Source: Lysinibacillus sphaericus OT4b.31
Lineage (GTDB): Bacteria; Bacillota; Bacilli; Bacillales_A; Planococcaceae
Reading direction: 5' to 3'
Assembly (NCBI RefSeq): GCF_000392615.1
Contig: NZ_KB933398.1
Coordinates: 3,209,705-3,273,704, forward strand
DNA length: 64,000 bases
Every line of letters begins with the position of its first letter. Within the stretch, counting starts at the first letter, position 1. A program made the position numbers and the translations under genes. This document shows, piece after piece, positions 1 to 64,000 of this stretch. The notes beneath the pieces are model-generated. The model ran no database searches and had not been told where the DNA came from. It was given only the letters and a program-made list of their open reading frames with translations.

Positions 1-97
1 GTCGCCACGGACACCCTTGCTCTTGGCTAACCTCTACTTCTGTCTTCGGAGTTCGGGACTTGCACCCTATAGTTCATACGCATGCCGGGCGCACATC
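1..97. other. Unassigned GC-richer stretch at window edge
   Basis: This edge segment is richer in G and C than its surroundings and holds no convincing reading frame. Short complementary stretches (for example GCATGCCGGGCGC) suggest structured or mobile-element-derived DNA. The start of the element lies outside the window, so I cannot identify it. Confidence 0.3.
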
Positions 98-138
98 AAA
101 AGGTTTCGAGAATGCTGAGCACTCTCGAAACCTTTTTT
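98..138 (+). terminator. Rho-independent terminator hairpin
   Basis: A perfect 14-bp stem (arms 98-111 and 123-136) with an 11-nt loop runs into a T tract on the + strand. It would end a + strand transcript coming from left of the window. It may also slow transcripts from the convergent deacetylase gene. Confidence 0.7.
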
Positions 139-173
139 CTTCAAACTGAATTTAAATCAGATTGGGCAATTTG

Positions 174-1865
174 CTATTTGGTGTACGGGGAAACCATTTT
201 TTGGAATTCCGCAAATGATGTTTTTTGATCGCTATACAAACGTTTAATTTGATAGGCATCATCATATGGATTATTATAGCCAGGCATTGTTGAAAACGCC
301 ATTGAAAATCCAGCTTCTTTTACAGCGTAAATCGTATTGGAATTGTATTGACCAAAAGGATAGGCAAATGCCTTGGCACCAGGAATGATCGTTAAGCTAC
401 GTTTTAAATCCTGTACCACTTCATGATATGGAATGAGCAACATTTTTCCTTTATTCCCCACAATATCATGTAAGTTATACGTATGTGACTCATACGTAAA
501 AACATCTTGCATATTAGCCATATCTTGTCTTGAGATTGCCTGTAAGTCTGTATAATCAAACATTTGCTCCGCTGGCGAATGTTCATTACGATACGTAATT
601 AAAAATTGCGTCGCTTGAAAACCATGTTTTTTTAGCACAGGATATGCATATTCACGTGTTGATAATAAGCCATCATCAAATGTTAATACGATGGAATACG
701 CAGGCAATGTAATTTCATTTCGCATAAAACGTAATAATTCATCTATACTTACTGTTTCATAATTTTTACTTTTTAAATACTGCATTTCATTGGCAAACTG
801 AACGTCTGTCATCGTTGTACTAACATTTTTAAAGCGACCAAGCTCATGTTCTTTTAAAAAATGGTGATACATCATCACAGGTACTCCTCGGTCTAATGCT
901 ACCTTTGAACTGTGAATATAGCCTTCACGTCCTCCAAGCGTAGTCACATACCAATTCGCTTCTTTTCGCAAAATCGGATATCGGCGATTTACATCTAGTT
1001 TCGCAAATGGTTGTAATTTACCTGAAGAACGATCATAAATATCACTATTAGCAGAAATAGGAATGAAATATTGGTTTTGCACCACATTATCTTTCCCTAT
1101 ATTTTTATAGGCAGGTGTATGAACAAATTTCACTTTCGATCTTTCAGCATAGACGAAGGTTTTGCCCCAACGCACTTGTACATAGGTCGCATCTTCCGCA
1201 TTTGTCACCTCTAGCTGTTGTCCCTTTAATAAAGTAGCTATTGCCATCACATGATTTTCTCGACGCAAATCATAGAGTATGGTGTTTTCTAACGCTTCAA
1301 TATAGCCATTTTCTTTACTTGGCAGTGTTGGCGTAGGTTTCTCAGTCGGTTTAGTCGATGGATTTGTTGTGTCTTCACCTTTTTCTTCTTCAACAAACTT
1401 ACTATGTACATATCCAAGTCGGCCGTTCACAGCAATACCATACCAACTGCCCATCTTACTATAAATAGGGAAACGAACACCTTCTGACAGTGTTGCAAAC
1501 TGTACCAGCTTGTTACCAGTATTATCATAAATCGGCGTGACGCTCGTAGCCACTATATAATCTTTTATCTGTACAACTGATGGTACGGTATTTTTATAGG
1601 TTGTAGTTGGCACAACTGTTGTAATACGTTTATCAACATACCCATAATTACCGCCCCATCTAATTTGCCACCAATTGGCTCCGTAATCTTTTGTTACAAC
1701 AAAGGTTTGTCCAGCTGATAATGTTCCTACTTGTACAAGTGAGCCTGAACGATTATCAAAGACTGTTGCTTCCTCATTTACCTGAATGACCGTATTATTT
1801 GCATGTACTTCTTGCGCTAACGGCAAAAGCAGCATAAATAGGAGCAATAAAACGATGCGTTTCAC
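174..1865 (-). CDS. Secreted SH3-domain polysaccharide deacetylase
   Basis: This is probably an extracellular carbohydrate esterase 4 enzyme acting on wall polysaccharide or peptidoglycan. A hydrophobic signal peptide (LLLLFMLLLPLA, cleavage near VHA) opens the protein. About four bacterial SH3-like repeats follow, each with a WWQIRWGG/WYGI-type core, interrupted by a Thr/Pro/Lys linker. The C-terminal third is the NodB-type domain, with VPVMMYHHFL, LTFDDG near residue 395 and a SHTYNLH metal motif. I placed the start at GTG 1865 because GAGG lies 8 nt upstream; an in-frame GTG at 1874 has no such site. It lies just downstream of recD2 on the same strand with a 26-nt gap. The substrate cannot be read from the sequence. 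Confidence 0.85.
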   Translation of the reverse strand: MKRIVLLLLFMLLLPLAQEVHANNTVIQVNEEATVFDNRSGSLVQVGTLSAGQTFVVTKDYGANWWQIRWGGNYGYVDKRITTVVPTTTYKNTVPSVVQIKDYIVATSVTPIYDNTGNKLVQFATLSEGVRFPIYSKMGSWYGIAVNGRLGYVHSKFVEEEKGEDTTNPSTKPTEKPTPTLPSKENGYIEALENTILYDLRRENHVMAIATLLKGQQLEVTNAEDATYVQVRWGKTFVYAERSKVKFVHTPAYKNIGKDNVVQNQYFIPISANSDIYDRSSGKLQPFAKLDVNRRYPILRKEANWYVTTLGGREGYIHSSKVALDRGVPVMMYHHFLKEHELGRFKNVSTTMTDVQFANEMQYLKSKNYETVSIDELLRFMRNEITLPAYSIVLTFDDGLLSTREYAYPVLKKHGFQATQFLITYRNEHSPAEQMFDYTDLQAISRQDMANMQDVFTYESHTYNLHDIVGNKGKMLLIPYHEVVQDLKRSLTIIPGAKAFAYPFGQYNSNTIYAVKEAGFSMAFSTMPGYNNPYDDAYQIKRLYSDQKTSFAEFQKMVSPYTK

Positions 1866-1890
1866 TTTCTTCACCTCATAAATCTTTTAT

Positions 1891-4332
1891 TTAATTACTT
1901 TCATCCATAAAATTATACGGTGTAACACCATCCATTCCAATCATTGGATGAATATGTGGCATTGTGTCTACCGTGAGCTGTGTAGGACCAGATTGCTTCT
2001 CTTCCTGCACAGTTGCATCAGTTGGAGATGCTTCTACTACTTCAATCATTTCCTCAGTTGCTTCCATCGGATTAAGTCGGGCACGCAACGAGGTAAAACG
2101 TTGTAAATCATCTGTACGCTGTAAACCACGCGCTAACACATCAGGTTCCCCACATAAAATGAGAAAATTTTTCGCCCGTGTAATGCCCGTATATAACAAA
2201 TTACGACGTAGCATTTTCGAATAGCCACGCACTACCGGCATAATAACTGTTTGAAACTCCGAGCCCTGCGATTTGTGAATAGAGCAGCAATAAGCAAGTG
2301 TCAATTGGTTAAGATCACTACGTTGATAGGTCACTTCAATACCATCGAAAGACACAACGAGTAAGTCTTGCTTGTCGATCGTTTCCTTTGCTTTAATGAT
2401 ACTAATCACTTCACCCATATCGCCGTTAAAGACATTACTTTCCGGTTGATTGACGAGCTGAAGCACTTTATCCTTTATCCGATAGGTTACATCACCAAAG
2501 ACAAGTTCTTTTCTTGAGCCTGTATCATTTGGATTAATAAGCTCTTGAATCATTTTATTTAAATTATCAATTCCCGCTGGTCCTTTATACATTGGCGCTA
2601 GTACTTGAATATTTCGAATTTCTTGCCCTTTTGCCACAGCACTTTTGACAACCTGTGTGACGACATTTGCCACTTGCTCTGATGAGGCTTTAATAAATGA
2701 ACGATCTGATGTTTTAACTGTTAAATCATGTGCTATCGTGCCGCGTTTTATTTGGTGGGCTAGTTCAATAATTGTCGAGCCTTCTGCTTGACGATAAACG
2801 TCTGTTAATTCTACGGTAGGAATTTGCTGAGAGGCAAGTAAATCCTTTAAAACTTGTCCAGGCCCTACTGGTGGCAACTGATCCTGATCACCTACAAATA
2901 CTACCTGTACGTCCTCATGTAATGATTTCAACAATTGATGAGCAAGCCATGTATCAACCATTGACATTTCATCAACAATAATAAGCTTACCTGTCACTTC
3001 ACGCTCAGTTTCCTCTTCTTTTTCTTGCCCTGTAAAACCTAATAAACGATGAATCGTCATTGCAGGTAGCTCAGTCGACTCTGATAAACGCTTCGCTGCA
3101 CGGCCAGTAGGTGCACATAAAATAATAGGAAAGGGCTCTTCTTTTTGCGCGTACTCTTTTGGATTAAGTGATAGCCCATGTAGTTTTGCATAGACCTCCA
3201 CGACACCTCTTACAACGGTTGTTTTCCCTGTTCCTGGTCCACCTGTTAAAATCATCACTGCTGAATTGAGGGCTTGCTCAATCGCGAAGGCTTGTGTTTC
3301 GGCATATGTGACGTTTAGTAACTCTTCCGTTTCACCGATTGCCTTACGAATCTCATCCTTACTAAAATGTTCAGCCTTACTGTTACGTTCGGTTAACGCT
3401 AAAATTTTGGAGGCAATACCGACCTCTGAAAAATATAAGGATGGCAAATAAAGCCTCGTTTCTTCGCCATAAATCTTACTTTCCTCTCGCATTTCAATAC
3501 AAGCCCTTGAAATTGCCTCAAAAGGAATTTCCTCACGTTGACTTTGTTCCAGCATGTCTTTTACTTGTGGTAATACATGCTCAGCATCTAAATACACATG
3601 TCCATCTGATAGTGCTGCTGTATTTAAGATGTGTAAAATCGCAGCCTTGATACGGTCAGGGTGATTGCCCTTAATACCTAATTTTTCACCAAGCTCGTCC
3701 GCACGTAAAAAGCCAACACCCTCGATATCTTCAATAAGGCGATAAGGATTCTCTGTTAATAATTCAATTGCTTCGGTACGATATGTTTGGTAAATTTTCA
3801 TTCCGAGCTGTGGTCCAAAGCCCCAGTCATTGAGCTGAATCATGACACGTTCTAAACCAAGATTTTGTTCAATTGTACGATGGATAATCTCTTTTTTTTC
3901 AGCGGATAAACGAGGTACGACATCGAGTGCACTTGGATCCTCTAGAATAAGACGCAACGCATTGGCACCAAGCTTTTCAACAATTGTTTCTGCTGTTTTT
4001 CTACCAATACCAACAAATAGGTCACTTGATAAGTAATGGACAATCCCCTGTTCAGTGGCTGGCACTTCTTTTGCAAACGTCTCAATTTGAAATTGTACAC
4101 CATATTTTGGATGTTGTCTCAATATTCCAGTAAATCGGTACTGTTCATCCATTTGCAGTGGCGGAAAATAACCGACAACTATAATTTCCTTATCGTCATA
4201 TTGTAAATTCGTTTCTTGAATTTTCACACGGACGATGGAATACATATTTTGCGCATTATGAAAAATTGAGACGATAGGACGTCCGAGAATAAAAAATTTA
4301 TTCAGCTCAAATAAATCTAGGTTTTCTGCCAT
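1891..4332 (-). CDS. recD2: ATP-dependent RecD2 DNA helicase
   Basis: This is a 5'-3' superfamily 1B DNA helicase of the RecD2 (YrrC) type, which works without RecBC in repair and replication-fork maintenance. The 813-aa length fits the family. An N-terminal OB/helix-hairpin-helix portion (roughly residues 90-230) precedes the motor. Visible motifs are Walker A GGPGTGKTT near residue 362, DEMSMVD near 455, VFVGDQDQLPPVG in motif III, and the late CCSIHKSQGSEF motif near 686. The C-terminal 60 residues are acidic and variable. It heads the conserved recD2-TPR-mnmA neighbourhood, which is here separated from its usual downstream genes by an inserted block. Confidence 0.95.
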   Translation of the reverse strand: MAENLDLFELNKFFILGRPIVSIFHNAQNMYSIVRVKIQETNLQYDDKEIIVVGYFPPLQMDEQYRFTGILRQHPKYGVQFQIETFAKEVPATEQGIVHYLSSDLFVGIGRKTAETIVEKLGANALRLILEDPSALDVVPRLSAEKKEIIHRTIEQNLGLERVMIQLNDWGFGPQLGMKIYQTYRTEAIELLTENPYRLIEDIEGVGFLRADELGEKLGIKGNHPDRIKAAILHILNTAALSDGHVYLDAEHVLPQVKDMLEQSQREEIPFEAISRACIEMREESKIYGEETRLYLPSLYFSEVGIASKILALTERNSKAEHFSKDEIRKAIGETEELLNVTYAETQAFAIEQALNSAVMILTGGPGTGKTTVVRGVVEVYAKLHGLSLNPKEYAQKEEPFPIILCAPTGRAAKRLSESTELPAMTIHRLLGFTGQEKEEETEREVTGKLIIVDEMSMVDTWLAHQLLKSLHEDVQVVFVGDQDQLPPVGPGQVLKDLLASQQIPTVELTDVYRQAEGSTIIELAHQIKRGTIAHDLTVKTSDRSFIKASSEQVANVVTQVVKSAVAKGQEIRNIQVLAPMYKGPAGIDNLNKMIQELINPNDTGSRKELVFGDVTYRIKDKVLQLVNQPESNVFNGDMGEVISIIKAKETIDKQDLLVVSFDGIEVTYQRSDLNQLTLAYCCSIHKSQGSEFQTVIMPVVRGYSKMLRRNLLYTGITRAKNFLILCGEPDVLARGLQRTDDLQRFTSLRARLNPMEATEEMIEVVEASPTDATVQEEKQSGPTQLTVDTMPHIHPMIGMDGVTPYNFMDESN

Positions 4333-4437
4333 TTGTCGTTCGTCCCTTTCTCGTTCATTTCAATCTTTTTATTTTACCACAGCATGCCTAGAAAAATCGT
4401 TTTAAGATAGAAATCCGTAAAATCTTTTATCATTATT

Positions 4438-4465
4438 TTGACAAATGACAATTCACGGCTATTTT
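4438..4465 (+). promoter_or_regulatory. Sigma-A-like promoter for hisA-like gene
   Basis: TTGACA (4438-4443) is followed after 16 bp by TATTTT (4460-4465), about 50 bp upstream of the GTG start at 4518. A second A/T-rich -10-like element (TATGATATAAAG) lies between them, so the exact promoter is uncertain. Confidence 0.45.
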
Positions 4466-4517
4466 AACAATTTCCATGCTATGATATAAAGAATGAAAGT
4501 GTTGTACGGGAAGGATT

Positions 4518-5306
4518 GTGGAACTATTGGAATTTAGACCTTGCATTGATTTACACGATGGCAAAGTAAAGCAAATAGTTGGCAGTACACTTGGACATGA
4601 AGATCAAGCAGTTGTTGAAAATTTCATTTCTACGCATGATTCTCATTACTATGCCAATATGTTTGCGAAAGACCAGTTAACGGGTGGTCATGTCATTATG
4701 CTTGGTAGCGGGAACGAAGAAGCCGCGTTTGCAGCGTTAAGTGCTTATCCCGGTGGTTTACAGGTTGGTGGTGGCATAAACAGTAAAAATGCACAACAAT
4801 ATATTGATGCAGGTGCTTCACATGTGATTGTGACTTCATTCATTTTCCATGATGGCAAGCTCGATATTGGCCGCCTAGAACAATTAGTAAACGCTGTGGG
4901 AAAAGAACATCTTGTTATCGATTTAAGCTGCCGTATGCGTGATGGCAAATGGTTTGTTGTCACTGATAAATGGACGAAGTTTAGCGATTTTGAAGTGAAT
5001 GCTGCTTCCATTGCATATATTGAAGGCTTTTGCGATGAACTTCTAATTCACGCTGTTGATGTAGAAGGAAAAAAAGGTGGCATGCAAGAAAGCTTAGTAC
5101 ATGATTTAGCGGCTTGGACTTCGATTCCAACAACCTATGCAGGGGGTGTTCGTTCTCTAGACGATTTGGCAACCTTCGAGAAAATCGCGAACGGTAAGCT
5201 GCATGTGACAATCGGTAGTGCCCTATCTATTTTTGGAGGAGACTTACTTTATTCAGATGTTGTAAATTATTGTGAAAAGGCGGGCTATGATGAAACTAAT
5301 ATATAA
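4518..5306 (+). CDS. HisA-like ProFAR isomerase, eukaryotic type
   Basis: The predicted (beta/alpha)8-barrel matches phosphoribosylformimino-5-aminoimidazole carboxamide ribotide isomerase, the fourth step of histidine synthesis. The N-terminal signature FRPCIDLHDGKVKQIV, the 262-aa length, VIDLSCR (about residue 133) and TYAGGVRSLDDL (about 204) resemble the fungal/plant HIS6 subtype more than the usual bacterial HisA. The start is GTG with AAGGA just upstream. No other histidine-biosynthesis gene is in the window. The next gene overlaps its 3' end by about 20 nt, implying translational coupling. Function in histidine synthesis is likely but not certain in this isolated context. Confidence 0.82.
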   Translation: MELLEFRPCIDLHDGKVKQIVGSTLGHEDQAVVENFISTHDSHYYANMFAKDQLTGGHVIMLGSGNEEAAFAALSAYPGGLQVGGGINSKNAQQYIDAGASHVIVTSFIFHDGKLDIGRLEQLVNAVGKEHLVIDLSCRMRDGKWFVVTDKWTKFSDFEVNAASIAYIEGFCDELLIHAVDVEGKKGGMQESLVHDLAAWTSIPTTYAGGVRSLDDLATFEKIANGKLHVTIGSALSIFGGDLLYSDVVNYCEKAGYDETNI

Positions 5307-5577
5307 AGATTATGTTTTTCCATTCAAAGAAACCAATTTAGAGCGCATCATTGATGGCAAGTATTTTAAAGTGAATACTTTTGATGATTCTTTATCCTTA
5401 CACGTACAACTTGATAACGAGCAAATGCTGTTAGAATTTTCGAAATCATTAAAAGCGACATGTGGTTTCTTGCGTGATCAAGAAACTGAACCTTATATCG
5501 GCACCTATATCGATTTACAGTTATTTGTCGAGGAGTTTAATAAACGATACAACTTAAATGCTGAAATTATCGTATAA
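5287..5577 (+). CDS. Small uncharacterised protein coupled to HisA-like gene
   Basis: This acidic, soluble-looking protein is 96-97 aa and of a family I do not recognise. Two consecutive in-frame ATG codons (5287, 5290) follow a GAAAAGGCGGG ribosome-binding stretch inside the end of the HisA-like gene. The reading frame extends upstream to a GTG at 5272, but that start lacks a binding site. The overlap predicts co-translation with the isomerase. No membrane segment or catalytic motif stands out. A strong terminator follows, so the two genes form a closed unit. Confidence 0.7.
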   Translation: MMKLIYKDYVFPFKETNLERIIDGKYFKVNTFDDSLSLHVQLDNEQMLLEFSKSLKATCGFLRDQETEPYIGTYIDLQLFVEEFNKRYNLNAEIIV

Positions 5578-5582
5578 TGCGA

Positions 5583-5619
5583 GAAAAACCTATCTTCCCT
5601 GTTGAAGATAGGTTTTTCT
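5583..5619 (+). terminator. Terminator of the hisA-like unit
   Basis: A perfect 15-bp stem (5583-5597 with 5604-5618) and a 6-nt loop carry a T run in the right arm. It closes the two-gene unit ending at 5577. Confidence 0.85.
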
Positions 5620-5819
5620 GTTTGGAGCACTTATTTCTAATTTCATGTAAATTTTGTTAAGCTTAAAAGTGGGAAGTTTAAAGGACTAGCGAAAACTGAT
5701 GAAATGTACAGCTAAATAAAACCACCATAAGCAACCTCGTAACTCGATACATTAATTTACTACGTGTGGGACTCCCACTACCAATCGTTTATTTTATCTT
5801 AGAAAGGATTTCACAATAT

Positions 5820-6554
5820 ATGAAAAACGAATTCGAAACAACTACCTTAAAAACCTTCCAAACAGAGCTAACGCGTTTCTTTTTAGGATATAAATTTGCA
5901 CTGAATGAAATTGAGACGAAAATAAACATATTAAAAGAAGAATTTAAGCTCATTCACGACTATAATCCGATCGAACATGTGTCAACTCGAATAAAATCAC
6001 CAAAAAGTATTTTGTTAAAAGTGAAGAAAAAGGAATTAGAGCCTTCAATTAACGCTATTCGCGAAAATATTCGTGACATTGCTGGCGTACGTATTACTTG
6101 CTCATTTGTGGAGGACATTTATAAAGTGAGTGCTATGCTTCAGGCGCAAAGTGATATTGAAGTCGTTGATGTAAAGGATTATATTGCCGAACCAAAAGAA
6201 AACGGCTATCAAAGCTTACATCTCATCATTACAATTCCTATATTCATGTCGGACCGTGTGGAAAAAGTATTCACTGAAATTCAAATCCGCACAATTGCGA
6301 TGGATTTTTGGGCCAGCTTAGAGCATAAAATCTATTATAAATATAATAAAGAGGTCCCTATGCATATTCGGACGGAACTAAAAGATGCAGCACTTCAAGC
6401 AGCTGAACTTGATCGCAAAATGGAACGTCTTAATAAGGAAATAAATATATTAAAAGCCAATGAAACAGAATCATCGTTTATAGACGAGACACCTGTTGCT
6501 CATTTAGCAAAATATTTGTCTCTTTTAATATCTGACCAGGAAGTCGTTGAATAA
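5820..6554 (+). CDS. relP: RelP-like small alarmone synthetase
   Basis: This is a single-domain (p)ppGpp synthetase transferring pyrophosphate from ATP to GDP/GTP. It lacks the HD hydrolase, TGS and ACT parts of the long RelA. The 244-aa protein contains the RelA/SpoT synthetase signatures DIAGVRITCSF (about residue 86), NGYQSLHL and EIQIRTIAMDFWASLEHKI (about 152). The last stretch resembles B. subtilis YwaC/RelP more than YjbM/RelQ. I chose ATG 5820 because AGAAAGGA lies at proper distance; an open frame back to GTG 5766 lacks a binding site. The C-terminus is helical and charged. It is followed closely by a DedA gene, so the two may be cotranscribed. Confidence 0.88.
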   Translation: MKNEFETTTLKTFQTELTRFFLGYKFALNEIETKINILKEEFKLIHDYNPIEHVSTRIKSPKSILLKVKKKELEPSINAIRENIRDIAGVRITCSFVEDIYKVSAMLQAQSDIEVVDVKDYIAEPKENGYQSLHLIITIPIFMSDRVEKVFTEIQIRTIAMDFWASLEHKIYYKYNKEVPMHIRTELKDAALQAAELDRKMERLNKEINILKANETESSFIDETPVAHLAKYLSLLISDQEVVE

Positions 6555-6575
6555 TGCAGAAAGGAATTTCCTATT

Positions 6576-7241
6576 ATGCAAAAAACCCTGACCTTTTTAA
6601 AGACAATTGATACTGAATTATATCGCTACATTGTTGAATACGGTATCGTTATGTATATCGTGTTATTTTTCATCATTTATGCCAAAACAGCATTTATCTT
6701 ATTAACCTTTCTCCCTGGTGATTCTACAGTCTTTGCCAGTGGTACAATTGCTGCGATTGGTCATTTAAATATTTGGTTGTTGTTTCTATTATTTTTCATC
6801 GCTACCGTTGTAGGTGATGCACAAAACTATACAATCGGTAAATTTTTAAATAATACAAAAGCAAAATCATGGCGTTTTTCTCCACTTCGCTTTATTCCAG
6901 ATAAGACAATTTTGAAGGCTACAAATTTTTTAGAACGCTATGGGAAAATTGCCATTACTTTTTCCCGCTTTGTGCCATTAATGCGCACCACCGTACCGTT
7001 TGTAAGTGGTTTTACTTCCTACAGTTTTCAAAATTTCTTTATTCACAATTGTCTAGGTGCACTTATTTGGACAATCGTATGGCTGTTTTCAGGCTTTGCA
7101 CTCGGCAATATCCCATGGATTGCAGATAACTTATTTTTATCTTTAATGTTTATTTCATTAACAGCTTTTATCCCTGCAATTGGCGCTTTTATTTTTGAAT
7201 ATATAAGAAAGTACACAAAAAAAACTCGTCATCTACAGTAG
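6576..7241 (+). CDS. DedA family membrane protein
   Basis: This is a multi-span inner-membrane protein of the DedA/VTT family, whose members take part in lipid-carrier or phospholipid translocation and membrane homeostasis. The 221-aa protein has about five to six hydrophobic segments. It has the family signatures FLPGDSTVFASG near residue 45 and SRFVPLMRTTVPFVSG near 130, where the Arg and Pro are typical. The gene starts 21 nt after relP with AGGAA before the ATG. The exact transported substrate is unknown. Confidence 0.87.
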   Translation: MQKTLTFLKTIDTELYRYIVEYGIVMYIVLFFIIYAKTAFILLTFLPGDSTVFASGTIAAIGHLNIWLLFLLFFIATVVGDAQNYTIGKFLNNTKAKSWRFSPLRFIPDKTILKATNFLERYGKIAITFSRFVPLMRTTVPFVSGFTSYSFQNFFIHNCLGALIWTIVWLFSGFALGNIPWIADNLFLSLMFISLTAFIPAIGAFIFEYIRKYTKKTRHLQ

Positions 7242-7254
7242 TAGAGACGAGCCA

Positions 7255-7600
7255 GACTCACGACAAAAGGTATTCGAACTGATCACATTCCGAATACCTT
7301 TTGAAATTTCATCAGAAATAGTAGTTACAAATAATCCCTATGAACGACAGGAGTACGCTACGAGCAACTGTTTTCTGACATTCGGTAAACTTTACCATGT
7401 TCAATTAGATAGCTTCTTCAAACTCATGGCAAAAAGTAAGCATCGCCTGCATGAAAAAATATTTATCCATAGTAAAATTTTCAGACGTATACCATGATTT
7501 TCTTTCACAAAACACGTTTAATGATTTTCTGATGTCAGCATTTCTAATGGATGTCGTTCATTATTACTATTTTTCGTCATCCTATCCATCACCTCAATCA
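7255..7600 (-). mobile_element. IS1182-like transposase deletion derivative (remnant A)
   Basis: On the minus strand, an ATG at 7589-7587 opens a 23-codon piece reading MDRMTKNSNNERHPLEML, close to the start of remnant C at about 30 kb. After an internal deletion the sequence reads like the transposase C-terminus (AMSLKKLSN, in-frame stop), then ends in a hairpin like that of remnant C. Both transposase termini and the terminal hairpin are thus kept in only about 350 bp. It is not functional. Confidence 0.7.
7264..7303. terminator. IS-derived hairpin, possible bidirectional terminator
   Basis: Arms CAAAAGGTATTCG (7264-7276) and CGAATACCTTTTG (7291-7303) pair perfectly. It matches the hairpin at 30584-30623 and lies just beyond the DedA gene, which it probably terminates. 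Confidence 0.65.
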
Positions 7601-7615
7601 TTTATAGTTACACTC

Positions 7616-7738
7616 GTTGATTGGAGCGCAGGCGGCGACTTCTGCGGGAATCGCATGAGCTGAAGGCCTCGCAGGAGCGTAGCGACGAGGAGACTGAAGC
7701 CATGCCCGCGAAAAGCGTCCGCCGTAGCGGAAATCAAC
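7616..7738. repeat. GC-rich dispersed repeat, long copy (R1)
   Basis: A 123-bp GC-rich block in AT-rich DNA is bounded by GTTGATT and AATCAAC inverted ends and contains GGCGGCGACTTCTGCGGG and AAAGCGTCCGCCGTAGCGG. Shorter copies lie at 29881-29964 and 30120-30169. All three copies sit at IS1182-like remnants. Confidence 0.75.
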
Positions 7739-7776
7739 GGGTTCATATAAATATTTCTATTTTTAAAAGAAAACAA

Positions 7777-7812
7777 ACTGTAAACAACTCAATTTTTTGA
7801 GTTGACTACAGT
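7777..7812 (-). terminator. Terminator region after the TPR gene
   Basis: Paired arms ACTGTA/TACAGT and AACTCAA/TTGAGTT form an interrupted stem just downstream of the TPR gene on the minus strand. A T-rich stretch follows. Confidence 0.6.
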
Positions 7813-7828
7813 CTGACGAGCTTTTTCA

Positions 7829-8488
7829 TTAATTAAATCGTTGTGCTATCATGTCGTAAATATAACGTGCCTGTTCGTATTCAGGCTGTAACGTAAAGGC
7901 TTGTTTTAAGTGATACATGGCATCTTCTGTTTGCTCTGTCGATACCGCGTAAAGTACACCTAAATTGTAATGCGCATCTGCATTATTCCAATCCTGTTCG
8001 ATTAAGAAGTCCAATTCTTTTTTACCTTCGTCGAACATTTCTAATGCACAAAGTACAATTGCGTAAGCTAAACGAATTTGTGTATCCTCTGGCGAAAGCT
8101 CCGCTGCACGTTGTAAATATGGTAAGGCTAGCTTGGGATTTTCCATACGTTCAAAGCATTTACCCATCATGTAATACACGTCGGCACCCTCGATTTTATG
8201 TGTCACCGCTTGCTCATAAAGTTTCAACGCTTCGGCAAAACGCTCGGCATTAAAATATAAATTAGCTAAGCCGTAGTAAGCCGTTGCAGCCGAATTATCC
8301 ACTGTAATAGCCTTTTGGAAAAAACGCTCTGCGCGCTCTGTGTCCTCTAGTACCGCTAACAAATTACCAAAATTCACATATCCAATTGCATTTTCAGGCT
8401 CAGCTTCTATTGCCTGTGTAAAAAGCTGGGCCGCATCTTCATAACGTTTTTCTTGAAATGCTAGAATGCCCTGTTCATTAAAATCCAT
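7829..8488 (-). CDS. TPR-repeat protein (YrrB-like)
   Basis: This 219-aa cytoplasmic scaffold protein consists almost wholly of about six tetratricopeptide repeats. Each shows the W/L-G-Y-A-F-A-P spacing, for example AIGYVNFGNLLAVLEDTERAE, AAYYGLANLYFNAERFAEA and AHYNLGVLYA. TPR arrays bind other proteins; no enzyme motif is present. Its place between recD2 and mnmA matches yrrB of B. subtilis, whose partner is not settled as far as I know. A GAGGTG site precedes the ATG. Confidence 0.88.
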   Translation of the reverse strand: MDFNEQGILAFQEKRYEDAAQLFTQAIEAEPENAIGYVNFGNLLAVLEDTERAERFFQKAITVDNSAATAYYGLANLYFNAERFAEALKLYEQAVTHKIEGADVYYMMGKCFERMENPKLALPYLQRAAELSPEDTQIRLAYAIVLCALEMFDEGKKELDFLIEQDWNNADAHYNLGVLYAVSTEQTEDAMYHLKQAFTLQPEYEQARYIYDMIAQRFN

Positions 8489-8689
8489 TTTTTCACCTCT
8501 ATGTAGCGAAAGACTGCTCGTTCATTACCTACGGATATTAAACTATGCAAGCACTGTTCAATATCCGTGGCATTCACCAGAGAGTATATCACTTAACTCA
8601 ATTTTGTACCCTTCCACTGAATGAAAACACATATCATCAATAGTTGGGAAATATATACTACATCAGGTTAACGGCAGCCTAATCACAAG

Positions 8690-9820
<1,131 letters not shown>

Positions 9821-9925
9821 TCACCTTTTCTTTCAATCAATTTCACCACAACGAACAACAAAAGTGATATTCGTCAGAGTTGTTAAATTATCTGCTCATT
9901 TTAAAAACAGTGTAGTTGTCACTTA

Positions 9926-11071
9926 TTAATTTGCGAGTCTTCGTACAATTGTTGCTGTTTTTTCTGCGGCTTGTCGTACATCATCTTCCGTTAAACCTTC
10001 ACCAAAGCTAAAACGAATTGAATTGCGTAATTCCTCAGCGCCTTGCCCAAACATCGCAACTAACACATGTGAAGGTTCAATTGAGCCCGCTGTACACGCT
10101 GAACCACTTGAGGCACAAATGCCCGCCATATCAAGATTTACTAAAAATGATTCTACTTCCATGCCTGTAAAGCTTATATTCAATACATGTGGTAGTACAT
10201 CTTTTGTATCTCCATTTACATGGAATGACAGTTTTCCTTGTGTGAAAACATCAAGCATAATTTGCTTAAAGTGATTGTACAGTGCACGCTTGTCTGAACG
10301 CAACTCACTTGCACTTTGGACGGCTGCAGCAAAAGCAAGAACAGCAGGTACATTTTCAGTACCCGCACGACGTTTTTTCTCCTGTGAACCACCAAGTATA
10401 TAACTAGCGAGCGGCGTACCTGTCTTGTGATAAAGGAAGCCAATTCCTTTAGGTCCATTCATCTTATGTGCAGATACACTTAACAAATCAACTTGTAACT
10501 CTGTTACATCAAATGTCTCTAATCCATAGGCCTGTACAGCATCTGTATGGAATGTCGCTTGATGGTTGCGTAACAACTCACCAATTTCAGCAATTGGTTG
10601 AATGGTACCAACCTCATTATTACCGTACATAATCGTTACTAGTATCGTTTCCTCACGGAGTGCCCTCTGAACCGCTTCTACAGAAACGCGCCCCTCGGTA
10701 TCTACTGGTAAATATGTCACATCAAAGCCTTCTCGCTCAAGCTTTTCGCACGTATGTAACACTGCATGATGTTCAATTTGTGTTGTAATAATATGCTTAC
10801 CTTCAGTAGCGCGTGCATAAGCTGTACCTAGAATCGCTGTATTATCAGCTTCTGTGCCGCCACTTGTTAGAATAATTTCACCTGACTTTGCACCGATGGA
10901 CTGCGCCAGTACTTCACGTGCATCATCTAATTGTTTGCGTGACTCTCTACCTGCACCATGAATGCTTGATGCATTCCCATATACCGCACGCATCGCTAAA
11001 GTCATAGCGTCAATTACCTTGTCATTCATTGGTGATGTCGCTGCATGATCAAGATAGATGTATGAATTCAT
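9926..11071 (-). CDS. Cysteine desulfurase (YrvO-like)
   Basis: A PLP-dependent class V enzyme that removes sulfur from cysteine to leave an enzyme persulfide. The PLP lysine lies in SVSAHKMNGPKGIGF, and the catalytic cysteine is in the short SSGSACTAGS loop typical of IscS-like group I enzymes. The N-terminal YLDHAATSP and GGTEADNTAI motifs are present, and the 381-aa length fits. It sits between cymR and mnmA, so its likely job is tRNA thiolation rather than general Fe-S assembly. GGAG lies just upstream of the ATG. An unusual structured leader of about 200 nt precedes it. Confidence 0.95.
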   Translation of the reverse strand: MNSYIYLDHAATSPMNDKVIDAMTLAMRAVYGNASSIHGAGRESRKQLDDAREVLAQSIGAKSGEIILTSGGTEADNTAILGTAYARATEGKHIITTQIEHHAVLHTCEKLEREGFDVTYLPVDTEGRVSVEAVQRALREETILVTIMYGNNEVGTIQPIAEIGELLRNHQATFHTDAVQAYGLETFDVTELQVDLLSVSAHKMNGPKGIGFLYHKTGTPLASYILGGSQEKKRRAGTENVPAVLAFAAAVQSASELRSDKRALYNHFKQIMLDVFTQGKLSFHVNGDTKDVLPHVLNISFTGMEVESFLVNLDMAGICASSGSACTAGSIEPSHVLVAMFGQGAEELRNSIRFSFGEGLTEDDVRQAAEKTATIVRRLAN

Positions 11072-11084
11072 GTTGAAAACTCCT

Positions 11085-11280
11085 TTATACGAAAAGCGCT
11101 AAAGTGCCCTTTTACCCTCGACGATCAGTTGCCATAAAAACATCACACCTTGGATGATTACCGAACTCCCAGCATGTCGAAAAAATCACAGTAAAGTGCG
11201 AATTCACACTTCTACAGGGGATTTCTTGACACCATGAGTCCACAGCTATGTGGCAACAATTAACATCTCGAAGGGTGGCG
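11085..11280 (-). ncRNA. Candidate structured leader RNA of cysteine desulfurase
   Basis: The 226-nt gap between cymR and the desulfurase gene folds strongly on paper. ACCCTTCGA (11276-11268) pairs with TCGAGGGT (11121-11114), leaving one bulged base. GTTGCCA (11257-11251) pairs with TGGCAAC (11134-11128). Inside are hairpins such as AGTGTG-AATT-CGCACT (11210-11195). A further hairpin with arms AAAAGGGC and GCGCTTTT lies just before the ribosome-binding site. I do not recognise a T-box, S-box or 6S signature. Transcription as a leader is inferred from strand and position. Confidence 0.4.
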
Positions 11281-11297
11281 CTTTAGCCTAGACTTTT

Positions 11298-11717
11298 TTA
11301 AATATAGAACATATAGCCATCTACTACATTTCCTTCTGTGTATTGTGCTAAATCTTCAATTGTCGTTGTATCTAAAACATTTTTTACAGCGTCACGGATT
11401 CGAAGCCACAACTCACGTTGAGGTGCTTCTTCATTTTCGATTCCTTCTACCGGCTGGATTGGACCTTCTAAGACACTAATAACACTCGCTGCCGAAATTT
11501 CACTTGGTGGATTCGCTAACATATAACCACCGTATGCACCGCGCACACTTTTTACTAAGCCTGAGTTACGTAATGGCGATACTAATTGCTCTAAGTATGC
11601 TTCAGAAAGTTCCTTTTCTGCGGCAATTTTACGTAGTGGAATTGGACCTTCACCATAATGTTTTGCCAATTCAATCATAATTGTCAGCCCGTAGCGGCCC
11701 TTTGTTGAAATTTTCAT
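11298..11717 (-). CDS. cymR: Rrf2-family cysteine regulator CymR
   Basis: A winged-helix repressor of cysteine and sulfur metabolism; in B. subtilis it acts with CysK. The opening MKISTKGRYGLTIMIELA and the helix-turn-helix LRKIAAEKELSEAYLEQLVSPLR are diagnostic of Rrf2/CymR. The 139-aa length is typical. It lacks the three-cysteine Fe-S cluster motif of IscR, as expected for CymR. It precedes the desulfurase gene on the same strand and diverges from rarA. Confidence 0.92.
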   Translation of the reverse strand: MKISTKGRYGLTIMIELAKHYGEGPIPLRKIAAEKELSEAYLEQLVSPLRNSGLVKSVRGAYGGYMLANPPSEISAASVISVLEGPIQPVEGIENEEAPQRELWLRIRDAVKNVLDTTTIEDLAQYTEGNVVDGYMFYI

Positions 11718-11851
11718 TTTATCACCCTCATTAGTCTAGTCAAAATACTAAAGACAGTATATCATAATATCCGCTCGTAGAACTCGGAAATAGTCCTATA
11801 ACGATATGATATACTATAAATTAGAACAAGCGTACGAACGGAGGATGACTT

Positions 11852-13141
11852 TTGCATAATGAACCACTTGCTTATCGCATGCGACCACATACACTCGATG
11901 AAATCGTTGGTCAACAAGATTTCGTCGGACCTGATACCGCTCTTTATAAAATGATTCAAAATGGACATGTCCCGTCCATGTTACTTTATGGTGAACCAGG
12001 TATTGGCAAAACGTCAATTGCCAATGCAATTGCTGGTAGCTCGCAGCTGTCATACTTTTCTTTAAATGCGACTCGCGCAGGGAAAAAAGATGTGGAGGAC
12101 ATTGTACAGGAAGCAAGAATATCCGGTAAAGTCCTACTTTTTTTGGACGAAATTCATCGCTTTAATAAATTACAGCAGGATACGTTATTACCACACGTTG
12201 AAAACGGCTCCATCGTGTTGATTGGAGCCACTACAGAGAATCCATATCATGATGTGAATCCAGCTATTCGCTCGCGCTGTGGGGAAATCCACCAGTTAAA
12301 ACGGCTAACTACTGAGAATTTAGTTGAGCTCATCAAAAAGGCCCTTACTGATGAGAAGCAAGGGCTTGGTAAATATGAATTTGTGCTATCGGAAGAACAA
12401 ATTGAACAAATTGCAACAGCGGCTAATGGTGATGCTCGTAAAGCACTTACTTTACTTGAATCGATTTACTATGCGAGCGATGAAGTAAATGGACAAACAA
12501 TTGCCTCAAACCATATCATCGAACACCTCATCGGGCGAATAGGTGTATACGGTGATAAAAACGGGTCTCATTTTTATAATTTACTGTCCGCCCTGCAAAA
12601 ATCAGTGCGTGGAAGTGATACGAATGCCGCATTATATTATTTAGCACATTTGTTGGAAAGCGGTGATTTAGTAGCTGTTAGTCGACGCTTACTCGTTATG
12701 GCTTATGAAGATATCGGACTTGCTAATCCAGATGTCGGTGCCCATATGCTCGCCGCCGTGCAAGCAGCAGAACGGCTCGGCTTACCTGAGGCCCGTATCC
12801 CCCTAGCAAGTGCTGTCATTGAAATGTGCCTTGCTTCGAAATCAAATTCTGCCATTTTAGCAATTGATGCGGCCATTGCCAGCATCAACGAGGGGAAAAC
12901 AGGTGATATTCCACTTCATCTACGTGACGCTCATTACAGTGATGCACAAGATTTAGGTCATGTTGGCTACAAATACCCTCACAATAGCCCTCTCGGCACT
13001 TTCGGCGGCTGGGTGGATCAGCAGTATTTACCTGACGCACTGGTTGACACAGAATTTTACAAGCCCGTTATTGCAGGCGAAGAGAAACGAATGGCAGGTA
13101 TCTACGAAAAATTGAAAACGTTTCAGCATAATAAGAAGTGA
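11852..13141 (+). CDS. rarA: Replication-associated recombination protein RarA
   Basis: An AAA+ ATPase related to the clamp loader, acting at stalled replication forks with SSB (MgsA/YrvN in Firmicutes). Walker A GEPGIGKTS lies near residue 45, Walker B LLFLDEIHRFNK follows, and sensor 1 is in IGATTENPYHD. The C-terminal tetramerisation region has the typical YEDIGLANPDVGAHMLA and KYPHNSPLGTFGGWVDQQYLPD blocks. The start is TTG with GGAGG upstream. A clear terminator follows at once. Confidence 0.95.
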   Translation: MHNEPLAYRMRPHTLDEIVGQQDFVGPDTALYKMIQNGHVPSMLLYGEPGIGKTSIANAIAGSSQLSYFSLNATRAGKKDVEDIVQEARISGKVLLFLDEIHRFNKLQQDTLLPHVENGSIVLIGATTENPYHDVNPAIRSRCGEIHQLKRLTTENLVELIKKALTDEKQGLGKYEFVLSEEQIEQIATAANGDARKALTLLESIYYASDEVNGQTIASNHIIEHLIGRIGVYGDKNGSHFYNLLSALQKSVRGSDTNAALYYLAHLLESGDLVAVSRRLLVMAYEDIGLANPDVGAHMLAAVQAAERLGLPEARIPLASAVIEMCLASKSNSAILAIDAAIASINEGKTGDIPLHLRDAHYSDAQDLGHVGYKYPHNSPLGTFGGWVDQQYLPDALVDTEFYKPVIAGEEKRMAGIYEKLKTFQHNKK

Positions 13142-13169
13142 TGCCGCTGGAAGTCGCATCACTTTTTTT
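13136..13169 (+). terminator. Terminator of rarA
   Basis: AAGTGATGC (13136-13144) pairs with GCATCACTT (13156-13164), followed by a run of Ts. The left arm overlaps the rarA stop codon. Confidence 0.85.
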
Positions 13170-13170
13170 A

Positions 13171-13443
13171 CTATTTAACTTGTAATTTTGATACTGAGTG
13201 GGCAAGCGTACCGATCACAAGTGATACACGTTCCATATCAAAACGCACGTGTTGAATTTGCGCCATCATCTTCCTCCTTTGACTTTGATACCAGATTGAC
13301 AACACAGACATTAAAAGGTATCCAATCAAAAGTACCACTCGTGAAGTCGCCGTCTTACGCTCCATCAAAAAAATTAATTCACATAACAACGGATTAATTT
13401 TTCTGATAATAAGAAAAACAGGATAACTGTTTTTGGCAATCAT
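13171..13443 (-). CDS. Small hypothetical membrane protein
   Basis: This 90-aa frame starts with an ATGA overlap on the stop codon of the preceding gene (13440-14150), which favours coupled translation. It has one good membrane segment (VVLLIGYLLMSVLSIWY, about residues 36-52) and a weaker hydrophobic stretch near the N-terminus. The rest is basic. An internal ATG at 13365 would give a 64-aa one-span protein. I know no family. The coding call rests on the overlap and hydrophobic pattern only. Confidence 0.5.
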   Translation of the reverse strand: MIAKNSYPVFLIIRKINPLLCELIFLMERKTATSRVVLLIGYLLMSVLSIWYQSQRRKMMAQIQHVRFDMERVSLVIGTLAHSVSKLQVK

Positions 13444-14150
13444 CCTGTAAAACCTGCTTTATTGTTTGTGTATCGATTACTATAAAATAAATTTAATGTT
13501 TCGGCTACATTTCGCATTGAAGGTAATGTTGTCATTTCTTTGGCATCAACTTTTTCATGTAAATAGTTAACAAAATTATATGTTTGAAACAGTAAGCTAG
13601 CAAACTCTTGATTATTATTCTGTACCTCTAAGCGTATTGATTTCACTGCAATTGCTTGAGCCACTGCCTGTTCTCTCGTTATGGAAGTTTGGTCGTCATC
13701 AGCATTATCATCTGTCGTTCGATATAGGAACTTTAAAGCATCGTAAACCGCCTGATTGTCGCTAAATCGCTCCTTTAGCCACTGCATCACAAATTGTAAA
13801 AAGATAACGGCATAAATGAGTGAAAGACATTCATTTTCACGAGACTTTGCTGCCAAACGTTTAAAGTGCTCCTCTTGCGTCACTAACTCGAAAAGAATCA
13901 AACGAATCGGATACAACATTGCATGTCCGCTATTGATAAATAATTTTTCAAGGTCTTTGTACATTGCCAGCCAAATATCCCTCACCAACGAAATAGATTT
14001 TCTAGTAGATAGCGCCAATTGACATTGTATGAGCCCCTGTTCAAGCGTTGGTTTTATAAGTTGATTAAACAATAATTCATCCTCTTTGCTGACTAATAGA
14101 AGCGGTTTTTCTAAATCAAACAAATCGATTTCAATGCCGTTTACTAACAT
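13440..14150 (-). CDS. Uncharacterised 236-aa protein
   Basis: A convincing gene with AAGGGGGC 6 nt before its ATG, but no family I recognise. The protein is mainly helical and leucine-rich, with one hydrophobic helix near residues 110-128 (LSLIYAVIFLQFVMQWL) and an acidic NADDDQ segment near residue 150. It looks cytoplasmic or peripherally membrane-bound. It is followed by the small membrane-protein frame with an ATGA overlap. Further uncharacterised genes on the same strand lie upstream. Confidence 0.75.
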   Translation of the reverse strand: MLVNGIEIDLFDLEKPLLLVSKEDELLFNQLIKPTLEQGLIQCQLALSTRKSISLVRDIWLAMYKDLEKLFINSGHAMLYPIRLILFELVTQEEHFKRLAAKSRENECLSLIYAVIFLQFVMQWLKERFSDNQAVYDALKFLYRTTDDNADDDQTSITREQAVAQAIAVKSIRLEVQNNNQEFASLLFQTYNFVNYLHEKVDAKEMTTLPSMRNVAETLNLFYSNRYTNNKAGFTG

Positions 14151-14379
14151 TGCTAAGCCCCCTTCCTACAAAGTGATATGTTGAGCTCTACTACTTTTTC
14201 ACATTTCTACTTCATGCATTTATCCTATATTAACCTTGTTGATTGGCATCTTTCTGCTTTTTTTATCTATATTTCGACATAAAACTTTAAATACCTCTAT
14301 TGGCTGTAGCTTACATATCAGCAAAATTCCTTGCCTTACAAAAAGACCGTACGCTAATTTTAAAGATAAAGTGAAACTT

Positions 14380-14410
14380 CAAGCAGTGGGAGTTCTTCAT
14401 CCCCACTGCT
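14380..14410. repeat. Isolated perfect hairpin in 400-nt gene-free gap
   Basis: AAGCAGTGGG (14380-14389) and CCCACTGCTT (14401-14410) form a 10-bp perfect stem with an 11-nt loop and no T tract. It is the main structure in the gap 14151-14552. It could be a relic of an insertion-sequence end, but no transposase is near. The rest of the gap shows nothing else clear except the terminator at 14512-14540. Confidence 0.5.
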
Positions 14411-14511
14411 TGTTTCGGGCTTTTACGGTCAGTTGATCGTCCACCCCGTTCACTTATTGTCATCTTTCCACTTGGCGTCGGCTTACTGACCGTTATGGCG
14501 GGATCAAAAAA

Positions 14512-14540
14512 ACCATTGCCTCTTTACTAATGACAATGGT
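14512..14540 (-). terminator. Terminator after the 188-aa hypothetical gene
   Basis: ACCATTG/CAATGGT arms (14512-14518 and 14534-14540) are followed on the minus strand by seven Ts, just after the stop of the gene at 14553. Confidence 0.75.
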
Positions 14541-14552
14541 AAAAATTCAATA

Positions 14553-15119
14553 TTATTCAGTGGTTTCCTTCTCAACAAAGACTTTAAATTGATGTAAACA
14601 TTGTTTCACATCACCTTTTTGCGCTAAAACTCCTTCGCGCAGTGCAGTAGTCTTTTCATCATCTCCAACAACTTCATGATAGAGTGCAAAAATAGCTGTC
14701 AAAAATTCTTCATTTTCTTCCTGTTCAATACTTGGTAATGAGTAGGCAGCAATAGCCAATAATCGCTCCACTTTTTCTGGTGTTTTTTGCAGCTCATTTG
14801 TTGCATAATAGGTAGATGCTGCTAAAAAATAGCAAAGCTTTGCACTACAATCTATAAACAGGTGCCAATACGTATTCGCAGTCGGTAATTCACCAGCCAG
14901 ACCAGCCACATGCTCTTTATAAAAGGTTGTTACTTGTACATATAAAGGTTTTAGTCCTCGCATTGCCTTTGTATAATTGTTAGATGTGTCCAGATAGTCA
15001 AATACAATACTATTCATTTTGTCTTGGAGTTTTACAATATCTAAATGATCACGAATTACTTGTATTTCCATTTTCCCACTCTCCCATGTTCTCATTTGTT
15101 TTATCAAACGCCAGTCCAA
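14553..15119 (-). CDS. Uncharacterised 188-aa helical protein
   Basis: A soluble, probably all-helical protein with no family I recognise. Notable stretches are IVFDYLDTSNNYTKAMRGLKP and a glutamate-rich segment (EQEENEEFLTAI) near residue 135. It has no signal peptide. The start is uncertain: TTG 15119 opens the frame, but ATG 15071 is preceded by GGGAG and may be used, giving 172 aa. A terminator follows. The gene lies among other uncharacterised genes between rarA and tcdA, a variable spot of this neighbourhood. Confidence 0.65.
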   Translation of the reverse strand: MDWRLIKQMRTWESGKMEIQVIRDHLDIVKLQDKMNSIVFDYLDTSNNYTKAMRGLKPLYVQVTTFYKEHVAGLAGELPTANTYWHLFIDCSAKLCYFLAASTYYATNELQKTPEKVERLLAIAAYSLPSIEQEENEEFLTAIFALYHEVVGDDEKTTALREGVLAQKGDVKQCLHQFKVFVEKETTE

Positions 15120-15292
15120 CTTCCCCTAAGTAGTCCTGTACATTCCAAACAAATTTACTACTTGTGTATATATATTGGAATTATTCAAATTATAGCAATA
15201 AACCAAAAGAAGAAGTGAGCTCATGAAAAAAATAAGGCAATTTCGTGAATTCTTAGCATTTTGCGAACGTGAGATTTATTATCTTGGTAAAA

Positions 15293-15679
15293 TTAAACTC
15301 TTTGCACGTAGACATCAAACAGGAATTGTTCTTTTTCTCCATCAATTATTTCTACGATACAGCCATTGACATACTTTTTAATTCTATGTTTTGGACTATA
15401 AAAATACGCATTATTGGAAATTAGCCATTCGCTTAACGTCAGTTCACTGGCAGGTTGTTGCTCTGTTAATATACGTTTATGACGAAGTATATCAGCCATT
15501 TTATAAAAACCATCTGATAATTCATAAGCAGATACATCAAAATTGAAAATAGGTGTCACAACCTGTCCAACATCAAAAATATGTATTGTCCGTCTAGCCT
15601 CATCAATTGCTAACTCCACTGTGCTAATTTCATCGAATAGATTCAAGCCTCTATATTCCATTTGATAAATTTGCTCCAT
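15293..15679 (-). CDS. Uncharacterised 128-aa protein
   Basis: GAGGAGG lies close to the ATG, so the gene is credible. The protein is soluble, begins MEQIYQMEYRGLNLFDEIST and has alternating beta-like strands (TIHIFDVGQVVTPIFNFDV). No catalytic motif or family is recognised. It stands alone between the tcdA terminator and the 188-aa gene. It is not part of the usual backbone, so it is probably lineage-specific. Confidence 0.65.
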   Translation of the reverse strand: MEQIYQMEYRGLNLFDEISTVELAIDEARRTIHIFDVGQVVTPIFNFDVSAYELSDGFYKMADILRHKRILTEQQPASELTLSEWLISNNAYFYSPKHRIKKYVNGCIVEIIDGEKEQFLFDVYVQRV

Positions 15680-15720
15680 TATAATGCCTCCTCATTTTTC
15701 AACTGTCCTATTGTAACATA

Positions 15721-15763
15721 GAAAAAGTAGCCGTCTCTAAAGTCACTTGAGACGACTACTTTC
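15721..15763 (-). terminator. Terminator of tcdA
   Basis: An interrupted stem (AAAGTAG/CTACTTT plus CGTCTC/GAGACG, one mismatch) has a T run on its minus-strand 3' side. It lies about 135 nt downstream of tcdA. Confidence 0.75.
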
Positions 15764-15898
15764 TGTTTCAAAAAAACTCCAGTATATAGCACTTACTTTT
15801 TGGAAAGCACTCCTCATCAAAACGAAATGACTCATCATTTTTCAGAAGTTAATACTAAAAGAAATATTGTTTGAAGCTATATACTATAGAACACTGAA

Positions 15899-16660
15899 TT
15901 AGCCTTGCACACGTGTAATTTTCACATCTGCTAAAATGGTGTTCACTACCCAACTTGCGGCAATTAAACCTGCAACTGAGGGTACAAAGGCATTGGAAGA
16001 TGGGGGCATTTTCGCCTTACGAATGGCTGCATCAGGTTTTCCTACATGTTCTACAACATCTGGACGCACCACAATCGGACTTTCATCGGAGAACACGACA
16101 GTTATGCCTTTATGAATGCCATCTTTCCGTAGTTTTGTGCGTATGACTTTTGCCAATGGATCTGTATGTGTTTTAGAAATATCGGCAATTTTGAAGCGTG
16201 TTGGATCCATTTTATTTGCCGCTCCCATGCTTGATATAATAGGGATATTACGCTTTAGGCATTCTTTCATAATATGGATTTTATACATCACTGTATCACT
16301 CGCATCAATGACATAGTCAATGCCCTGTGCAAAGAATTCCTCATATGTTTCTTCCGTATAAAACATATGCATATCAATCACTTCACACTCTGGATTAATA
16401 TCAGCTATGCGCTCTTTCATGGTACCTGATTTTGATTTACCTACCGTTGAAAGATATGCGACTAGTTGACGATTGACGTTCGTAATATCTACATTATCCT
16501 TATCTACTAAAATGATACGGCCAATACCACTGCGTGCACATGCCTCCGCTGCAAATGACCCGACACCACCAACACCTAAAATGGCCACTGTTGTATTTTT
16601 TAAAAGTTCGAGTCCCTCTGTGCCAATTGCGAGCTCGTTACGTGAAAATTGATGTAACAT
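15899..16660 (-). CDS. tcdA: tRNA threonylcarbamoyladenosine dehydratase TcdA
   Basis: An E1-like (ThiF/MoeB fold) ATP-dependent enzyme that cyclises t6A37 of ANN-decoding tRNAs to ct6A. The nucleotide-binding GVGGVGSFAAEACARSG lies near residue 30, and FSRNELAIGTEGLELL is typical of the TcdA N-terminus. The protein is 253 aa from ATG 16660, which I prefer because GGAG sits 9 nt upstream. A further ATG at 16675 has no site. Equivalent to yrvM of the B. subtilis locus, near 6S RNA and aspS. Confidence 0.93.
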   Translation of the reverse strand: MLHQFSRNELAIGTEGLELLKNTTVAILGVGGVGSFAAEACARSGIGRIILVDKDNVDITNVNRQLVAYLSTVGKSKSGTMKERIADINPECEVIDMHMFYTEETYEEFFAQGIDYVIDASDTVMYKIHIMKECLKRNIPIISSMGAANKMDPTRFKIADISKTHTDPLAKVIRTKLRKDGIHKGITVVFSDESPIVVRPDVVEHVGKPDAAIRKAKMPPSSNAFVPSVAGLIAASWVVNTILADVKITRVQG

Positions 16661-16936
16661 TCCTACACTCTCCATTTATTGAAATTTTTATTAGTAAACC
16701 TAGTTATATACTAAGATAAAATCAAACCTATATTACATTTTATCACGATATTCATCAAGTGAAAATTACTACGAAAATAAGTTGTTAGGCAAATTCGATA
16801 AAAATAGCGCTTTTTTCATATTAAATAAACGAGAATTGAAATTCGCCCGATTCCCCAAATGTGGGAAAATGGGACTTTTACATTCAGCATTTTAGCAGTA
16901 ATAATCTTTCTTCCAAGAGTACAAGGCTTTGATAAG

Positions 16937-17815
16937 TCAGTTCTTACTTTTAAAAACCTTTTTCGCAACTGCAAGAAATTCTCTAACTGCAGGGGACGCT
17001 TCTTTTACAGAAGGACAAGCTAAAGCCACATGACGCCAATGGGTTAAATTTAAGGTACCTAATTGAACGTTTGGCTGCGTTTTTAAAAATAACTCCGGAC
17101 CAATTGTAATGCCAAGACCTTCCTGTACCATATTTGCTATTGTATTACAATCATGCACTTCAAAACGAATAGTTGGGTGTATATTTTCTTGCTTAAACAA
17201 AGCTTCAATATGCCGTTGATACATCCCTGTTGGCATAATAAAAGGTTCTTTTTGCAAATCTTGAATATTTATAATTTCTTGGTAATTCAACATATGATTA
17301 CGGGGAAATGCTACAACCATTTTATCTTTAATAAGAGGTATTATTTCAAATGTCGAAGTTGAATCCATTTCTACAACAAACCCAATGTCAATAATACCAA
17401 TATTTAGCCATTCTGTTATTTCCTCATATGAACCCTCATAAAATTTAAACTCTATTTGTGAATGCTTTTTCTGAAATTCAGAAAGTATTTTCGGTAATAA
17501 ACAGGATGATGCACTGGCAAAAGTACCGATACGAATCGTACCTATTTCTAGATTTCTAACTAATGCAATCTCCTGATTAATATGTTCCATTCTATTTAAA
17601 ATTTCTCTGATGTGAAGAAGTGATTTTTGCCCTATCTCAGTCAGTGTAATCCCCTTTCTTCGATCACGATTTATTAATAAAACTCCCCACTCTGATTCTA
17701 AACTCGTCATAGCATGACTCACTGCAGACTGGGTCATATTTAATTGTTGAGAAGCTTTCGTAAAGCTTCCAAGCTCTGCAATTTTACTAAATACTTCAAA
17801 ACGCGCAAAACTCAT
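16937..17815 (-). CDS. LysR-family transcriptional regulator
   Basis: A DNA-binding regulator with an N-terminal winged helix (SFTKASQQLNMTQSAVSHAMTSLE) and a periplasmic-binding-like effector domain starting near residue 90 (IGTIRIGTFASASSCLLP). I prefer ATG 17815, with AAAGGAGATGAG upstream at a long spacing. The frame stays open to ATG 17860, which lacks a site. It is divergent from an MFS exporter gene, the usual arrangement for a regulator of that transporter. A perfect palindrome lies in the gap. The effector is unknown. Confidence 0.9.
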   Translation of the reverse strand: MSFARFEVFSKIAELGSFTKASQQLNMTQSAVSHAMTSLESEWGVLLINRDRRKGITLTEIGQKSLLHIREILNRMEHINQEIALVRNLEIGTIRIGTFASASSCLLPKILSEFQKKHSQIEFKFYEGSYEEITEWLNIGIIDIGFVVEMDSTSTFEIIPLIKDKMVVAFPRNHMLNYQEIINIQDLQKEPFIMPTGMYQRHIEALFKQENIHPTIRFEVHDCNTIANMVQEGLGITIGPELFLKTQPNVQLGTLNLTHWRHVALACPSVKEASPAVREFLAVAKKVFKSKN

Positions 17816-17857
17816 GAGTAAACGCTCATCTCCTTTATGAAAAATATCAATTTTACT

Positions 17858-17869
17858 CATGATATCATG
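17858..17869. promoter_or_regulatory. Palindrome in LysR/MFS divergent region
   Basis: CATGATATCATG is a perfect 12-bp palindrome in the divergent gap between the LysR gene and the MFS gene. It is a plausible LysR-type binding site; no experiment or second copy supports it. Confidence 0.4.
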
Positions 17870-17912
17870 TTAGATAAAATAAAAAACACGATAGAAAAAG
17901 GAGTGGAGAATT

Positions 17913-19064
17913 TTGAATCATTTTGCCATATATTTATTAACTTTAGGTGCCTTTGTAACAGGGACAGCGGAATTTGTAGTATCAGGAATTTTAGAAATAA
18001 TTTCTTCTGATTTAGATATATCTGTTTCAGTCGCTGGACAATTAATCACTATATATTCCTTATGCTATGCAATAGGTGCCCTTATTTTAGTAATGGTCAC
18101 TTCTAAGTTTGATCGAAAAAAAGTTCTACTCTATTCCATGGTTATCTTCTTAACAGGAAATATCATCGCATACATTAGCCATAATTACACAATTCTAATG
18201 TTTTCCCGAGTTGTGCTAGCTTTGAGTGGAGGATTATATATTGTCGTAGCAACGAATTACGCAGCTCACCTTGCTCAACCTGGCAAGCGCGGAAGTGCAA
18301 TGGCAACCGTCATTACAGGATTTACTGTTTCTTTAGCGTTTGGAGTCCCGATTGGAACTTTTACTGCAGCATATATAGACTGGCGGAATATCTTTCTTAT
18401 TATCGGAGTTGTAACATGTCTCAATATCATGTTACTTCAAAAATTTATTCCTAAATTAGATGGGAATAAACCAATGCCCATAAAACAACAATTGATTCTA
18501 ATAAAAGATAAACGATTACTCATTGGGTTATTTATTACAGCTTTTTGGATTCTCGGATACACCCTTGTTTTCGCTTACATTTCTCCTATTCTAAGCCTGT
18601 ATGCAGGTTTTTCAATAGAAATGATAAGTATGACTCTTTTAATTTTAGGAGTTTCTGCCTTTATCGGTTCACGTTTTGGAGGGTATGCTGTTGATAAGTG
18701 GGGATCGTACCTAACAATAACTATCAGTTTAGTAATTCATACAATAGTGCTAATGGTTTTAACATTTACTATACACTCTACTATAGGAACACTAATCACT
18801 ATCATGATTTGGGCAATTGCAGCTTGGACAACAACTCCAGCAAACCAATTCTATCTGACTTCTTTAAAACCACAATCGTCAGAAATTATTTTAAGTTTCA
18901 ATACCGCCATTATGAACATTGGTATGACATTAGGAGCTGGATTAGGTGGATTGGTAATAGAATATACAGAAATTATTTACTTGATATGGTTAGGAGGCCT
19001 AATGGTATTCATAGCCTTAGGAATAGCATGTTATTCCTTTAAACTGGGTAAAAAAACAGCCTAG
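17913..19064 (+). CDS. MFS transporter, DHA1/AraJ type
   Basis: A 12-segment major facilitator predicted to export drugs or sugars by proton antiport. The 383-aa protein opens FAIYLLTLGAFVTGTAEFVVSG, typical of the AraJ/chloramphenicol-resistance group. It has the loop 2-3 motif SKFDRKKVLLYS and motif C-like VVATNYAAHLAQPGKRGSAMA. The start is TTG with AGGAGTGGAG upstream. It is divergently arranged with the LysR regulator, which probably controls it. The substrate cannot be read from the sequence. Confidence 0.88.
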   Translation: MNHFAIYLLTLGAFVTGTAEFVVSGILEIISSDLDISVSVAGQLITIYSLCYAIGALILVMVTSKFDRKKVLLYSMVIFLTGNIIAYISHNYTILMFSRVVLALSGGLYIVVATNYAAHLAQPGKRGSAMATVITGFTVSLAFGVPIGTFTAAYIDWRNIFLIIGVVTCLNIMLLQKFIPKLDGNKPMPIKQQLILIKDKRLLIGLFITAFWILGYTLVFAYISPILSLYAGFSIEMISMTLLILGVSAFIGSRFGGYAVDKWGSYLTITISLVIHTIVLMVLTFTIHSTIGTLITIMIWAIAAWTTTPANQFYLTSLKPQSSEIILSFNTAIMNIGMTLGAGLGGLVIEYTEIIYLIWLGGLMVFIALGIACYSFKLGKKTA

Positions 19065-19199
19065 TACTAAAAATCATATCATAACTTTTTTATTAAAATT
19101 TATATCTCCTAAAGATAGAATACGGAACTTGTAAACTAAAATCTAAATTCGATAAATTATAAGTAATACTAATCAGGTCCGGAAAAGCCACCTGTTTTC

Positions 19200-19410
19200 C
19201 ACTGACGAGCCAGCTAGCCTCCGCTTACTTGTGTTGCAATGAATTTGAAAAAACTCGCTACTTGGACATGGCGAGATACACAAACAGCGTAAGCAGCACT
19301 CGTAAGAGACACTAACTCTACAGACCAACACGTGTTTTGTACAAAAAACCACAGAAAAAACTAAAAGGTATCGGGAATACTGGGCATTTCCGATACCTTT
19401 TAGTTTTTTA
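19200..19410 (+). mobile_element. IS1182-like transposase C-terminal remnant (remnant B)
   Basis: Codons 19239-19292 read MNLKKLATWTWRDTQTA then stop, matching the C-terminal end of IS1182-family transposases and remnant C. A perfect 19-bp hairpin follows (19356-19374 with 19390-19408) that begins with the same AAAAGGTAT motif as the other remnants. No N-terminal part remains. This fills the 359-nt gap between the MFS gene and the sugar kinase. The hairpin probably also serves as terminator for the kinase gene. Confidence 0.65.
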
Positions 19411-19423
19411 ACTACCAGTCACC

Positions 19424-20404
19424 TTAACTTCTCCATTGTTTATAATTTTTTTGAAATGCTTCTACAAAATAGGAATCGAGCTGGACATTCATCTGTTTAA
19501 AAGCTCCTATGACTGCCCCTCCAATTGGTTGTAAAACCGGTATCATAAATCGCAAAGGTAGTGCATCCTCTTTTGCGAGTTGCTGTAATTTTGGCATAAA
19601 ATAGGCTTCATTGGTAAAGACCCCACCTGCTAAAACAACAGGCACATCCTTTAGCCCCCATATCATGCGAGTGTAACATGCTTTTATCGCCGTGTAATAT
19701 TTTTCACATGCACCCTCAATTATGCTAACTGCAACATTGTCCCCCTTGTCTGCCACATCAAAAACATATTGACTTAACGGTGCAATCACTGTTCGTGGAT
19801 GATCCTTACCATAAATACACTCTATTAATTGCGGTACATGTTCAACAGAAAAATGATGCAATATGACATCGGTTAAGGCTGTTGGCTTCGCCCGCCGATC
19901 ATAGCTTTGAAATACGGCCTTGAGCGCCTGATTGCCTAAGTCATAACCACTCCCCTCATCATCAAAAAGGTAACCCCAACCACCAACACGATGATAATTC
20001 CGCTGACTATCGTAGCCCATTGTGATAGCACCTGTCCCGGCTATTTGTACAATGCCCTCCTGTCCGAGTGTACCTGCATACAGGGCAATACAAGCATCAT
20101 TTTCAATCACAATAGCCGTCGTCTTGTCAACATACTGCTGCATAATCGCTTTCACTTTTTGCTCAGCTTGTCGCTCTTTCACCCCTGCCATACCTGCAAA
20201 ACAACTATGTAGCGCAGCAAATACTTGTGGATTTTGTGCCTGTAATTGTTGTAATAAATCATGAATCGTTGACTCAAAGCTATGGGCATCCATCGCAGTT
20301 GGGTTGCTTCGTGACGTGACTACTTTGGCATAAATACTGCCATGTTCATCACAAATAACTGCAGATGTTTTTGTGCCACCGCCATCAATTGCCAGTATAT
20401 ACAT
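19424..20404 (-). CDS. BadF/BadG-type amino-sugar kinase (GlcNAc/MurNAc)
   Basis: An ASKHA-fold ATPase of the BadF/BadG/BcrA/BcrD group, which includes N-acetylglucosamine kinase and the MurNAc/GlcNAc kinase MurK. Visible are the phosphate-1 motif LAIDGGGTKTSAVICDE at the N-terminus, IAGTGAITMGYD, GGWGYLFDDEGSGYDLG and VLAGGVFTN near residue 275. It follows mupG, which in known systems frees unphosphorylated GlcNAc from MurNAc-6P-GlcNAc, so GlcNAc is the most likely substrate. A terminator-like hairpin separates it from mupG, which may lower its expression relative to the PTS genes. Confidence 0.85.
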   Translation of the reverse strand: MYILAIDGGGTKTSAVICDEHGSIYAKVVTSRSNPTAMDAHSFESTIHDLLQQLQAQNPQVFAALHSCFAGMAGVKERQAEQKVKAIMQQYVDKTTAIVIENDACIALYAGTLGQEGIVQIAGTGAITMGYDSQRNYHRVGGWGYLFDDEGSGYDLGNQALKAVFQSYDRRAKPTALTDVILHHFSVEHVPQLIECIYGKDHPRTVIAPLSQYVFDVADKGDNVAVSIIEGACEKYYTAIKACYTRMIWGLKDVPVVLAGGVFTNEAYFMPKLQQLAKEDALPLRFMIPVLQPIGGAVIGAFKQMNVQLDSYFVEAFQKNYKQWRS

Positions 20405-20422
20405 CCTCTTCTCCCCTTAAAA

Positions 20423-20457
20423 AAGGATTGAGCGCAAACGCTGTTGGCTCAATCCTT
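20423..20457 (-). terminator. Intra-operon terminator between mupG and kinase
   Basis: AAGGATTGAGC/GCTCAATCCTT arms (20423-20433, 20447-20457) form a perfect 11-bp stem with a run of six Ts on the minus strand. The kinase ribosome-binding site AAGGGGAG follows at once. Confidence 0.8.
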
Positions 20458-20471
20458 AGTCCAGTTTTCAA

Positions 20472-21554
20472 TTATTTCGTAAAGCCAAATGACGCCCACG
20501 GTTGAATCTGCTTTATTAAAAATTGCTCTTCTTCTACAACTCTCGCTACTACATTTGTTGAGCCCGCATTCGGTATTTCTTTTAAGACTATTTGTAGCTC
20601 CCCTTTATAGCGAACATCCAAATTATTATCAATTGTGATATCACCTGGCTTCAATGGTTGCGTATCATGGACTTGAAAATCTCCATTTTTATACTTAACA
20701 CGAGACTGTGTACTACGAATAACATATTCTGAAACATCTCCACGGTTAAAATGGGGTTCTTTATATAGTATAGCTTGCTCTAAAATACTTGTTTCGGGTG
20801 CCTGCACAACTTTCAGCTCTAGCTTGTGTCGATTCAATTGCCCTAATGCCCGTATCTCTTCTTCAGAAGCATACATATTGCCGATAATACAATCATCGAT
20901 TAAACCAGTGTGCCATAAATCTTTCGCTTGCACAGTAATTGGCAGATGACGATGCTCCTCTAATGTTGGTAAGCCATGCAGTGTTTTTTCCCAAGGACCA
21001 AATATTGCATGCTGAGAGGAAATCATAGCAGCTGTACGAACGTGATTTGCTTTAAATAGGTTGGAGGTCTCTAAAAAATGCTGACGTGAAAGACCTGTAA
21101 ACTGTCTAGGATAAAAATTATGGCAACCAATAATATTATCTTTATTCGGTTGGTAGGATAATATATTTTCTAGATATTTTGTGCCATTACTAATATTTAA
21201 CTCTATTTTCAAATTACTAGCATCTAGTGACATAAATGCTTCCTCTTGACCTGAAAATCCCATGTCTAAACGCAATGCCGCTAGATGATATTGTTCTTTG
21301 AAAACAGCTATGTCTTTATACGTTAAGCCAAGCTCCTCAAAAACGGCAGGTGCGATATCAGCAGATATATCAAATCCCAGTTGCTTTGCAATAGCATTAA
21401 TTTGCTGTAATTTTATTCGTTCATCCTCATTGTTCAAGGACATCAGACAAGTAAAAATACGATCAAAGCCATTGTCATGCGCTAGCTGTACATACTGTTT
21501 CATTTCTTCTAATGTACTATGCTGAGGATATAGTGAAATACCTAATCGTCTCAA
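20472..21554 (-). CDS. mupG: 6-phospho-N-acetylmuramidase MupG
   Basis: This DUF871-family protein has a TIM-barrel plus a small C-terminal beta domain. Known members cleave MurNAc-6-phosphate-GlcNAc imported by a PTS during cell-wall recycling. Typical stretches are LGISLYPQHSTLEEMKQYV, FDRIFTCLMSL, LRLDMGFSG and NFYPRQFTGLS. The frame opens at an ATG (21572), but GGAGG lies 8 nt before TTG 21554, giving the usual RRLGIS start; I chose that TTG. The gene follows PTS IIC with a short gap, so substrate import and hydrolysis are coupled. Confidence 0.88.
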   Translation of the reverse strand: MRRLGISLYPQHSTLEEMKQYVQLAHDNGFDRIFTCLMSLNNEDERIKLQQINAIAKQLGFDISADIAPAVFEELGLTYKDIAVFKEQYHLAALRLDMGFSGQEEAFMSLDASNLKIELNISNGTKYLENILSYQPNKDNIIGCHNFYPRQFTGLSRQHFLETSNLFKANHVRTAAMISSQHAIFGPWEKTLHGLPTLEEHRHLPITVQAKDLWHTGLIDDCIIGNMYASEEEIRALGQLNRHKLELKVVQAPETSILEQAILYKEPHFNRGDVSEYVIRSTQSRVKYKNGDFQVHDTQPLKPGDITIDNNLDVRYKGELQIVLKEIPNAGSTNVVARVVEEEQFLIKQIQPWASFGFTK

Positions 21555-21579
21555 TTCAAATACCTCCATCACTAAGCTT

Positions 21580-22869
21580 TTACACTTCTACATTTTGAGT
21601 TTCTGATTCCGGTTTTTGTTCTTGCTTTGCTACGCGATTTGCCATCGCTAGGAATGGTAAGTAAATACAAACTGCTACAACAATCAGTATGATACTTAAT
21701 ACAGCCCCACGCCAAGATTGAGTCACTAAGAAACCATTGATAATCGGTGGTGTCGTCCACGGTACTGGAACCGTCGCCGCTGGAACCCAACCCCATTTTG
21801 TGGCAAAGAAAGCAATTGTTACATTAATCATCGGTGTTAAGATAAATGGTATAAATAAAATGGGGTTTAATACGATCGGTAGACCAAAAAGCAACGGTTC
21901 ATTAATATTGAAAATACCTGGTGCAGTTGATAATTTTCCAACCGTATTATATTGTTTATTCTTTCTTGCAATAATGAAAATAGCGATAATAAGTGCAATT
22001 GTCGTACCCGATCCACCCATATTGATAAAAGCATCAAAGAATGGTTTATTTACGATATACGGCGCTGCTTTACCAGCTGAAATCGCTGCAACGTTCGCAT
22101 CGATTGCCGGTAGATTAATAGATTGCATAAATGGTTCGATGATGTTCGCACCATGAACACCCAATGTCCATAAAAACGTAGGAATAAACGCTAATATTAG
22201 TGCTGCAACCCATGTATTCGTTAAGCCCATAAATGGCTCTTGAATTGTTGCGTAGAATGAACCCACAATATCAGGAATATCAAAGCCAGCCGAAATGATT
22301 GTACGCACTAAAGCAAATATGCCAATTGTAATAATAGCAGGTAGTAATGCTGCAAACGATTTAGAAACAGCTGGTGGTACACCATCTGGCATTTTAATCA
22401 GCAGTCTACGATTGCCTGACAATCTACAAAATACTTCAGTAGAGAGTAATGCAATGATAATGGCTATAAATATACCACCTGTACCTGTTGTTAAGCCTGT
22501 TAAACCACCCTCACCAAAAGTACCGAAAGTCATGTAACTTGAAAGACTGATGACCCCTGCTGACAGTCCATCCTTGTCATAACCTTTTGCGAGGTGATAA
22601 GCAATAGAAAAGGCTAATAATAGTGAGATTATTCCGAATGTTGCTCCCCACATATTGCCGCCCCATTGTGTCCAAGTTTCATGTTTCCAAATGGAGTCAA
22701 GTGCATTTTGATACAGGTCTATAGGTAGGTTATTAATTAATACCGCTAGCGATCCCACTATTGTCAATGGCATTATCGTGATAAAACCGTCACGTATGGC
22801 AACTAAATGACGCTGATTCCCAACTCTTGCAGCTACCGGAACAAATTTTTCTTCTAAAAAACGGAACAT
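21580..22869 (-). CDS. PTS EIIC, lactose/cellobiose family (amino-sugar disaccharide)
   Basis: The membrane permease subunit of a Lac-family PTS, about 429 aa with roughly ten hydrophobic segments. It carries CelB-like blocks: NQRHLVAIRDGFITIMPLTI, HGANIIEPFMQ and GIFNINEPLLFGLPIVLNP, the last containing the NEP sugar-binding region. I chose ATG 22869, with GGGAG 9 nt upstream, over GTG 22878. IIA and IIB lie just upstream and MupG just downstream. I infer transport of a GlcNAc-containing sugar such as MurNAc-GlcNAc or chitobiose; the sequence alone does not distinguish these. Confidence 0.9.
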   Translation of the reverse strand: MFRFLEEKFVPVAARVGNQRHLVAIRDGFITIMPLTIVGSLAVLINNLPIDLYQNALDSIWKHETWTQWGGNMWGATFGIISLLLAFSIAYHLAKGYDKDGLSAGVISLSSYMTFGTFGEGGLTGLTTGTGGIFIAIIIALLSTEVFCRLSGNRRLLIKMPDGVPPAVSKSFAALLPAIITIGIFALVRTIISAGFDIPDIVGSFYATIQEPFMGLTNTWVAALILAFIPTFLWTLGVHGANIIEPFMQSINLPAIDANVAAISAGKAAPYIVNKPFFDAFINMGGSGTTIALIIAIFIIARKNKQYNTVGKLSTAPGIFNINEPLLFGLPIVLNPILFIPFILTPMINVTIAFFATKWGWVPAATVPVPWTTPPIINGFLVTQSWRGAVLSIILIVVAVCIYLPFLAMANRVAKQEQKPESETQNVEV

Positions 22870-22915
22870 TTCACACACTCCCTTTTGCTTTTTATTGTGA
22901 CATCAAAAGTTGATG

Positions 22916-23236
22916 CTACTCCCCTGTGATACGTTCATATAGCTCTATCATTTCTTGCGCTAAATCACGGAATGTAATGGCATTCATTAAGTGATCTTGT
23001 GCGTGAATTAAGAGCATCGAGACTTCCACTTTTTCTCCCCTTGCTTCTTGCGTCAATAAAGCTGTCTGTGAATGATGTGCTTCTGTAAGCGCTTCATTCG
23101 CCATGTTTATTTTTTCCTTTGCTTCACTGATAAGCCCCTTTTTTGCTAACTGAATGGCTTCCATACATTCACTCTTCGTATTACCACTATGCACAATTAA
23201 GCCCATAATGGCCTGCATCATAACTGTTTCTTCCAT
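22916..23236 (-). CDS. PTS EIIA, lactose/cellobiose family
   Basis: The cytoplasmic phosphocarrier between HPr and IIB; family members form a trimeric helical bundle. The phospho-histidine is expected at His78 in LLIHAQDHLMNA. The 106-aa length and the helical pattern, with IVHSGNTKSECMEAIQLAKKG near the start, are standard for this family. AGGAGG lies just before the ATG. It sits 13 nt after IIB, in one operon with IIC and mupG. Confidence 0.93.
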   Translation of the reverse strand: MEETVMMQAIMGLIVHSGNTKSECMEAIQLAKKGLISEAKEKINMANEALTEAHHSQTALLTQEARGEKVEVSMLLIHAQDHLMNAITFRDLAQEMIELYERITGE

Positions 23237-23249
23237 TGGTCAGCCTCCT

Positions 23250-23561
23250 TCATCCAATCAGCTTTAGTGCCTGTTTTAAAACATTTTCACCATTCATCAT
23301 GCCGTAATCAGCCATATTAATGACATCGATTGGGAAATTCTTTTCCTTATATTTTGTTTCAAATGACCCCTTTAAGTAACGCACTTGTGGGCCCAGTAAA
23401 AGTACATCAGCCGCTTTATTTGCTAATACTTTTTCAACCTCACTTTCAGCAATGGCATAAATATCAGCCTCAATATTTTGTTCTTGTGCTGCCTTCTGCA
23501 TTTTTGACACTAGTAAACTCGTACTCATCCCTGCTACGCAAACTAACATAATATTTTTCAT
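23250..23561 (-). CDS. PTS EIIB, lactose/cellobiose family
   Basis: A small cytoplasmic domain that phosphorylates the incoming sugar. The phospho-cysteine is Cys8 in MLVCVAGMSTSLLV, and VLLGPQVRYL is the second family signature. I chose ATG 23561 because GGAG is 8 nt upstream; a GTG at 23570 also lies in frame. It is the first gene of the IIB-IIA-IIC-mupG transcript. About 100 nt upstream is a promoter overlapped by a NagR/DasR-like site. Confidence 0.93.
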   Translation of the reverse strand: MKNIMLVCVAGMSTSLLVSKMQKAAQEQNIEADIYAIAESEVEKVLANKAADVLLLGPQVRYLKGSFETKYKEKNFPIDVINMADYGMMNGENVLKQALKLIG

Positions 23562-23652
23562 CGTTCGCACTCCTTTTCTTTTCTCAAATTGTCTGCTCGA
23601 TTGAACGCCATTTTACAACTATCACATGTCATGTAATCGCTTTCTTAATATG

Positions 23653-23681
23653 AGAATAGCACCAATTGGTATATACCACAA
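23653..23681 (-). promoter_or_regulatory. Promoter of the PTS operon with overlapping dre-like operator
   Basis: On the minus strand TTGTGG (23681-23676) and TATTCT (23658-23653) are exactly 17 bp apart. The spacer and -35 contain ATTGGTATATACCACA (23665-23680), close to the GntR-type NagR/DasR site. This predicts repression by the GntR regulator encoded at 27751-28482. Confidence 0.6.
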
Positions 23682-23769
23682 TATACTTTTTACATGCTTT
23701 TCTTTACTTGAAATGGGTATTAATAATTGGGCTATCGCTTCATAACTTGCTAATAAATGGATTAACCAA

Positions 23770-23785
23770 ACTGGTATAGTCCAGA
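23770..23785. promoter_or_regulatory. Second dre-like site
   Basis: ACTGGTATAGTCCAGA is an imperfect palindrome resembling ACTGGTCTAGACCAGT-type DasR/NagR sites. It lies about 85 bp upstream of the PTS promoter and just beyond the stop codon of the acetyltransferase gene. Confidence 0.45.
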
Positions 23786-23811
23786 AAAAACTTTAAAAAT
23801 TTTTTGATATT

Positions 23812-24987
23812 TTAAAAATATTCATAGAATACTGGTCGATTACGCGGAATCGCTTGTCGCCACGTATCCACCACTTCTTTTATAGCATCCTTTTTTGCAT
23901 AAATTAGCGCTTCCTGAACCGGAAGATAACCAACCATCATTGCAGAAAATAGATTGATTGGTAATGCTAGCATATGCTTATCCGAGATCGAATTTGCCTC
24001 GATTATGGAGACATTACCATCTTTATTTATTTTGTATACACATTCATTCCAAGGACAAAAAGCATCCTCTAAAGACACATATAGTGGTTCTTGTATGTCC
24101 TCCCACGGATAACGCTGCATAAAAGCAAAAGCATCGACTATTCTTACCATTACATCCATTTTGACTTCTCTTTTAAATTGTGGTTCCTGAAATTGAAAAC
24201 CAAAATGATGGTCATTTGCAGTGATACCTTCAATCGTGTATACGCTTGATGCATGTGACGTTATAAAACGCCAGATTGCCTGTTCTGCTAGCATATCCTT
24301 AGCTATAAAATCATGAATCATAAATGTTTCCTCTTGCATTGTATAGCGAATATAGCCTGCTACTTTATCTTCTTGAAAATACGCAGCGAAATGGCTATCA
24401 GGTGCTCTTCTCTCAATTCTTTTCCACCAAGCTTCGTCGCGCAGCATACTACCATTGTTAAGCAGTGCTTGTGTATTATGAAAACCCTGAATAGCTTGGA
24501 AGAGATCTTCATCTCGCCATTCAAAACTCATGCGTTTCACAATATCTACTTGTTTTCCTAGGTTTGGAAACAAGGAATGTGGAATTGAATAGTGAAGTTT
24601 CTCAAAGAATAGTTCCCAGCCAAAATAACGATAGAAGGATACTGAAAATGGTGCTAATACAGAAATGGCTTGCCCATTTTGTCGCATTTCCTTAAGCGCT
24701 TCTAGCATAAGTTTTTTAATAATCCCCCGCTGACGATACTCAGGATAAGTCGCCACAAATCCAATACCACCCATTTTATAACTCTCACCATGCACCGTCA
24801 TATTTAGCGGAAGAATGAAGAGCTGCCCGACAACTTTATCCCCATCATAGGCTCCAAGTGTTGTACTTTGCTCAATCCAATATTGAAAATCCTCACGGCG
24901 AGTGCCAACATATTTATTCGGAAAACAATAATCCCTTAGTCGATGTACTTGCGTATAATCTTTTGGAGGAATTATTTTTATATCCAT
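23812..24987 (-). CDS. Eis-like GNAT N-acetyltransferase
   Basis: A 391-aa protein of the Eis-like two-lobed GNAT group with a sterol-carrier-like C-terminal domain. The acetyl-CoA loop is VATYPEYRQRGIIKKLM near residue 85, after KMGGIGFV. FYRYFGWELFFEKLHY is also typical. Eis-type proteins acetylate amines such as aminoglycosides or peptide lysines; the substrate here is unknown. It starts 40 nt after ptsI with AAGGGTGA before the ATG, so it is probably the last gene of the nagA-ptsI transcript. Confidence 0.82.
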   Translation of the reverse strand: MDIKIIPPKDYTQVHRLRDYCFPNKYVGTRREDFQYWIEQSTTLGAYDGDKVVGQLFILPLNMTVHGESYKMGGIGFVATYPEYRQRGIIKKLMLEALKEMRQNGQAISVLAPFSVSFYRYFGWELFFEKLHYSIPHSLFPNLGKQVDIVKRMSFEWRDEDLFQAIQGFHNTQALLNNGSMLRDEAWWKRIERRAPDSHFAAYFQEDKVAGYIRYTMQEETFMIHDFIAKDMLAEQAIWRFITSHASSVYTIEGITANDHHFGFQFQEPQFKREVKMDVMVRIVDAFAFMQRYPWEDIQEPLYVSLEDAFCPWNECVYKINKDGNVSIIEANSISDKHMLALPINLFSAMMVGYLPVQEALIYAKKDAIKEVVDTWRQAIPRNRPVFYEYF

Positions 24988-25027
24988 AACCTATTCACCC
25001 TTATCTAATTTTAGAATATTCTAACTA

Positions 25028-26746
25028 TTAATCATGTTTTAATAGGGACTTCCTTACATATTCTTCCACATCTGACGCAGTAGCTAGCATTAAAATTTTT
25101 TCAACATGTTGTTTAAGTTGCTTTTGTGAATAGTTAGAAATTTGTGCACGTGTTTTTAAAATTGAAGACGCAGTCATGGAAAACTCATCTAATCCAAGCG
25201 CCAGTAATATCGGAATTGCTATTTCATCTCCTGCCATTTCGCCACACATACCGACCCATTTGCCGTGCTGATGGGCAGCATCAATAACATTTTTAACCAA
25301 CCTAAGAATCGCTGGATGGTATGGCTGATAGAGGTACGAGACGTTTTCATTCATACGATCTGTTGCCAATGTATACTGAATTAAATCATTTGTCCCTATT
25401 GAGAAAAAATCCACTTCCTGCGCAAATAAGTCCGCAATCATTGCTGCTGATGGGATTTCAATCATAATGCCAACTTCGATTGTATCCGATACGATGAATC
25501 CTTCGCTTTTCAACTGGTCCTTTTCCTCAAGCAATAATGTTTTCGCCATTCTAAATTCATCTATTGTGGCAATCATCGGAAACATAATTTTCAAGTTGCC
25601 GTATGCACTTGCTCGTAGTAATGCGCGTAGCTGGGTACGGAACATTTCTGGATGCGATAAACATATACGAATCGCACGATAGCCCAAAAATGGATTCATT
25701 TCAACGGGTAGTTTAAAATAAGGAAGGTTCTTATCGCCACCGATATCTAGTGTACGAACAATTGTTGGTTTACCCTGCATTTTTTCAAGTACTGTTCGGT
25801 ACGCAACGAACTGCTCTTCCTCATTCGGTAACTCCTGACGCTCCATATATAAAAACTCTGTTCGAAACAAGCCGATGCCATCGCCACCAGCGCTATTTAC
25901 CATATCTACATCATCAGGTTTTCCGATATTGCCAGCAATTTCTACACGCAATCCATCAGCGCTTATACTTGGTAGTGACCGAAATTGCTCAAGCTCGCTT
26001 TGTCCCTGATTATGTATCTGTTGCTGGCGGACATAAAATTGTGATATTTCTGGCGTAGCATCAATAATGATTTTGCCGTTTATGCCATCAATGATAATAG
26101 GTGTTCCCTGTGTAATAACTTGTGTGGCAGTTTTTGTTCCTACTATCGCTGGAATTTCTAATGTACGTGCGAGAATCGCAGAATGAGAAGTCCGTCCGCC
26201 AATATCCGTAACAAATCCTTTGACATGCTTTGTATCTAACTGTGCTGTCATAGATGGCGTTAAATCTTCAGCTACGATAATTACATTCGAAGATAACCGA
26301 CTAATATCCGGCATTTCTACACCTAATAGATTGGCTAATACTCGCTTCGATACATCTCGTATATCTGCTGCTCGCTCCTTCATATAGTCACTGTCTATTC
26401 CTTCAAACATCGCTATAAACATCTTAGTTGCTTCATCCAATGCAGATTCAGCATTAATGCCTGTGTTAATTTTGTTTTCAATAGTAGCTAACATTTCTGG
26501 ATCCTCTAACAATAATTGATGTGCAGCAAAAATAGACGCTTCCTCATCACCAAATTTCGTCTGAGCGCTTGTATAGATTTCTTGCAGTTCTGCTTTCGAT
26601 TGAACTACTGCTGCTTTAAATCGCTTAAGTTCTGCCTGTATATCCGTGATTGTTATTTTTTCAAACGATAGATCTGGTTCCATTAAACAATAGGCATTTG
26701 CAAAGGCAATGCCCTCAGAAACGGCAATTCCCTGTATTTCTAGCAT
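25028..26746 (-). CDS. ptsI: PTS enzyme I
   Basis: Phosphoenolpyruvate-protein phosphotransferase, the general first component of the PTS, which phosphorylates HPr. The active histidine lies near residue 187 in GGRTSHSAILAR. The PEP-binding C-terminal barrel shows GIGLFRTEFLYMER, DFFSIGTNDLIQYTLATDR and GMCGEMAGD. The 572-aa length is normal. It overlaps ptsH by 7 nt. Its placement inside an amino-sugar operon, not next to a glucose permease, suggests the PTS of this strain serves mainly amino sugars. Confidence 0.96.
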   Translation of the reverse strand: MLEIQGIAVSEGIAFANAYCLMEPDLSFEKITITDIQAELKRFKAAVVQSKAELQEIYTSAQTKFGDEEASIFAAHQLLLEDPEMLATIENKINTGINAESALDEATKMFIAMFEGIDSDYMKERAADIRDVSKRVLANLLGVEMPDISRLSSNVIIVAEDLTPSMTAQLDTKHVKGFVTDIGGRTSHSAILARTLEIPAIVGTKTATQVITQGTPIIIDGINGKIIIDATPEISQFYVRQQQIHNQGQSELEQFRSLPSISADGLRVEIAGNIGKPDDVDMVNSAGGDGIGLFRTEFLYMERQELPNEEEQFVAYRTVLEKMQGKPTIVRTLDIGGDKNLPYFKLPVEMNPFLGYRAIRICLSHPEMFRTQLRALLRASAYGNLKIMFPMIATIDEFRMAKTLLLEEKDQLKSEGFIVSDTIEVGIMIEIPSAAMIADLFAQEVDFFSIGTNDLIQYTLATDRMNENVSYLYQPYHPAILRLVKNVIDAAHQHGKWVGMCGEMAGDEIAIPILLALGLDEFSMTASSILKTRAQISNYSQKQLKQHVEKILMLATASDVEEYVRKSLLKHD

Positions 26747-27009
26747 TCTTCACCAATTCCTTTAGTTATCATAACGTCTGTTACCGTTTGGAAAAGCTTG
26801 TCAGCATCTGTCCCTTCTGCTGAAATATCAACAATGCTTCCTGGCGTTATGCCTAGTGCCATGACACCCATAATGGATTTTAAATTGACGGCCTTTTCCT
26901 TATAGATTAGCTGAACGTCACATTCGAATGCTGTTACGGCAGTTACTAGTAAAGCTGTTGGTCGCGCATGTAGACCTTCCGGTGTTGTAATTTTATATGT
27001 CTTCTTCAT
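26740..27009 (-). CDS. ptsH: HPr phosphocarrier protein
   Basis: The small PTS phosphocarrier, 89 aa from ATG 27009, which has GGAGGGG 5 nt upstream; the frame opens further up at 27030. The catalytic histidine is His14 in GLHARP. Ser45 in NLKSIMGVMALGI matches the regulatory serine used by HPr kinase in Firmicutes, so a catabolite-control role is possible. It overlaps ptsI and follows the SIS gene closely. Confidence 0.95.
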   Translation of the reverse strand: MKKTYKITTPEGLHARPTALLVTAVTAFECDVQLIYKEKAVNLKSIMGVMALGITPGSIVDISAEGTDADKLFQTVTDVMITKGIGEEC

Positions 27010-27026
27010 CTTTACCCCTCCAATTT

Positions 27027-27746
27027 TCACTTGAAATTAATACGTTTTTGATAATTCGCAATCATGACTTCGTTATGATGCAGATTAGCTTCTACATTGT
27101 TACTTTCAAAAACAGGCAAGATGCCATGTTCATCTGCCATTTGCTCAATGACTTGACTAAAAATAGCATTCAGTATAGCCGAGCCAATAACCGTTGAAGC
27201 GGGAGCATACTGCATATTTTGGCGATGTAACAAACCATCACCAACCGGTATATGTGTATTTATGATGACATCGACCACATCTTCTAAACGCTTCCCACTA
27301 CTGTGGCGTGACTGCTGCTCTTGATAAGCAAGTGATTGTAGCGACATGACAAGTACATCTGCCTCCTTTGCTAGCAATGCAGCATCTATAGGTGCATAAT
27401 TTCGTCCCGAAGTCGAAATCACGATGAAAACATCATGTTCTTGAAAATCAAAATAATGTTTATGTCGTTCGATTATAGTAGGATCTTTTTCATTTTTTGA
27501 AGAAGTTAATGCCCCTGCATTTAATGTTAATGGCTCAATCGTAATTGGATGTACAGGTACAAGCCCACCTGCACGGTAAAATGCATCTTGTGCTAACAGG
27601 TGAGAATGGCCACAACCAAATAATTGAACAATTCCACCACGTTGAATTCGTTGAACGATCATTTGTGCAGCATCTGCTATATGCGCTTGCTCCTGCACAA
27701 TCACCTCTTGTAAAAGTCTCTGTATTTCCAGAAAATAATCATGCAT
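27027..27746 (-). CDS. SIS-domain sugar-phosphate isomerase-like protein
   Basis: This 239-aa protein has one SIS (sugar isomerase) fold of the UPF0309-like group. The phosphosugar-binding segments are VQLFGCGHSHLLAQDAFYRAGG and VFIVISTSGRNYAPIDAA. I chose ATG 27746, with AAAGGTGAT upstream; the frame stays open to 27827 inside the GntR gene. It occupies the slot where nagB (GlcN-6P deaminase) or murQ (MurNAc-6P etherase) is expected, and neither is present in the window. Its length and motifs differ from both, so its reaction is unresolved; an amino-sugar phosphate is the likely substrate. Confidence 0.75.
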   Translation of the reverse strand: MHDYFLEIQRLLQEVIVQEQAHIADAAQMIVQRIQRGGIVQLFGCGHSHLLAQDAFYRAGGLVPVHPITIEPLTLNAGALTSSKNEKDPTIIERHKHYFDFQEHDVFIVISTSGRNYAPIDAALLAKEADVLVMSLQSLAYQEQQSRHSSGKRLEDVVDVIINTHIPVGDGLLHRQNMQYAPASTVIGSAILNAIFSQVIEQMADEHGILPVFESNNVEANLHHNEVMIANYQKRINFK

Positions 27747-27750
27747 AGTA

Positions 27751-28482
27751 TCACCTTTTAATTTCACTAATGAATTTGTATCGATCTGCACGATAAGTAC
27801 TACGCACCAGCTCAAATGGAACACCATCTGCTAAGTAACTTATTCGTTTAATAATTAAAACTGGAGCTGTACCATTAATTTGTAAATACTTACTATCTTC
27901 CTTAGCGACAATGGCTGCCTCCATTTGTTGAATGGCATTGCCAATTTTTTGATGAAATTTAGCTTCAATCAACGCATATAGCGAGCCCATAATTTTCTTT
28001 TCATCTAATTCAGGATATACTTTTACAGGAATATACGTTCTTTCAATTGCCATAGGCTTTGAATCAGCGTTACGTATCCGCACAACAAAGAATACCTCTT
28101 CACCTGGTGCTATCAATAAATCTCCTGCTACATCTACGGGTGGAATAATTTTTTCAAAGCGTAAGACCTTACTACTTGGCTCCATTCCACGCGCACGCAT
28201 ATCCTCAGTAAAACTCGTTAATCCCATCAGTGGTTGCTCTAATTTTGGATTGGCTACATAAGTACCTCTCCCCTTTTCGCGGTACAAAAGCCCACTGTTC
28301 ACTAAATTTGTAATGGATTGACGTACTGTCATGCGACTAACATCAAACTGCACTGAAAGCTCCCGCTCAGAGGGAATATTTTCGTCGATTTTGTATTCCT
28401 CTAAATAAATGCGCTGCTTTAAAATTTCTTCTATTTGTATATAGATTGGTATATGAGAATTTTTATCTAACAAGCCTTGCAC
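27751..28482 (-). CDS. nagR: GntR/HutC-family regulator, NagR/DasR-like
   Basis: A 243-aa repressor with an N-terminal winged helix (ENIPSERELSVQFDVSRMTVRQSI) and a C-terminal UTRA effector domain from about residue 90 (MGLTSFTEDMRARGMEPSS), the NagR/DasR/YvoA arrangement. These proteins bind GlcN-6P or GlcNAc-6P. It sits directly after nagA and before the SIS and ptsHI genes. Three dre-like palindromes in the flanking regulatory regions (23665, 23770, 29730) make a local regulon very likely. Confidence 0.9.
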   Translation of the reverse strand: MQGLLDKNSHIPIYIQIEEILKQRIYLEEYKIDENIPSERELSVQFDVSRMTVRQSITNLVNSGLLYREKGRGTYVANPKLEQPLMGLTSFTEDMRARGMEPSSKVLRFEKIIPPVDVAGDLLIAPGEEVFFVVRIRNADSKPMAIERTYIPVKVYPELDEKKIMGSLYALIEAKFHQKIGNAIQQMEAAIVAKEDSKYLQINGTAPVLIIKRISYLADGVPFELVRSTYRADRYKFISEIKR

Positions 28483-28497
28483 CGTCCTTATCTACTC

Positions 28498-29661
28498 CTA
28501 CTTTGATTTCTCAAATACAACTTTACCTCGACAAATAGTTTTTTGTACATTTAATTTTCCATCCAGTAATACAAAATCTGCATCATAACCTTCTGCAATT
28601 CGCCCTGTTGTTTCTAGTTGTAATTGTTGAGCTGCATTTGCAGATGACATGGCGACAAGCTCCTGTAAAGAACAATTTGTTACCGCTTTCATATTTTTCA
28701 CGGCTTGTTCCATCGTCAAAACGCTACCGGCGAGGGCTCCATTCGATAAATGTGCGCCACTTTCTGACACATGAACCGTTTGACCACCTAAATCATAATC
28801 CCCATATTGAAGCCCCTTTGCACGCATTGCATCGGTAATTAATATAATCCCTGTCGCTCCTTTAATACGATAGGCTAGTCTCACAGACTGTGGATGACTA
28901 TGCACAAAATCTGCAATTAACTCAACCTTCACCCTATCTTCTAAGAAAACGCCCCCTACAACGCCTGGACTCCGATGATGGAAAGGACGCATTTGATTGT
29001 ATAAATGAGTCGCCTGTTTTACCCCCAATGTTATCGCCCTGTTGACCTCTTCTATTGTTGCATCAGAATGTCCAATCGAAACGAGCACCCCTTGTTTACT
29101 TAATTCTTCAATAAATGCAAATCCACCCTCTACCTCAGGAGCTACAGTCATTTGTTTAATGCGTTTTTTACTTAGTTGTTGCCAGTGAGTAAATTGCTCA
29201 ATAGAGGGTAAAATGATATGTTCTACTGGCTGTGCACCTGCACGTTGCTTTGACAAATATGGTCCTTCAACATGTATGCCTAACATTCTCGCTTCTTCAG
29301 CACCAGTTTCGAATTGAGCTAAATTAACGAATACATTTTCAATCGTTGGAATAGATTGTGTCATTGTCGTAGCAAGGAAACCTGTAACACCTTCTTTTAC
29401 TAATGAACGAGCCATTTGATGAAGCGATTTCTGAGTAGCATCCATCGTATCATGTCCTGCAGACCCATGAATATGCATATCAATATATCCAGGAAGTAGC
29501 AACCAGTTTTGATCCTTGCCATCAATATATTGCTCCGCCTTGTCGGTTAATTCATGACTTATTTTAATAATCTGACCATTCTCAATAAATAAATCACCCT
29601 TAAATGGCGTCTCATCATGATTAACAATTGTGACATTGGAAATTAACAACGTATTTCCCAA
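28498..29661 (-). CDS. nagA: N-acetylglucosamine-6-phosphate deacetylase
   Basis: An amidohydrolase-fold enzyme converting GlcNAc-6P to GlcN-6P plus acetate. Metal and substrate motifs are visible: YIDMHIHGSAGHD, GIHVEGPYLS, SIGHSDAT, ATHLYNQMRPFHHRSPG and LITDAM. The 387-aa length is normal. The start is TTG with GGGGGTG upstream, and GntR follows after 15 nt. It is the first gene of the nagA-gntR-SIS-ptsH-ptsI-GNAT transcript. Its leader carries a strong dre-like palindrome. Confidence 0.95.
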   Translation of the reverse strand: MGNTLLISNVTIVNHDETPFKGDLFIENGQIIKISHELTDKAEQYIDGKDQNWLLLPGYIDMHIHGSAGHDTMDATQKSLHQMARSLVKEGVTGFLATTMTQSIPTIENVFVNLAQFETGAEEARMLGIHVEGPYLSKQRAGAQPVEHIILPSIEQFTHWQQLSKKRIKQMTVAPEVEGGFAFIEELSKQGVLVSIGHSDATIEEVNRAITLGVKQATHLYNQMRPFHHRSPGVVGGVFLEDRVKVELIADFVHSHPQSVRLAYRIKGATGIILITDAMRAKGLQYGDYDLGGQTVHVSESGAHLSNGALAGSVLTMEQAVKNMKAVTNCSLQELVAMSSANAAQQLQLETTGRIAEGYDADFVLLDGKLNVQKTICRGKVVFEKSK

Positions 29662-29729
29662 CCGTACACCCCCTCAGCATTTATTTTTTAGAAGGCATTC
29701 TTTAAGGTAAAGACAAGCTATTTACTCAG

Positions 29730-29752
29730 TTGGTATAGTTGTCTATACCAAT
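29730..29752 (-). promoter_or_regulatory. NagR/DasR-type operator before nagA
   Basis: TTGGTATAG (29730-29738), a TTGT spacer, and CTATACCAA (29743-29751) form a perfect inverted repeat. One 16-bp reading, ATTGGTATAGACAACT on the minus strand, equals the form I recall for B. subtilis NagR sites. A TATAAT -10 box abuts it (29754-29759, minus strand), so binding would block transcription of nagA. Confidence 0.65.
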
Positions 29753-29880
29753 TATATAATGTTCATACAAAAATAAACAGATAATTTTTCTATTTTTCTA
29801 ATTTTTTATCTTAAGGTTACATTTCTATGTATCTTGAAAAGCTGCTTTTGTTCTAAAAAAAGAAGCATCTTTATGAGTCC

Positions 29881-29964
29881 GTTGATTTCCACTTCGGCGG
29901 ACGCTCTGCGGGGCCTTCAGCTCATGCTATTCCAGCAGAAGTCGCCGCCTGCGCTCCAATCAAC
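29881..29964. repeat. GC-rich dispersed repeat, copy R2
   Basis: This 84-bp block starts GTTGATTTCC and ends CCAATCAAC. It shares GGCGGACGCT, CTTCAGCTCATGC and GAAGTCGCCGCCTGCGCTCC with R1 in reverse orientation. It abuts the upstream side of IS1182-like remnant C. Confidence 0.75.
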
Positions 29965-30625
29965 TAGTGTACGTTTATAAATGATTGAGGTGATGGATAG
30001 GTTGACGATCAAAAGTAATAATGAACGACATCCATTAGACATGCTGACAATTGACCAAATGGTGCCTGAAGACCATTTAGTTCGCAAATTGGAATTTTCT
30101 TAAGTATTTATATGAACCCGTTGCTTTCTACTACGGCGGATGCTTTTCGCGGGCACGGCTTCAGTCAACTAGTGTATCCTATTCAACGACAACGAAAAAA
30201 GGCAGAAGACATTATAAATCCTGTCCATTTCAATGCGCAAGTTCTCCGTTATTGGCTCCATGTACGACGAATAATTCGGAAAATCATTGAACGTAATATT
30301 TGAACACATCATGTGGAAGAACCCGATCATTTATTTCAACAAAGTGACATGTAACAAATCTATGCACGACGTAAAGAGACGATTGAACGAGTAAGTGTGG
30401 ATGCTAAAGAACCTTACGAAGGATTAAAAAATTGTCCATCCAGACAATGCTTAATGCCATGAATTTGAAGAAGCTAACTAATTGGACGTGGCAAAGTCCA
30501 AAAATGGCAGAAAATAGTTGATTGTAGCGTACTACTATCGTTAAGAGGGGCTATTTGTTACGAATATTACTCCATAAAAATTTCAAAAGGTATTCGGCAT
30601 GTGATCATGCCGAATACCTCTTGTC
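29965..30625 (+). mobile_element. Decayed IS1182-like transposase (remnant C)
   Basis: An ATG at 29993 opens 36 codons reading MDRLTIKSNNERHPLDMLTI, then DQMVPEDHLVRKLEF, the classic IS1182 transposase start, before a stop at 30101. Repeat R3 interrupts it. The distal part carries frame-shifted C-terminal pieces (YARRKETIERVSVDAKE, then MNLKKLTNWTWQS and a stop near 30520). A hairpin (30584-30600 with 30607-30623) closes it. It is nonfunctional. With R2 and the 6S RNA it fills most of the 1.5-kb gap between nagA and aspS. Confidence 0.75.
30120..30169. repeat. GC-rich dispersed repeat, short copy R3 inside remnant C
   Basis: A 50-bp version with GTTGCTTTCTACTACGGCGG and CTTCAGTCAAC ends interrupts the transposase remnant. 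Like R2 it is followed by TAGTGTA, and it has the same orientation as R2. Confidence 0.65.
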
Positions 30626-30671
30626 GTAAATCTGAAGTAGCCATAACATTTAAAGGCTACTGATTTCTTAT

Positions 30672-30884
30672 GTATGGACGAATCCCGATAGTGCCGTAAT
30701 GCCGATGAAACATTCGTTTTGAACCCGCAATTTGCAGGTGGGTGCCCGCTTCATAGCGTTAAACTTCCCTCTCCGTATGGGGCATGTTTGCAACTACAAA
30801 ATGGAAGGCTCCCGACGATATAGTGTTGGTCAAAACTGTTTAATATAGTTAGCAGTTAGACAAACACATCAGGATTCGTGTTAC
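30672..30884 (-). ncRNA. ssrS: 6S RNA
   Basis: A roughly 200-nt RNA on the minus strand between aspS and the mobile remnants. Its closing stem pairs CGAATCCTGATGTG (30878-30865) with CACTATCGGGATTCG (30693-30679). The interior has a 3' half with GCGGGCACCCACCTGC and a GCAAATTGCGGGTTC hairpin side, as in Firmicute 6S RNAs. B. subtilis 6S-1 (bsrA) lies at the same place next to aspS. A consensus-like promoter precedes it. 6S RNA binds sigma-A RNA polymerase and adjusts transcription in stationary phase. Confidence 0.72.
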
Positions 30885-30888
30885 AGTT

Positions 30889-30917
30889 ATAATAACATCA
30901 TATTTCAGATAATTCAA
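30889..30917 (-). promoter_or_regulatory. Sigma-A promoter of 6S RNA
   Basis: On the minus strand TTGAAT (30917-30912) and TATTAT (30894-30889) are separated by exactly 17 bp. The predicted start falls 5-7 bp later, at the beginning of the 6S closing stem. Confidence 0.65.
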
Positions 30918-30954
30918 ACGATTTTCTATTAAAAATTTAAAATTCTTGCAAAAA

Positions 30955-31006
30955 CGCAAAAAATACCTAGATTTCCAACAACTTTTGCTAGAGAATCAAG
31001 GTATTT
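30955..31006 (-). terminator. Terminator of hisS-aspS
   Basis: AAATACCTAGATT (30961-30973) pairs with AATCAAGGTATTT (30994-31006) apart from one mismatch. A T-rich tail follows on the minus strand. It lies upstream of the separate 6S promoter. Confidence 0.75.
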
Positions 31007-31160
31007 AGCATTATATAACTCCGGTTTTGATATACTTCTGTAAACTTTATAGCTGGGTTAATTGGCGTGCCTACAACTCGACTCCAAGAGGCTTAGCTGC
31101 AGCCTCCAGGAAAGCGAGCGTATATAGACACGAAAATCCACAGTTGGAAGATACCTGAGC

Positions 31161-32930
31161 TTATTTTTTAAACGGTTTGATCGCTAAACTTAGCTCACTC
31201 AATTGGTCAGGAGATACTGTACTTGGTGCATTTGTCAGTAAGCAGCTTGCACTTGCTGTTTTCGGGAATGCAATTGTATCACGCAAGTTTGTACGACCCG
31301 CAAGTAGCATCACAAAGCGGTCAAGACCAAATGCAAGACCAGCATGTGGCGGCACACCGTATTCAAATGCTTCTAATAAGTAACCGAATTGTGCTTGTGC
31401 TTCCTCTACTGTGAAACCAAGTAATTCAAACATTTTTTCTTGTAGTTCACGCTCGTAAATACGTAACGAACCACCACCAAGCTCATAACCATTTAACACG
31501 ATATCATAAGCTTGTGCACGAACTGCTGCTGGATCTGTATCCATTAATGCAATATCTTCATCAAATGGACGTGTGAATGGGTGGTGCGCTGCTTTGTAGC
31601 GACCATCTTCTTCAGAGTACTCCAATAATGGCCAGTCTGTAATCCATAAGAATGCAAATTGTGATTCATCAATTAGTTCTAAATCTTGACCCAATTTTGT
31701 GCGAAGTGCACCAAGAGAAGCTGCAACAACAGAAGCTTTATCGGCAACAAATACTAAAATATCGCCAACTTCAGCACCCATACGTTCGACTAATGCTGCT
31801 GCTAATGCTTCATCAAAGAACTTTGCGATTGGACCATTTAAGCCTTCATCCGTTACTTTTAGCCATGCCAGACCTTTAGCACCATAAATACCAACGAATT
31901 TTGTTAACTCATCCATATCCTTACGTGAGTATTTGTCTGCTGCACCTTTTATGTTGATACTTTTTACTTGTTTGCCCTGCGCCACTGTATCAGCAAATAC
32001 TTTGAAATTACAGCCATCAAAAATATCGTTAAGCGCCACTAGCTCTAAACCAAAACGTACGTCAGGTTTATCTGAACCATAACGATCCATTGCTTCTTGA
32101 TATTTCATACGTTGGAATGGTGCAGGGATATCGATGCCTTTTACATTTTTCATAACGGCTTGGATAAGACGCTCGTTCATTTCTAAAATTTCTTCCTGTG
32201 TGAGGAAGCTTGTTTCGATGTCGACTTGTGTAAATTCAGGTTGACGGTCAGCGCGTAAGTCTTCATCACGGAAACAACGTGCAATCTGGAAGTATTTCTC
32301 AAACCCAGCAACCATTAATAATTGTTTAAATAATTGAGGTGATTGTGGTAATGCATAAAATTCACCTTCATGTACACGAGATGGCACTAAATAGTCACGT
32401 GCCCCTTCAGGAGATGATTTCGTTAAAATTGGTGTTTCGACTTCTAAGAAGCCTTCGTTTTGTAAAAAGTTACGAATGGTACGCGTTACGTCTGAGCGCA
32501 TTTTGAATGTATCAAACATTACAGGGCGACGTAGGTCAAGGTAACGGTATTTTAATCGTAAGTCCTCTGATACATCCGTACGGTCTTCAATTTGGAACGG
32601 TGTTGTTTTCGCTGTATTAATAACGACTAAACTTGTCGCTTCCACTTCAATTTTTCCGTTTGGCACATTTGGGTTAATTTGATCTTCTGAACGGAGAATT
32701 ACAGTCCCTTCAATTTCGATAACGTACTCACTACGTACTTTATCAGCTAAAGCATGCGCTTCTGCTACATCCGGGCTAAAGACAACTTGTGTAATACCTG
32801 TACGATCACGTAAATCAATGAAAATTAAACCGCCCAAGTCACGGCGACGTTGCACCCAACCTTTTAATACGACTTTTTCGCCTTGTAACGCTTCCGATAG
32901 CTCGTTACTAGCATGTGTTCTTGTTGCCAT
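31161..32930 (-). CDS. aspS: Aspartyl-tRNA synthetase
   Basis: A class IIb synthetase of the bacterial type: N-terminal OB anticodon-binding domain ([23 protein letters not shown]), catalytic core and the inserted GAD domain. Motif 2 is [16 protein letters not shown]; motif 3 is [16 protein letters not shown]. The protein is 589 aa from ATG 32930, chosen because GGAGG lies 8 nt upstream. It is cotranscribed with hisS under a T-box. Whether it also charges tRNA-Asn cannot be told from the sequence here. Confidence 0.96.
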
Positions 32931-32948
32931 TTGTAATTCCTCCAAAGA

Positions 32949-34214
32949 TTATTTATTTAATAGATAGTTAACTAATTCTGAGAAAGCAATCTTTTGTTGC
33001 TCCCCTGATTCCATGTGTTTTACAGCTGCTACTTGCTCTTCTAGCTCTGTTTCACCTAGGACAATTGTAAATTTAGCGCCTAAACGGTCAGCTGATTTCA
33101 TTTGAGCTTTCATTTTACGGTCTAAATAATCCATCTCCGTCGAAATACCTTTTGCACGAAATGAACTTGTTAACTCTACCGCTTTTCGTTTCGCTTCATC
33201 ACCCATAGCAATCATGTAGACGTCAAGTGCCGAGGCTGTTTCCAGTTCTACATTCTCTGCTTCAAGTGCTAACAATAAGCGTTCGATACTCAAGGCAAAA
33301 CCGATTCCTGGTACGTTTGGTCCACCGATTTCTTCTACTAAGCCATTATATCGACCACCACCACAAAGCGTTGTAATGGAACCGAAACCTGCAGCTGTTG
33401 ACATAATTTCAAATGTTGTGTGATTGTAGTAATCTAGACCACGTACTAGGTTTGGATCTACTTCATACGTAATACCAAGCGTATCTAAATACGTTTTCAC
33501 CTGTGCAAAATAGGACGCTGAATCCTCTGTTAAAAAGTCTGTTAAAGCAGGAGCAGTGAACATTAATGAATGCTCACGATCTACTTTGCAGTCTAAAATA
33601 CGCAGTGGATTTTTTTGTAGACGGTTTTGGCAGTCAGCGCAAAATTCCTCTATATGCGGCTCAAAGTGGTTGATCAATGCTGTACGATGTGCATCACGCG
33701 TTTCTTTATCTCCAAGTGAGTTAATCACTAATTTTAAGTCCTTTAAACCTGCTGATTCGTAAACATCCATCGCCAGTGCAATAACTTCCGCATCGATTGC
33801 TGGATCTGCTGACCCGATAGCCTCAACTCCAAATTGCACAAATTGACGATAACGTCCAGCTTGTTGACGCTCATAACGGAACATTGGTCCTAAATAGGAA
33901 AGCTTTACGGGTTGATCTGGCGCGCCAAACATCTTATGTTCCACATACGCACGAACAACACCCGCAGTATTTTCTGGTCGAAGCGTTAATGAACGACCGC
34001 CACGATCTTCAAATGTATACATTTCCTTTTGTACAACATCCGTTGTTTCACCGACACCACGAGCAAATAATTCTGTTTGCTCGAAAATAGGTGTACGAAT
34101 CTCGTTGTAACGATAAACCCTACATAAATCACGTATAATGGCTTCAACCTTTTGCCATTTTTCTGATTGGCCTGGCAGGATATCTTGGGTACCACGTGGC
34201 ACTTTAAAACTCAT
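32949..34214 (-). CDS. hisS: Histidyl-tRNA synthetase
   Basis: A class IIa synthetase, 421 aa. Visible are the N-terminal [10 protein letters not shown], motif 2 with [15 protein letters not shown], the histidine-specific [13 protein letters not shown] and motif 3 [15 protein letters not shown], then a C-terminal anticodon-binding domain. GGAGGT lies before the ATG. It is the first gene of the hisS-aspS operon and has a T-box leader. Confidence 0.97.
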
Positions 34215-34299
34215 GGAAATACCTCCTTTATTGATTGCTTATGAGCGAGTTTACCTTACTGGATTGAGGGGATCCTTCGCACGGATCTTTCCAAACCAA

Positions 34300-34560
34300 T
34301 AAAAAAAGCCCTCGCCTCCTTGCATAATTGCAAGGGACGAGAGCTATATAAGCTTCCGCGGTTCCACCCTAGTTGACGCATTAACTGCATGCGCCCTCCT
34401 CATAATCGGATAACGGCCGATTCCGTTTTTTCCTACTAAGCATCCCTTTTCAGAAAAAAGCCTCACAAGTGTTGTTCACGCTATACATTTTTGTAGGAAA
34501 GATTGCAGCCTAGGTCTTTCCCTCTCTTTTCCAATAGAGGTATACGCTACTCGCTTGGTC
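34300..34560 (-). promoter_or_regulatory. T-box leader of hisS-aspS
   Basis: The antiterminator T-box AGGGTGGAACCGCGG lies at 34370-34356 on the minus strand, followed by a terminator (CTCG-TCCCTTGCA arm and T run, about 34342-34301). In stem I the specifier region reads GAACAACACTTGTGAGG (34477-34461). By alignment with the trp T-box the specifier would be AAC (34473-34471, Asn); CAC (34471-34469, His) overlaps it. The 5' end is approximate. Confidence 0.85.
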
Positions 34561-34734
34561 ATAAGCGATTAATCATTTTTTGATTACCTTTTATGTTAGT
34601 CACAACAACAGGTAATGTCAACTATTTTCGTATTTTTCATGCAACTGTTGTCAAAATAACGAATTCCATTACCTTTTTCCCACGAACAAATTAATAAAAT
34701 CATGGTAAAATAGCTCAAGAATAGGAGGAATCTG

Positions 34735-36297
34735 ATGACGACGAAACTTTTACACTTAACCATCATCTTCGTACTATTGTTAACAATTACGATTCCAAGT
34801 ATACATGATGGTCAAAGAGCTCTTGCCGACACCAGTGATTTAAAAGTATCAGGGACCATTCTTCATCTGCGCGAGGGACCAGGACTTTCTTACCCGATTA
34901 TCACGACATTAGAAGAAGGTGACTCGCTAACCTCTATCGGTCGTGAGGGTGATTGGATTCAAGTAAAAACAGAGGATTATGAAGGCTGGGTAGCATCATG
35001 GCTGACAACTTCTACAAACGCTAAACAGACCATTGAAAAAACAGTCATCTCGCAGGTTGATCGTCTGAATATACGAACAGAACCAGATATTTCTTCAGCA
35101 GTTCTTGGCCAACTTTCAACTGGTAATCAAGCAATTCTAATAAAGGAAAGTGGCGAGTGGGCAAAAATCAATTGGAATGGACTAGTCGGTTGGGTATCCT
35201 CAAGCTATGTTACGATTAACGAAACAACAGAAAAAACAACTGCGAAACCAAAAGTTGAAGTATCTACTGCCAGTAAAGATAAAAGTACAACCTTTACCGT
35301 TTTAGTTGATTCGCTTAACATACGTAAAAAGCCGGATTTAACAGCTAAAAAAATAGCGACCGTTTCAAAAGGGCAAAACTTTAAAGTACTTGCTCAAGAA
35401 CATAACTGGGTACAGATTCAGTACAATGATAAAAAGTCAGGATGGGTATATAGTTTCTATGGTACGTTTTCAAACATAGTGAACACACCCTCTAAAACTT
35501 CATCTGCTAAGGAACTAGAATCTGTAACAATTATTTATAATGGGACAAACCTACGAACTGACGCTACAACAGCAGCAGAAGTGGTTGAACGTGTAGATGC
35601 TGGTGAATCTTTTCAAATTGTGGGCACTAAAGATGATTTTTATGAAATTCAATTAGATGACAAAACCGCCTTTGTGGCAAATTGGGTCGTTTCTACTTCC
35701 AAAAATAAATCGATAACAACAGTAGAAAAGACTGAAACACGTAAGAAAGGAACATTAAAAGGCATTACAATCGTCGTTGATGCTGGACATGGTGGTAATG
35801 ACCATGGTACGACAGGGCAACGCGGGACCGATGAAAAAAACATCACTTTAAAAACAGCATCGCTATTAGCCTCAAAATTAAGTGCCGCTGGAGCAAACGT
35901 CGTCATGACACGTGAATCAGACGAATATGTCGCGCTGCGCAAACGGGTTTCAGTTGCTCATCAGCATGAAGCCGATGCATTTATAAGTCTACACTATGAT
36001 GCAACTGATAATAGTTCCATTTCTGGCTTTACTACTTATTATTTGAACGGCAATCAGAAAGGACTTGCGGATTCTATACATAATGGACTTGCAAGTAAGA
36101 TTGATTTAAAAGATCGTGGTACACAGCAAGGGAATTACTTAGTACTACGAGAAAACCGTCAAAAAGCAGTATTAATTGAGCTTGGATTTTTAAGTAATGC
36201 GAATGAGGAACGTGTTATTACAACAGAAAAATTCCGAGAACAAGCAACACTTGGTATCTATCAAGGCATTCTTGATTATTTTGAGGTAAACGAATAA
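34735..36297 (+). CDS. SH3-domain N-acetylmuramoyl-L-alanine amidase
   Basis: A secreted peptidoglycan hydrolase cutting the MurNAc-L-Ala bond. The signal peptide ends near residue 30 (DGQRALA). Four bacterial SH3 domains follow (about 34-95, 103-163, 183-245, 262-322), each with an LNIR/LHLR start and a GWV end. The zinc-dependent Amidase_3 domain begins near 345: VDAGHGGNDHGTTG, TRESDEYVALRKR, ISLHYDA and the catalytic-type VLIELGFLSN. The 520-aa protein matches yrvJ of the B. subtilis locus. AGGAGGAA precedes the ATG. Confidence 0.93.
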   Translation: MTTKLLHLTIIFVLLLTITIPSIHDGQRALADTSDLKVSGTILHLREGPGLSYPIITTLEEGDSLTSIGREGDWIQVKTEDYEGWVASWLTTSTNAKQTIEKTVISQVDRLNIRTEPDISSAVLGQLSTGNQAILIKESGEWAKINWNGLVGWVSSSYVTINETTEKTTAKPKVEVSTASKDKSTTFTVLVDSLNIRKKPDLTAKKIATVSKGQNFKVLAQEHNWVQIQYNDKKSGWVYSFYGTFSNIVNTPSKTSSAKELESVTIIYNGTNLRTDATTAAEVVERVDAGESFQIVGTKDDFYEIQLDDKTAFVANWVVSTSKNKSITTVEKTETRKKGTLKGITIVVDAGHGGNDHGTTGQRGTDEKNITLKTASLLASKLSAAGANVVMTRESDEYVALRKRVSVAHQHEADAFISLHYDATDNSSISGFTTYYLNGNQKGLADSIHNGLASKIDLKDRGTQQGNYLVLRENRQKAVLIELGFLSNANEERVITTEKFREQATLGIYQGILDYFEVNE

Positions 36298-36306
36298 GGG
36301 GAAACA

Positions 36307-36592
36307 ATCGAGTAGGAGGGAGTGATTAACTCCCGACCTCTCACACCACCGTACGTACGGTTCCGTATACGGCGGTTCAATTAAGATGAATAACGCAAAG
36401 TTTCGTAACGAACTTGCAGACTTTTCAGCCCTTGGCCATTCCAATAGGAATTGCCGAGGGTTCTGTGTAATATGGGGCTTTTTGAGATGCGCCAGTATCC
36501 TTTTCGGGTATTACCCCATTCGTACGCTTTTCCGTATGGAACTTTTAAACGAATGAGATTTCTGACTCTCGTTCGGGGTTTCTTCCAATTTT
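36307..36592 (-). mobile_element. 3' fragment of a group II intron with maturase C-terminus
   Basis: On the minus strand a frame ending at TAA 36383-36381 reads WKKPRTRVRNLIRLKVP then YGKAYEWGNTRKGYWRIS and SPILHRTLGNSYW, the C-terminal end of group II intron reverse transcriptases. Downstream is a domain V/VI-like structure (GAACCGCCGTATACGG, CGTACGTACGGTGG, then GGGAGTTAATCACTCCC), ending near 36307. The intron's 5' part and most of the protein are missing. The fragment begins inside the end of the Mn catalase gene, near 36590, in another frame. Confidence 0.8.
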
Positions 36593-37453
36593 TTCAAACT
36601 CCTCTGGCCCAATACCTGGTGCAAATTCTTCTGGCATCTCGTCTAAATTTGGGATATCATAGCCCTTTGGCGAACCTTCCTGTACATATAAACGTTGACC
36701 AGAGGTAGGATTTGTTCCTTTCCATATTCGATCGATATCTTTATAATCACCAACATTATTCCAGGTAAACAGGACATTGCCATAGCCCATATCCTCGTAT
36801 TTTCGTGCATAATCGAATACACGATTATCAAGATTTGGAATTGGAATTAACTTAGAGACATTGACACCTGTAGCCATTTCAAGCGCCCTCGCATAAGCAA
36901 GTACATGCGTTCCACCACGGACAAGTAAATAGCCAATCATTTCTCTTGCTGTTGGATGATTGGTCATTTCATAAACACGCATTTTATGGGTTCTAGCACC
37001 GCATTCCAAAAAGAAATTATGCAATAAATCTAACACTAAATTACCACTCGTAAATACATTAGAACCTGTCCAAGGCATCCCCATAGAATCAACAGCAAGT
37101 GATGTTTGAGCAGAGGCAATAAATGCTGCAGTTGAGCGCATATCCTTGCCGTTTTCCAATGGTGTTAAATCAGGTGGAGCCGTAAATGAAGATCCTTTGT
37201 TCAACAAGTTTATTGTATTCGCCACCAGCTCAACATGCCCAAATTCCTCAGCGGTAATACTTGCCACCAAATCGTAAAAAGGCTTTAACTTCTTTTTTCC
37301 TCTAAAATTAAAAGATTGGTACATATAGTTATTTAATGTCGACATTTCTCCAAATTTCCCACCAAGTAACTCTTGTACCGCACTCGCTGCATTTGCATCA
37401 CCATATTCGACTTCAGGTAAATCAATCACCAATTTGTTTACACGTTGAAACAA
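36545..37453 (-). CDS. Manganese catalase
   Basis: A di-manganese ferritin-fold catalase disproportionating hydrogen peroxide. Likely metal ligands lie in ANAASAVQELLGGKFGEM, ITAEEFGHVELVA (ExxH), FLECGARTHKMRVYEM and LLVRGGTHVLAYARALE. All are present, so it should be active. I chose TTG 37453, giving MFQRVNKLVIDLPEVEYG, with GGAGG 8 nt upstream. The last 15-18 residues (after EEFEKI) lie in DNA that in another frame encodes the group II intron maturase. The native tail was therefore probably replaced at the intron junction. Confidence 0.9.
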   Translation of the reverse strand: MFQRVNKLVIDLPEVEYGDANAASAVQELLGGKFGEMSTLNNYMYQSFNFRGKKKLKPFYDLVASITAEEFGHVELVANTINLLNKGSSFTAPPDLTPLENGKDMRSTAAFIASAQTSLAVDSMGMPWTGSNVFTSGNLVLDLLHNFFLECGARTHKMRVYEMTNHPTAREMIGYLLVRGGTHVLAYARALEMATGVNVSKLIPIPNLDNRVFDYARKYEDMGYGNVLFTWNNVGDYKDIDRIWKGTNPTSGQRLYVQEGSPKGYDIPNLDEMPEEFAPGIGPEEFEKIGRNPERESEISFV

Positions 37454-37502
37454 AAAAAGCACCTCCAATTCACATTATGTGAACATGAAGGTACTTATGC
37501 AC

Positions 37503-37718
37503 TTATTTTCTTCTCGTTGCCAATGTAACCCATACAATCTCTTCCATACGAATAAAGAAGGGTGTACGACAAACCTCTACAACGATATGGTCAGGTAAAA
37601 CAGAGGTTAAAATACCTTGCTGAATATTTTTCACCGTTTGAACGACAATTGCCTGACCAATCATCATTCTTATTGTTTCATATAAATATGGATTCGATAT
37701 GCTTCCCAACTGCGACAT
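37503..37718 (-). CDS. YuzF-like DUF2642 protein
   Basis: A 71-aa protein resembling the small YuzF/DUF2642 family of Bacillales, whose exact role is unknown to me; relatives are linked to spores. Typical are NPYLYETIRMMIGQ, SVLPDHIVVEVCRTPFFIRMEEIVWV, a small beta-rich Sm-like pattern. ATG 37718 has GGAAGGAAG upstream; an ATG at 37751 lacks a site. It lies 50 nt upstream of the Mn catalase start on the same strand. Confidence 0.72.
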   Translation of the reverse strand: MSQLGSISNPYLYETIRMMIGQAIVVQTVKNIQQGILTSVLPDHIVVEVCRTPFFIRMEEIVWVTLATRRK

Positions 37719-37790
37719 TACATATGCACTTCCTTCCAACAAACTAACCATTCATTTTTAGTGTATGAAGGAATTACAGGAAATGTACCA

Positions 37791-38231
37791 TTATTTTGAC
37801 TCTAGCAGTATTGTTACAGGCCCATCATTCGTAAAAGCAACGTCCATCATGGCACCAAAAACACCTGTTTCAACCCGCAACCCATGTTCGCGCAAGGTAT
37901 CGTTAAAGGCCACCCATAATGGTTGTGCTACTTCTGGTCTTGCTGCGCCCGTAAAGCTCGGACGATTTCCTTTTTTTGTATCCCCATACAAAGTAAATTG
38001 TGAGACGGATAGTATGGCTCCTCCGTGCTCTAAAATGGAATGATTCATTTTTCCTTCAGCATCTTCCCATAAGCGCAGATTAGCGATTTTCTTTGCTAAA
38101 TAGGCTACATCCTCCGTTGTATCCTCATGTGTAATGCCAACAAGAAGTACATAGCCTTTATCTATAGCGCCTGTTACTTTTCCGTCAACAGTAACAGATG
38201 CCGCTTTACTACGTTGTAATACCACTTTCAT
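37791..38231 (-). CDS. dtd: D-aminoacyl-tRNA deacylase
   Basis: Hydrolyses D-amino acids, and glycine mischarged on tRNA-Ala, from tRNA as a proofreading step. The 146-aa length and motifs [29 protein letters not shown] (the SQFTL active-site motif) and [21 protein letters not shown] (with GP cross-subunit motif region) are diagnostic. It lies downstream of relA on the same strand, the usual Bacillales arrangement. Confidence 0.96.
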
Positions 38232-38379
38232 TTTTTAAAACCTCTATTCTACCAAGTTCTGTACCAGCCACTTTATCAGTACATAAAAGCTCCGTGTCCC
38301 TGTCACTAAAACTCATCATAAATATCTGCAGCATGCATATCAGTGACTTACTATACATCACTAGCTCTACTGCATGATA

Positions 38380-40575
38380 TTAATTGATGACTCGCTGCAC
38401 AGAGTATATATCCGGCGTTTGTTTAATACGTTCTACAACCTTATGCAAATGCGAAATATTAGAGATCGAAATTGTTAAATGAATCGTCGCAATTTTATCG
38501 CGATCTGCACGACCACTAACTGCTAAAATATTTGTTTTTGTTTCACTCACAATATGCATGACTTCGTTTAAAATGCCAGGTCGATCAAAAGCAGATACTT
38601 CAATATCAACAGGGTACTCTTTTTTCTCAGGTGTTAGTCCATGCTCCCATTCAACCTCGATTAAACGCTCTTGCTCATCTTCCACTTGGATATTCGGACA
38701 ATCTGCACGATGCACAGAAACGCCTCTTCCTTTGGTAATAAAACCTACAATATCGTCACCCGGCACTGGGGTACAGCAGCGGGATAATCGAATGAGCATA
38801 TTATCTATGCCTTTCACGATAACGCCTGACTCCGTACGTTTTTGCGGAAGTGGATTTTTCATTTTTTGCTCAATTTTTTCAAGCGCTTCTTCCTGTTCAC
38901 GCTCTTTACGGCGTTTTTCTGCCAAACGATTGACCACTTGTTGTGCAGTAATACCATTTACACCAACAGCTGCGAATAAATCATCTTCATTAGTGTAGTT
39001 AAATTTATCGAAAACACGTTTAAAGTTTTCTGCTGACATTGTTTCTTTTATGTCAAAGTCTTGTGCACGAATTTCCTTTTCAATCATCTCTTTACCTTTG
39101 ATGATGTTTTCTTCACGAAGATGGCGTTTGAAAAATTGCTTAATTTTATTCTTCGCTTGGGATGATTGAGCAATTTTTAGCCAATCACGGCTCGGGCCAA
39201 ATGATTGTTTCGATGTTAAAATTTCGATAATGTCACCTGTTTTCAGTGGTGTATCGAGCGGTACCATTTTGCCATTAATTTTTGCACCGATTGTACGATT
39301 TCCGACCTCTGAATGCACGCGGTATGCGAAGTCGATAGGTACTGAACCAGCCGGCAATTCAATGACATCCCCTTCAGGCGTAAAAACATACACCATATCA
39401 GAGAATAAATCGAATTTTAAAGATTCCATAAACTCCTCTGCATTGGAAGACTCGTTTTGGAATTCTAAAATTTCCCGGAACCATGTTAATTTTTGATCGA
39501 CATTTTGTTTTTCGCTATCAATATTTTTACCTTCTTTATATGCCCAATGTGCTGCAATCCCGTACTCCGCAATTTTATGCATTTCCTTTGTACGAATTTG
39601 CACCTCTAGTGGGTCACCATAAGGACCAATTACAGTCGTATGCAGGGATTGATAAAAGTTTTGCTTCGGCATCGCGATATAGTCTTTAAATCGTCCAGGC
39701 ATCGGCTTCCATAGCGTATGAACAATTCCTAACACAGCATAGCAATCTTTAATGCTATCAACGAGGACGCGTATAGCTAATAAATCATATATCTCGTTAA
39801 ATTGTTTCTTTTGCAACACCATTTTACGATAAATGCTGTAAATATGTTTGGGACGACCATAAACATCAGCATCAATTTCGACATCTGTCAGCTGAGATTT
39901 CATTTCACCCATGACATTGTCTAAATAGGCTTCACGTTCATCTCTTTTCTTTTTCATAAGACTCACGATACGATAATATTGCTGTGGGTTTAAATAACGA
40001 AGTGCTGTGTCCTCAAGCTCCCATTTAACGGTTGAAATTCCCAGACGGTGCGCAAGTGGTGCGAAAATTTCCAGCGTCTCTTTGGAAATACGGCGTTGTT
40101 TTTCAGCAGGTAAATGCTTTAACGTGCGCATATTATGCAGGCGGTCTGCAAGTTTTATTAAGATGACACGAATATCCTGTGCCATTGCAACAAACATTTT
40201 TCGATGATTTTCTGCCTGTTGTGCTTCTTTCGATAAATATTTAATTTTCCCCAGCTTCGTCACGCCGTCTACGAGCATTGCAACTTCTTCACCAAATTCA
40301 CCTACTAAGTCATCACGCGTAAATTCCGTATCTTCGACAACATCGTGTAAAAAACCTGCTGCTACTGTTTCAGGATCCATTTGTAATTCTGCTAAAATTC
40401 CGGCTACTTGCACTGGGTGAATAATATACGGTTCACCAGAGCTACGGAATTGCTCAATATGCGCATCTCGTGCCAGTTCATATGCTTTTTTCACGAATGC
40501 GACATTTTCATCATTCATGTAGGATTTGACTAAATCAAAAACGTCTTCAGGAGTCAAAATTTGCTCTTTCGCCAT
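38380..40575 (-). CDS. relA: Bifunctional (p)ppGpp synthetase/hydrolase RelA
   Basis: The long RelA/SpoT homolog, 731 aa. The hydrolase HD domain has the intact HDVVEDT motif near residue 77. The synthetase core shows [24 protein letters not shown] and [21 protein letters not shown] (about 300-345). TGS (about 390-455, [24 protein letters not shown]), a zinc-finger-like segment ([11 protein letters not shown]) and a C-terminal ACT domain (about 655-731) follow. This is the main stringent-response enzyme; RelP at 5.8 kb is a second source of alarmone. apt, normally next upstream, is displaced by a 4.3-kb block. Confidence 0.97.
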
Positions 40576-40726
40576 AATATGTCCACCTTGCCCGTCAAAT
40601 TTTTCAGATTAGATATAAATTTAATTGTATAAAAAATAGAGGTCGATTGTAAAGGGACTGTGTCATTTAGTTTAGTTAATCTCGTGAACAGCTTACTTCA
40701 ATGGAAAATTTATTCATTTAGATAAA

Positions 40727-40768
40727 TAAAAAGACCCCCTGCTACGCCGGTAAGCTTCACAGAGAGTC
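40727..40768 (-). terminator. Terminator of the psuK-psuG operon
   Basis: GACTCTCTG and CAGGGGGTC arms pair through GC and GU pairs, followed by TTTTTATTT on the minus strand just after psuG. Confidence 0.7.
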
Positions 40769-40777
40769 GTAATATGT

Positions 40778-41692
40778 TTAGTTTGCTTTATTATAGGCTA
40801 CGGCAATTTTTGAACCGATTACTGCATTGTTTTTCACTAATGCGATATTCGCATCAAGGCTCTTACCTTCTGTTAGTTCTTTCACTTTACCAAGTAAGAA
40901 TGGCGTTACGTTTTTACCCTGAATACCATTTTCCTCAGCTTCTTGTAAAGCCTTTTCAATGATGTTAGTGATGAATTCGTGCTCTAGCGCTTCAGCTTCT
41001 GGTATCGGGTTTGCAATAACCGCTCCACCACGTAAACCTAATTGCCATTTTGCACGAAGCATTGCTGCAACTTCTTCAGGTGTATCGGCCTTGAAGTTTA
41101 CTTCAAAACCACTTTGGCGTGTATAGAATGCTGGAAGTTCATCCGTACCATACCCAACTACTGGTACACCTTTTGTTTCAAGATATTCAAGCGTTAAGCC
41201 AATATCTAAAATTGACTTCGCACCTGCACAAATTACCGCTACATTTGTTAGCGATAATTCTTCTAAGTCTGCTGAAACGTCCATTGTAGTTTCTGCACCA
41301 CGGTGTACACCACCAATACCACCTGTAACGAAGATTTCAATGCCTGCAAGCTCTGCACAAATCATCGTTGCAGCAACCGTTGTCGCGCCTAATTTTTTTG
41401 TTGCTAGTAAGTAGGCTAAGTCACGGCGAGAAGCTTTTGCCACACCTTGTGCATTGCCAAACATTTCAAGTTCTTCTTCTGATAAACCGATTTTAATTTT
41501 CCCATCTATTAATGCGATAGTAGCTGGTACTGCACCGTTGTCGCGAATAATTTGCTCCACTTCACGCGCTGTTTGTACATTTTGTGGATATGGCATACCA
41601 TGCGAAATAATTGTTGATTCTAATGCAATAATTGGTAGACCTTTCTCTTGACCTGCTTTTACCTCTTCTGATAATACGATGAATTCTTTCAT
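40778..41692 (-). CDS. psuG: Pseudouridine-5'-phosphate glycosidase
   Basis: Cleaves the C-C glycosidic bond of pseudouridine 5'-phosphate to uracil and ribose 5-phosphate in the breakdown of modified RNA nucleosides. The 304-aa protein shows family blocks [41 protein letters not shown] and [24 protein letters not shown] chose ATG 41692 with GGAGG upstream. It overlaps the control region of psuK's end by a few bases, giving a two-gene catabolic operon. Confidence 0.95.
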
Positions 41693-41696
41693 GATG

Positions 41697-42788
41697 TTAT
41701 TCCTCCATTTCATTTTTCAATAATTCTTCTGATAATTCAGGTCTTACTGTGTACGGAGACGCCAATGTTTTTTTGGCGTTTGTTAAGCCCGCATCTATAC
41801 ATGTTGCTAAGGGTTGTCCCCTTAACCAACTGTGTATGACCGCACTCACAAAGGCATCGCCCGCGCCAGTAACATCTTCAATTTTTTCTATGGCCTTAGC
41901 CGCAAAATGACTTGGTGCAATTGAAGTTGACGCTGCAAATACACCTTTTCCACCTGCTGTGATAATCACATGTTCAGCGCCTAGTTGCAGAAGCTGCTGA
42001 AGCGCTTTTTCATAATGTGCTGCGTTGTCAATTGCATGACCGACAATCGTCTCTGCCTCATCTGTATTGCAAATAAACCATGTGACTCCTTGCAATGTAT
42101 CCGGAAGTCGATTCATTTTCGGAGAAGATACTGGCACAATTACTAGTGGAATTCCACGAGCAATCGCTACTTGCTGGATGTATGCAACTGTTTCTTTTGG
42201 ACAATTTAAGTCCATAATAAAGCTGCCGGCATTCATAAGCATTGCCTCGTGTTGCTTTAACAAACTTGGCACCAATAAGTCATAGACTTCCATATTGGCA
42301 ACAGCTAAAGCTAGCTCACCCTGCTCGTCCATAATTGCGGTATACGAGCCTGTTGCAGCATCAGGTAGCTGTTCGACATAGCGTAAATTCATGAATGGTT
42401 CGGAAGCTTCTTGAATCACCAGCCAGTCGGCATCCTTTCCAGCTGTCGTCAGTAGCGTAACCCCATGATTAAGTCGGCCTAAGTTTTCAGCAATATTTCG
42501 ACCTACGCCACCTACACTAAATGAAGAACTAGCAGGGTTTGATGTTCCGAGTTGCACGGTTCCCTTTACATGAAATTTACGGTCGAGATTTGCGCCACCG
42601 ATGCAAATAATTTCATTTTCCTCAGGTAAAATATATGCACGTCCAACAATTTTGCCTTGCTTTGTTAAGCTCGACACTAAATTTGCAAGTACTGGGCGAG
42701 ACAAGTTCATTTTATCTGCCATCTCTTGTTGAGACATAAACGGATTTTGGCGAATTAATGCGAGTACCGCCTGTTCTCTTTCATTCAT
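41697..42788 (-). CDS. psuK: PfkB-family pseudouridine kinase with N-terminal HTH
   Basis: A ribokinase-like ATP-dependent kinase, inferred to phosphorylate pseudouridine before PsuG acts. The first about 60 residues are a winged helix ([37 protein letters not shown]). The kinase part starts at [17 protein letters not shown], with [16 protein letters not shown] and the anion-hole motif [13 protein letters not shown] near residue 315. The fused HTH suggests it may regulate its own operon. Substrate assignment rests on linkage to psuG. Confidence 0.9.
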
Positions 42789-42871
42789 AGCATCACCTTT
42801 TGTTATATTTGTTTATATTATAAACTTTTGTTTAATTTAAGTCAAAAGTTTTCTTTGCATAAAGCAAAAAC

Positions 42872-42908
42872 ACCCGTAAAATTTAGATTCGATCTAACTT
42901 TTACGGGT
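42872..42908 (-). terminator. Terminator of the MFS gene
   Basis: ACCCGTAAAA (42872-42881) and TTTTACGGGT (42899-42908) pair perfectly and are followed by Ts on the minus strand. It also shields psuK from read-through. Confidence 0.8.
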
Positions 42909-42941
42909 CAGTTTAATTCGCTTATTCTGTTAAACTTTCAT

Positions 42942-44201
42942 TTACACTAAATTCACAGTATTTGGTTGTTGTTTTTTAACAACTATTACAAATAGACTTG
43001 CTAAAACACAGAAAACGCCTGCTAAGAAAAATGCCCATGTGTAAGAATCGAAATATTTATAGATAAGGCCGCCGCCATATGCAGCTACCGCAGCACCCGC
43101 CTGATGAGATGCAAAAATCCAACCGTAAATAATTCCACTTTTATTCGTACCAAAAATCTGCCTTGAAATACTGATTGTTGGTGGGACTGTAGCAATCCAA
43201 TCTAATCCATAAAATACTGTAAAAATAACGAGCAAGGTAAATGAACCTTGTACTAATGCATAAGGTAGCAAAACGAGAGAAGCTCCTCTTAAAAGATAAT
43301 ACCAAAATAATAACCATCGATTATCGAAACGGTCAGATAGCCACCCTGATAAAGTTGTGCCAACGAGATTAAAGATTCCCATAAAAGAAAGAAACGAAGC
43401 AGCTGTCACTAAAGGAACGCCGAAACTAATACAGTATGAAACAAAATGAGTACCAATTAAACCACTAGTTGAAAGCCCACAGATAAAGAAGCTACCGGCC
43501 AATAACCAAAATTCTTTCACTTTCACTGCGCGAAAAAGGCCGTTGAAAGCAATAATAATAGGATTATTCTTTTGCGCTACATCGTTAACTTTTAACTCCT
43601 TTTCACGCCCATAAGGAAGAATGCCCACATCCTTTGGTTTGTTTTTCATAAATAATAAAATAATGATAAACATGATGGCACTTAGAACCATAATTAATGC
43701 AATCGCCCATCGCCAGGAATAATTCTCTATAATCATCGCCAAAATGGGTAACAAAATTAACTGGCCTGTCGCTGTACTTGCTGTTAAAATTCCGACGGCA
43801 AGCCCTCTTCTTTTTTCAAACCAATTATTAGCCACATATGGACTTAGAACTGTTAAAAAAAGGCTTGCACCTAGACCGATGATAAAGCCCCAAATAATGG
43901 TTAACTGCCATGCTTGATTCATGAAAAGAGTAAGCATAATACCTATTATTAATGTCGCCATCGCGGCTAACATCATTTTCTTTAAGCCAATTACTTCAAG
44001 CAACGCTGCCATAAAAGGACCTGATATGCCATATAAAAAAAGACTGATTGCAAAAGCCATTGCAATCATTGAACGATCCCAGCCAAATTCTTTTTCGAAT
44101 GGGCCTATAAAAACGCCTGATGATGACAAAGTGATACCAGCTACAATTATTGAGAAAAATGTAATGACAAGGATAAACCAACTATAGTGAATACGTTTCA
44201 T
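42942..44201 (-). CDS. MFS transporter, OFA/MCT-like
   Basis: A 419-aa major facilitator with about 12 membrane segments. The start IHYSWFILVITFFSIIVAGITLSSSGVFI and FEKEFGWDRSMIAMAFAIS resemble the oxalate/formate antiporter and monocarboxylate-like group. The middle loop holds the charged PYGREKELKVND. It lies next to and divergent from a MarR-family gene, which probably represses it. The substrate is unknown; nearby psuGK does not prove nucleoside transport. Confidence 0.85.
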   Translation of the reverse strand: MKRIHYSWFILVITFFSIIVAGITLSSSGVFIGPFEKEFGWDRSMIAMAFAISLFLYGISGPFMAALLEVIGLKKMMLAAMATLIIGIMLTLFMNQAWQLTIIWGFIIGLGASLFLTVLSPYVANNWFEKRRGLAVGILTASTATGQLILLPILAMIIENYSWRWAIALIMVLSAIMFIIILLFMKNKPKDVGILPYGREKELKVNDVAQKNNPIIIAFNGLFRAVKVKEFWLLAGSFFICGLSTSGLIGTHFVSYCISFGVPLVTAASFLSFMGIFNLVGTTLSGWLSDRFDNRWLLFWYYLLRGASLVLLPYALVQGSFTLLVIFTVFYGLDWIATVPPTISISRQIFGTNKSGIIYGWIFASHQAGAAVAAYGGGLIYKYFDSYTWAFFLAGVFCVLASLFVIVVKKQQPNTVNLV

Positions 44202-44307
44202 AACTCCACCTACCTTTCTCCAAAGTATCTTAAAACAATGATTTTCTAAGTTACATTATTAAAATCCCATCCTTTTCTCAGCATTATTTTCCACATCACT
44301 AAAATAC

Positions 44308-44319
44308 ATGTATATACAT
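44308..44319. promoter_or_regulatory. Palindrome, candidate MarR operator 1
   Basis: ATGTATATACAT is a perfect 12-bp palindrome in the divergent MFS/MarR gap. A related element lies 50 bp away. Confidence 0.5.
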
Positions 44320-44360
44320 ATATTTGTTCAAAAAAATATAGAATATCCATTTCTTTAAAT

Positions 44361-44378
44361 TATATGTATCTACATATA
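44361..44378. promoter_or_regulatory. Palindrome, candidate MarR operator 2
   Basis: TATATGTA-TC-TACATATA is a perfect interrupted inverted repeat sharing the ATGTA/TACAT core with site 1, as expected for a MarR dimer. Confidence 0.55.
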
Positions 44379-44482
44379 TAATGATATGAATAGCGTTTTC
44401 TACTGTCAAGAAATAAATTTATGTTCAACGATGAAACAAATTGAGTTTTCCTTAACTTGAAATAACGCAAAAGGAGTTTTTT

Positions 44483-44938
44483 ATGGATAAAGAATACACT
44501 AACATAGACTATACACAGATTTGTGTATGTGCGAACCTTAGAAAAAAGACAAGAGTCGTTACACAAATATATGACAAATTGCTCCAACCTACCAATTTAA
44601 AAATCACCCAATATTCTATGTTGGCCAATATCGATCATCAGAAAGCTGTTTCAATAAGCAAATTAGGGGAGATTTTGTTACTTGATCAAACTACAGTTAC
44701 GCGTAATGTCAATCTACTGAAACAAAGTGGCTATGTTGCTATTACTAGAGATCAACAAGATGCTAGAACAAAAATCCTTTCGCTTACCGATGCAGGCATT
44801 GAAAAATTACATGAAGCTGCGCCTATTTGGCGTGAAATTCAGGAAAGAATTATCAATGATATTGGCCTAGAGAAATATAAGGACTTCTATGAAACGCTTA
44901 GACACATTCAAAAAATAATTAAATCCTACAATTACTAA
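44483..44938 (+). CDS. MarR-family transcriptional regulator
   Basis: A 151-aa winged-helix dimeric repressor. The DNA-binding part is KAVSISKLGEILLLDQTTVTRNVNLLKQSGYV, followed by the wing RDQQDARTKILSLTDAG. The N-terminus has CVCANLRKKTRVVTQIYDKLLQPTNL, where the paired cysteines (C-V-C) could sense oxidation. AAAAGGAG precedes the ATG. Divergent from the MFS gene with two shared-core palindromes between, so it probably controls that exporter and itself. Confidence 0.9.
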   Translation: MDKEYTNIDYTQICVCANLRKKTRVVTQIYDKLLQPTNLKITQYSMLANIDHQKAVSISKLGEILLLDQTTVTRNVNLLKQSGYVAITRDQQDARTKILSLTDAGIEKLHEAAPIWREIQERIINDIGLEKYKDFYETLRHIQKIIKSYNY

Positions 44939-44944
44939 TACGTA

Positions 44945-44993
44945 GAAAAAAACGACTGTCTATAAGTTTTTCACTTATGTAGACAGCCGTTTC
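44945..44993. terminator. Bidirectional terminator between marR and apt
   Basis: CGACTGTCTATAAG (44953-44966) pairs with CTTATGTAGACAGCCG (44974-44989) with few mismatches. T tracts flank it on both strands, serving the convergent marR and apt genes. Confidence 0.8.
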
Positions 44994-44999
44994 ATTATA

Positions 45000-45512
45000 T
45001 TAGTATTGAATCAATGTTTTCATATTTAGATCGCCCAGTTTTGCACGACCGTTTAGTTCAGTCAGTTCGATTAAAAATGCACAGCCAACAACTACACCAC
45101 CCAATTCTTCAATTAAACGAACAGTTGCTTCCACTGTACCACCCGTTGCAAGTAAATCATCACAGATTAACACTTTTTGGCCTGGCTTAATAGCATCTTT
45201 GTGCATCGTTAATGTATCCTTACCATACTCAAGGCCATAGTCTGCACTGACCACCTCACGAGGTAATTTTCCTGGTTTACGAACAGGGGCAAAGCCAATT
45301 TCAAGTGCATAAGCAACTGGGCAACCAATGATGAAGCCACGCGCTTCAGGACCTACGATAATTTCCGCGCCCATCTCTTGTGCGTAAGACACTATTTGAT
45401 CTGTCGCATATTTGTATGCTGGTCCATTATCCATAATTGTTGTAATATCCTTGAAGCTGATGCCTTCTTTAGGCCAGTTCTCAACTGTTGTCACATATTG
45501 CTTTAAATCCAT
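45000..45512 (-). CDS. apt: Adenine phosphoribosyltransferase
   Basis: Purine salvage enzyme making AMP from adenine and PRPP. The 170-aa protein has the PRPP-binding motif [16 protein letters not shown] and the family blocks [15 protein letters not shown] and [17 protein letters not shown]. It is downstream of recJ on the same strand with a 34-nt gap. In related Bacillales relA follows directly; here a pseudouridine/MFS block intervenes. Confidence 0.97.
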
Positions 45513-45546
45513 TTAGATGTTCCTCCTACGAAACTTTTTTCGTATA

Positions 45547-47865
45547 TTAATGTATTCGTTCATCAAACCATTGCTTTAACTCTATATAAGGTGCATAGAC
45601 AAGCTTTTGCTCCATATCAATCTGTTCTGAACGTTGTTTGTAAGACGGTGCCTCCGTAAGCGCTGTTTTTGGTGCATTCACGTGGACAGTCGTCAGTCCA
45701 CTGTCCATTTTAACAAAATCAAGCTCAAAAAACACCTGTGTCATAAATTTTAATGCATCTAACGGCCAGCCTGTATGCTTTGCTAAATCTGGCAAATGCA
45801 TATTCAACGGGAATGCTGGGCGGTTTTTCAAAAATTTATAATACCAAGCAAATTGCTCACGCGTAGGCATACCGTTGAAATACTGGGAATCCGGCATATA
45901 AAAATGTGCATAAATGCGAGAAGGCGCTGTTTTTTGTAAAACATTTTCTAACAATTGAACATTTTGTGGCAAATCAAGTAACACAATATAATTTGTTTGC
46001 GCTATATTTGAAAGTGCTGCATCAACAAACACAATTGGTACACCAAGAAGTGATTGATAATAGGTACCCGTTTCAGGACGGAACGCTAAAAAAGTTGCTT
46101 CCTCTTTCGGTACTGTATTTAACCAACGCGAAGTTTGACGAATGCCACGAATATCAAATAATTGCCACTCTGTCGTCTGTACGTCCTCAATCATAAACTG
46201 TGGCTTTTTACGGCCTTGCCACTCATTAATTTGCAAATCCCCAATGAAGGATACTTTAATTCCATGCGTCAGTTCATCGTGTAGATGTCCTTTATTAAAG
46301 CCGACACTATCCAATGTTTCATAGCCATCAGTTAATTCCATTTTAATATGATTTTCAGCTGCACCAATTTTACGCATTGTCGCTATTTCAACATCTTCTA
46401 GCACATAGACAGGTTTCGGAAAATCCGTGCCAAACGGTCCAAGATTGGCAATTTCCTCAATAGCGTCTGCTGAAATTTCATCAAGCTTTAGTGGAATATC
46501 TATATTGAGGACTGGTGTCAATTGCTCCTCTGTTAAACAAGCTCTTGCCTGGGCGTCTAACCTTGCTCGTAATTCATCGACATGCTCAATTGGCAAGGTC
46601 ATACCTGCCGCCATCGGGTGCCCACCAAAATGCGGTAAAATATCTCGATTGTTGGCCAGTTCATTAAACAAATGGAACCCTTCGATACTACGTGCCGAAC
46701 CTTTCGCTGTACCTTTATCAAAGTCTAGTGATAGAACAATAGTCGGACGATAATATAGCTCAACAAGACGAGATGCTACAATCCCGACAACACCCGCATT
46801 CCAGCCTTCTCCAGCAACAACTAATACCAGTGATTCTCTAATTTTTTCGTCCGCTTCAATTAATGCTACAGCTTCATCTGTAATACTTTTCACAATATCT
46901 TTGCGCTCACTATTACAAGCATTCAGTTGTTTCGCTAATGAAATGGCCTTTGTACTATCCTCTGCCATTAGAAGCTCAACACCTGGGGCTGCTTCTCCTA
47001 AACGGCCAACTGCATTTAAGCGCGGACCAAAGTAAAAACCAATTGTTTCTTCATTGATTTTGGATTGTTCAGCACTTGCTACCTCACACATTGCCTGTAT
47101 CCATGGGCTTAGTGAACGGCGCATTTCTTCAATACCACGCTTGACTAGATAACGGTTTTCATCGACTAATGGCACTAAATCCGCCACTGTACCAATCGCC
47201 ACAAACTCAAATAAATGCGTTGGTAGCTCCCCGTATAAAGCATGCGCCAATTTAAATGCCACACCCACGCCTGCTAGTTCACCAAATGGATAGTGTCCCT
47301 CTGGCACCCGCGGATGTAAAATAACATCCGCAGGTGGTAGTTCCTCACCAGGTTCATGGTGATCTGTCACAATGACATCCATACCAAGCTCTTTCGCCAC
47401 ACGAATGGGCTCAAGACCTGAGATACCGTTGTCTACAGTAATAATTAATTGCACGCCCTCTGCATGTGCCTCACGAAATAATGCTTCATTCGGGCCATAG
47501 CCGTGCAAGAAACGGTTTGGAATTTTAAACGATACATCTGCACCAAGATCTAATAACACATTAAACATCACCGTCGTACTTGTGATACCATCTGCATCAT
47601 AATCACCATATATTAATATTTTTTCTCCGTTCTCAAGTGCATGTTCGATACGTGCCACTGCTTCTGCCATACCATGCATTAAAAACGGGTCATGAATATT
47701 TATGTCTGTCATATTTAGTAAACTCTCTGCTGCAGCAGGCGTTTCGCAGCCACGTGCCGCTAAAATTTTTGCCGCAATCGCAGAAATTTGCAAGTCATTT
47801 TGTAATGCTTGTACCAGTTGTGCGTCTGGACGCTCTACTAGCCATCTCTTTTTTGATAGAATCAT
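45547..47865 (-). CDS. recJ: Single-strand-specific 5'-3' exonuclease RecJ
   Basis: A DHH-family nuclease in recombination and mismatch/base-excision repair. Metal motifs are IYGDYDADGITSTT near residue 90, VTDHHEPGEELP near 167 and GGHPMAAGMTL near 412 (DHHA1). An OB-fold domain and a Firmicute-specific C-terminal extension bring it to 772 aa, as in B. subtilis. It is upstream of apt in one transcript. Its 5' side faces the trp operon terminator. Confidence 0.96.
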   Translation of the reverse strand: MILSKKRWLVERPDAQLVQALQNDLQISAIAAKILAARGCETPAAAESLLNMTDINIHDPFLMHGMAEAVARIEHALENGEKILIYGDYDADGITSTTVMFNVLLDLGADVSFKIPNRFLHGYGPNEALFREAHAEGVQLIITVDNGISGLEPIRVAKELGMDVIVTDHHEPGEELPPADVILHPRVPEGHYPFGELAGVGVAFKLAHALYGELPTHLFEFVAIGTVADLVPLVDENRYLVKRGIEEMRRSLSPWIQAMCEVASAEQSKINEETIGFYFGPRLNAVGRLGEAAPGVELLMAEDSTKAISLAKQLNACNSERKDIVKSITDEAVALIEADEKIRESLVLVVAGEGWNAGVVGIVASRLVELYYRPTIVLSLDFDKGTAKGSARSIEGFHLFNELANNRDILPHFGGHPMAAGMTLPIEHVDELRARLDAQARACLTEEQLTPVLNIDIPLKLDEISADAIEEIANLGPFGTDFPKPVYVLEDVEIATMRKIGAAENHIKMELTDGYETLDSVGFNKGHLHDELTHGIKVSFIGDLQINEWQGRKKPQFMIEDVQTTEWQLFDIRGIRQTSRWLNTVPKEEATFLAFRPETGTYYQSLLGVPIVFVDAALSNIAQTNYIVLLDLPQNVQLLENVLQKTAPSRIYAHFYMPDSQYFNGMPTREQFAWYYKFLKNRPAFPLNMHLPDLAKHTGWPLDALKFMTQVFFELDFVKMDSGLTTVHVNAPKTALTEAPSYKQRSEQIDMEQKLVYAPYIELKQWFDERIH

Positions 47866-47943
47866 TTTTTCACTTCCTCACGAAGGTTATTATACCGAAA
47901 ATCAAGCAGGGACGCTATCTGCTAGTTTCTATGGAAGTTATTA

Positions 47944-48052
47944 GTCAGTCTGAGTGTGCTATCCGTCACTTTTGCAATTCTATCCGTCAGTTCGAGTGTG
48001 CTATCCGTCACTTTTCTAGTTCTATCCGTCAGTTCGAGCGCGCTATCCGTCT
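47944..48052. repeat. 42-bp tandem repeat, about 2.6 copies
   Basis: Copies begin at 47944, 47986 and 48028, an exact 42-bp period, each starting GTCAG(T/-)C(T/-)GAG and containing two CTATCCGTCA words. The third copy is truncated. It lies between recJ and trpA. A + strand frame through it would read a repetitive IRxFxCAIRHF peptide, which I do not regard as a gene. Confidence 0.85.
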
Positions 48053-48060
48053 ACAGCATA

Positions 48061-48090
48061 AAAAAAGCCTACTCTAATTAAAGAGTAGAC
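48061..48090 (-). terminator. Terminator of the trp operon
   Basis: CTACTCT/AGAGTAG arms (48069-48075, 48082-48088) precede six Ts on the minus strand. The stem overlaps the trpA stop codon. Confidence 0.8.
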
Positions 48091-48869
48091 TTCTCTCGCA
48101 TATTTTTAGAGGCAGCGACCAGTGCTTCAACTTTGGCAAAATCGCTTTCATGTAATGCCGCAACAATCGCACTACCTACGATCACCCCGTCACCTAGTTC
48201 ACCCATGCTCACCACTTGTTCAGGTGTGGATATCCCAAAACCTGCTAACACCGGAATATGGCTCGATTCACGTAATCGTGCAAAATGTCCTGCTAATTCA
48301 TTAGCAAAACTTGTACGTGCTCCTGTAATACCATTTACCGTAACAGCATAGACAAAACCTTGGCTTGCTGTGACGATACGTGCAATTCGCTCAGGCGGGC
48401 TAGTTAATGATACGAGCTGTACAATATCCACGCCATGTGGATTCAACTTTTCGCGTAAAATTGCACTTTCCTCTAATGGTACGTCAGGTACAATTAAACC
48501 CTTAACGCCAGCTGCAACACAAGCCTCCGCAAATGATTCTAATCCATAAGCCAATACAGGGTTAAAATACGTCATCACCACTAACGGGACTGTTATCTCT
48601 TCACGAAATGAGGCAAGTGTTTCGAACACTTTGCGCAATGTCACCCCATGCGCTAAAGCGCGCTCACCTGCCTGTTCAATTGTAGGTCCATCTGCTACAG
48701 GGTCAGTAAATGGAATGCCCACTTCAATCGCAGTGACTCCCATTTGTTGTAGCTTCAAGATAGTTGGTTTTACGGTTGTAAGTCCTCCATCGCCTGCCAT
48801 GATATACGGCACAAATGCCTTATTGCCTGCTATCTTTGCTCGTTCAATTGCCTGCTGTAATGTTGTCAT
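48078..48869 (-). CDS. trpA: Tryptophan synthase alpha chain
   Basis: A TIM-barrel subunit that splits indole-3-glycerol phosphate to indole and G3P. Catalytic Glu and Asp are in [35 protein letters not shown] and [13 protein letters not shown] are the phosphate-binding loops. Its 263 aa is normal. It overlaps trpB by 4 nt and ends the operon. Confidence 0.97.
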
Positions 48870-50077
48870 GATACCTCACCTCCAAGTACTGCGTGTACTG
48901 TATGAACATCCTTATCACCGCGACCAGATAAACACACAACAATGATGTCGTCCGCACTCATCGTTTTGGCAAGCTTTGCTGTATATGCAATCGCATGAGA
49001 ACTTTCTAATGCGGGTAAAATGCCTTCCGTCCGGCTTAATAATAGCAAACCTTCAAGCGCCTCACTATCTGTTATCGAATCAAATTTTGCTCGACCAATA
49101 TCATGTAAATAACAATGCTCTGGCCCCTTCCCTGGATAATCAAGACCAGCTGAAATAGAATGCGCTTCCTGAACAAAGCCATTTTCGTCCTGCAGCAAAT
49201 ACATGTAAGCACCATGTAATACCCCTAGCTGTCGACCTGCAATGGCGGCTGCATGCTTGCCAGTGTCAATTCCATTACCTGCCGCCTCGACACCATACAA
49301 AGCAACTTTTTCATCATCTACAAATGGGTGGAACATCCCAATGGCGTTACTCCCTCCCCCAATACAAGCAACAACGGCATCAGGTAAACGCCCTTCTTTT
49401 TCTAACATCTGCGCACGTGTTTCCACACCAATAACGCGCTGAAAATCCCGCACAATCTTCGGAAATGGATGCGGTCCCAAAGCTGAACCTAAAATATAAT
49501 GTGTATCCTCGACATTCGTTACCCAATAGCGCAAGGCCGCATTGACTGCGTCTTTCAATGTTTTTGAACCAGTTTCAACAGATTCGACTTTTGTACCGAG
49601 CAGCTCCATCCGGAAAACATTTAATTGCTGGCGTTTTATATCCTCGGCTCCCATAAAGACAACGCACTCGAGATTTAATAATGCACAAGCCGTCGCAGTG
49701 GCTACACCATGCTGGCCTGCTCCTGTTTCAGCTACAATTTTCTTTTTCCCCATACGTTTTGCTAGTAACGCTTGCCCGATAGCATTGTTAATTTTATGGG
49801 CACCTGTATGGTTTAAATCTTCACGTTTTAAGTATATTTTTGCACCGCCAAGTTCTTTCGTTAAATTTTCAGCAAAGTACAGTGGCGTTTCACGACCTAC
49901 ATATTCTTTTAAATAATATGCTAGCTCATCTGTAAACGCTTTGTCCGCCATTGCTTCTTCATACGCCATTTCTAGTTCCAACAGTGCTGTCATCAATGTC
50001 TCTGGAACATACTGCCCACCAAATTTTCCATAACGCCCTTCCTTTGTCGGCACGCTATTTGCAATCGATTTCGTCAT
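48866..50077 (-). CDS. trpB: Tryptophan synthase beta chain
   Basis: A PLP enzyme joining indole and serine. The PLP lysine is in [22 protein letters not shown] binds the PLP phosphate; [21 protein letters not shown] is the COMM-domain region. At 403 aa it is TrpB1 type and partners with TrpA. It overlaps trpA and trpF by 4 nt each. Confidence 0.98.
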
Positions 50078-50691
50078 TTTACGCTCTCCTTCTTTGCTAC
50101 CTGTAAAAAGGCCGTTATTTTCGCTCTATCCTTGACACCATCTGTCTCGACGCCACTTGAAACATCCACCATTGACGGCAACACAAGTGACACTGCCTCC
50201 TCAATATTTTCTAACTTCAAGCCACCTGCAAGAATCAGTTTTTCATGAGGAATGCCTACCGTTTTAAGTAGCGCCCAGTCAAATGTATGGCCACTGCCTC
50301 CTTTAAAATCCGTGCCCGGTGCATCGAACAAATAATAATCGACATCATAACGTGTAACTTTTTGTACATCTTCAGCACAACGAACGGATAGCGCCTTAAT
50401 AGCAGGATACCCTTGCTGACGAATAAACTCAGGTGTTTCCTCCCCATGATATTGCACATAATCTAATGGCACTTCTTGCACTGCCGCCTGTAGTTCCTGT
50501 GAGGTTGGATTGACAAAAACACCAATTTTCAAGACCCCTTCCGGCACATGCTTTGCTAATTCCTGTGCCTGCTCAATTGACACCCGACGCTTACTCGGTG
50601 CAAATACAAAGCCAATTGCATCTGCTCCTGCCCGCACAGCCGCTTGCACATGCTGCACTTCTTTCAGCCCACAAATTTTCACTTTCGTCAT
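50074..50691 (-). CDS. trpF: Phosphoribosylanthranilate isomerase
   Basis: A TIM-barrel Amadori isomerase, third step of tryptophan synthesis. The general base Cys is in VKICGLKEV, and the acid Asp is in [30 protein letters not shown] and [14 protein letters not shown] complete the family signature. The 205-aa length is standard. It overlaps trpB and trpC by 4 nt. Confidence 0.96.
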
Positions 50692-51479
50692 ACAGATGCA
50701 CCCGCTTTCCTTACTTGTAAACTCTGTAGTGCAGATCCTGCATTACCACTGCGCATTAACGACTCACCCACAAGAACACCACTAGCCCCCATCGCCGCCA
50801 CTGCCTGCGCATCGTCTGTCGTCCAAATACCACTTTCACTAATGAGCACGCGCTCTTCTCCAAATGGAAAGGCTTCGGCAATTTCACGTGTACGCTCTAG
50901 ACTCACTTCAAATGACCGTAAATCGCGATTATTGACGCCAATTAATCTAGCACCGACAGCGATAGCTCGTTCAAGCTCCCCGATATCATGTACCTCTACT
51001 AATATTTCTAACCCTAAGCTTGTGGCATAGCTATATAGATCACATAAAAGTTCATCTTCTAAAGCTGCCACAATCAGTAAAATAATTGATGCACCTGAGG
51101 CTTTGGCAAATCGAATTTGTACACGATCAATCATGAAGTCTTTACAAAGTATGGGTATGTCGACTGATGCTGCTACGGTTGCCAAATCATTAAACGAGCC
51201 TTTGAAAAACTCTTTATCTGTTAATACAGAGATTGCTGCTGCCCCAGCCTCTGCATAAATTTTTGCCTGTTTGACCGGGTCTGCTCCTTCGGCAATTAAG
51301 CCCTTCGAAGGCGATGCACGCTTCATCTCAGCAATAACTTGCAATGTTGCCGATTCTCGTAATGTATCAAACAATGATCTACGTTTTTTTTCGGTGAAAT
51401 TTGCTAATGGATCTGGCAGTTCAAGTAAAGCCCCAACTTCTAATTTTTTTTGTTCAAGAATTTTGTGTAAAATATTCAT
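50688..51479 (-). CDS. trpC: Indole-3-glycerol phosphate synthase
   Basis: Closes the indole ring from CdRP. Catalytic Lys are in IAEMKRASPSKG and LCKDFMIDRVQI; the later Glu is in LEILVEVHD. GVNNRDLRSFEV and LISESGIW are family loops. The 263-aa protein is not fused to trpF. It overlaps trpD and trpF by 4 nt. Confidence 0.97.
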   Translation of the reverse strand: MNILHKILEQKKLEVGALLELPDPLANFTEKKRRSLFDTLRESATLQVIAEMKRASPSKGLIAEGADPVKQAKIYAEAGAAAISVLTDKEFFKGSFNDLATVAASVDIPILCKDFMIDRVQIRFAKASGASIILLIVAALEDELLCDLYSYATSLGLEILVEVHDIGELERAIAVGARLIGVNNRDLRSFEVSLERTREIAEAFPFGEERVLISESGIWTTDDAQAVAAMGASGVLVGESLMRSGNAGSALQSLQVRKAGASV

Positions 51480-52507
51480 TGCCCTACCTCCACTTCTTTA
51501 ATTTGCTCACTATAGGCAACGACCGCCTCTAATTTTTGTAATGCGCGTCCGCTAAATATACTTTCCTTCGCCATGTCGACACCTTCTTTAACGGTTAGAG
51601 CACTACCATAGCTGAACAATCCGATACCAACGTTTAACAAAACCGTATCAAAGTAAGCACTTTGTTCACCAGCTAGTAATTTACGCATAATAGCAGCATT
51701 GTCGTCTGCATTTCCTCCGCGAATTGCTTCTAATGGCGCATAATTTAGTCCTGCATCCTCAGCCGTTAATGCAAACGGAATTAAATCTCCCTTATCCACT
51801 AAAACAAAGGTGTTTTGCCCGGCCAAAGATGCCTCGTCTAATCCTTGTGGACCGGAAACCACCATTGCTCGTTCACGACCTAGCATTTGCAAAACGGAAG
51901 CATACTCCATCACAAAATTTGGTCGATTAATGCCCGTAAATTGTGTGGATAACGTCACTGGATTTGTTAACGGACCAACAAGATTAAAAATGGTTGGTTT
52001 GCCAAGGGCACGACGCACTTCACCGATACGTTTTAATTTTGGATGCACATTTGGCGCATATAAAAATGCAATGCCTTCTTTTTCTAAGAGCGCTATCGTT
52101 TGGTCGACAGAAATATTTGTATGAATTCCAAGAGCCTCCAAAACATCAGCGCTACCCGATGCAGATGAAATTTTACGATTGCCATGCTTTGCCATCTTGA
52201 CACCTGCACCAGCTAATACAAATGCAGATGCAGTACTAATGTTAAATGTATTTAAGCCATCACCACCGGTACCGCAATTATCCATATAAATAGCAGATTT
52301 TGCTGGCACATCTAGTGCGAACGACCGCATGACTGTTGCTAGTGCAGCCACTTCGTGTGCCGTTTCACCTTTTGCTAACAAGTCCGTTAAAAAATTGGCC
52401 ATTTCATCCTTTGATGTGTCATCCTGAAACATCCATTTTGCTGCATCTAACATTTCCTCAAACATTAAATGTTCACATTGCCGTACTTTTTCACGTATTT
52501 TTTCCAT
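51476..52507 (-). CDS. trpD: Anthranilate phosphoribosyltransferase
   Basis: Transfers phosphoribose from PRPP to anthranilate. The PRPP site is MDNCGTGGDGLNTFNISTAS; KHGNRKISSASGSADVLEALG binds anthranilate and metal. Its 343 aa is full length, and it is not fused to trpG. Its ATG shares one base with the trpE stop codon. Confidence 0.97.
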   Translation of the reverse strand: MEKIREKVRQCEHLMFEEMLDAAKWMFQDDTSKDEMANFLTDLLAKGETAHEVAALATVMRSFALDVPAKSAIYMDNCGTGGDGLNTFNISTASAFVLAGAGVKMAKHGNRKISSASGSADVLEALGIHTNISVDQTIALLEKEGIAFLYAPNVHPKLKRIGEVRRALGKPTIFNLVGPLTNPVTLSTQFTGINRPNFVMEYASVLQMLGRERAMVVSGPQGLDEASLAGQNTFVLVDKGDLIPFALTAEDAGLNYAPLEAIRGGNADDNAAIMRKLLAGEQSAYFDTVLLNVGIGLFSYGSALTVKEGVDMAKESIFSGRALQKLEAVVAYSEQIKEVEVGQ

Positions 52508-53880
52508 TAATTTGCGCCTCCTTCTTTTGCAAGTAGGTGTGAAACTAATTCCCCTGCCTCTTCCACTTTGCGGCGTATTTCTTTTACATTGCTATATTTT
52601 GTAACCGTTGCCGTCGTTTGCATATGCATGATTTCGTTTTCTACGACGATAGATTGCCCTGTTAGCGCAAAATCTAGATATCCATTAAACCCGATAAATC
52701 CTAGCGCACCACCGAAAATACCAGCTGGTTGAGTCGTGATCTTTAACTGATTTTGTACCTGTTCCTTTGGTATACCTGTAGAAACGAATGGTGGTAAAGT
52801 TGCAGCTAATACATCTAAAGCATGGAGCATCGGTAAAATTTGACCCTCGACACGTGAAGTCATATGCAAATCTTGCTTTGAACACTCAATTCTCATGGCA
52901 TCAATCACCTGAATGGAATCGCGCAAACAAACAGATCGAAGCGCTTGTTGCATCGCAGTAACGACTACAGCATGTGATTTCCTCACCTCCACGTTTTCAT
53001 ATAACATCCGTTCATTTTCTAAGTCCTCTACTTTTGTATACCCCCGTGAATATGTCCCTTCACTAGGTGTTGTAATTACACGTTCCCCCTTCACTCGAAT
53101 TAGACTTTCTGGTGATGTTCCCAAAACAATATGGTCATCAAACGTTACATAATACATATAGGGGGCAGGATTTTTTTTACGCAGTAGACGATATAGCGCA
53201 AAAGCGTCCCCTTCTAAAGTTGCTAAAAATTGTTTCGATAGTACAACACGTGCATGCTCTTTATCTAAAGTATCTTTGATCTTTGTTAAAGACATTTCAA
53301 CGTGTTCACTCGATGTTGAATCCCGTATTTGATAGCTACAAATTGTATCCTCACACTCTCTACCTTTTAACAGTTGCTCAGCTAATTCTTCAAGATTGGG
53401 CTCTTTTTTCTCTGCATCAATATTTGTATGAATCAATGTCACTTCGTCTGTTACATGGTCAAAAACAATAATCGTTTCATATACATGAAAATGCACATCA
53501 GGGAGCTGCATTTTTTCTTGGCCGGCTGCTAATATTGTCGTTGCACCATGACCAACATAGCCAACTGCCCCACCTGAAAATGGGAATTGTGTTGTAGTGG
53601 AAATGCGCGGCATTAAGCGCTTTAATAATACGAATAGGTCTCCCTTATGCGTATAGCTTTTCTCTGTTTTATAGGAGAATTCTTGTATTTCATCGCCTAC
53701 TCCTTTATACGTTTTCCGCGGGTTGGCTCCGATGAACGAGAAACGTCCTGTACTCTCATGCTGTGCGGAACTTTCAAGCAAAAATTTGTGCGTACCTTGT
53801 AACCGTCTAAAAATTAAAATAGGTGTGAGTGAATCACCGTTAATCGTTTTCATCTTTGTTCTTGAACTCGTTGTTTGCAT
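52507..53880 (-). CDS. trpE: Anthranilate synthase component I
   Basis: Chorismate to anthranilate, using ammonia or the glutaminase TrpG/PabA. The N-terminal regulatory motif FLLESSAQHESTGRFSFIG (LLES type) suggests feedback inhibition by tryptophan. The chorismate-binding core shows SPESLIRVKGERVITTP and GFIGFNGYLDFALTGQ. The first gene of the operon, 457 aa, under a T-box. No trpG is present, so the glutaminase must come from elsewhere, as in B. subtilis (pabA). Confidence 0.96.
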   Translation of the reverse strand: MQTTSSRTKMKTINGDSLTPILIFRRLQGTHKFLLESSAQHESTGRFSFIGANPRKTYKGVGDEIQEFSYKTEKSYTHKGDLFVLLKRLMPRISTTTQFPFSGGAVGYVGHGATTILAAGQEKMQLPDVHFHVYETIIVFDHVTDEVTLIHTNIDAEKKEPNLEELAEQLLKGRECEDTICSYQIRDSTSSEHVEMSLTKIKDTLDKEHARVVLSKQFLATLEGDAFALYRLLRKKNPAPYMYYVTFDDHIVLGTSPESLIRVKGERVITTPSEGTYSRGYTKVEDLENERMLYENVEVRKSHAVVVTAMQQALRSVCLRDSIQVIDAMRIECSKQDLHMTSRVEGQILPMLHALDVLAATLPPFVSTGIPKEQVQNQLKITTQPAGIFGGALGFIGFNGYLDFALTGQSIVVENEIMHMQTTATVTKYSNVKEIRRKVEEAGELVSHLLAKEGGAN

Positions 53881-53944
53881 ATCGACTAAGCTCCTTTATT
53901 CAAAAAAATTCGTACTAGCGGCTTAAAAGCCCCTAAAAACAAAA

Positions 53945-54300
53945 AAAGCCCTCTGCAAAAAGGATTTTCCTAATTGCAGAGGACGATCATGACCGCGTTG
54001 CCACCTCATATTAGAGCTATATGCTCTCACTTGTGTGCTCCATCAAAAACTGCCTCAGCGAAATTGTACCCGTCATTTTTCCGTACAATAGTTCAATCTG
54101 CGACTGTCACTTTATTCAACGGCTATTTAGTAAACCGCAAAAATAAAGTCAAAGCACACCCGATAACGTGGGAATCCGTTCGCTATTATAAATAGCGACT
54201 CTCATAAGTCCATTCACATAAGCTACAAATCAGTTTCCACCACCCACTGACTCTCTTATATTGCACACCTATGCTACTACTCTTATTCAACAATTTCTCA
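53945..54300 (-). promoter_or_regulatory. T-box leader of the trp operon (Trp specifier)
   Basis: The antiterminator motif GAGGTGGCAACGCGG lies at about 54007-53993 on the minus strand. A terminator with CCTCTGCAA/TTGCAGAGG arms and a T run follows (53982-53941). Stem I contains GGTGGTGGAAACTG and the specifier loop GAA-TGG-ACTTATGAGAG with TGG at 54212-54210. Uncharged tRNA-Trp would allow read-through. The 5' boundary is approximate. Confidence 0.9.
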
Positions 54301-54543
54301 GCTATTCTCGTCTACACTCGGCTCATCTGTTCTAAGGCTGATCTCGCTCCCGAGACCTTCTACCTTGTATCGAACGAAAAGTTAGCCTTATTCTATGCCA
54401 ATCCATAACAATTGTCAATTAATTCTGATGAGAATAGGCTATCGCCATGTAAAATGTGAAATGTGATGACAGGGGGAATAAATACCTCCACTATGTCCTA
54501 AGAAAGTCGGTTAAATATCTTATTATTGAATAATTTCCATGTA

Positions 54544-54572
54544 TTGACCTTATAAAAATATCAAGTTATAGT
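54544..54572 (+). promoter_or_regulatory. Promoter of the chemoreceptor gene
   Basis: TTGACC (54544-54549) and TATAGT (54567-54572) are 17 bp apart, about 50 bp before the ATG. It looks sigma-A-like rather than sigma-D. Confidence 0.5.
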
Positions 54573-54620
54573 AATTTTAGAACATAGATTCTCTAATAAA
54601 CATAGAAAGCAGGAACGTAT

Positions 54621-56309
54621 ATGTCCGTTCGCAAAAAGTTAAATATTGGTTTTAGCGCCCTCACAGTATTATTATTAATCTCCAGTATCATTGCATTTAT
54701 TCAATTTAAAGCGGTTGAGAGCGACCTTGTTGAGGTGCTTGATCATCGAATTGTACAAATTCAACTAACTGAAGAAATTCAACAAGAACTTGCTTCTCAC
54801 GGTTTGTTTTTACGTTCATATGTATTAAATAATGAAGATGCTACTACCCAAAAAAACTTACAGCGTTATGAAACCCTTTTACCAGAGACGATTCAACAAC
54901 TCTCAGACATTGTTCGTTCTGATTACACAACAACTATCATGCAGCAAATAAATGCGTTAAATAAGGATCTATTAACAAGTTCTACTAAGGCTGTACAAGC
55001 ATTTAACGATGGTGATACTGAATTAGCCTTATCTTACATAAATGGTGACGTCACAAAATTTAACAAGGAAATTTACACGCTTACAAATGATTTAATCAAC
55101 TATCATGATGAACAGCTGCAACAAGTTAAACATACAGCTAAACAAACCGTCACACGTGCGATTATTATTTCTATTGCATTACTTATTTTAAGTGCAATTG
55201 TTGGTTTATATTTTATGTACTTTGTGAAAAATTCAATCGTTCAACCGTTGCGTAAAGCGATTGACGCAGCACATACATTAGCGCAGGGTGATTTAACAAT
55301 TGCACAGCTCAAGCATCGTTCAAATGACGAGATTGGCACTCTGGCATCTGCGGTAAATACACTAAAGCAAAATTTATCTGTGTTGATTAAAAAAGTACAG
55401 GATAACGCTTCTCATTTATCGGCTGCTTCTGAAGAACTTTCAGCAAGCACTGAAGAAGTGACAGCAACTTCAGTAGATATTGCGCAGCGTGTGCAAGAAA
55501 CTACTACACATTTAGCTTCTTCTGCGAGTACTTCCAAGGAAAGTGCTGTGGCAATGGAAGAAACAGCTGGTAGTGTACAACGTATTGCTGAGGCTACACA
55601 AAATTTACATCATGATGCCATGAAAATGACGCAAACTGCCAATGATGGTGGTCATACGATAACAACAGCGAAAGAGCAAATGGAGACCATTTCTGTCTCA
55701 ACTTTACGTATTGCCAAATTAACACAGAAGTTAAGCAAGCAATCCGAAGAAATCGGACAAATAACAAAGGTAATTACAGCAATTACAGAACAAACGAATT
55801 TACTAGCACTGAATGCAGCAATTGAAGCCGCACGAGCAGGTGAGCATGGCAAAGGCTTCGCAGTTGTAGCCAATGAGGTACGTAAGCTTGCCGAAGAGTC
55901 CAATCAATCTGCTGGGCAAATCGTTGCCCTTACTACTGAAATTCAAGTAGATACACGTAATGTAGCAACTGCGGTTGATGAAGGCTTATCATCTGTACAA
56001 GATGGTGTCACAATGATTCACGAAGCTGGAGATGCCTTCAACTCCATTGCCTCTTCCGTTCAGGCATTTACTGATCAAATTGAAGACATTTCTGCAACTA
56101 CCGAACAAATTTCTGCAAGTGCGGAAGAGGTAGCTGCTTCAGTAACAGAGATCGCTAGTGGTGCTGGCATTTCTGCTAACAATTCACAAATGATAGTAGA
56201 GGCTGTAGATGAACAAGCAGCTACGATGCAACAAGTAAATGTAGTGGCTGAGGAATTAAGCAACAATGCACAGCAACTACAATCCTTACTGCAACAATTT
56301 AAAATATAG
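54621..56309 (+). CDS. Methyl-accepting chemotaxis protein
   Basis: A membrane chemoreceptor, 562 aa. Transmembrane helices lie near residues 9-28 and 183-203. Between them is a helical four-helix-bundle sensor (about 30-180). A HAMP domain follows (about 204-256, [18 protein letters not shown]). The cytoplasmic coiled coil has the conserved hairpin tip [20 protein letters not shown] and [18 protein letters not shown] near residue 410, where CheA/CheW bind. Glutamine/glutamate pairs suitable for methylation flank it. The ligand is unknown. Confidence 0.95.
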
Positions 56310-56310
56310 C

Positions 56311-56360
56311 AAAAGGCGACCACAGAGAATACTTCGTTTGTGGTCGCCTTTTGTTTTTTT
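56311..56360 (+). terminator. Terminator of the chemoreceptor gene
   Basis: AAAAGGCGACCACA (56311-56324) pairs perfectly with TGTGGTCGCCTTTT (56339-56352), followed by more Ts on the + strand. Confidence 0.9.
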
Positions 56361-56534
56361 GTGAAGAAAGTATAAATACTTTATTTGCCCTTTTGTGGCT
56401 ATAAACAACCTTTAAGCGTACATGTACTTGTTTCAACCAACACGTTCTACAATTCCTCTCATGGCCGAACAACACAGCCTTATCTAGTAAAGTAACAACC
56501 TTATAAGTCAGCTTCATAGATGAACCCATATTTA

Positions 56535-58667
56535 TTATTTCAATGAAATCTCAAATTTGGAGCCAACTTCTCCTGCAAATACTACTCTACCGTTCTCTGG
56601 TAACAGAACTTCATTGTTACCGCTGACCACGGTATAGTTAATGCAAACACCTGCTTGATCATATACAGCAAAAGAGCCCTTCGTAGGCATCTTAACCGTC
56701 ATAACCTTTCCTTTTGCAGCCTCAGGCACTGAAAACCAGTTCGCATAGCCGTCCGCTTGAATCGTTGTCGAAGACGTAAATTCTTTACCAGTGTAGAGCG
56801 GTTTTACAAGTTGCTCACTTGCGTATAAGTTTCCTCCTGCCGTAACATACTCTAATCCATTCTTCTTAAAGAAATTGATTTCCAGAGTATCTCTCCCAGC
56901 CATGCTAGGGATTTGCAGTTGGTTAGCTGCATTGTTTTCTCCAATAATCTTATTATTTAAAAAATATCCAGGAACTTCTTTAACCATATCAATAGGTATC
57001 ATTGATCCAGAATTGAAGTAAAGCATCGATGTATATTTCTCACTCACCAAGTAATATTTTTCACCTTCACGTTTCTCCCATGCGGCAGCTACGCCATTGG
57101 GTAATACATTGGCTTCGAGCTTTTCAGCATTATACCCTGAGACAGCTGTTTGTCCTAGCCCCGGGACGGTTATATATAAGCTGGACCATAAGTAAGTGCG
57201 CCCATTTTTCTCAACAACGAATTTTAATTTTTCTGTGCCTTCAGCGTTCACAAAAGAACCATCAGCCGTATACATATACTGTTGAACTGGATTGTCCGGA
57301 GCCGTTACCGTGGAAACAGACAATTCGCCTACAAGATTAATTTCTACCTTCATTAAATTACCAGAACCACCGCCGTAAATACCTGTATACTGAGAAAATT
57401 CCTGCGGCATACTCGCCTTTATAGGCAAACCATGCAACTTGTCTGGCATCCGTTCATGAATAACCCTCTTCTCCTGAAGTGCACTAAGCAGCAGTTCATT
57501 CGCTAACAATTGATTTACTACGCTGGAACCACCTGAAGAAATAACAGCCGCAGCCATATTGTGTTCTGGAAGCACGACTAACGAAGAGTGATAGTTCATC
57601 GTATCTCCACCTTTCGTAAGTGCCTTGATGCCGTATTCATTGTATGGGAACAAATTCACACTATCCCAGCCTAGTCCGTATGCGATGGAAGAAGGATCAG
57701 TTTCCTCTGGCCACATGCCTCTTTTATACTCTTCTTGTGCCATAGCTTCCACCGACTTCTTAGAAAGAATATCATCTGCATGTCCAGTGAAAATTTGTGA
57801 GAATTTAACGAGATCTTCAGCTGTAGAATACATGCCACCTGTTGCAATAATATTGTAATTCTCACTTGGGAGTTGTCCATTATAAGCAGGGGAATAGATC
57901 CCGGCCATTGTCGCTGAATCCACTCGATCCAGCGGTGTTTTCGTATGATTCATTTTTAGAGGCTCTGTCAAATACTTGTGTATAAAAGCTGTAAAAGACA
58001 TGCCACTTACTCTCTCTACCAAAATCTCAGCTAATGTAAAACCATCGTTGCAATATACCGAGTACGCTCCTGGCTCTGCCTTTAAATTTTGAGTCGCCAA
58101 TTGCTCTAACAAATTATCGTGTGCATAAGTATCATTATCCCCATACAAACCTGTATTACGGTACGAGGTTCCAAGTAGACCAGAGGAATGATTCAGCAGC
58201 ATACGTGGTGTAATCTGTTTATAACGATCGTCTTTCATCTTAAAATCAGGTATATATTTTACAACGGGTAAATCCAAATTTACCTTACCTTCGTCTACAA
58301 GCTTCATAATGGCAGCCGTGAGTACCATTTTGCTTGTAGAACCTATACCATACATTGTATTTGAAGTAAGAGGTATATTGTCCTTTATGTCGTTTTTGCC
58401 TGCATGCCCTGAGATGACAATTTCTCCATCATCAATGATCGCATATTGCGCACTTGAGATGCCGTAAGTTTCTGTTATCAGCTTGGCTTTCTCGGTCGCT
58501 ATTTTCTTAGTCGCATCAAATGTAACAACACTGCTATCGGTGGTTGTTGTGGCCATTGCAGACATTGGAGCAAGCATTGTTAGCATAAGGGTTAAAGCGA
58601 CGATTGGAGTTCGTTTTCTACCTTTTCTCGGGCCCATCTTCAATTTTATTTCTTCTCTTGATTTCAC
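56535..58667 (-). CDS. Secreted class C beta-lactamase-like serine hydrolase
   Basis: A 710-aa exported protein with a basic N-terminus and hydrophobic signal segment ([18 protein letters not shown]). The penicillin-binding fold (about 45-395) has the Ser-x-x-Lys motif STSK in [13 protein letters not shown] in SVYCNDGF as Tyr-x-Asn, and GGDTMNYHS at the third-motif position. This is the esterase/D-aminopeptidase/PBP4*-like group. The C-terminal about 300 residues are beta-rich and of unknown role. GTG start with AGGAGAGG upstream. It shares its promoter architecture with the three hydrolases. Substrate is unresolved: peptide, beta-lactam or ester. Confidence 0.87.
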
Positions 58668-58727
58668 TCGTATCCTCTCCTATCATTATCTGTTTATTGG
58701 GCTACCTTAACGGGCCCTAAGAAAAAG

Positions 58728-58780
58728 CCTATACGACGAAAATATTCTACCAGTGACGACAGTATGAATGGAGTATGAAC
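58728..58780 (-). promoter_or_regulatory. Shared-regulon promoter 1 (serine hydrolase)
   Basis: On the minus strand GTTCATAC (58780-58773) and ATTCATAC (58769-58762) form a direct repeat with an 11-bp period. The -10-like TATAGG (58733-58728) follows after exactly 28 bp. No good -35 lies between, so an activator is expected. Confidence 0.65.
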
Positions 58781-58791
58781 AAATGAAAAAA

Positions 58792-58838
58792 ATGCTACGG
58801 CGCACATGCCAGGAAGCTTGCACATAATGCCGTAGCAT
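58792..58838 (-). terminator. Terminator after alpha/beta hydrolase 1
   Basis: ATGCTACGGC (58792-58801) pairs with GCCGTAGCAT (58829-58838), with a T run on the minus strand. It closes hydrolase 1 and insulates the next promoter. Confidence 0.75.
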
Positions 58839-58924
58839 GGATAATACGAGGACTGTGTTTAGATAATGCGAATGAGAGCATGTTGTTACATCAAATAGTT
58901 ACAAACAAACTTTCATTTTAAAAA

Positions 58925-59950
58925 TTATCTACTGTCTTGCTTTACTTCTTCCATAAACGCCCTGAAGTTTTCAGCGATTTCTTTTGATTTGGTATGGTGT
59001 AAATAATGTGTTCCTTCAAATGTCATCACTTTTCCATATACAGAATCTTTTACTTGCTCTTCATGTAGTGTTGACCATCCTTCAATTCCAGTACTATTCG
59101 GTTGTAAAAAGAAAATAACAGGAAGGTTTTTTGGGAATGTTAAATTTTCAGCTGCTTTAAAATTAGAAAACCTATTTTCTATTTCATTCACAATGGTGGG
59201 ATTTCTAAAGTTTTTGTAAGAAAGAATTCTCATTTGTTCTTTTGTTTCATCATCAACTGGTAGAGTAGCATATGGGTCAGCACTTAGTTTCATTACTAAT
59301 CTGCCTAAACCTGATTCTTTGAGTAGTGTAATTACTGAATTAGGTATTGGAGATTCAACAACCTTATCACCATATTGCCTTGGAGCACTGCTATCGATCC
59401 CGACAAATGCACTCACTTCGTGTTCATATTTGTTCACATAATCTAGTCCGTAAATGCCCGCAATGGAGTGACCCATTAGAATATAGCGGTCAATTTTAAG
59501 AATCTGTAAAGCTTCATGAATTTCACTTACAATATTTTCTGTGCTTCGTTCTTTTTCGGTTATATCACTTAATCCATAACCAAATGGCTCAATCACTACG
59601 ACTTTGTAAAATGGCGATAACTCTTCTACTAGCGGCTTAAAATCAAGTGCTGGTGTTCCTGTTCCCAAACCTGGTAGTAGCACGACGGTTTCTTCGCCTT
59701 GTCCTTGAATCAAAACATTCATATTTTTCCCATCTACTGTTACAGACTGACCATAGGGTTTTATTTTTCCTTCCTCTGATTTGCTAATGATCTTATCAAC
59801 GACAAAAACGATGGCTATAAAAACGACGATTGCTATAACTAATGCTGCTAATATTTTAAGTAAAATGATAAGCATTTTTTTCATCTTATTAGCTGGTTTT
59901 TTGCCTGTTGTTGTGTCCAAGTCCATTTTCTTCACCTCTCGTATTTTCAC
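58925..59950 (-). CDS. Membrane-anchored alpha/beta hydrolase 1
   Basis: The first of three tandem paralogs. An N-terminal membrane helix (about residues 27-50, MLIILLKILAALVIAIVVFIAIVFVV) anchors an extracellular alpha/beta-hydrolase domain. The oxyanion region is VVLLPGLGTGTPALDF, the nucleophile Ser is in LMGHSIAGIYGLDYV, and the catalytic His is in FEGTHYLHHTKSKEI. The start is GTG 59950 (AGGAG 9 nt upstream) or ATG 59926 (GAGAGGTG upstream). The natural substrate is unknown; the family contains esterases, lipases and lactonases. Promoter type is shared with its neighbours. Confidence 0.85.
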   Translation of the reverse strand: MKIREVKKMDLDTTTGKKPANKMKKMLIILLKILAALVIAIVVFIAIVFVVDKIISKSEEGKIKPYGQSVTVDGKNMNVLIQGQGEETVVLLPGLGTGTPALDFKPLVEELSPFYKVVVIEPFGYGLSDITEKERSTENIVSEIHEALQILKIDRYILMGHSIAGIYGLDYVNKYEHEVSAFVGIDSSAPRQYGDKVVESPIPNSVITLLKESGLGRLVMKLSADPYATLPVDDETKEQMRILSYKNFRNPTIVNEIENRFSNFKAAENLTFPKNLPVIFFLQPNSTGIEGWSTLHEEQVKDSVYGKVMTFEGTHYLHHTKSKEIAENFRAFMEEVKQDSR

Positions 59951-60014
59951 TCACATCTTCTCCTATCGTTACCTCTCTATTGGACTGCCTGCCTTATCGG
60001 GCAGTTAAGACAAG

Positions 60015-60067
60015 CATATACGGCGAAGATGAACTCACTGTGACGTCAATATGAACCGAGTATGAAC
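60015..60067 (-). promoter_or_regulatory. Shared-regulon promoter 2 (hydrolase 1)
   Basis: GTTCATAC (60067-60060) and GTTCATAT (60056-60049) lie 11 bp apart on the minus strand. TATATG (60020-60015) follows after exactly 28 bp. Confidence 0.65.
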
Positions 60068-60101
60068 AAGCAAAAAAATGCCACATCATCATATGTACAG
60101 T

Positions 60102-60127
60102 GAAAAACCGCCCCAAAGGACGGTTTT
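60102..60127 (-). terminator. Terminator after alpha/beta hydrolase 2
   Basis: GAAAACCGTCC and GGCGGTTTTT arms form a stem with wobble pairs just downstream of the gene at 60146, with Ts at the minus-strand 3' side. Confidence 0.65.
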
Positions 60128-60145
60128 CATATCACTTATGCACAC

Positions 60146-61159
60146 TTACTTTGCTTCTTTCATAAATTCTCTAAAGTTTTGAGCGATTTCTTTGAATTGG
60201 GTATGGTGTAAATAATGTGATCCCTCCATTGGGATCATTTTTCCATGTACAGAATCTTTTACTTGCTCTTCATGTAGTGGAATCCATCCTTCTACGCCTG
60301 CATTATTCGCTTGTACAAAGAGAAGAAGAGGAAGGTCTTTAGGGAATGACAAGTCTTGAGCCCCTTTAAAATTAGAAGATATATGTTCCATTTCATTCAA
60401 GGTAGTGGCATTATACATGTTTTTATTCGAAATCATTTTCATTTGCTCTACAGTTTGAGCATCAAACGCTAGTCCAGCATAGGGGTCACCACTTACTTTC
60501 ATGATCAATCTTAAGAGGCCTGATTTTTCGACAAATGCAAACGTTTTTACTGGCAATTCGACATCCATACCCGGTTGTGTTGGAACACTGCTATCGATTC
60601 CGACAAATGCACTCACTTCGTTTGGATATTTGTTGACATAATCAAGTCCATAGATACCTGTAATGGAATGGCCCATTAGCGTAAATTTGTCAATATCAAG
60701 CTGTTGTAAAGCTTCATGCATCTCACTGACAATATTCTCAGTGCTTCGTTCTTTATCGGTCTCATCACTTAATCCATATCCGAAAGGCTCAATCGCAACG
60801 ACTTTGTAAAATGGAGATAACTTATCGATAAGCAGCTTAAAATCAAGCGCTGGTGTAGCTGTTCCATAGCCAGGTAGGAGCACGACGGTTTCTTCTCCTT
60901 CACCTTGAATGAAGACATTCATATTTTTTCCGTCTACTGTTACAAACTGACCATAAGATTCTATTTTTCCTTGCTCCATCTTATTGCAGATAATATTAAC
61001 TAGAAAAACAATAGCTAGAAAAAGCACTAAGACTATAGCTAAAACTGCTATTATTTTACCTATGATGGTTAACGGTTTTTTCATTATGTTTGCACGAGTG
61101 GTGTAGAGCGGCAACTGCAGCTTGTTTTCTACCTTTACTCGTGCCCCCCTCCCTTTCAT
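60146..61159 (-). CDS. Membrane-anchored alpha/beta hydrolase 2
   Basis: The second paralog, 337 aa. Its membrane helix is IIGKIIAVLAIVLVLFLAIVFLV (about residues 33-55). It keeps VVLLPGYGTATPALDF, the nucleophile in LMGHSITGIYGLDYV and His in MEGSHYLHHTQFKEI. The ATG at 61159 opens a 25-residue basic leader before MKKPLTIIGK; an internal ATG at 61084 corresponds to the start of hydrolase 3. The near-identical core (SYGQFVTVDGKNMNVFIQG) shows recent duplication with hydrolase 3. Confidence 0.85.
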   Translation of the reverse strand: MKGRGARVKVENKLQLPLYTTRANIMKKPLTIIGKIIAVLAIVLVLFLAIVFLVNIICNKMEQGKIESYGQFVTVDGKNMNVFIQGEGEETVVLLPGYGTATPALDFKLLIDKLSPFYKVVAIEPFGYGLSDETDKERSTENIVSEMHEALQQLDIDKFTLMGHSITGIYGLDYVNKYPNEVSAFVGIDSSVPTQPGMDVELPVKTFAFVEKSGLLRLIMKVSGDPYAGLAFDAQTVEQMKMISNKNMYNATTLNEMEHISSNFKGAQDLSFPKDLPLLLFVQANNAGVEGWIPLHEEQVKDSVHGKMIPMEGSHYLHHTQFKEIAQNFREFMKEAK

Positions 61160-61222
61160 TCTCTATTCGCATCTTCTATCCACATCCGTATATTCCGGCT
61201 ACTTTTACAAACCTAAATACAG

Positions 61223-61275
61223 CTTATACAACAAAAGTGTACTATCTATGACAACAATATGAACGGAGTATGAAC
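61223..61275 (-). promoter_or_regulatory. Shared-regulon promoter 3 (hydrolase 2)
   Basis: GTTCATAC (61275-61268) and GTTCATAT (61264-61257) have an 11-bp period on the minus strand. TATAAG (61228-61223) follows after exactly 28 bp. Confidence 0.68.
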
Positions 61276-61400
61276 AAATAAAAAAATTTTACAGCGTCAC
61301 ATGCTAGAAAACTTTAATGGTAGCTTGGAGAATGTGGCTTAGACAATGTAATTGATACAAAACTATTACAATAATTGTGACAGGAATTTTTTCACTACAC

Positions 61401-62342
61401 TTATTTTATTTCATCCATATACGCCCTGAAATTTTCAACAATTTCTTTTGCTTTAGTACGATATAAATAATGATCCCCTTCAAATGTCATCACTTTCCCG
61501 TGTACTAAATCTTTTATTTGTTTTTTATGCTCTGGTATCCATCTTTCAGTTACTTTATGATCTGCTTGTATAAAGAAAATAACGGGTAGATTTTTTGGGA
61601 ATGATAAATTTTCAGCTGCTCTAAAATTAGCATACATATTTTCAGCTTCATTTAATTGGTTGGGATTAAACCTGTTTTTGTGTATAAGAATACTCAATTG
61701 TTCTTTTGTTTTATCATCATATGGTAGTGTAGCGTATGGGTCATCGCCTAGCTTGATTTGCAATCTGGCTAAACCTGATTTTTTGAGTAGTTTTAAAGTG
61801 CCTATTATTGGAGATCCAATCTTTTTCTCGCTTATCGTTGGCACACTGCTATCGAGCCCGACAAATGCACTCACTTCGTTTGGATATTTGTTCACATAAC
61901 CCAGTCCGTAAATGCCAGAAATGGAGTGGCCCATTAGAATATAACGCTCAATATTTAGCTGCTGTAACGCTTCATGTATTTCACTGACAATATTCTCTGT
62001 GCTTCGTTCCTTTTCGGTCAGTTCACTTAATCCATAACCAAAAGGCTCAATTACAACGACTTTGTAAAATGGAGATAACTCATCGATAAGTGGCTTAAAA
62101 TCGAGTGCTGGTGCTGCTGTTCCATAACCTGGTAGGAGCACAACCGTTTCTTCTCCTTGCCCTTGAATGAAGACATTCATATTTTTCCCATCTACGGTTA
62201 CAAACTGACCATAAGATTCTTTTTTTCCTTGCTCCATTTTGTTGCAGACAATATTAACTAGAAAAACAATAGCTAGAAAAAGTATGATGGCTATAGCTAG
62301 AGCCGCTATTAATTTACCTATAATGGTTATCGTTTTTTTCAT
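61401..62342 (-). CDS. Membrane-anchored alpha/beta hydrolase 3
   Basis: The third paralog, 313 aa, starting MKKTITIIGKLIAALAIAIILFLAIVFLV. The nucleophile is in LMGHSISGIYGLGYV, the His in FEGDHYLYRTKAKEI. Unlike hydrolase 2, the upstream leader ATG (62424) is out of frame with this start: 82 nt separate them, versus 75 in hydrolase 2. No ribosome-binding site precedes ATG 62342. It may rely on reinitiation, or be poorly translated after a small leader insertion. The enzyme core itself looks intact. Confidence 0.8.
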   Translation of the reverse strand: MKKTITIIGKLIAALAIAIILFLAIVFLVNIVCNKMEQGKKESYGQFVTVDGKNMNVFIQGQGEETVVLLPGYGTAAPALDFKPLIDELSPFYKVVVIEPFGYGLSELTEKERSTENIVSEIHEALQQLNIERYILMGHSISGIYGLGYVNKYPNEVSAFVGLDSSVPTISEKKIGSPIIGTLKLLKKSGLARLQIKLGDDPYATLPYDDKTKEQLSILIHKNRFNPNQLNEAENMYANFRAAENLSFPKNLPVIFFIQADHKVTERWIPEHKKQIKDLVHGKVMTFEGDHYLYRTKAKEIVENFRAYMDEIK

Positions 62343-62489
62343 GATGTTTGCACGAACACGAGGGTGTAGCGCGGCAATGGAAGGCCGTTTTCTCCTTTGG
62401 TCTCGTGCCTCTCCTCTCTTTCATTCTCTATTCGTATCTTCTATCCACATCCGTATATTTCGGTTACTTTTACAAACCGTTAAGGACAG

Positions 62490-62542
62490 CTTATACAATG
62501 AAGGTGTACTCCCTATGACCACAATATGAACGGAGTATGAAC
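62490..62542 (-). promoter_or_regulatory. Shared-regulon promoter 4 (hydrolase 3)
   Basis: GTTCATAC (62542-62535) and GTTCATAT (62531-62524) have an 11-bp period on the minus strand. TATAAG (62495-62490) follows after exactly 28 bp. Confidence 0.68.
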
Positions 62543-62552
62543 AAATAAAAAA

Positions 62553-62600
62553 ATGTTACGGCGTCATATGCAACAAAGTTTACACATGACGCCGTAACAT
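62553..62600 (-). terminator. Terminator of the histidine kinase gene
   Basis: ATGTTACGGCGTCAT (62553-62567) pairs perfectly with ATGACGCCGTAACAT (62586-62600). Seven Ts follow on the minus strand. Confidence 0.85.
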
Positions 62601-62649
62601 GGAGAATACGAGGTTGTTACCATAATTCGAATGTAAGATTTGAATGGCG

Positions 62650-64000
62650 TTACTCTTTCGGTGTTACGATTGGCAAAGTGACAATGAACGTCGTTCCTCT
62701 GCCGGGTTCGCTTTCCACGCGGATGTCACCTTGATGTAGCGATACAATCTGTTTAACGATGGCAAGTCCCATACCACTACCAGCATACTTACGACTGTGT
62801 GAACGATCCGCCTTAAAAAACCGCTCGAATATACGCTTCTGGTCCTCGTAGGAAATACCAATACCTTTGTCGGATATTCGTACTGTCGCATTTTTGGTAT
62901 CTTGTTTGATGCTAACGTTAATAACGCTGTTATCCTTGGAAAATTTGATACTATTCACGAGAATGTTTGTCCATACCTGGTTTAATTGATCATAATCAGC
63001 TTCTAGACGAACGGCTTCCAAATCAAGCTCAAAACGGATGTTGCGAGCCGTCCACTGCGGCTGAATTGCCACGATGGCTCGTCTGATTTGTTCATCAACA
63101 CTGAATGTGACCAACTGCAATTGCTGCGACTGCGATTCAAGCATACTCAATTTTAAGAGACTATCGCTCATTTTGGACATCCGATGTGCTTCAGCAATGA
63201 TAATATCGAGATAACGATGTCTTTCGTTATGTGTGATGTCTTCTTGCTTGAGCGCTAGAGCATAACCCGCTATCGAGGTAAGCGGTGACTGAACTTCATG
63301 TGACACATTGGATACGAATTCCCTCCGCATCTGCTCAAGTTGCTGCAGATCGTGCGTCATTTCTTCGAAGCTGCGCGCTAAAGTACCTAGCTCGCCCTTT
63401 TGCTTAATATTCAGCTTGACGTTAAAATCGCCACCTGCTATATGCCTAGTTGCATTTGTCAGCCTTTTGATCGGTTTGACTAGGAACATGGCAGCAACCA
63501 GTATCAATAGGCTTCCCGCTATCAACGAATAGCTTGAAAAGTTCAAAATCCACTTTATTACAAAAGAGGAGGAGGGGAGGGCAATCGGTTCTATAAACAT
63601 CGCTTTCGTTCCCATTTCGGTTGTCAATGGCAACCCTAAGAGAACCGTAGAAATACCACTTTTATTGATTTGAACAGTTTCCCCATCTAGTACTTTTTTT
63701 ACTTGTTCCATCGTCACAGTAACAAGCTTGTGTCCGTTCAGCTCTCCGTAAGACTGGAACTGACCCGTTTCTTCGTAAATTCGAATATGATAGGAATTGA
63801 GTTGATTCATGCCACTTATGAATGTGTCCGCTTCACGTAACGGTAAAGTCTCATAAATCCGAGAAATGTCCTGACCAAAGTTAAATAAGGGGATTTGCAG
63901 ATTTTCATTCAATTTCTCTTCAAATACCCAAACTGCCAGAAAAAAAGCAAAGATTGTGCCCACGATAACGGACACTAAATATGTCAAGACAACACGTGTA
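62650..64000 (-). CDS. Sensor histidine kinase (5' end outside window)
   Basis: A membrane two-component kinase. Two membrane helices (near residues 3-22 and 156-178 from the TTG at 63987) bracket an extracellular sensor of about 130 residues. HAMP follows, then HisKA with the phospho-His near 230 (FVSNVSHEVQSPLTSIAGYA), an N box (NQVWTNILVNSIKFSKD), and G boxes (ISDKGIGISYED, AGSGMGLAIVKQI). The frame stays open upstream to the window edge (TRVVLTYL), so TTG 63987 is unlikely to be the true start. The response regulator is presumably just outside. It probably controls the four adjacent promoters. Confidence 0.92.
   Translation of the reverse strand, partial: TRVVLTYLVSVIVGTIFAFFLAVWVFEEKLNENLQIPLFNFGQDISRIYETLPLREADTFISGMNQLNSYHIRIYEETGQFQSYGELNGHKLVTVTMEQVKKVLDGETVQINKSGISTVLLGLPLTTEMGTKAMFIEPIALPSSSFVIKWILNFSSYSLIAGSLLILVAAMFLVKPIKRLTNATRHIAGGDFNVKLNIKQKGELGTLARSFEEMTHDLQQLEQMRREFVSNVSHEVQSPLTSIAGYALALKQEDITHNERHRYLDIIIAEAHRMSKMSDSLLKLSMLESQSQQLQLVTFSVDEQIRRAIVAIQPQWTARNIRFELDLEAVRLEADYDQLNQVWTNILVNSIKFSKDNSVINVSIKQDTKNATVRISDKGIGISYEDQKRIFERFFKADRSHSRKYAGSGMGLAIVKQIVSLHQGDIRVESEPGRGTTFIVTLPIVTPKE

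Follow-up and report, generated by a model that had tools for sequence, protein, structure and literature searches.

What switches on four hydrolase genes that lie close together on one strand behind promoters of near-identical build, and against what substrate would their products be directed? The window (the whole stretch of DNA analysed, 64,000 nucleotides of a Lysinibacillus genome) holds such a set, which the first-pass annotation had taken for a single two-component regulon of envelope hydrolases with no described counterpart. As set out below, the single regulon is supported, while the envelope is probably the wrong target.

Four promoters share an operator of four half-sites

The four promoters read along the minus strand from 62542, 61275, 60067 and 58780 for about 55 bp each, and the direct repeat, 28-bp gap and TATA(A/G/T)G box ascribed to them were confirmed in every case. 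They serve alpha/beta hydrolase A (element at 62488..62542, with the -10 TAAGCT at 62493-62488), alpha/beta hydrolase B (61221..61275, TAAGCT), alpha/beta hydrolase C (60013..60067, TATGCT) and the Lip3-like serine hydrolase S (58726..58780, TAGGCT). Across 76 dereplicated blocks the 11-bp period of the direct repeat holds, but the number of half-sites has to be corrected from two to four, these being GTTCATA, GTTCATA, CGTCAY and GTACAT at positions 1, 12, 23 and 34. Such a tandem direct-repeat operator, with roughly one helical turn per half-site, is of the kind that characterises OmpR/PhoB-type systems. In the -10 region T50, A51 and T55 are near-invariant (0.99, 0.99 and 0.97), so that although the TATA(A/G/T)G box is present as described, TANNCT, which lies 2 bp further downstream, is the better reading of the hexamer. 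The consensus bears no resemblance to a -35 element at positions 27-32, 17 bp upstream of TANNCT. A sigma-70 promoter scan gave no enrichment (13 found against a shuffle mean of 20.7) and called 0 of the 4 operator promoters, as expected given the absent -35.

The exact composite pattern, scanned genome-wide as the first pass had proposed, occurs four times in 4.86 Mb, every time at this cluster, and read backwards as a control it gave 0 matches in the whole genome. With at most one mismatch allowed, the bare repeat matched 34 times and its reversed control 14 times; taken alone, the short repeat is unspecific. In a matrix built from 72 blocks of other genomes, with the window sequences excluded, the sites of A, B, C and S score 83.0, 71.0, 71.2 and 59.6, and the next best position in the 64 kb scores -23.3; across 1.12 Mb of fetched DNA, in which some loci overlap, the range from -15 to +30 is empty.

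The promoter blocks are old duplicates

Another way to view the four elements is as mere leftovers of gene duplication with no regulatory role, and the terminator, operator and leader are indeed homologous among the four genes. An intrinsic terminator follows the kinase gene directly ahead of operator A (62553..62600, minus strand), and a related hairpin sequence precedes operator S in the alignment with the S block. The alignment of S with each of the other genes spans the 3' part of the terminator, the operator and the leader, whereas the best local alignments of C with A and of C with B end right after the operator, although their leader-only scores exceed those of all 300 shuffles. The flanking DNA, described as diverged, is thus only partly so. 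Since the promoter block was duplicated along with the genes, the sites stand where they do partly through inheritance, and to that extent their position is no independent evidence of regulation.

The duplication does cover the S promoter, as the first-pass annotation had allowed, but it is not recent. In a tree of 68 hydrolases (rows shorter than 280 aa dropped), A, B and C fall in separate clades, each with members from Lysinibacillus and Paenibacillus, and on this ground we reject recent duplication as a full explanation. The leaders of A and B look homogenised. Half-sites and -10 hardly vary among the 76 dereplicated blocks, whereas positions ahead of the terminator T-run or beyond +76 are close to random. 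The operator is conserved across genera as a site, though the blocks are old duplicates, and with paralogues A, B and C so deep, we find it barely credible that the repeats are inert residue.

An adjoining two-component system is the candidate regulator

The gene next to operator A encodes a sensor histidine kinase (62650..64000, minus strand, starting 17 bp past the window end) with HAMP, HisKA and HATPase_c Pfam domains and two hydrophobic segments separated by about 125 residues. Extension of the contig, also proposed in the first pass, brought in an OmpR/PhoB-type response regulator gene at C1:3273718-3274401, outside the window, which overlaps the kinase gene by 4 bp; the possibility that no OmpR-type regulator lies upstream of the kinase can be set aside. 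The locus thus holds a HisKA and HATPase_c kinase beside a regulator of the OmpR/PhoB class, as an OmpR/PhoB-type two-component system should. The regulator matches full-length models of that class, 0 of them above an equivalog cut-off. Assignment to the Pho regulon was rejected (PhoB 213.8 against a cut-off of 296.2, PnpS 246.5 against 400, PhoR 211.3 against 334.2), as was VanRS (VanR 184.2 against 350, VanS 144.8 against 400).

Upstream of the regulator gene itself, the site is absent here and in 36 relative loci (loci with at least 250 bp of upstream DNA), the best score being -35.4, whereas 500 shuffled stretches had their 99th percentile at -36.9 and peaked at -29.6. Autoregulation via the same operator was rejected on this result. 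The usual autoregulation is therefore missing, which counts against the adjacent regulator acting at these sites and in favour of another OmpR-family regulator binding them while the adjacent pair controls something else. OmpR regulators are, moreover, numerous in bacteria.

Site and kinase occur together across genomes

The distribution of the site speaks against such an outside regulator. Among 43 relative loci the site is present in 42, and regulator and kinase adjoin these genes in 31, with the kinase only in 1 more; the remaining 11 loci come from 9 genomes, and in all 9 the kinase lies elsewhere, either on a different contig or past the flank that was fetched. Kinase searches covered two families. 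In the host's own family (200 genomes; E up to 1e-12) 19 genomes have the kinase and all 19 the site, 18 by pattern with at most 2 mismatches and G074 by matrix, while among the 181 kinase-negative genomes a single pattern match was found, before a 20-codon gene remnant. In the second family (E up to 1e-30), represented by all 36 of its genomes in the class sample (22 pattern-positive, 14 negative), 24 have the kinase and the identical 24 have the site, the final two sites at 3 mismatches. Site and kinase thus go together in 43 of 43 kinase-positive genomes from two families, a co-occurrence whose p values ignore shared ancestry, and where a site turned up without the kinase, in a single genome, only a gene relic follows it. 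With adjacency kept in 31 of the 43 loci as well, we regard control by a different regulator as very improbable; binding at the operator by the adjacent regulator, with activation, would account for the pattern.

The tie between site and enzymes is near-exclusive. Two surveys gave 90 pattern matches in 41 genomes with matches, and three hydrolase families account for 89 of the genes behind them: alpha/beta hydrolases for 77 (including one remnant), S/Lip3 genes for 11 and a PAF-acetylhydrolase-like hydrolase for 1, leaving 1 match before none. The many matches at unrelated loci that would have spoken against the first-pass reading therefore come down to one in 90. Operator copies unlinked to the cluster also precede the same enzyme families, and together with the overlap of regulator and kinase genes and the near-perfect co-occurrence this upholds the claim of a single two-component regulon. 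Exceptions among the loci run both ways: in L147 a family gene lacks the site although its genome is kinase-positive, and in L119 a site stands before no family gene. The operator is precise enough (89 of 90) for regulon prediction from sequence alone.

The serine hydrolase groups with Lip3

Serine hydrolase S (56535..58667, minus strand) has a PF00144 domain, a signal-peptide-like start and the motifs SxxK (110-113), YxN (205-207) and KGG (352-354), which we take to be of the D-stereospecific S12 peptidase type; S110, K113, Y205, N207 and K352-G354 do not vary among 11 aligned sequences, of which S is one. Over its full length (660 columns) S is 67% identical to PDB 9sn1, 'Lip3 DL-peptidase', and so shows both marks of a Lip3-type DL-peptidase, similarity along the whole protein and the catalytic motifs of S12 enzymes. 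This relation is drawn from sequence: the AlphaFold model of S is poor (pLDDT 44.7) on account of a shallow alignment, and its fold matches were used solely for the title of 9sn1. Class C beta-lactamase identity was rejected (51.3 against a cut-off of 415 bits).

According to a commentary (PMC13188892), Lip3 was described in 2026 by Zhang et al. and is a lipopeptide-induced, syringafactin-cleaving DL-peptidase, its reported inducer being a Pseudomonas lipopeptide. Since S belongs with Lip3, its likely job is the breakdown of foreign lipopeptides, and from its sequence S is likely a DL-peptidase acting on them; the envelope was probably the wrong target.

In one genome, whose Lip3 gene gives a 100% match, the operator stands before that gene with a score of 47, given by a matrix that predates the fetching of the Lip3 loci; half-sites 2 and 3 match less well. 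The regulator-kinase pair and three further sites lie about 163 kb from this gene. Among the 30 best Lip3-homologue loci fetched, 25 have the site and 5 do not. That an enzyme reported as lipopeptide-induced (PMC13188892) bears the operator suggests that the regulon may be lipopeptide-responsive. A point against this is that the lipopeptide link draws on one enzyme family and on that commentary.

The same regulon might instead serve upkeep of the cell's own envelope, with S trimming peptidoglycan or teichoic acid in the manner of a penicillin-binding protein or FmtA, A-C acting on membrane lipids and the kinase sensing envelope stress. S does have a penicillin-binding-protein/beta-lactamase family domain and matches D-Ala-D-Ala carboxypeptidases and FmtA more weakly, and the kinase and regulator match WalK/YycF, VanS/VanR and MtrA models, all below cut-offs. 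However, among solved enzymes Lip3, a lipopeptide-cleaving DL-peptidase, is much the closest to S, and the regulon is patchy (kinase in 19 of 200 family genomes), unlike housekeeping. We therefore consider envelope upkeep unlikely, though less so than the other alternatives.

A candidate lipopeptide-sensing regulon

The alpha/beta hydrolases complete the set. A (61401..62342, minus strand) and C (58925..59950, minus strand) each have one N-terminal hydrophobic helix; the model of C (pLDDT 80.6) returned generic alpha/beta hydrolases only in a fold search. The long open reading frame of B (60146..61159, minus strand) starts in the leader, and its true start is likely the ATG at 61084, giving 312 aa as in L016. 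As putative regulon members A-C may cleave lipopeptides too, possibly by opening ester bonds, by analogy with SfhA and the tolaasin-linearising hydrolase.

We think it probable that the cluster forms the core of a regulon which senses lipopeptides or lipopeptide damage, and that its secreted and membrane-anchored enzymes dismantle peptide natural products of neighbouring organisms, most likely lipopeptides containing D-amino acids. The membrane sensor kinase would respond to a neighbour's lipopeptide or to the resulting membrane damage and phosphorylate the adjoining OmpR/PhoB-type regulator, which would occupy the four tandem half-sites, one per helical turn at 11-bp spacing. The half-sites stop roughly 10 bp short of the -10 and would take the place of a -35 element, so that activation would be PhoB-like. 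It would induce the secreted, Lip3-like DL-peptidase S together with the alpha/beta hydrolases A-C, all three of them membrane-anchored.

Self-immunity, with the enzymes clearing the organism's own nonribosomal peptides, would be a different use of the same parts, and the genome does hold 9 condensation-domain matches. These lie 0.5 to 2.3 Mb distant (C1:0.94-0.96, 2.25 and 2.70-2.71 Mb), however, and the inducer reported for Lip3 comes from Pseudomonas (PMC13188892); we hold self-immunity to be quite improbable.

On the broader reading we are less confident, though we still lean towards it: a two-component system of Bacillales, dedicated to sensing foreign lipopeptides, that would act through the four-half-site operator on scattered genes for DL-peptidases, for alpha/beta hydrolases anchored in the membrane and, in the case of Paenibacillus, for an enzyme resembling PAF-acetylhydrolase. 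It would form the missing regulatory half of the lipopeptide-triggered chemical defence that has been reported for Paenibacillus. The 2026 commentary places the regulation of lipopeptide-remodelling enzymes among matters for future work (PMC13188892), and the locus offers a candidate sensor, regulator and operator for detecting a neighbour's lipopeptide and inducing such enzymes. With the operator as a marker, more enzymes that modify lipopeptides may be found, uncharacterised alpha/beta hydrolases among them, and the regulon may help explain the loss of biocontrol lipopeptides in soil.

Relation to described systems

The first-pass view that no such system had been described holds in part: the enzyme family entered the literature in 2026, while in the publications searched, which took in few subscription papers, we recognised no description of the regulator or operator. 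The excerpt of the commentary does not name a regulator of Lip3 (PMC13188892). The Paenibacillus Lip3 DL-peptidase (PDB 9sn1) resembles S in full-length identity, catalytic motifs and the operator before its gene, but its gene is solitary in the genome examined, away from the kinase, whereas the S gene lies inside the cluster.

With PhoB/PhoR the system shares the class of its regulator, direct repeats of 7 nt set 4 nt apart and a TCAT core, the Pho box being given in PMC3131613 as 7-nt direct repeats CTGTCAT with 4 nt between. It differs in its four GTTCATA-type half-sites, in targets that are hydrolases and not phosphate genes, and in the regulator and kinase scores, which fall below the PhoB, PnpS and PhoR cut-offs. 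SfhA and the tolaasin-linearising hydrolase are lipopeptide esterases that open ester bonds (PMC13188892), and A-C are likened to them by described function only. D-stereospecific S12 peptidases such as alkaline D-peptidase (4y7p) and ClbP resemble S in the PF00144 domain, far less closely than Lip3 does, and unlike them S has about 300 extra C-terminal residues, which it has in common with Lip3.

A dedicated putative operator in front of secreted and membrane-anchored hydrolase genes

The cluster is transcribed from the minus strand in the order response regulator (RR), sensor kinase (HK, 62650..64000), alpha/beta hydrolases A (61401..62342), B (60146..61159) and C (58925..59950), and serine hydrolase S (56535..58667). 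The regulator gene, which the first-pass annotation had expected beyond this stretch of contig, was indeed found just outside the window (L005:1719-2402), overlapping the HK gene by 4 bp. Each alpha/beta hydrolase has a single hydrophobic helix at its N-terminus, and the start of S is signal-peptide-like. The closest relative found was Lysinibacillus parviboronicapiens, whose alpha/beta hydrolases are 97 to 99% alike, which makes Lysinibacillus the most likely source of the window.

The proposed shared architecture of direct repeat, 28-bp gap and TATA box was seen in 4/4 promoters, and a whole-genome scan with the composite pattern matched at these four and nowhere else. The repeat alone (at most one mismatch) gave 34 genome matches vs 14 in a reversed control; it is thus common, and specificity resides in the whole element. 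We thinned 151 distinct blocks to 76, any two of them with more than 11 differences over 75 bases, and built a profile from these. In it, four half-sites begin at 1, 12, 23 and 34, followed by the gap and a -10 region with T50, A51 and T55 at 0.99, 0.99 and 0.97. Because the blocks were gathered with a 39-bp core as query, allowing at most 4 mismatches, conservation within the core partly reflects how they were chosen; outside the core, positions 40-42, 45, 50-51, 55 and 60-62 are conserved all the same. Also kept across blocks is a T-run (-10 to -4), which fits the predicted terminators directly upstream of the operators. At L026:7877-7900, the operator of the first hydrolase holds an inserted extra partial repeat (GTTCATATTCAGTTCATATATTCAGTTCATATTG).

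The half-sites follow one another at one helical turn, the last ending about 10 bp short of the -10, and no hexamer resembles a -35. This arrangement fits PhoB-like activation by the putative regulator. The RR gene is without a site, so production of RR and HK is probably basal. RR is not PhoB itself, as it missed the cut-off of the PhoB model. The PhoB box is described in PMC3131613 as 7-nt repeats with 4-nt gaps.

We used a matrix of the aligned blocks to scan 1,116,161 fetched bases, in which some loci overlap and many sites also belong to the training set, and found 6 positions scoring from -25 to -15, none from -15 to +30 and 125 above 30. With window sequences left out of the matrix, the window sites still scored 59.6 to 83.0, the next best position reaching -23.3. 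Across all fetched loci, many of them reached via the genes themselves, 181 distinct sites scored above 20: 139 before an alpha/beta hydrolase, 37 before an S/Lip3 gene, 1 before a PAF-AH-like hydrolase and 4 before none of these (L029, L034, L119 and L134, the last judged on 487 bp only). An unbiased tally took every match to the DNA pattern, with up to two mismatches, in surveys of the own family (200 genomes) and the class (398 genomes). Its 90 places in 41 genomes comprised 77 alpha/beta hydrolases (one a 20-codon remnant, in genome G033), 11 S/Lip3 genes, 1 PAF-AH-like gene and 1 without a family gene (G492, L119); a smaller tally of pattern-reached loci gave 67/68. From these sequence comparisons, we conclude that the site is a dedicated, putative operator.

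Several loci depart from the common arrangement. At L119:2028 a weaker site, scoring 38, has no family gene behind it; it falls within or close to an ORF that encodes a GH42 C-terminal domain. At L034:11761-12621 the operator is followed by the beginning of an S gene, which then gives way to an ABC-transporter permease (PF00528), an apparent deletion or rearrangement. Some Paenibacillus clusters contain an extra PAF-acetylhydrolase-like gene (PF03403; L125:3618-5072, L126:6445-7899, L205:9741-11195). No operator precedes the family alpha/beta hydrolase at L147 (G568:C248); its genome also encodes the kinase and three copies with an operator (L152, L154, L155).

Co-occurrence of operator and kinase

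Of the 200 own-family genomes, 19 contain the sensor region of the kinase and 19 the pattern, with 18 shared. The unmatched kinase genome, G074, has two sites by matrix; the unmatched pattern genome, G033, has its operator before the alpha/beta hydrolase remnant only (L124:4856-4976). At class level the pattern occurred in 25/398 genomes and 4/145 genera. A second family, with 36 genomes in the class sample, divided into 22 pattern-positives, all with the kinase, and 14 negatives, 2 with it; among the negatives, sites at three mismatches were found in those 2 only. Fisher tests of site vs kinase gave 1e-25 and 8e-10, with related genomes counted as independent. Where gene loci lacked the kinase in the stretch examined, 9/9 genomes have one elsewhere, either on a different contig or farther out than the flank; the unlinked sites checked, the G033 relic aside, could therefore be served in trans. 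In 14 own-genus genomes without the kinase (G033 again aside), hydrolase A relatives are at best 31-34% identical, reach E <=1e-40 in 3/14, and have no site nearby.

Origin of the promoter blocks

Another way to view the shared promoters is as the residue of a recent segmental duplication that also covers the S promoter, an alternative raised in the first-pass annotation. The S promoter is covered: alignment of its block with those of A, B and C spans the 3' part of the terminator, the operator and the leader. Leader-only local scores exceeded all 300 shuffles in 6/6 pairs (tightest S-A, 34 vs 30), and the best local alignment of C with A or B stops soon past the operator. The duplication is not recent, because A, B and C belong to distinct, well-supported groups of a 68-hydrolase tree, and each of these groups contains both Lysinibacillus and Paenibacillus.

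The A and B leaders (upstream of 62342 and 61084) retain a GGCCCGAGAAAAGGTAGAAAAC-like stretch matching the first S codons, which is a fossil of the signal-peptide coding region before an unrelated enzyme; a piece comprising promoter and signal-peptide start was thus copied before, or from, an unrelated enzyme. Despite their separate deep clades, A and B have near-identical leaders (block score 339; window 61085-61340 and 62340-62605), and their N-terminal halves are also similar by eye, which suggests gene conversion across promoter and N-terminus. C is 89-91% identical between Lysinibacillus (window 58925-59950) and Paenibacillus loci L006-L009, for which the other genes give 83-88% (RR), 74-81% (HK) and 70 and 73% (S; 46% in L008). 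This suggests that the C unit moved by horizontal transfer.

A link to Lip3 and a candidate signal

S is 67% identical to PDB 9sn1, titled 'Lip3 DL-peptidase in the apo-state'. According to a 2026 commentary (PMC13188892), Zhang et al. found that peptidase genes are upregulated in Paenibacillus given syringafactin, and that the enzymes Lip3 and Lip7 cleave DL-amide bonds. Genome G607 (the same genome as G452 under a second handle, with 13 kb of contig C12 identical) encodes a protein with full identity to the Lip3 chain across 658 residues, and an operator lies 105 bp upstream of the start of its gene (score 47.2). Since Lip3, reported there as lipopeptide-induced, bears the operator, lipopeptides or their membrane effect are a candidate signal. 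From their fold class, our guess is that A, B and C open lipopeptide lactones or remove acyl chains. Among the best 30 loci fetched for Lip3 homologues, 25 have a site and 5 do not. About 163 kb away on the Lip3 contig of G607 lie RR and HK, together with three more sites and genes for an A-type and a C-type hydrolase, two S paralogues and a PAF-AH-like hydrolase.
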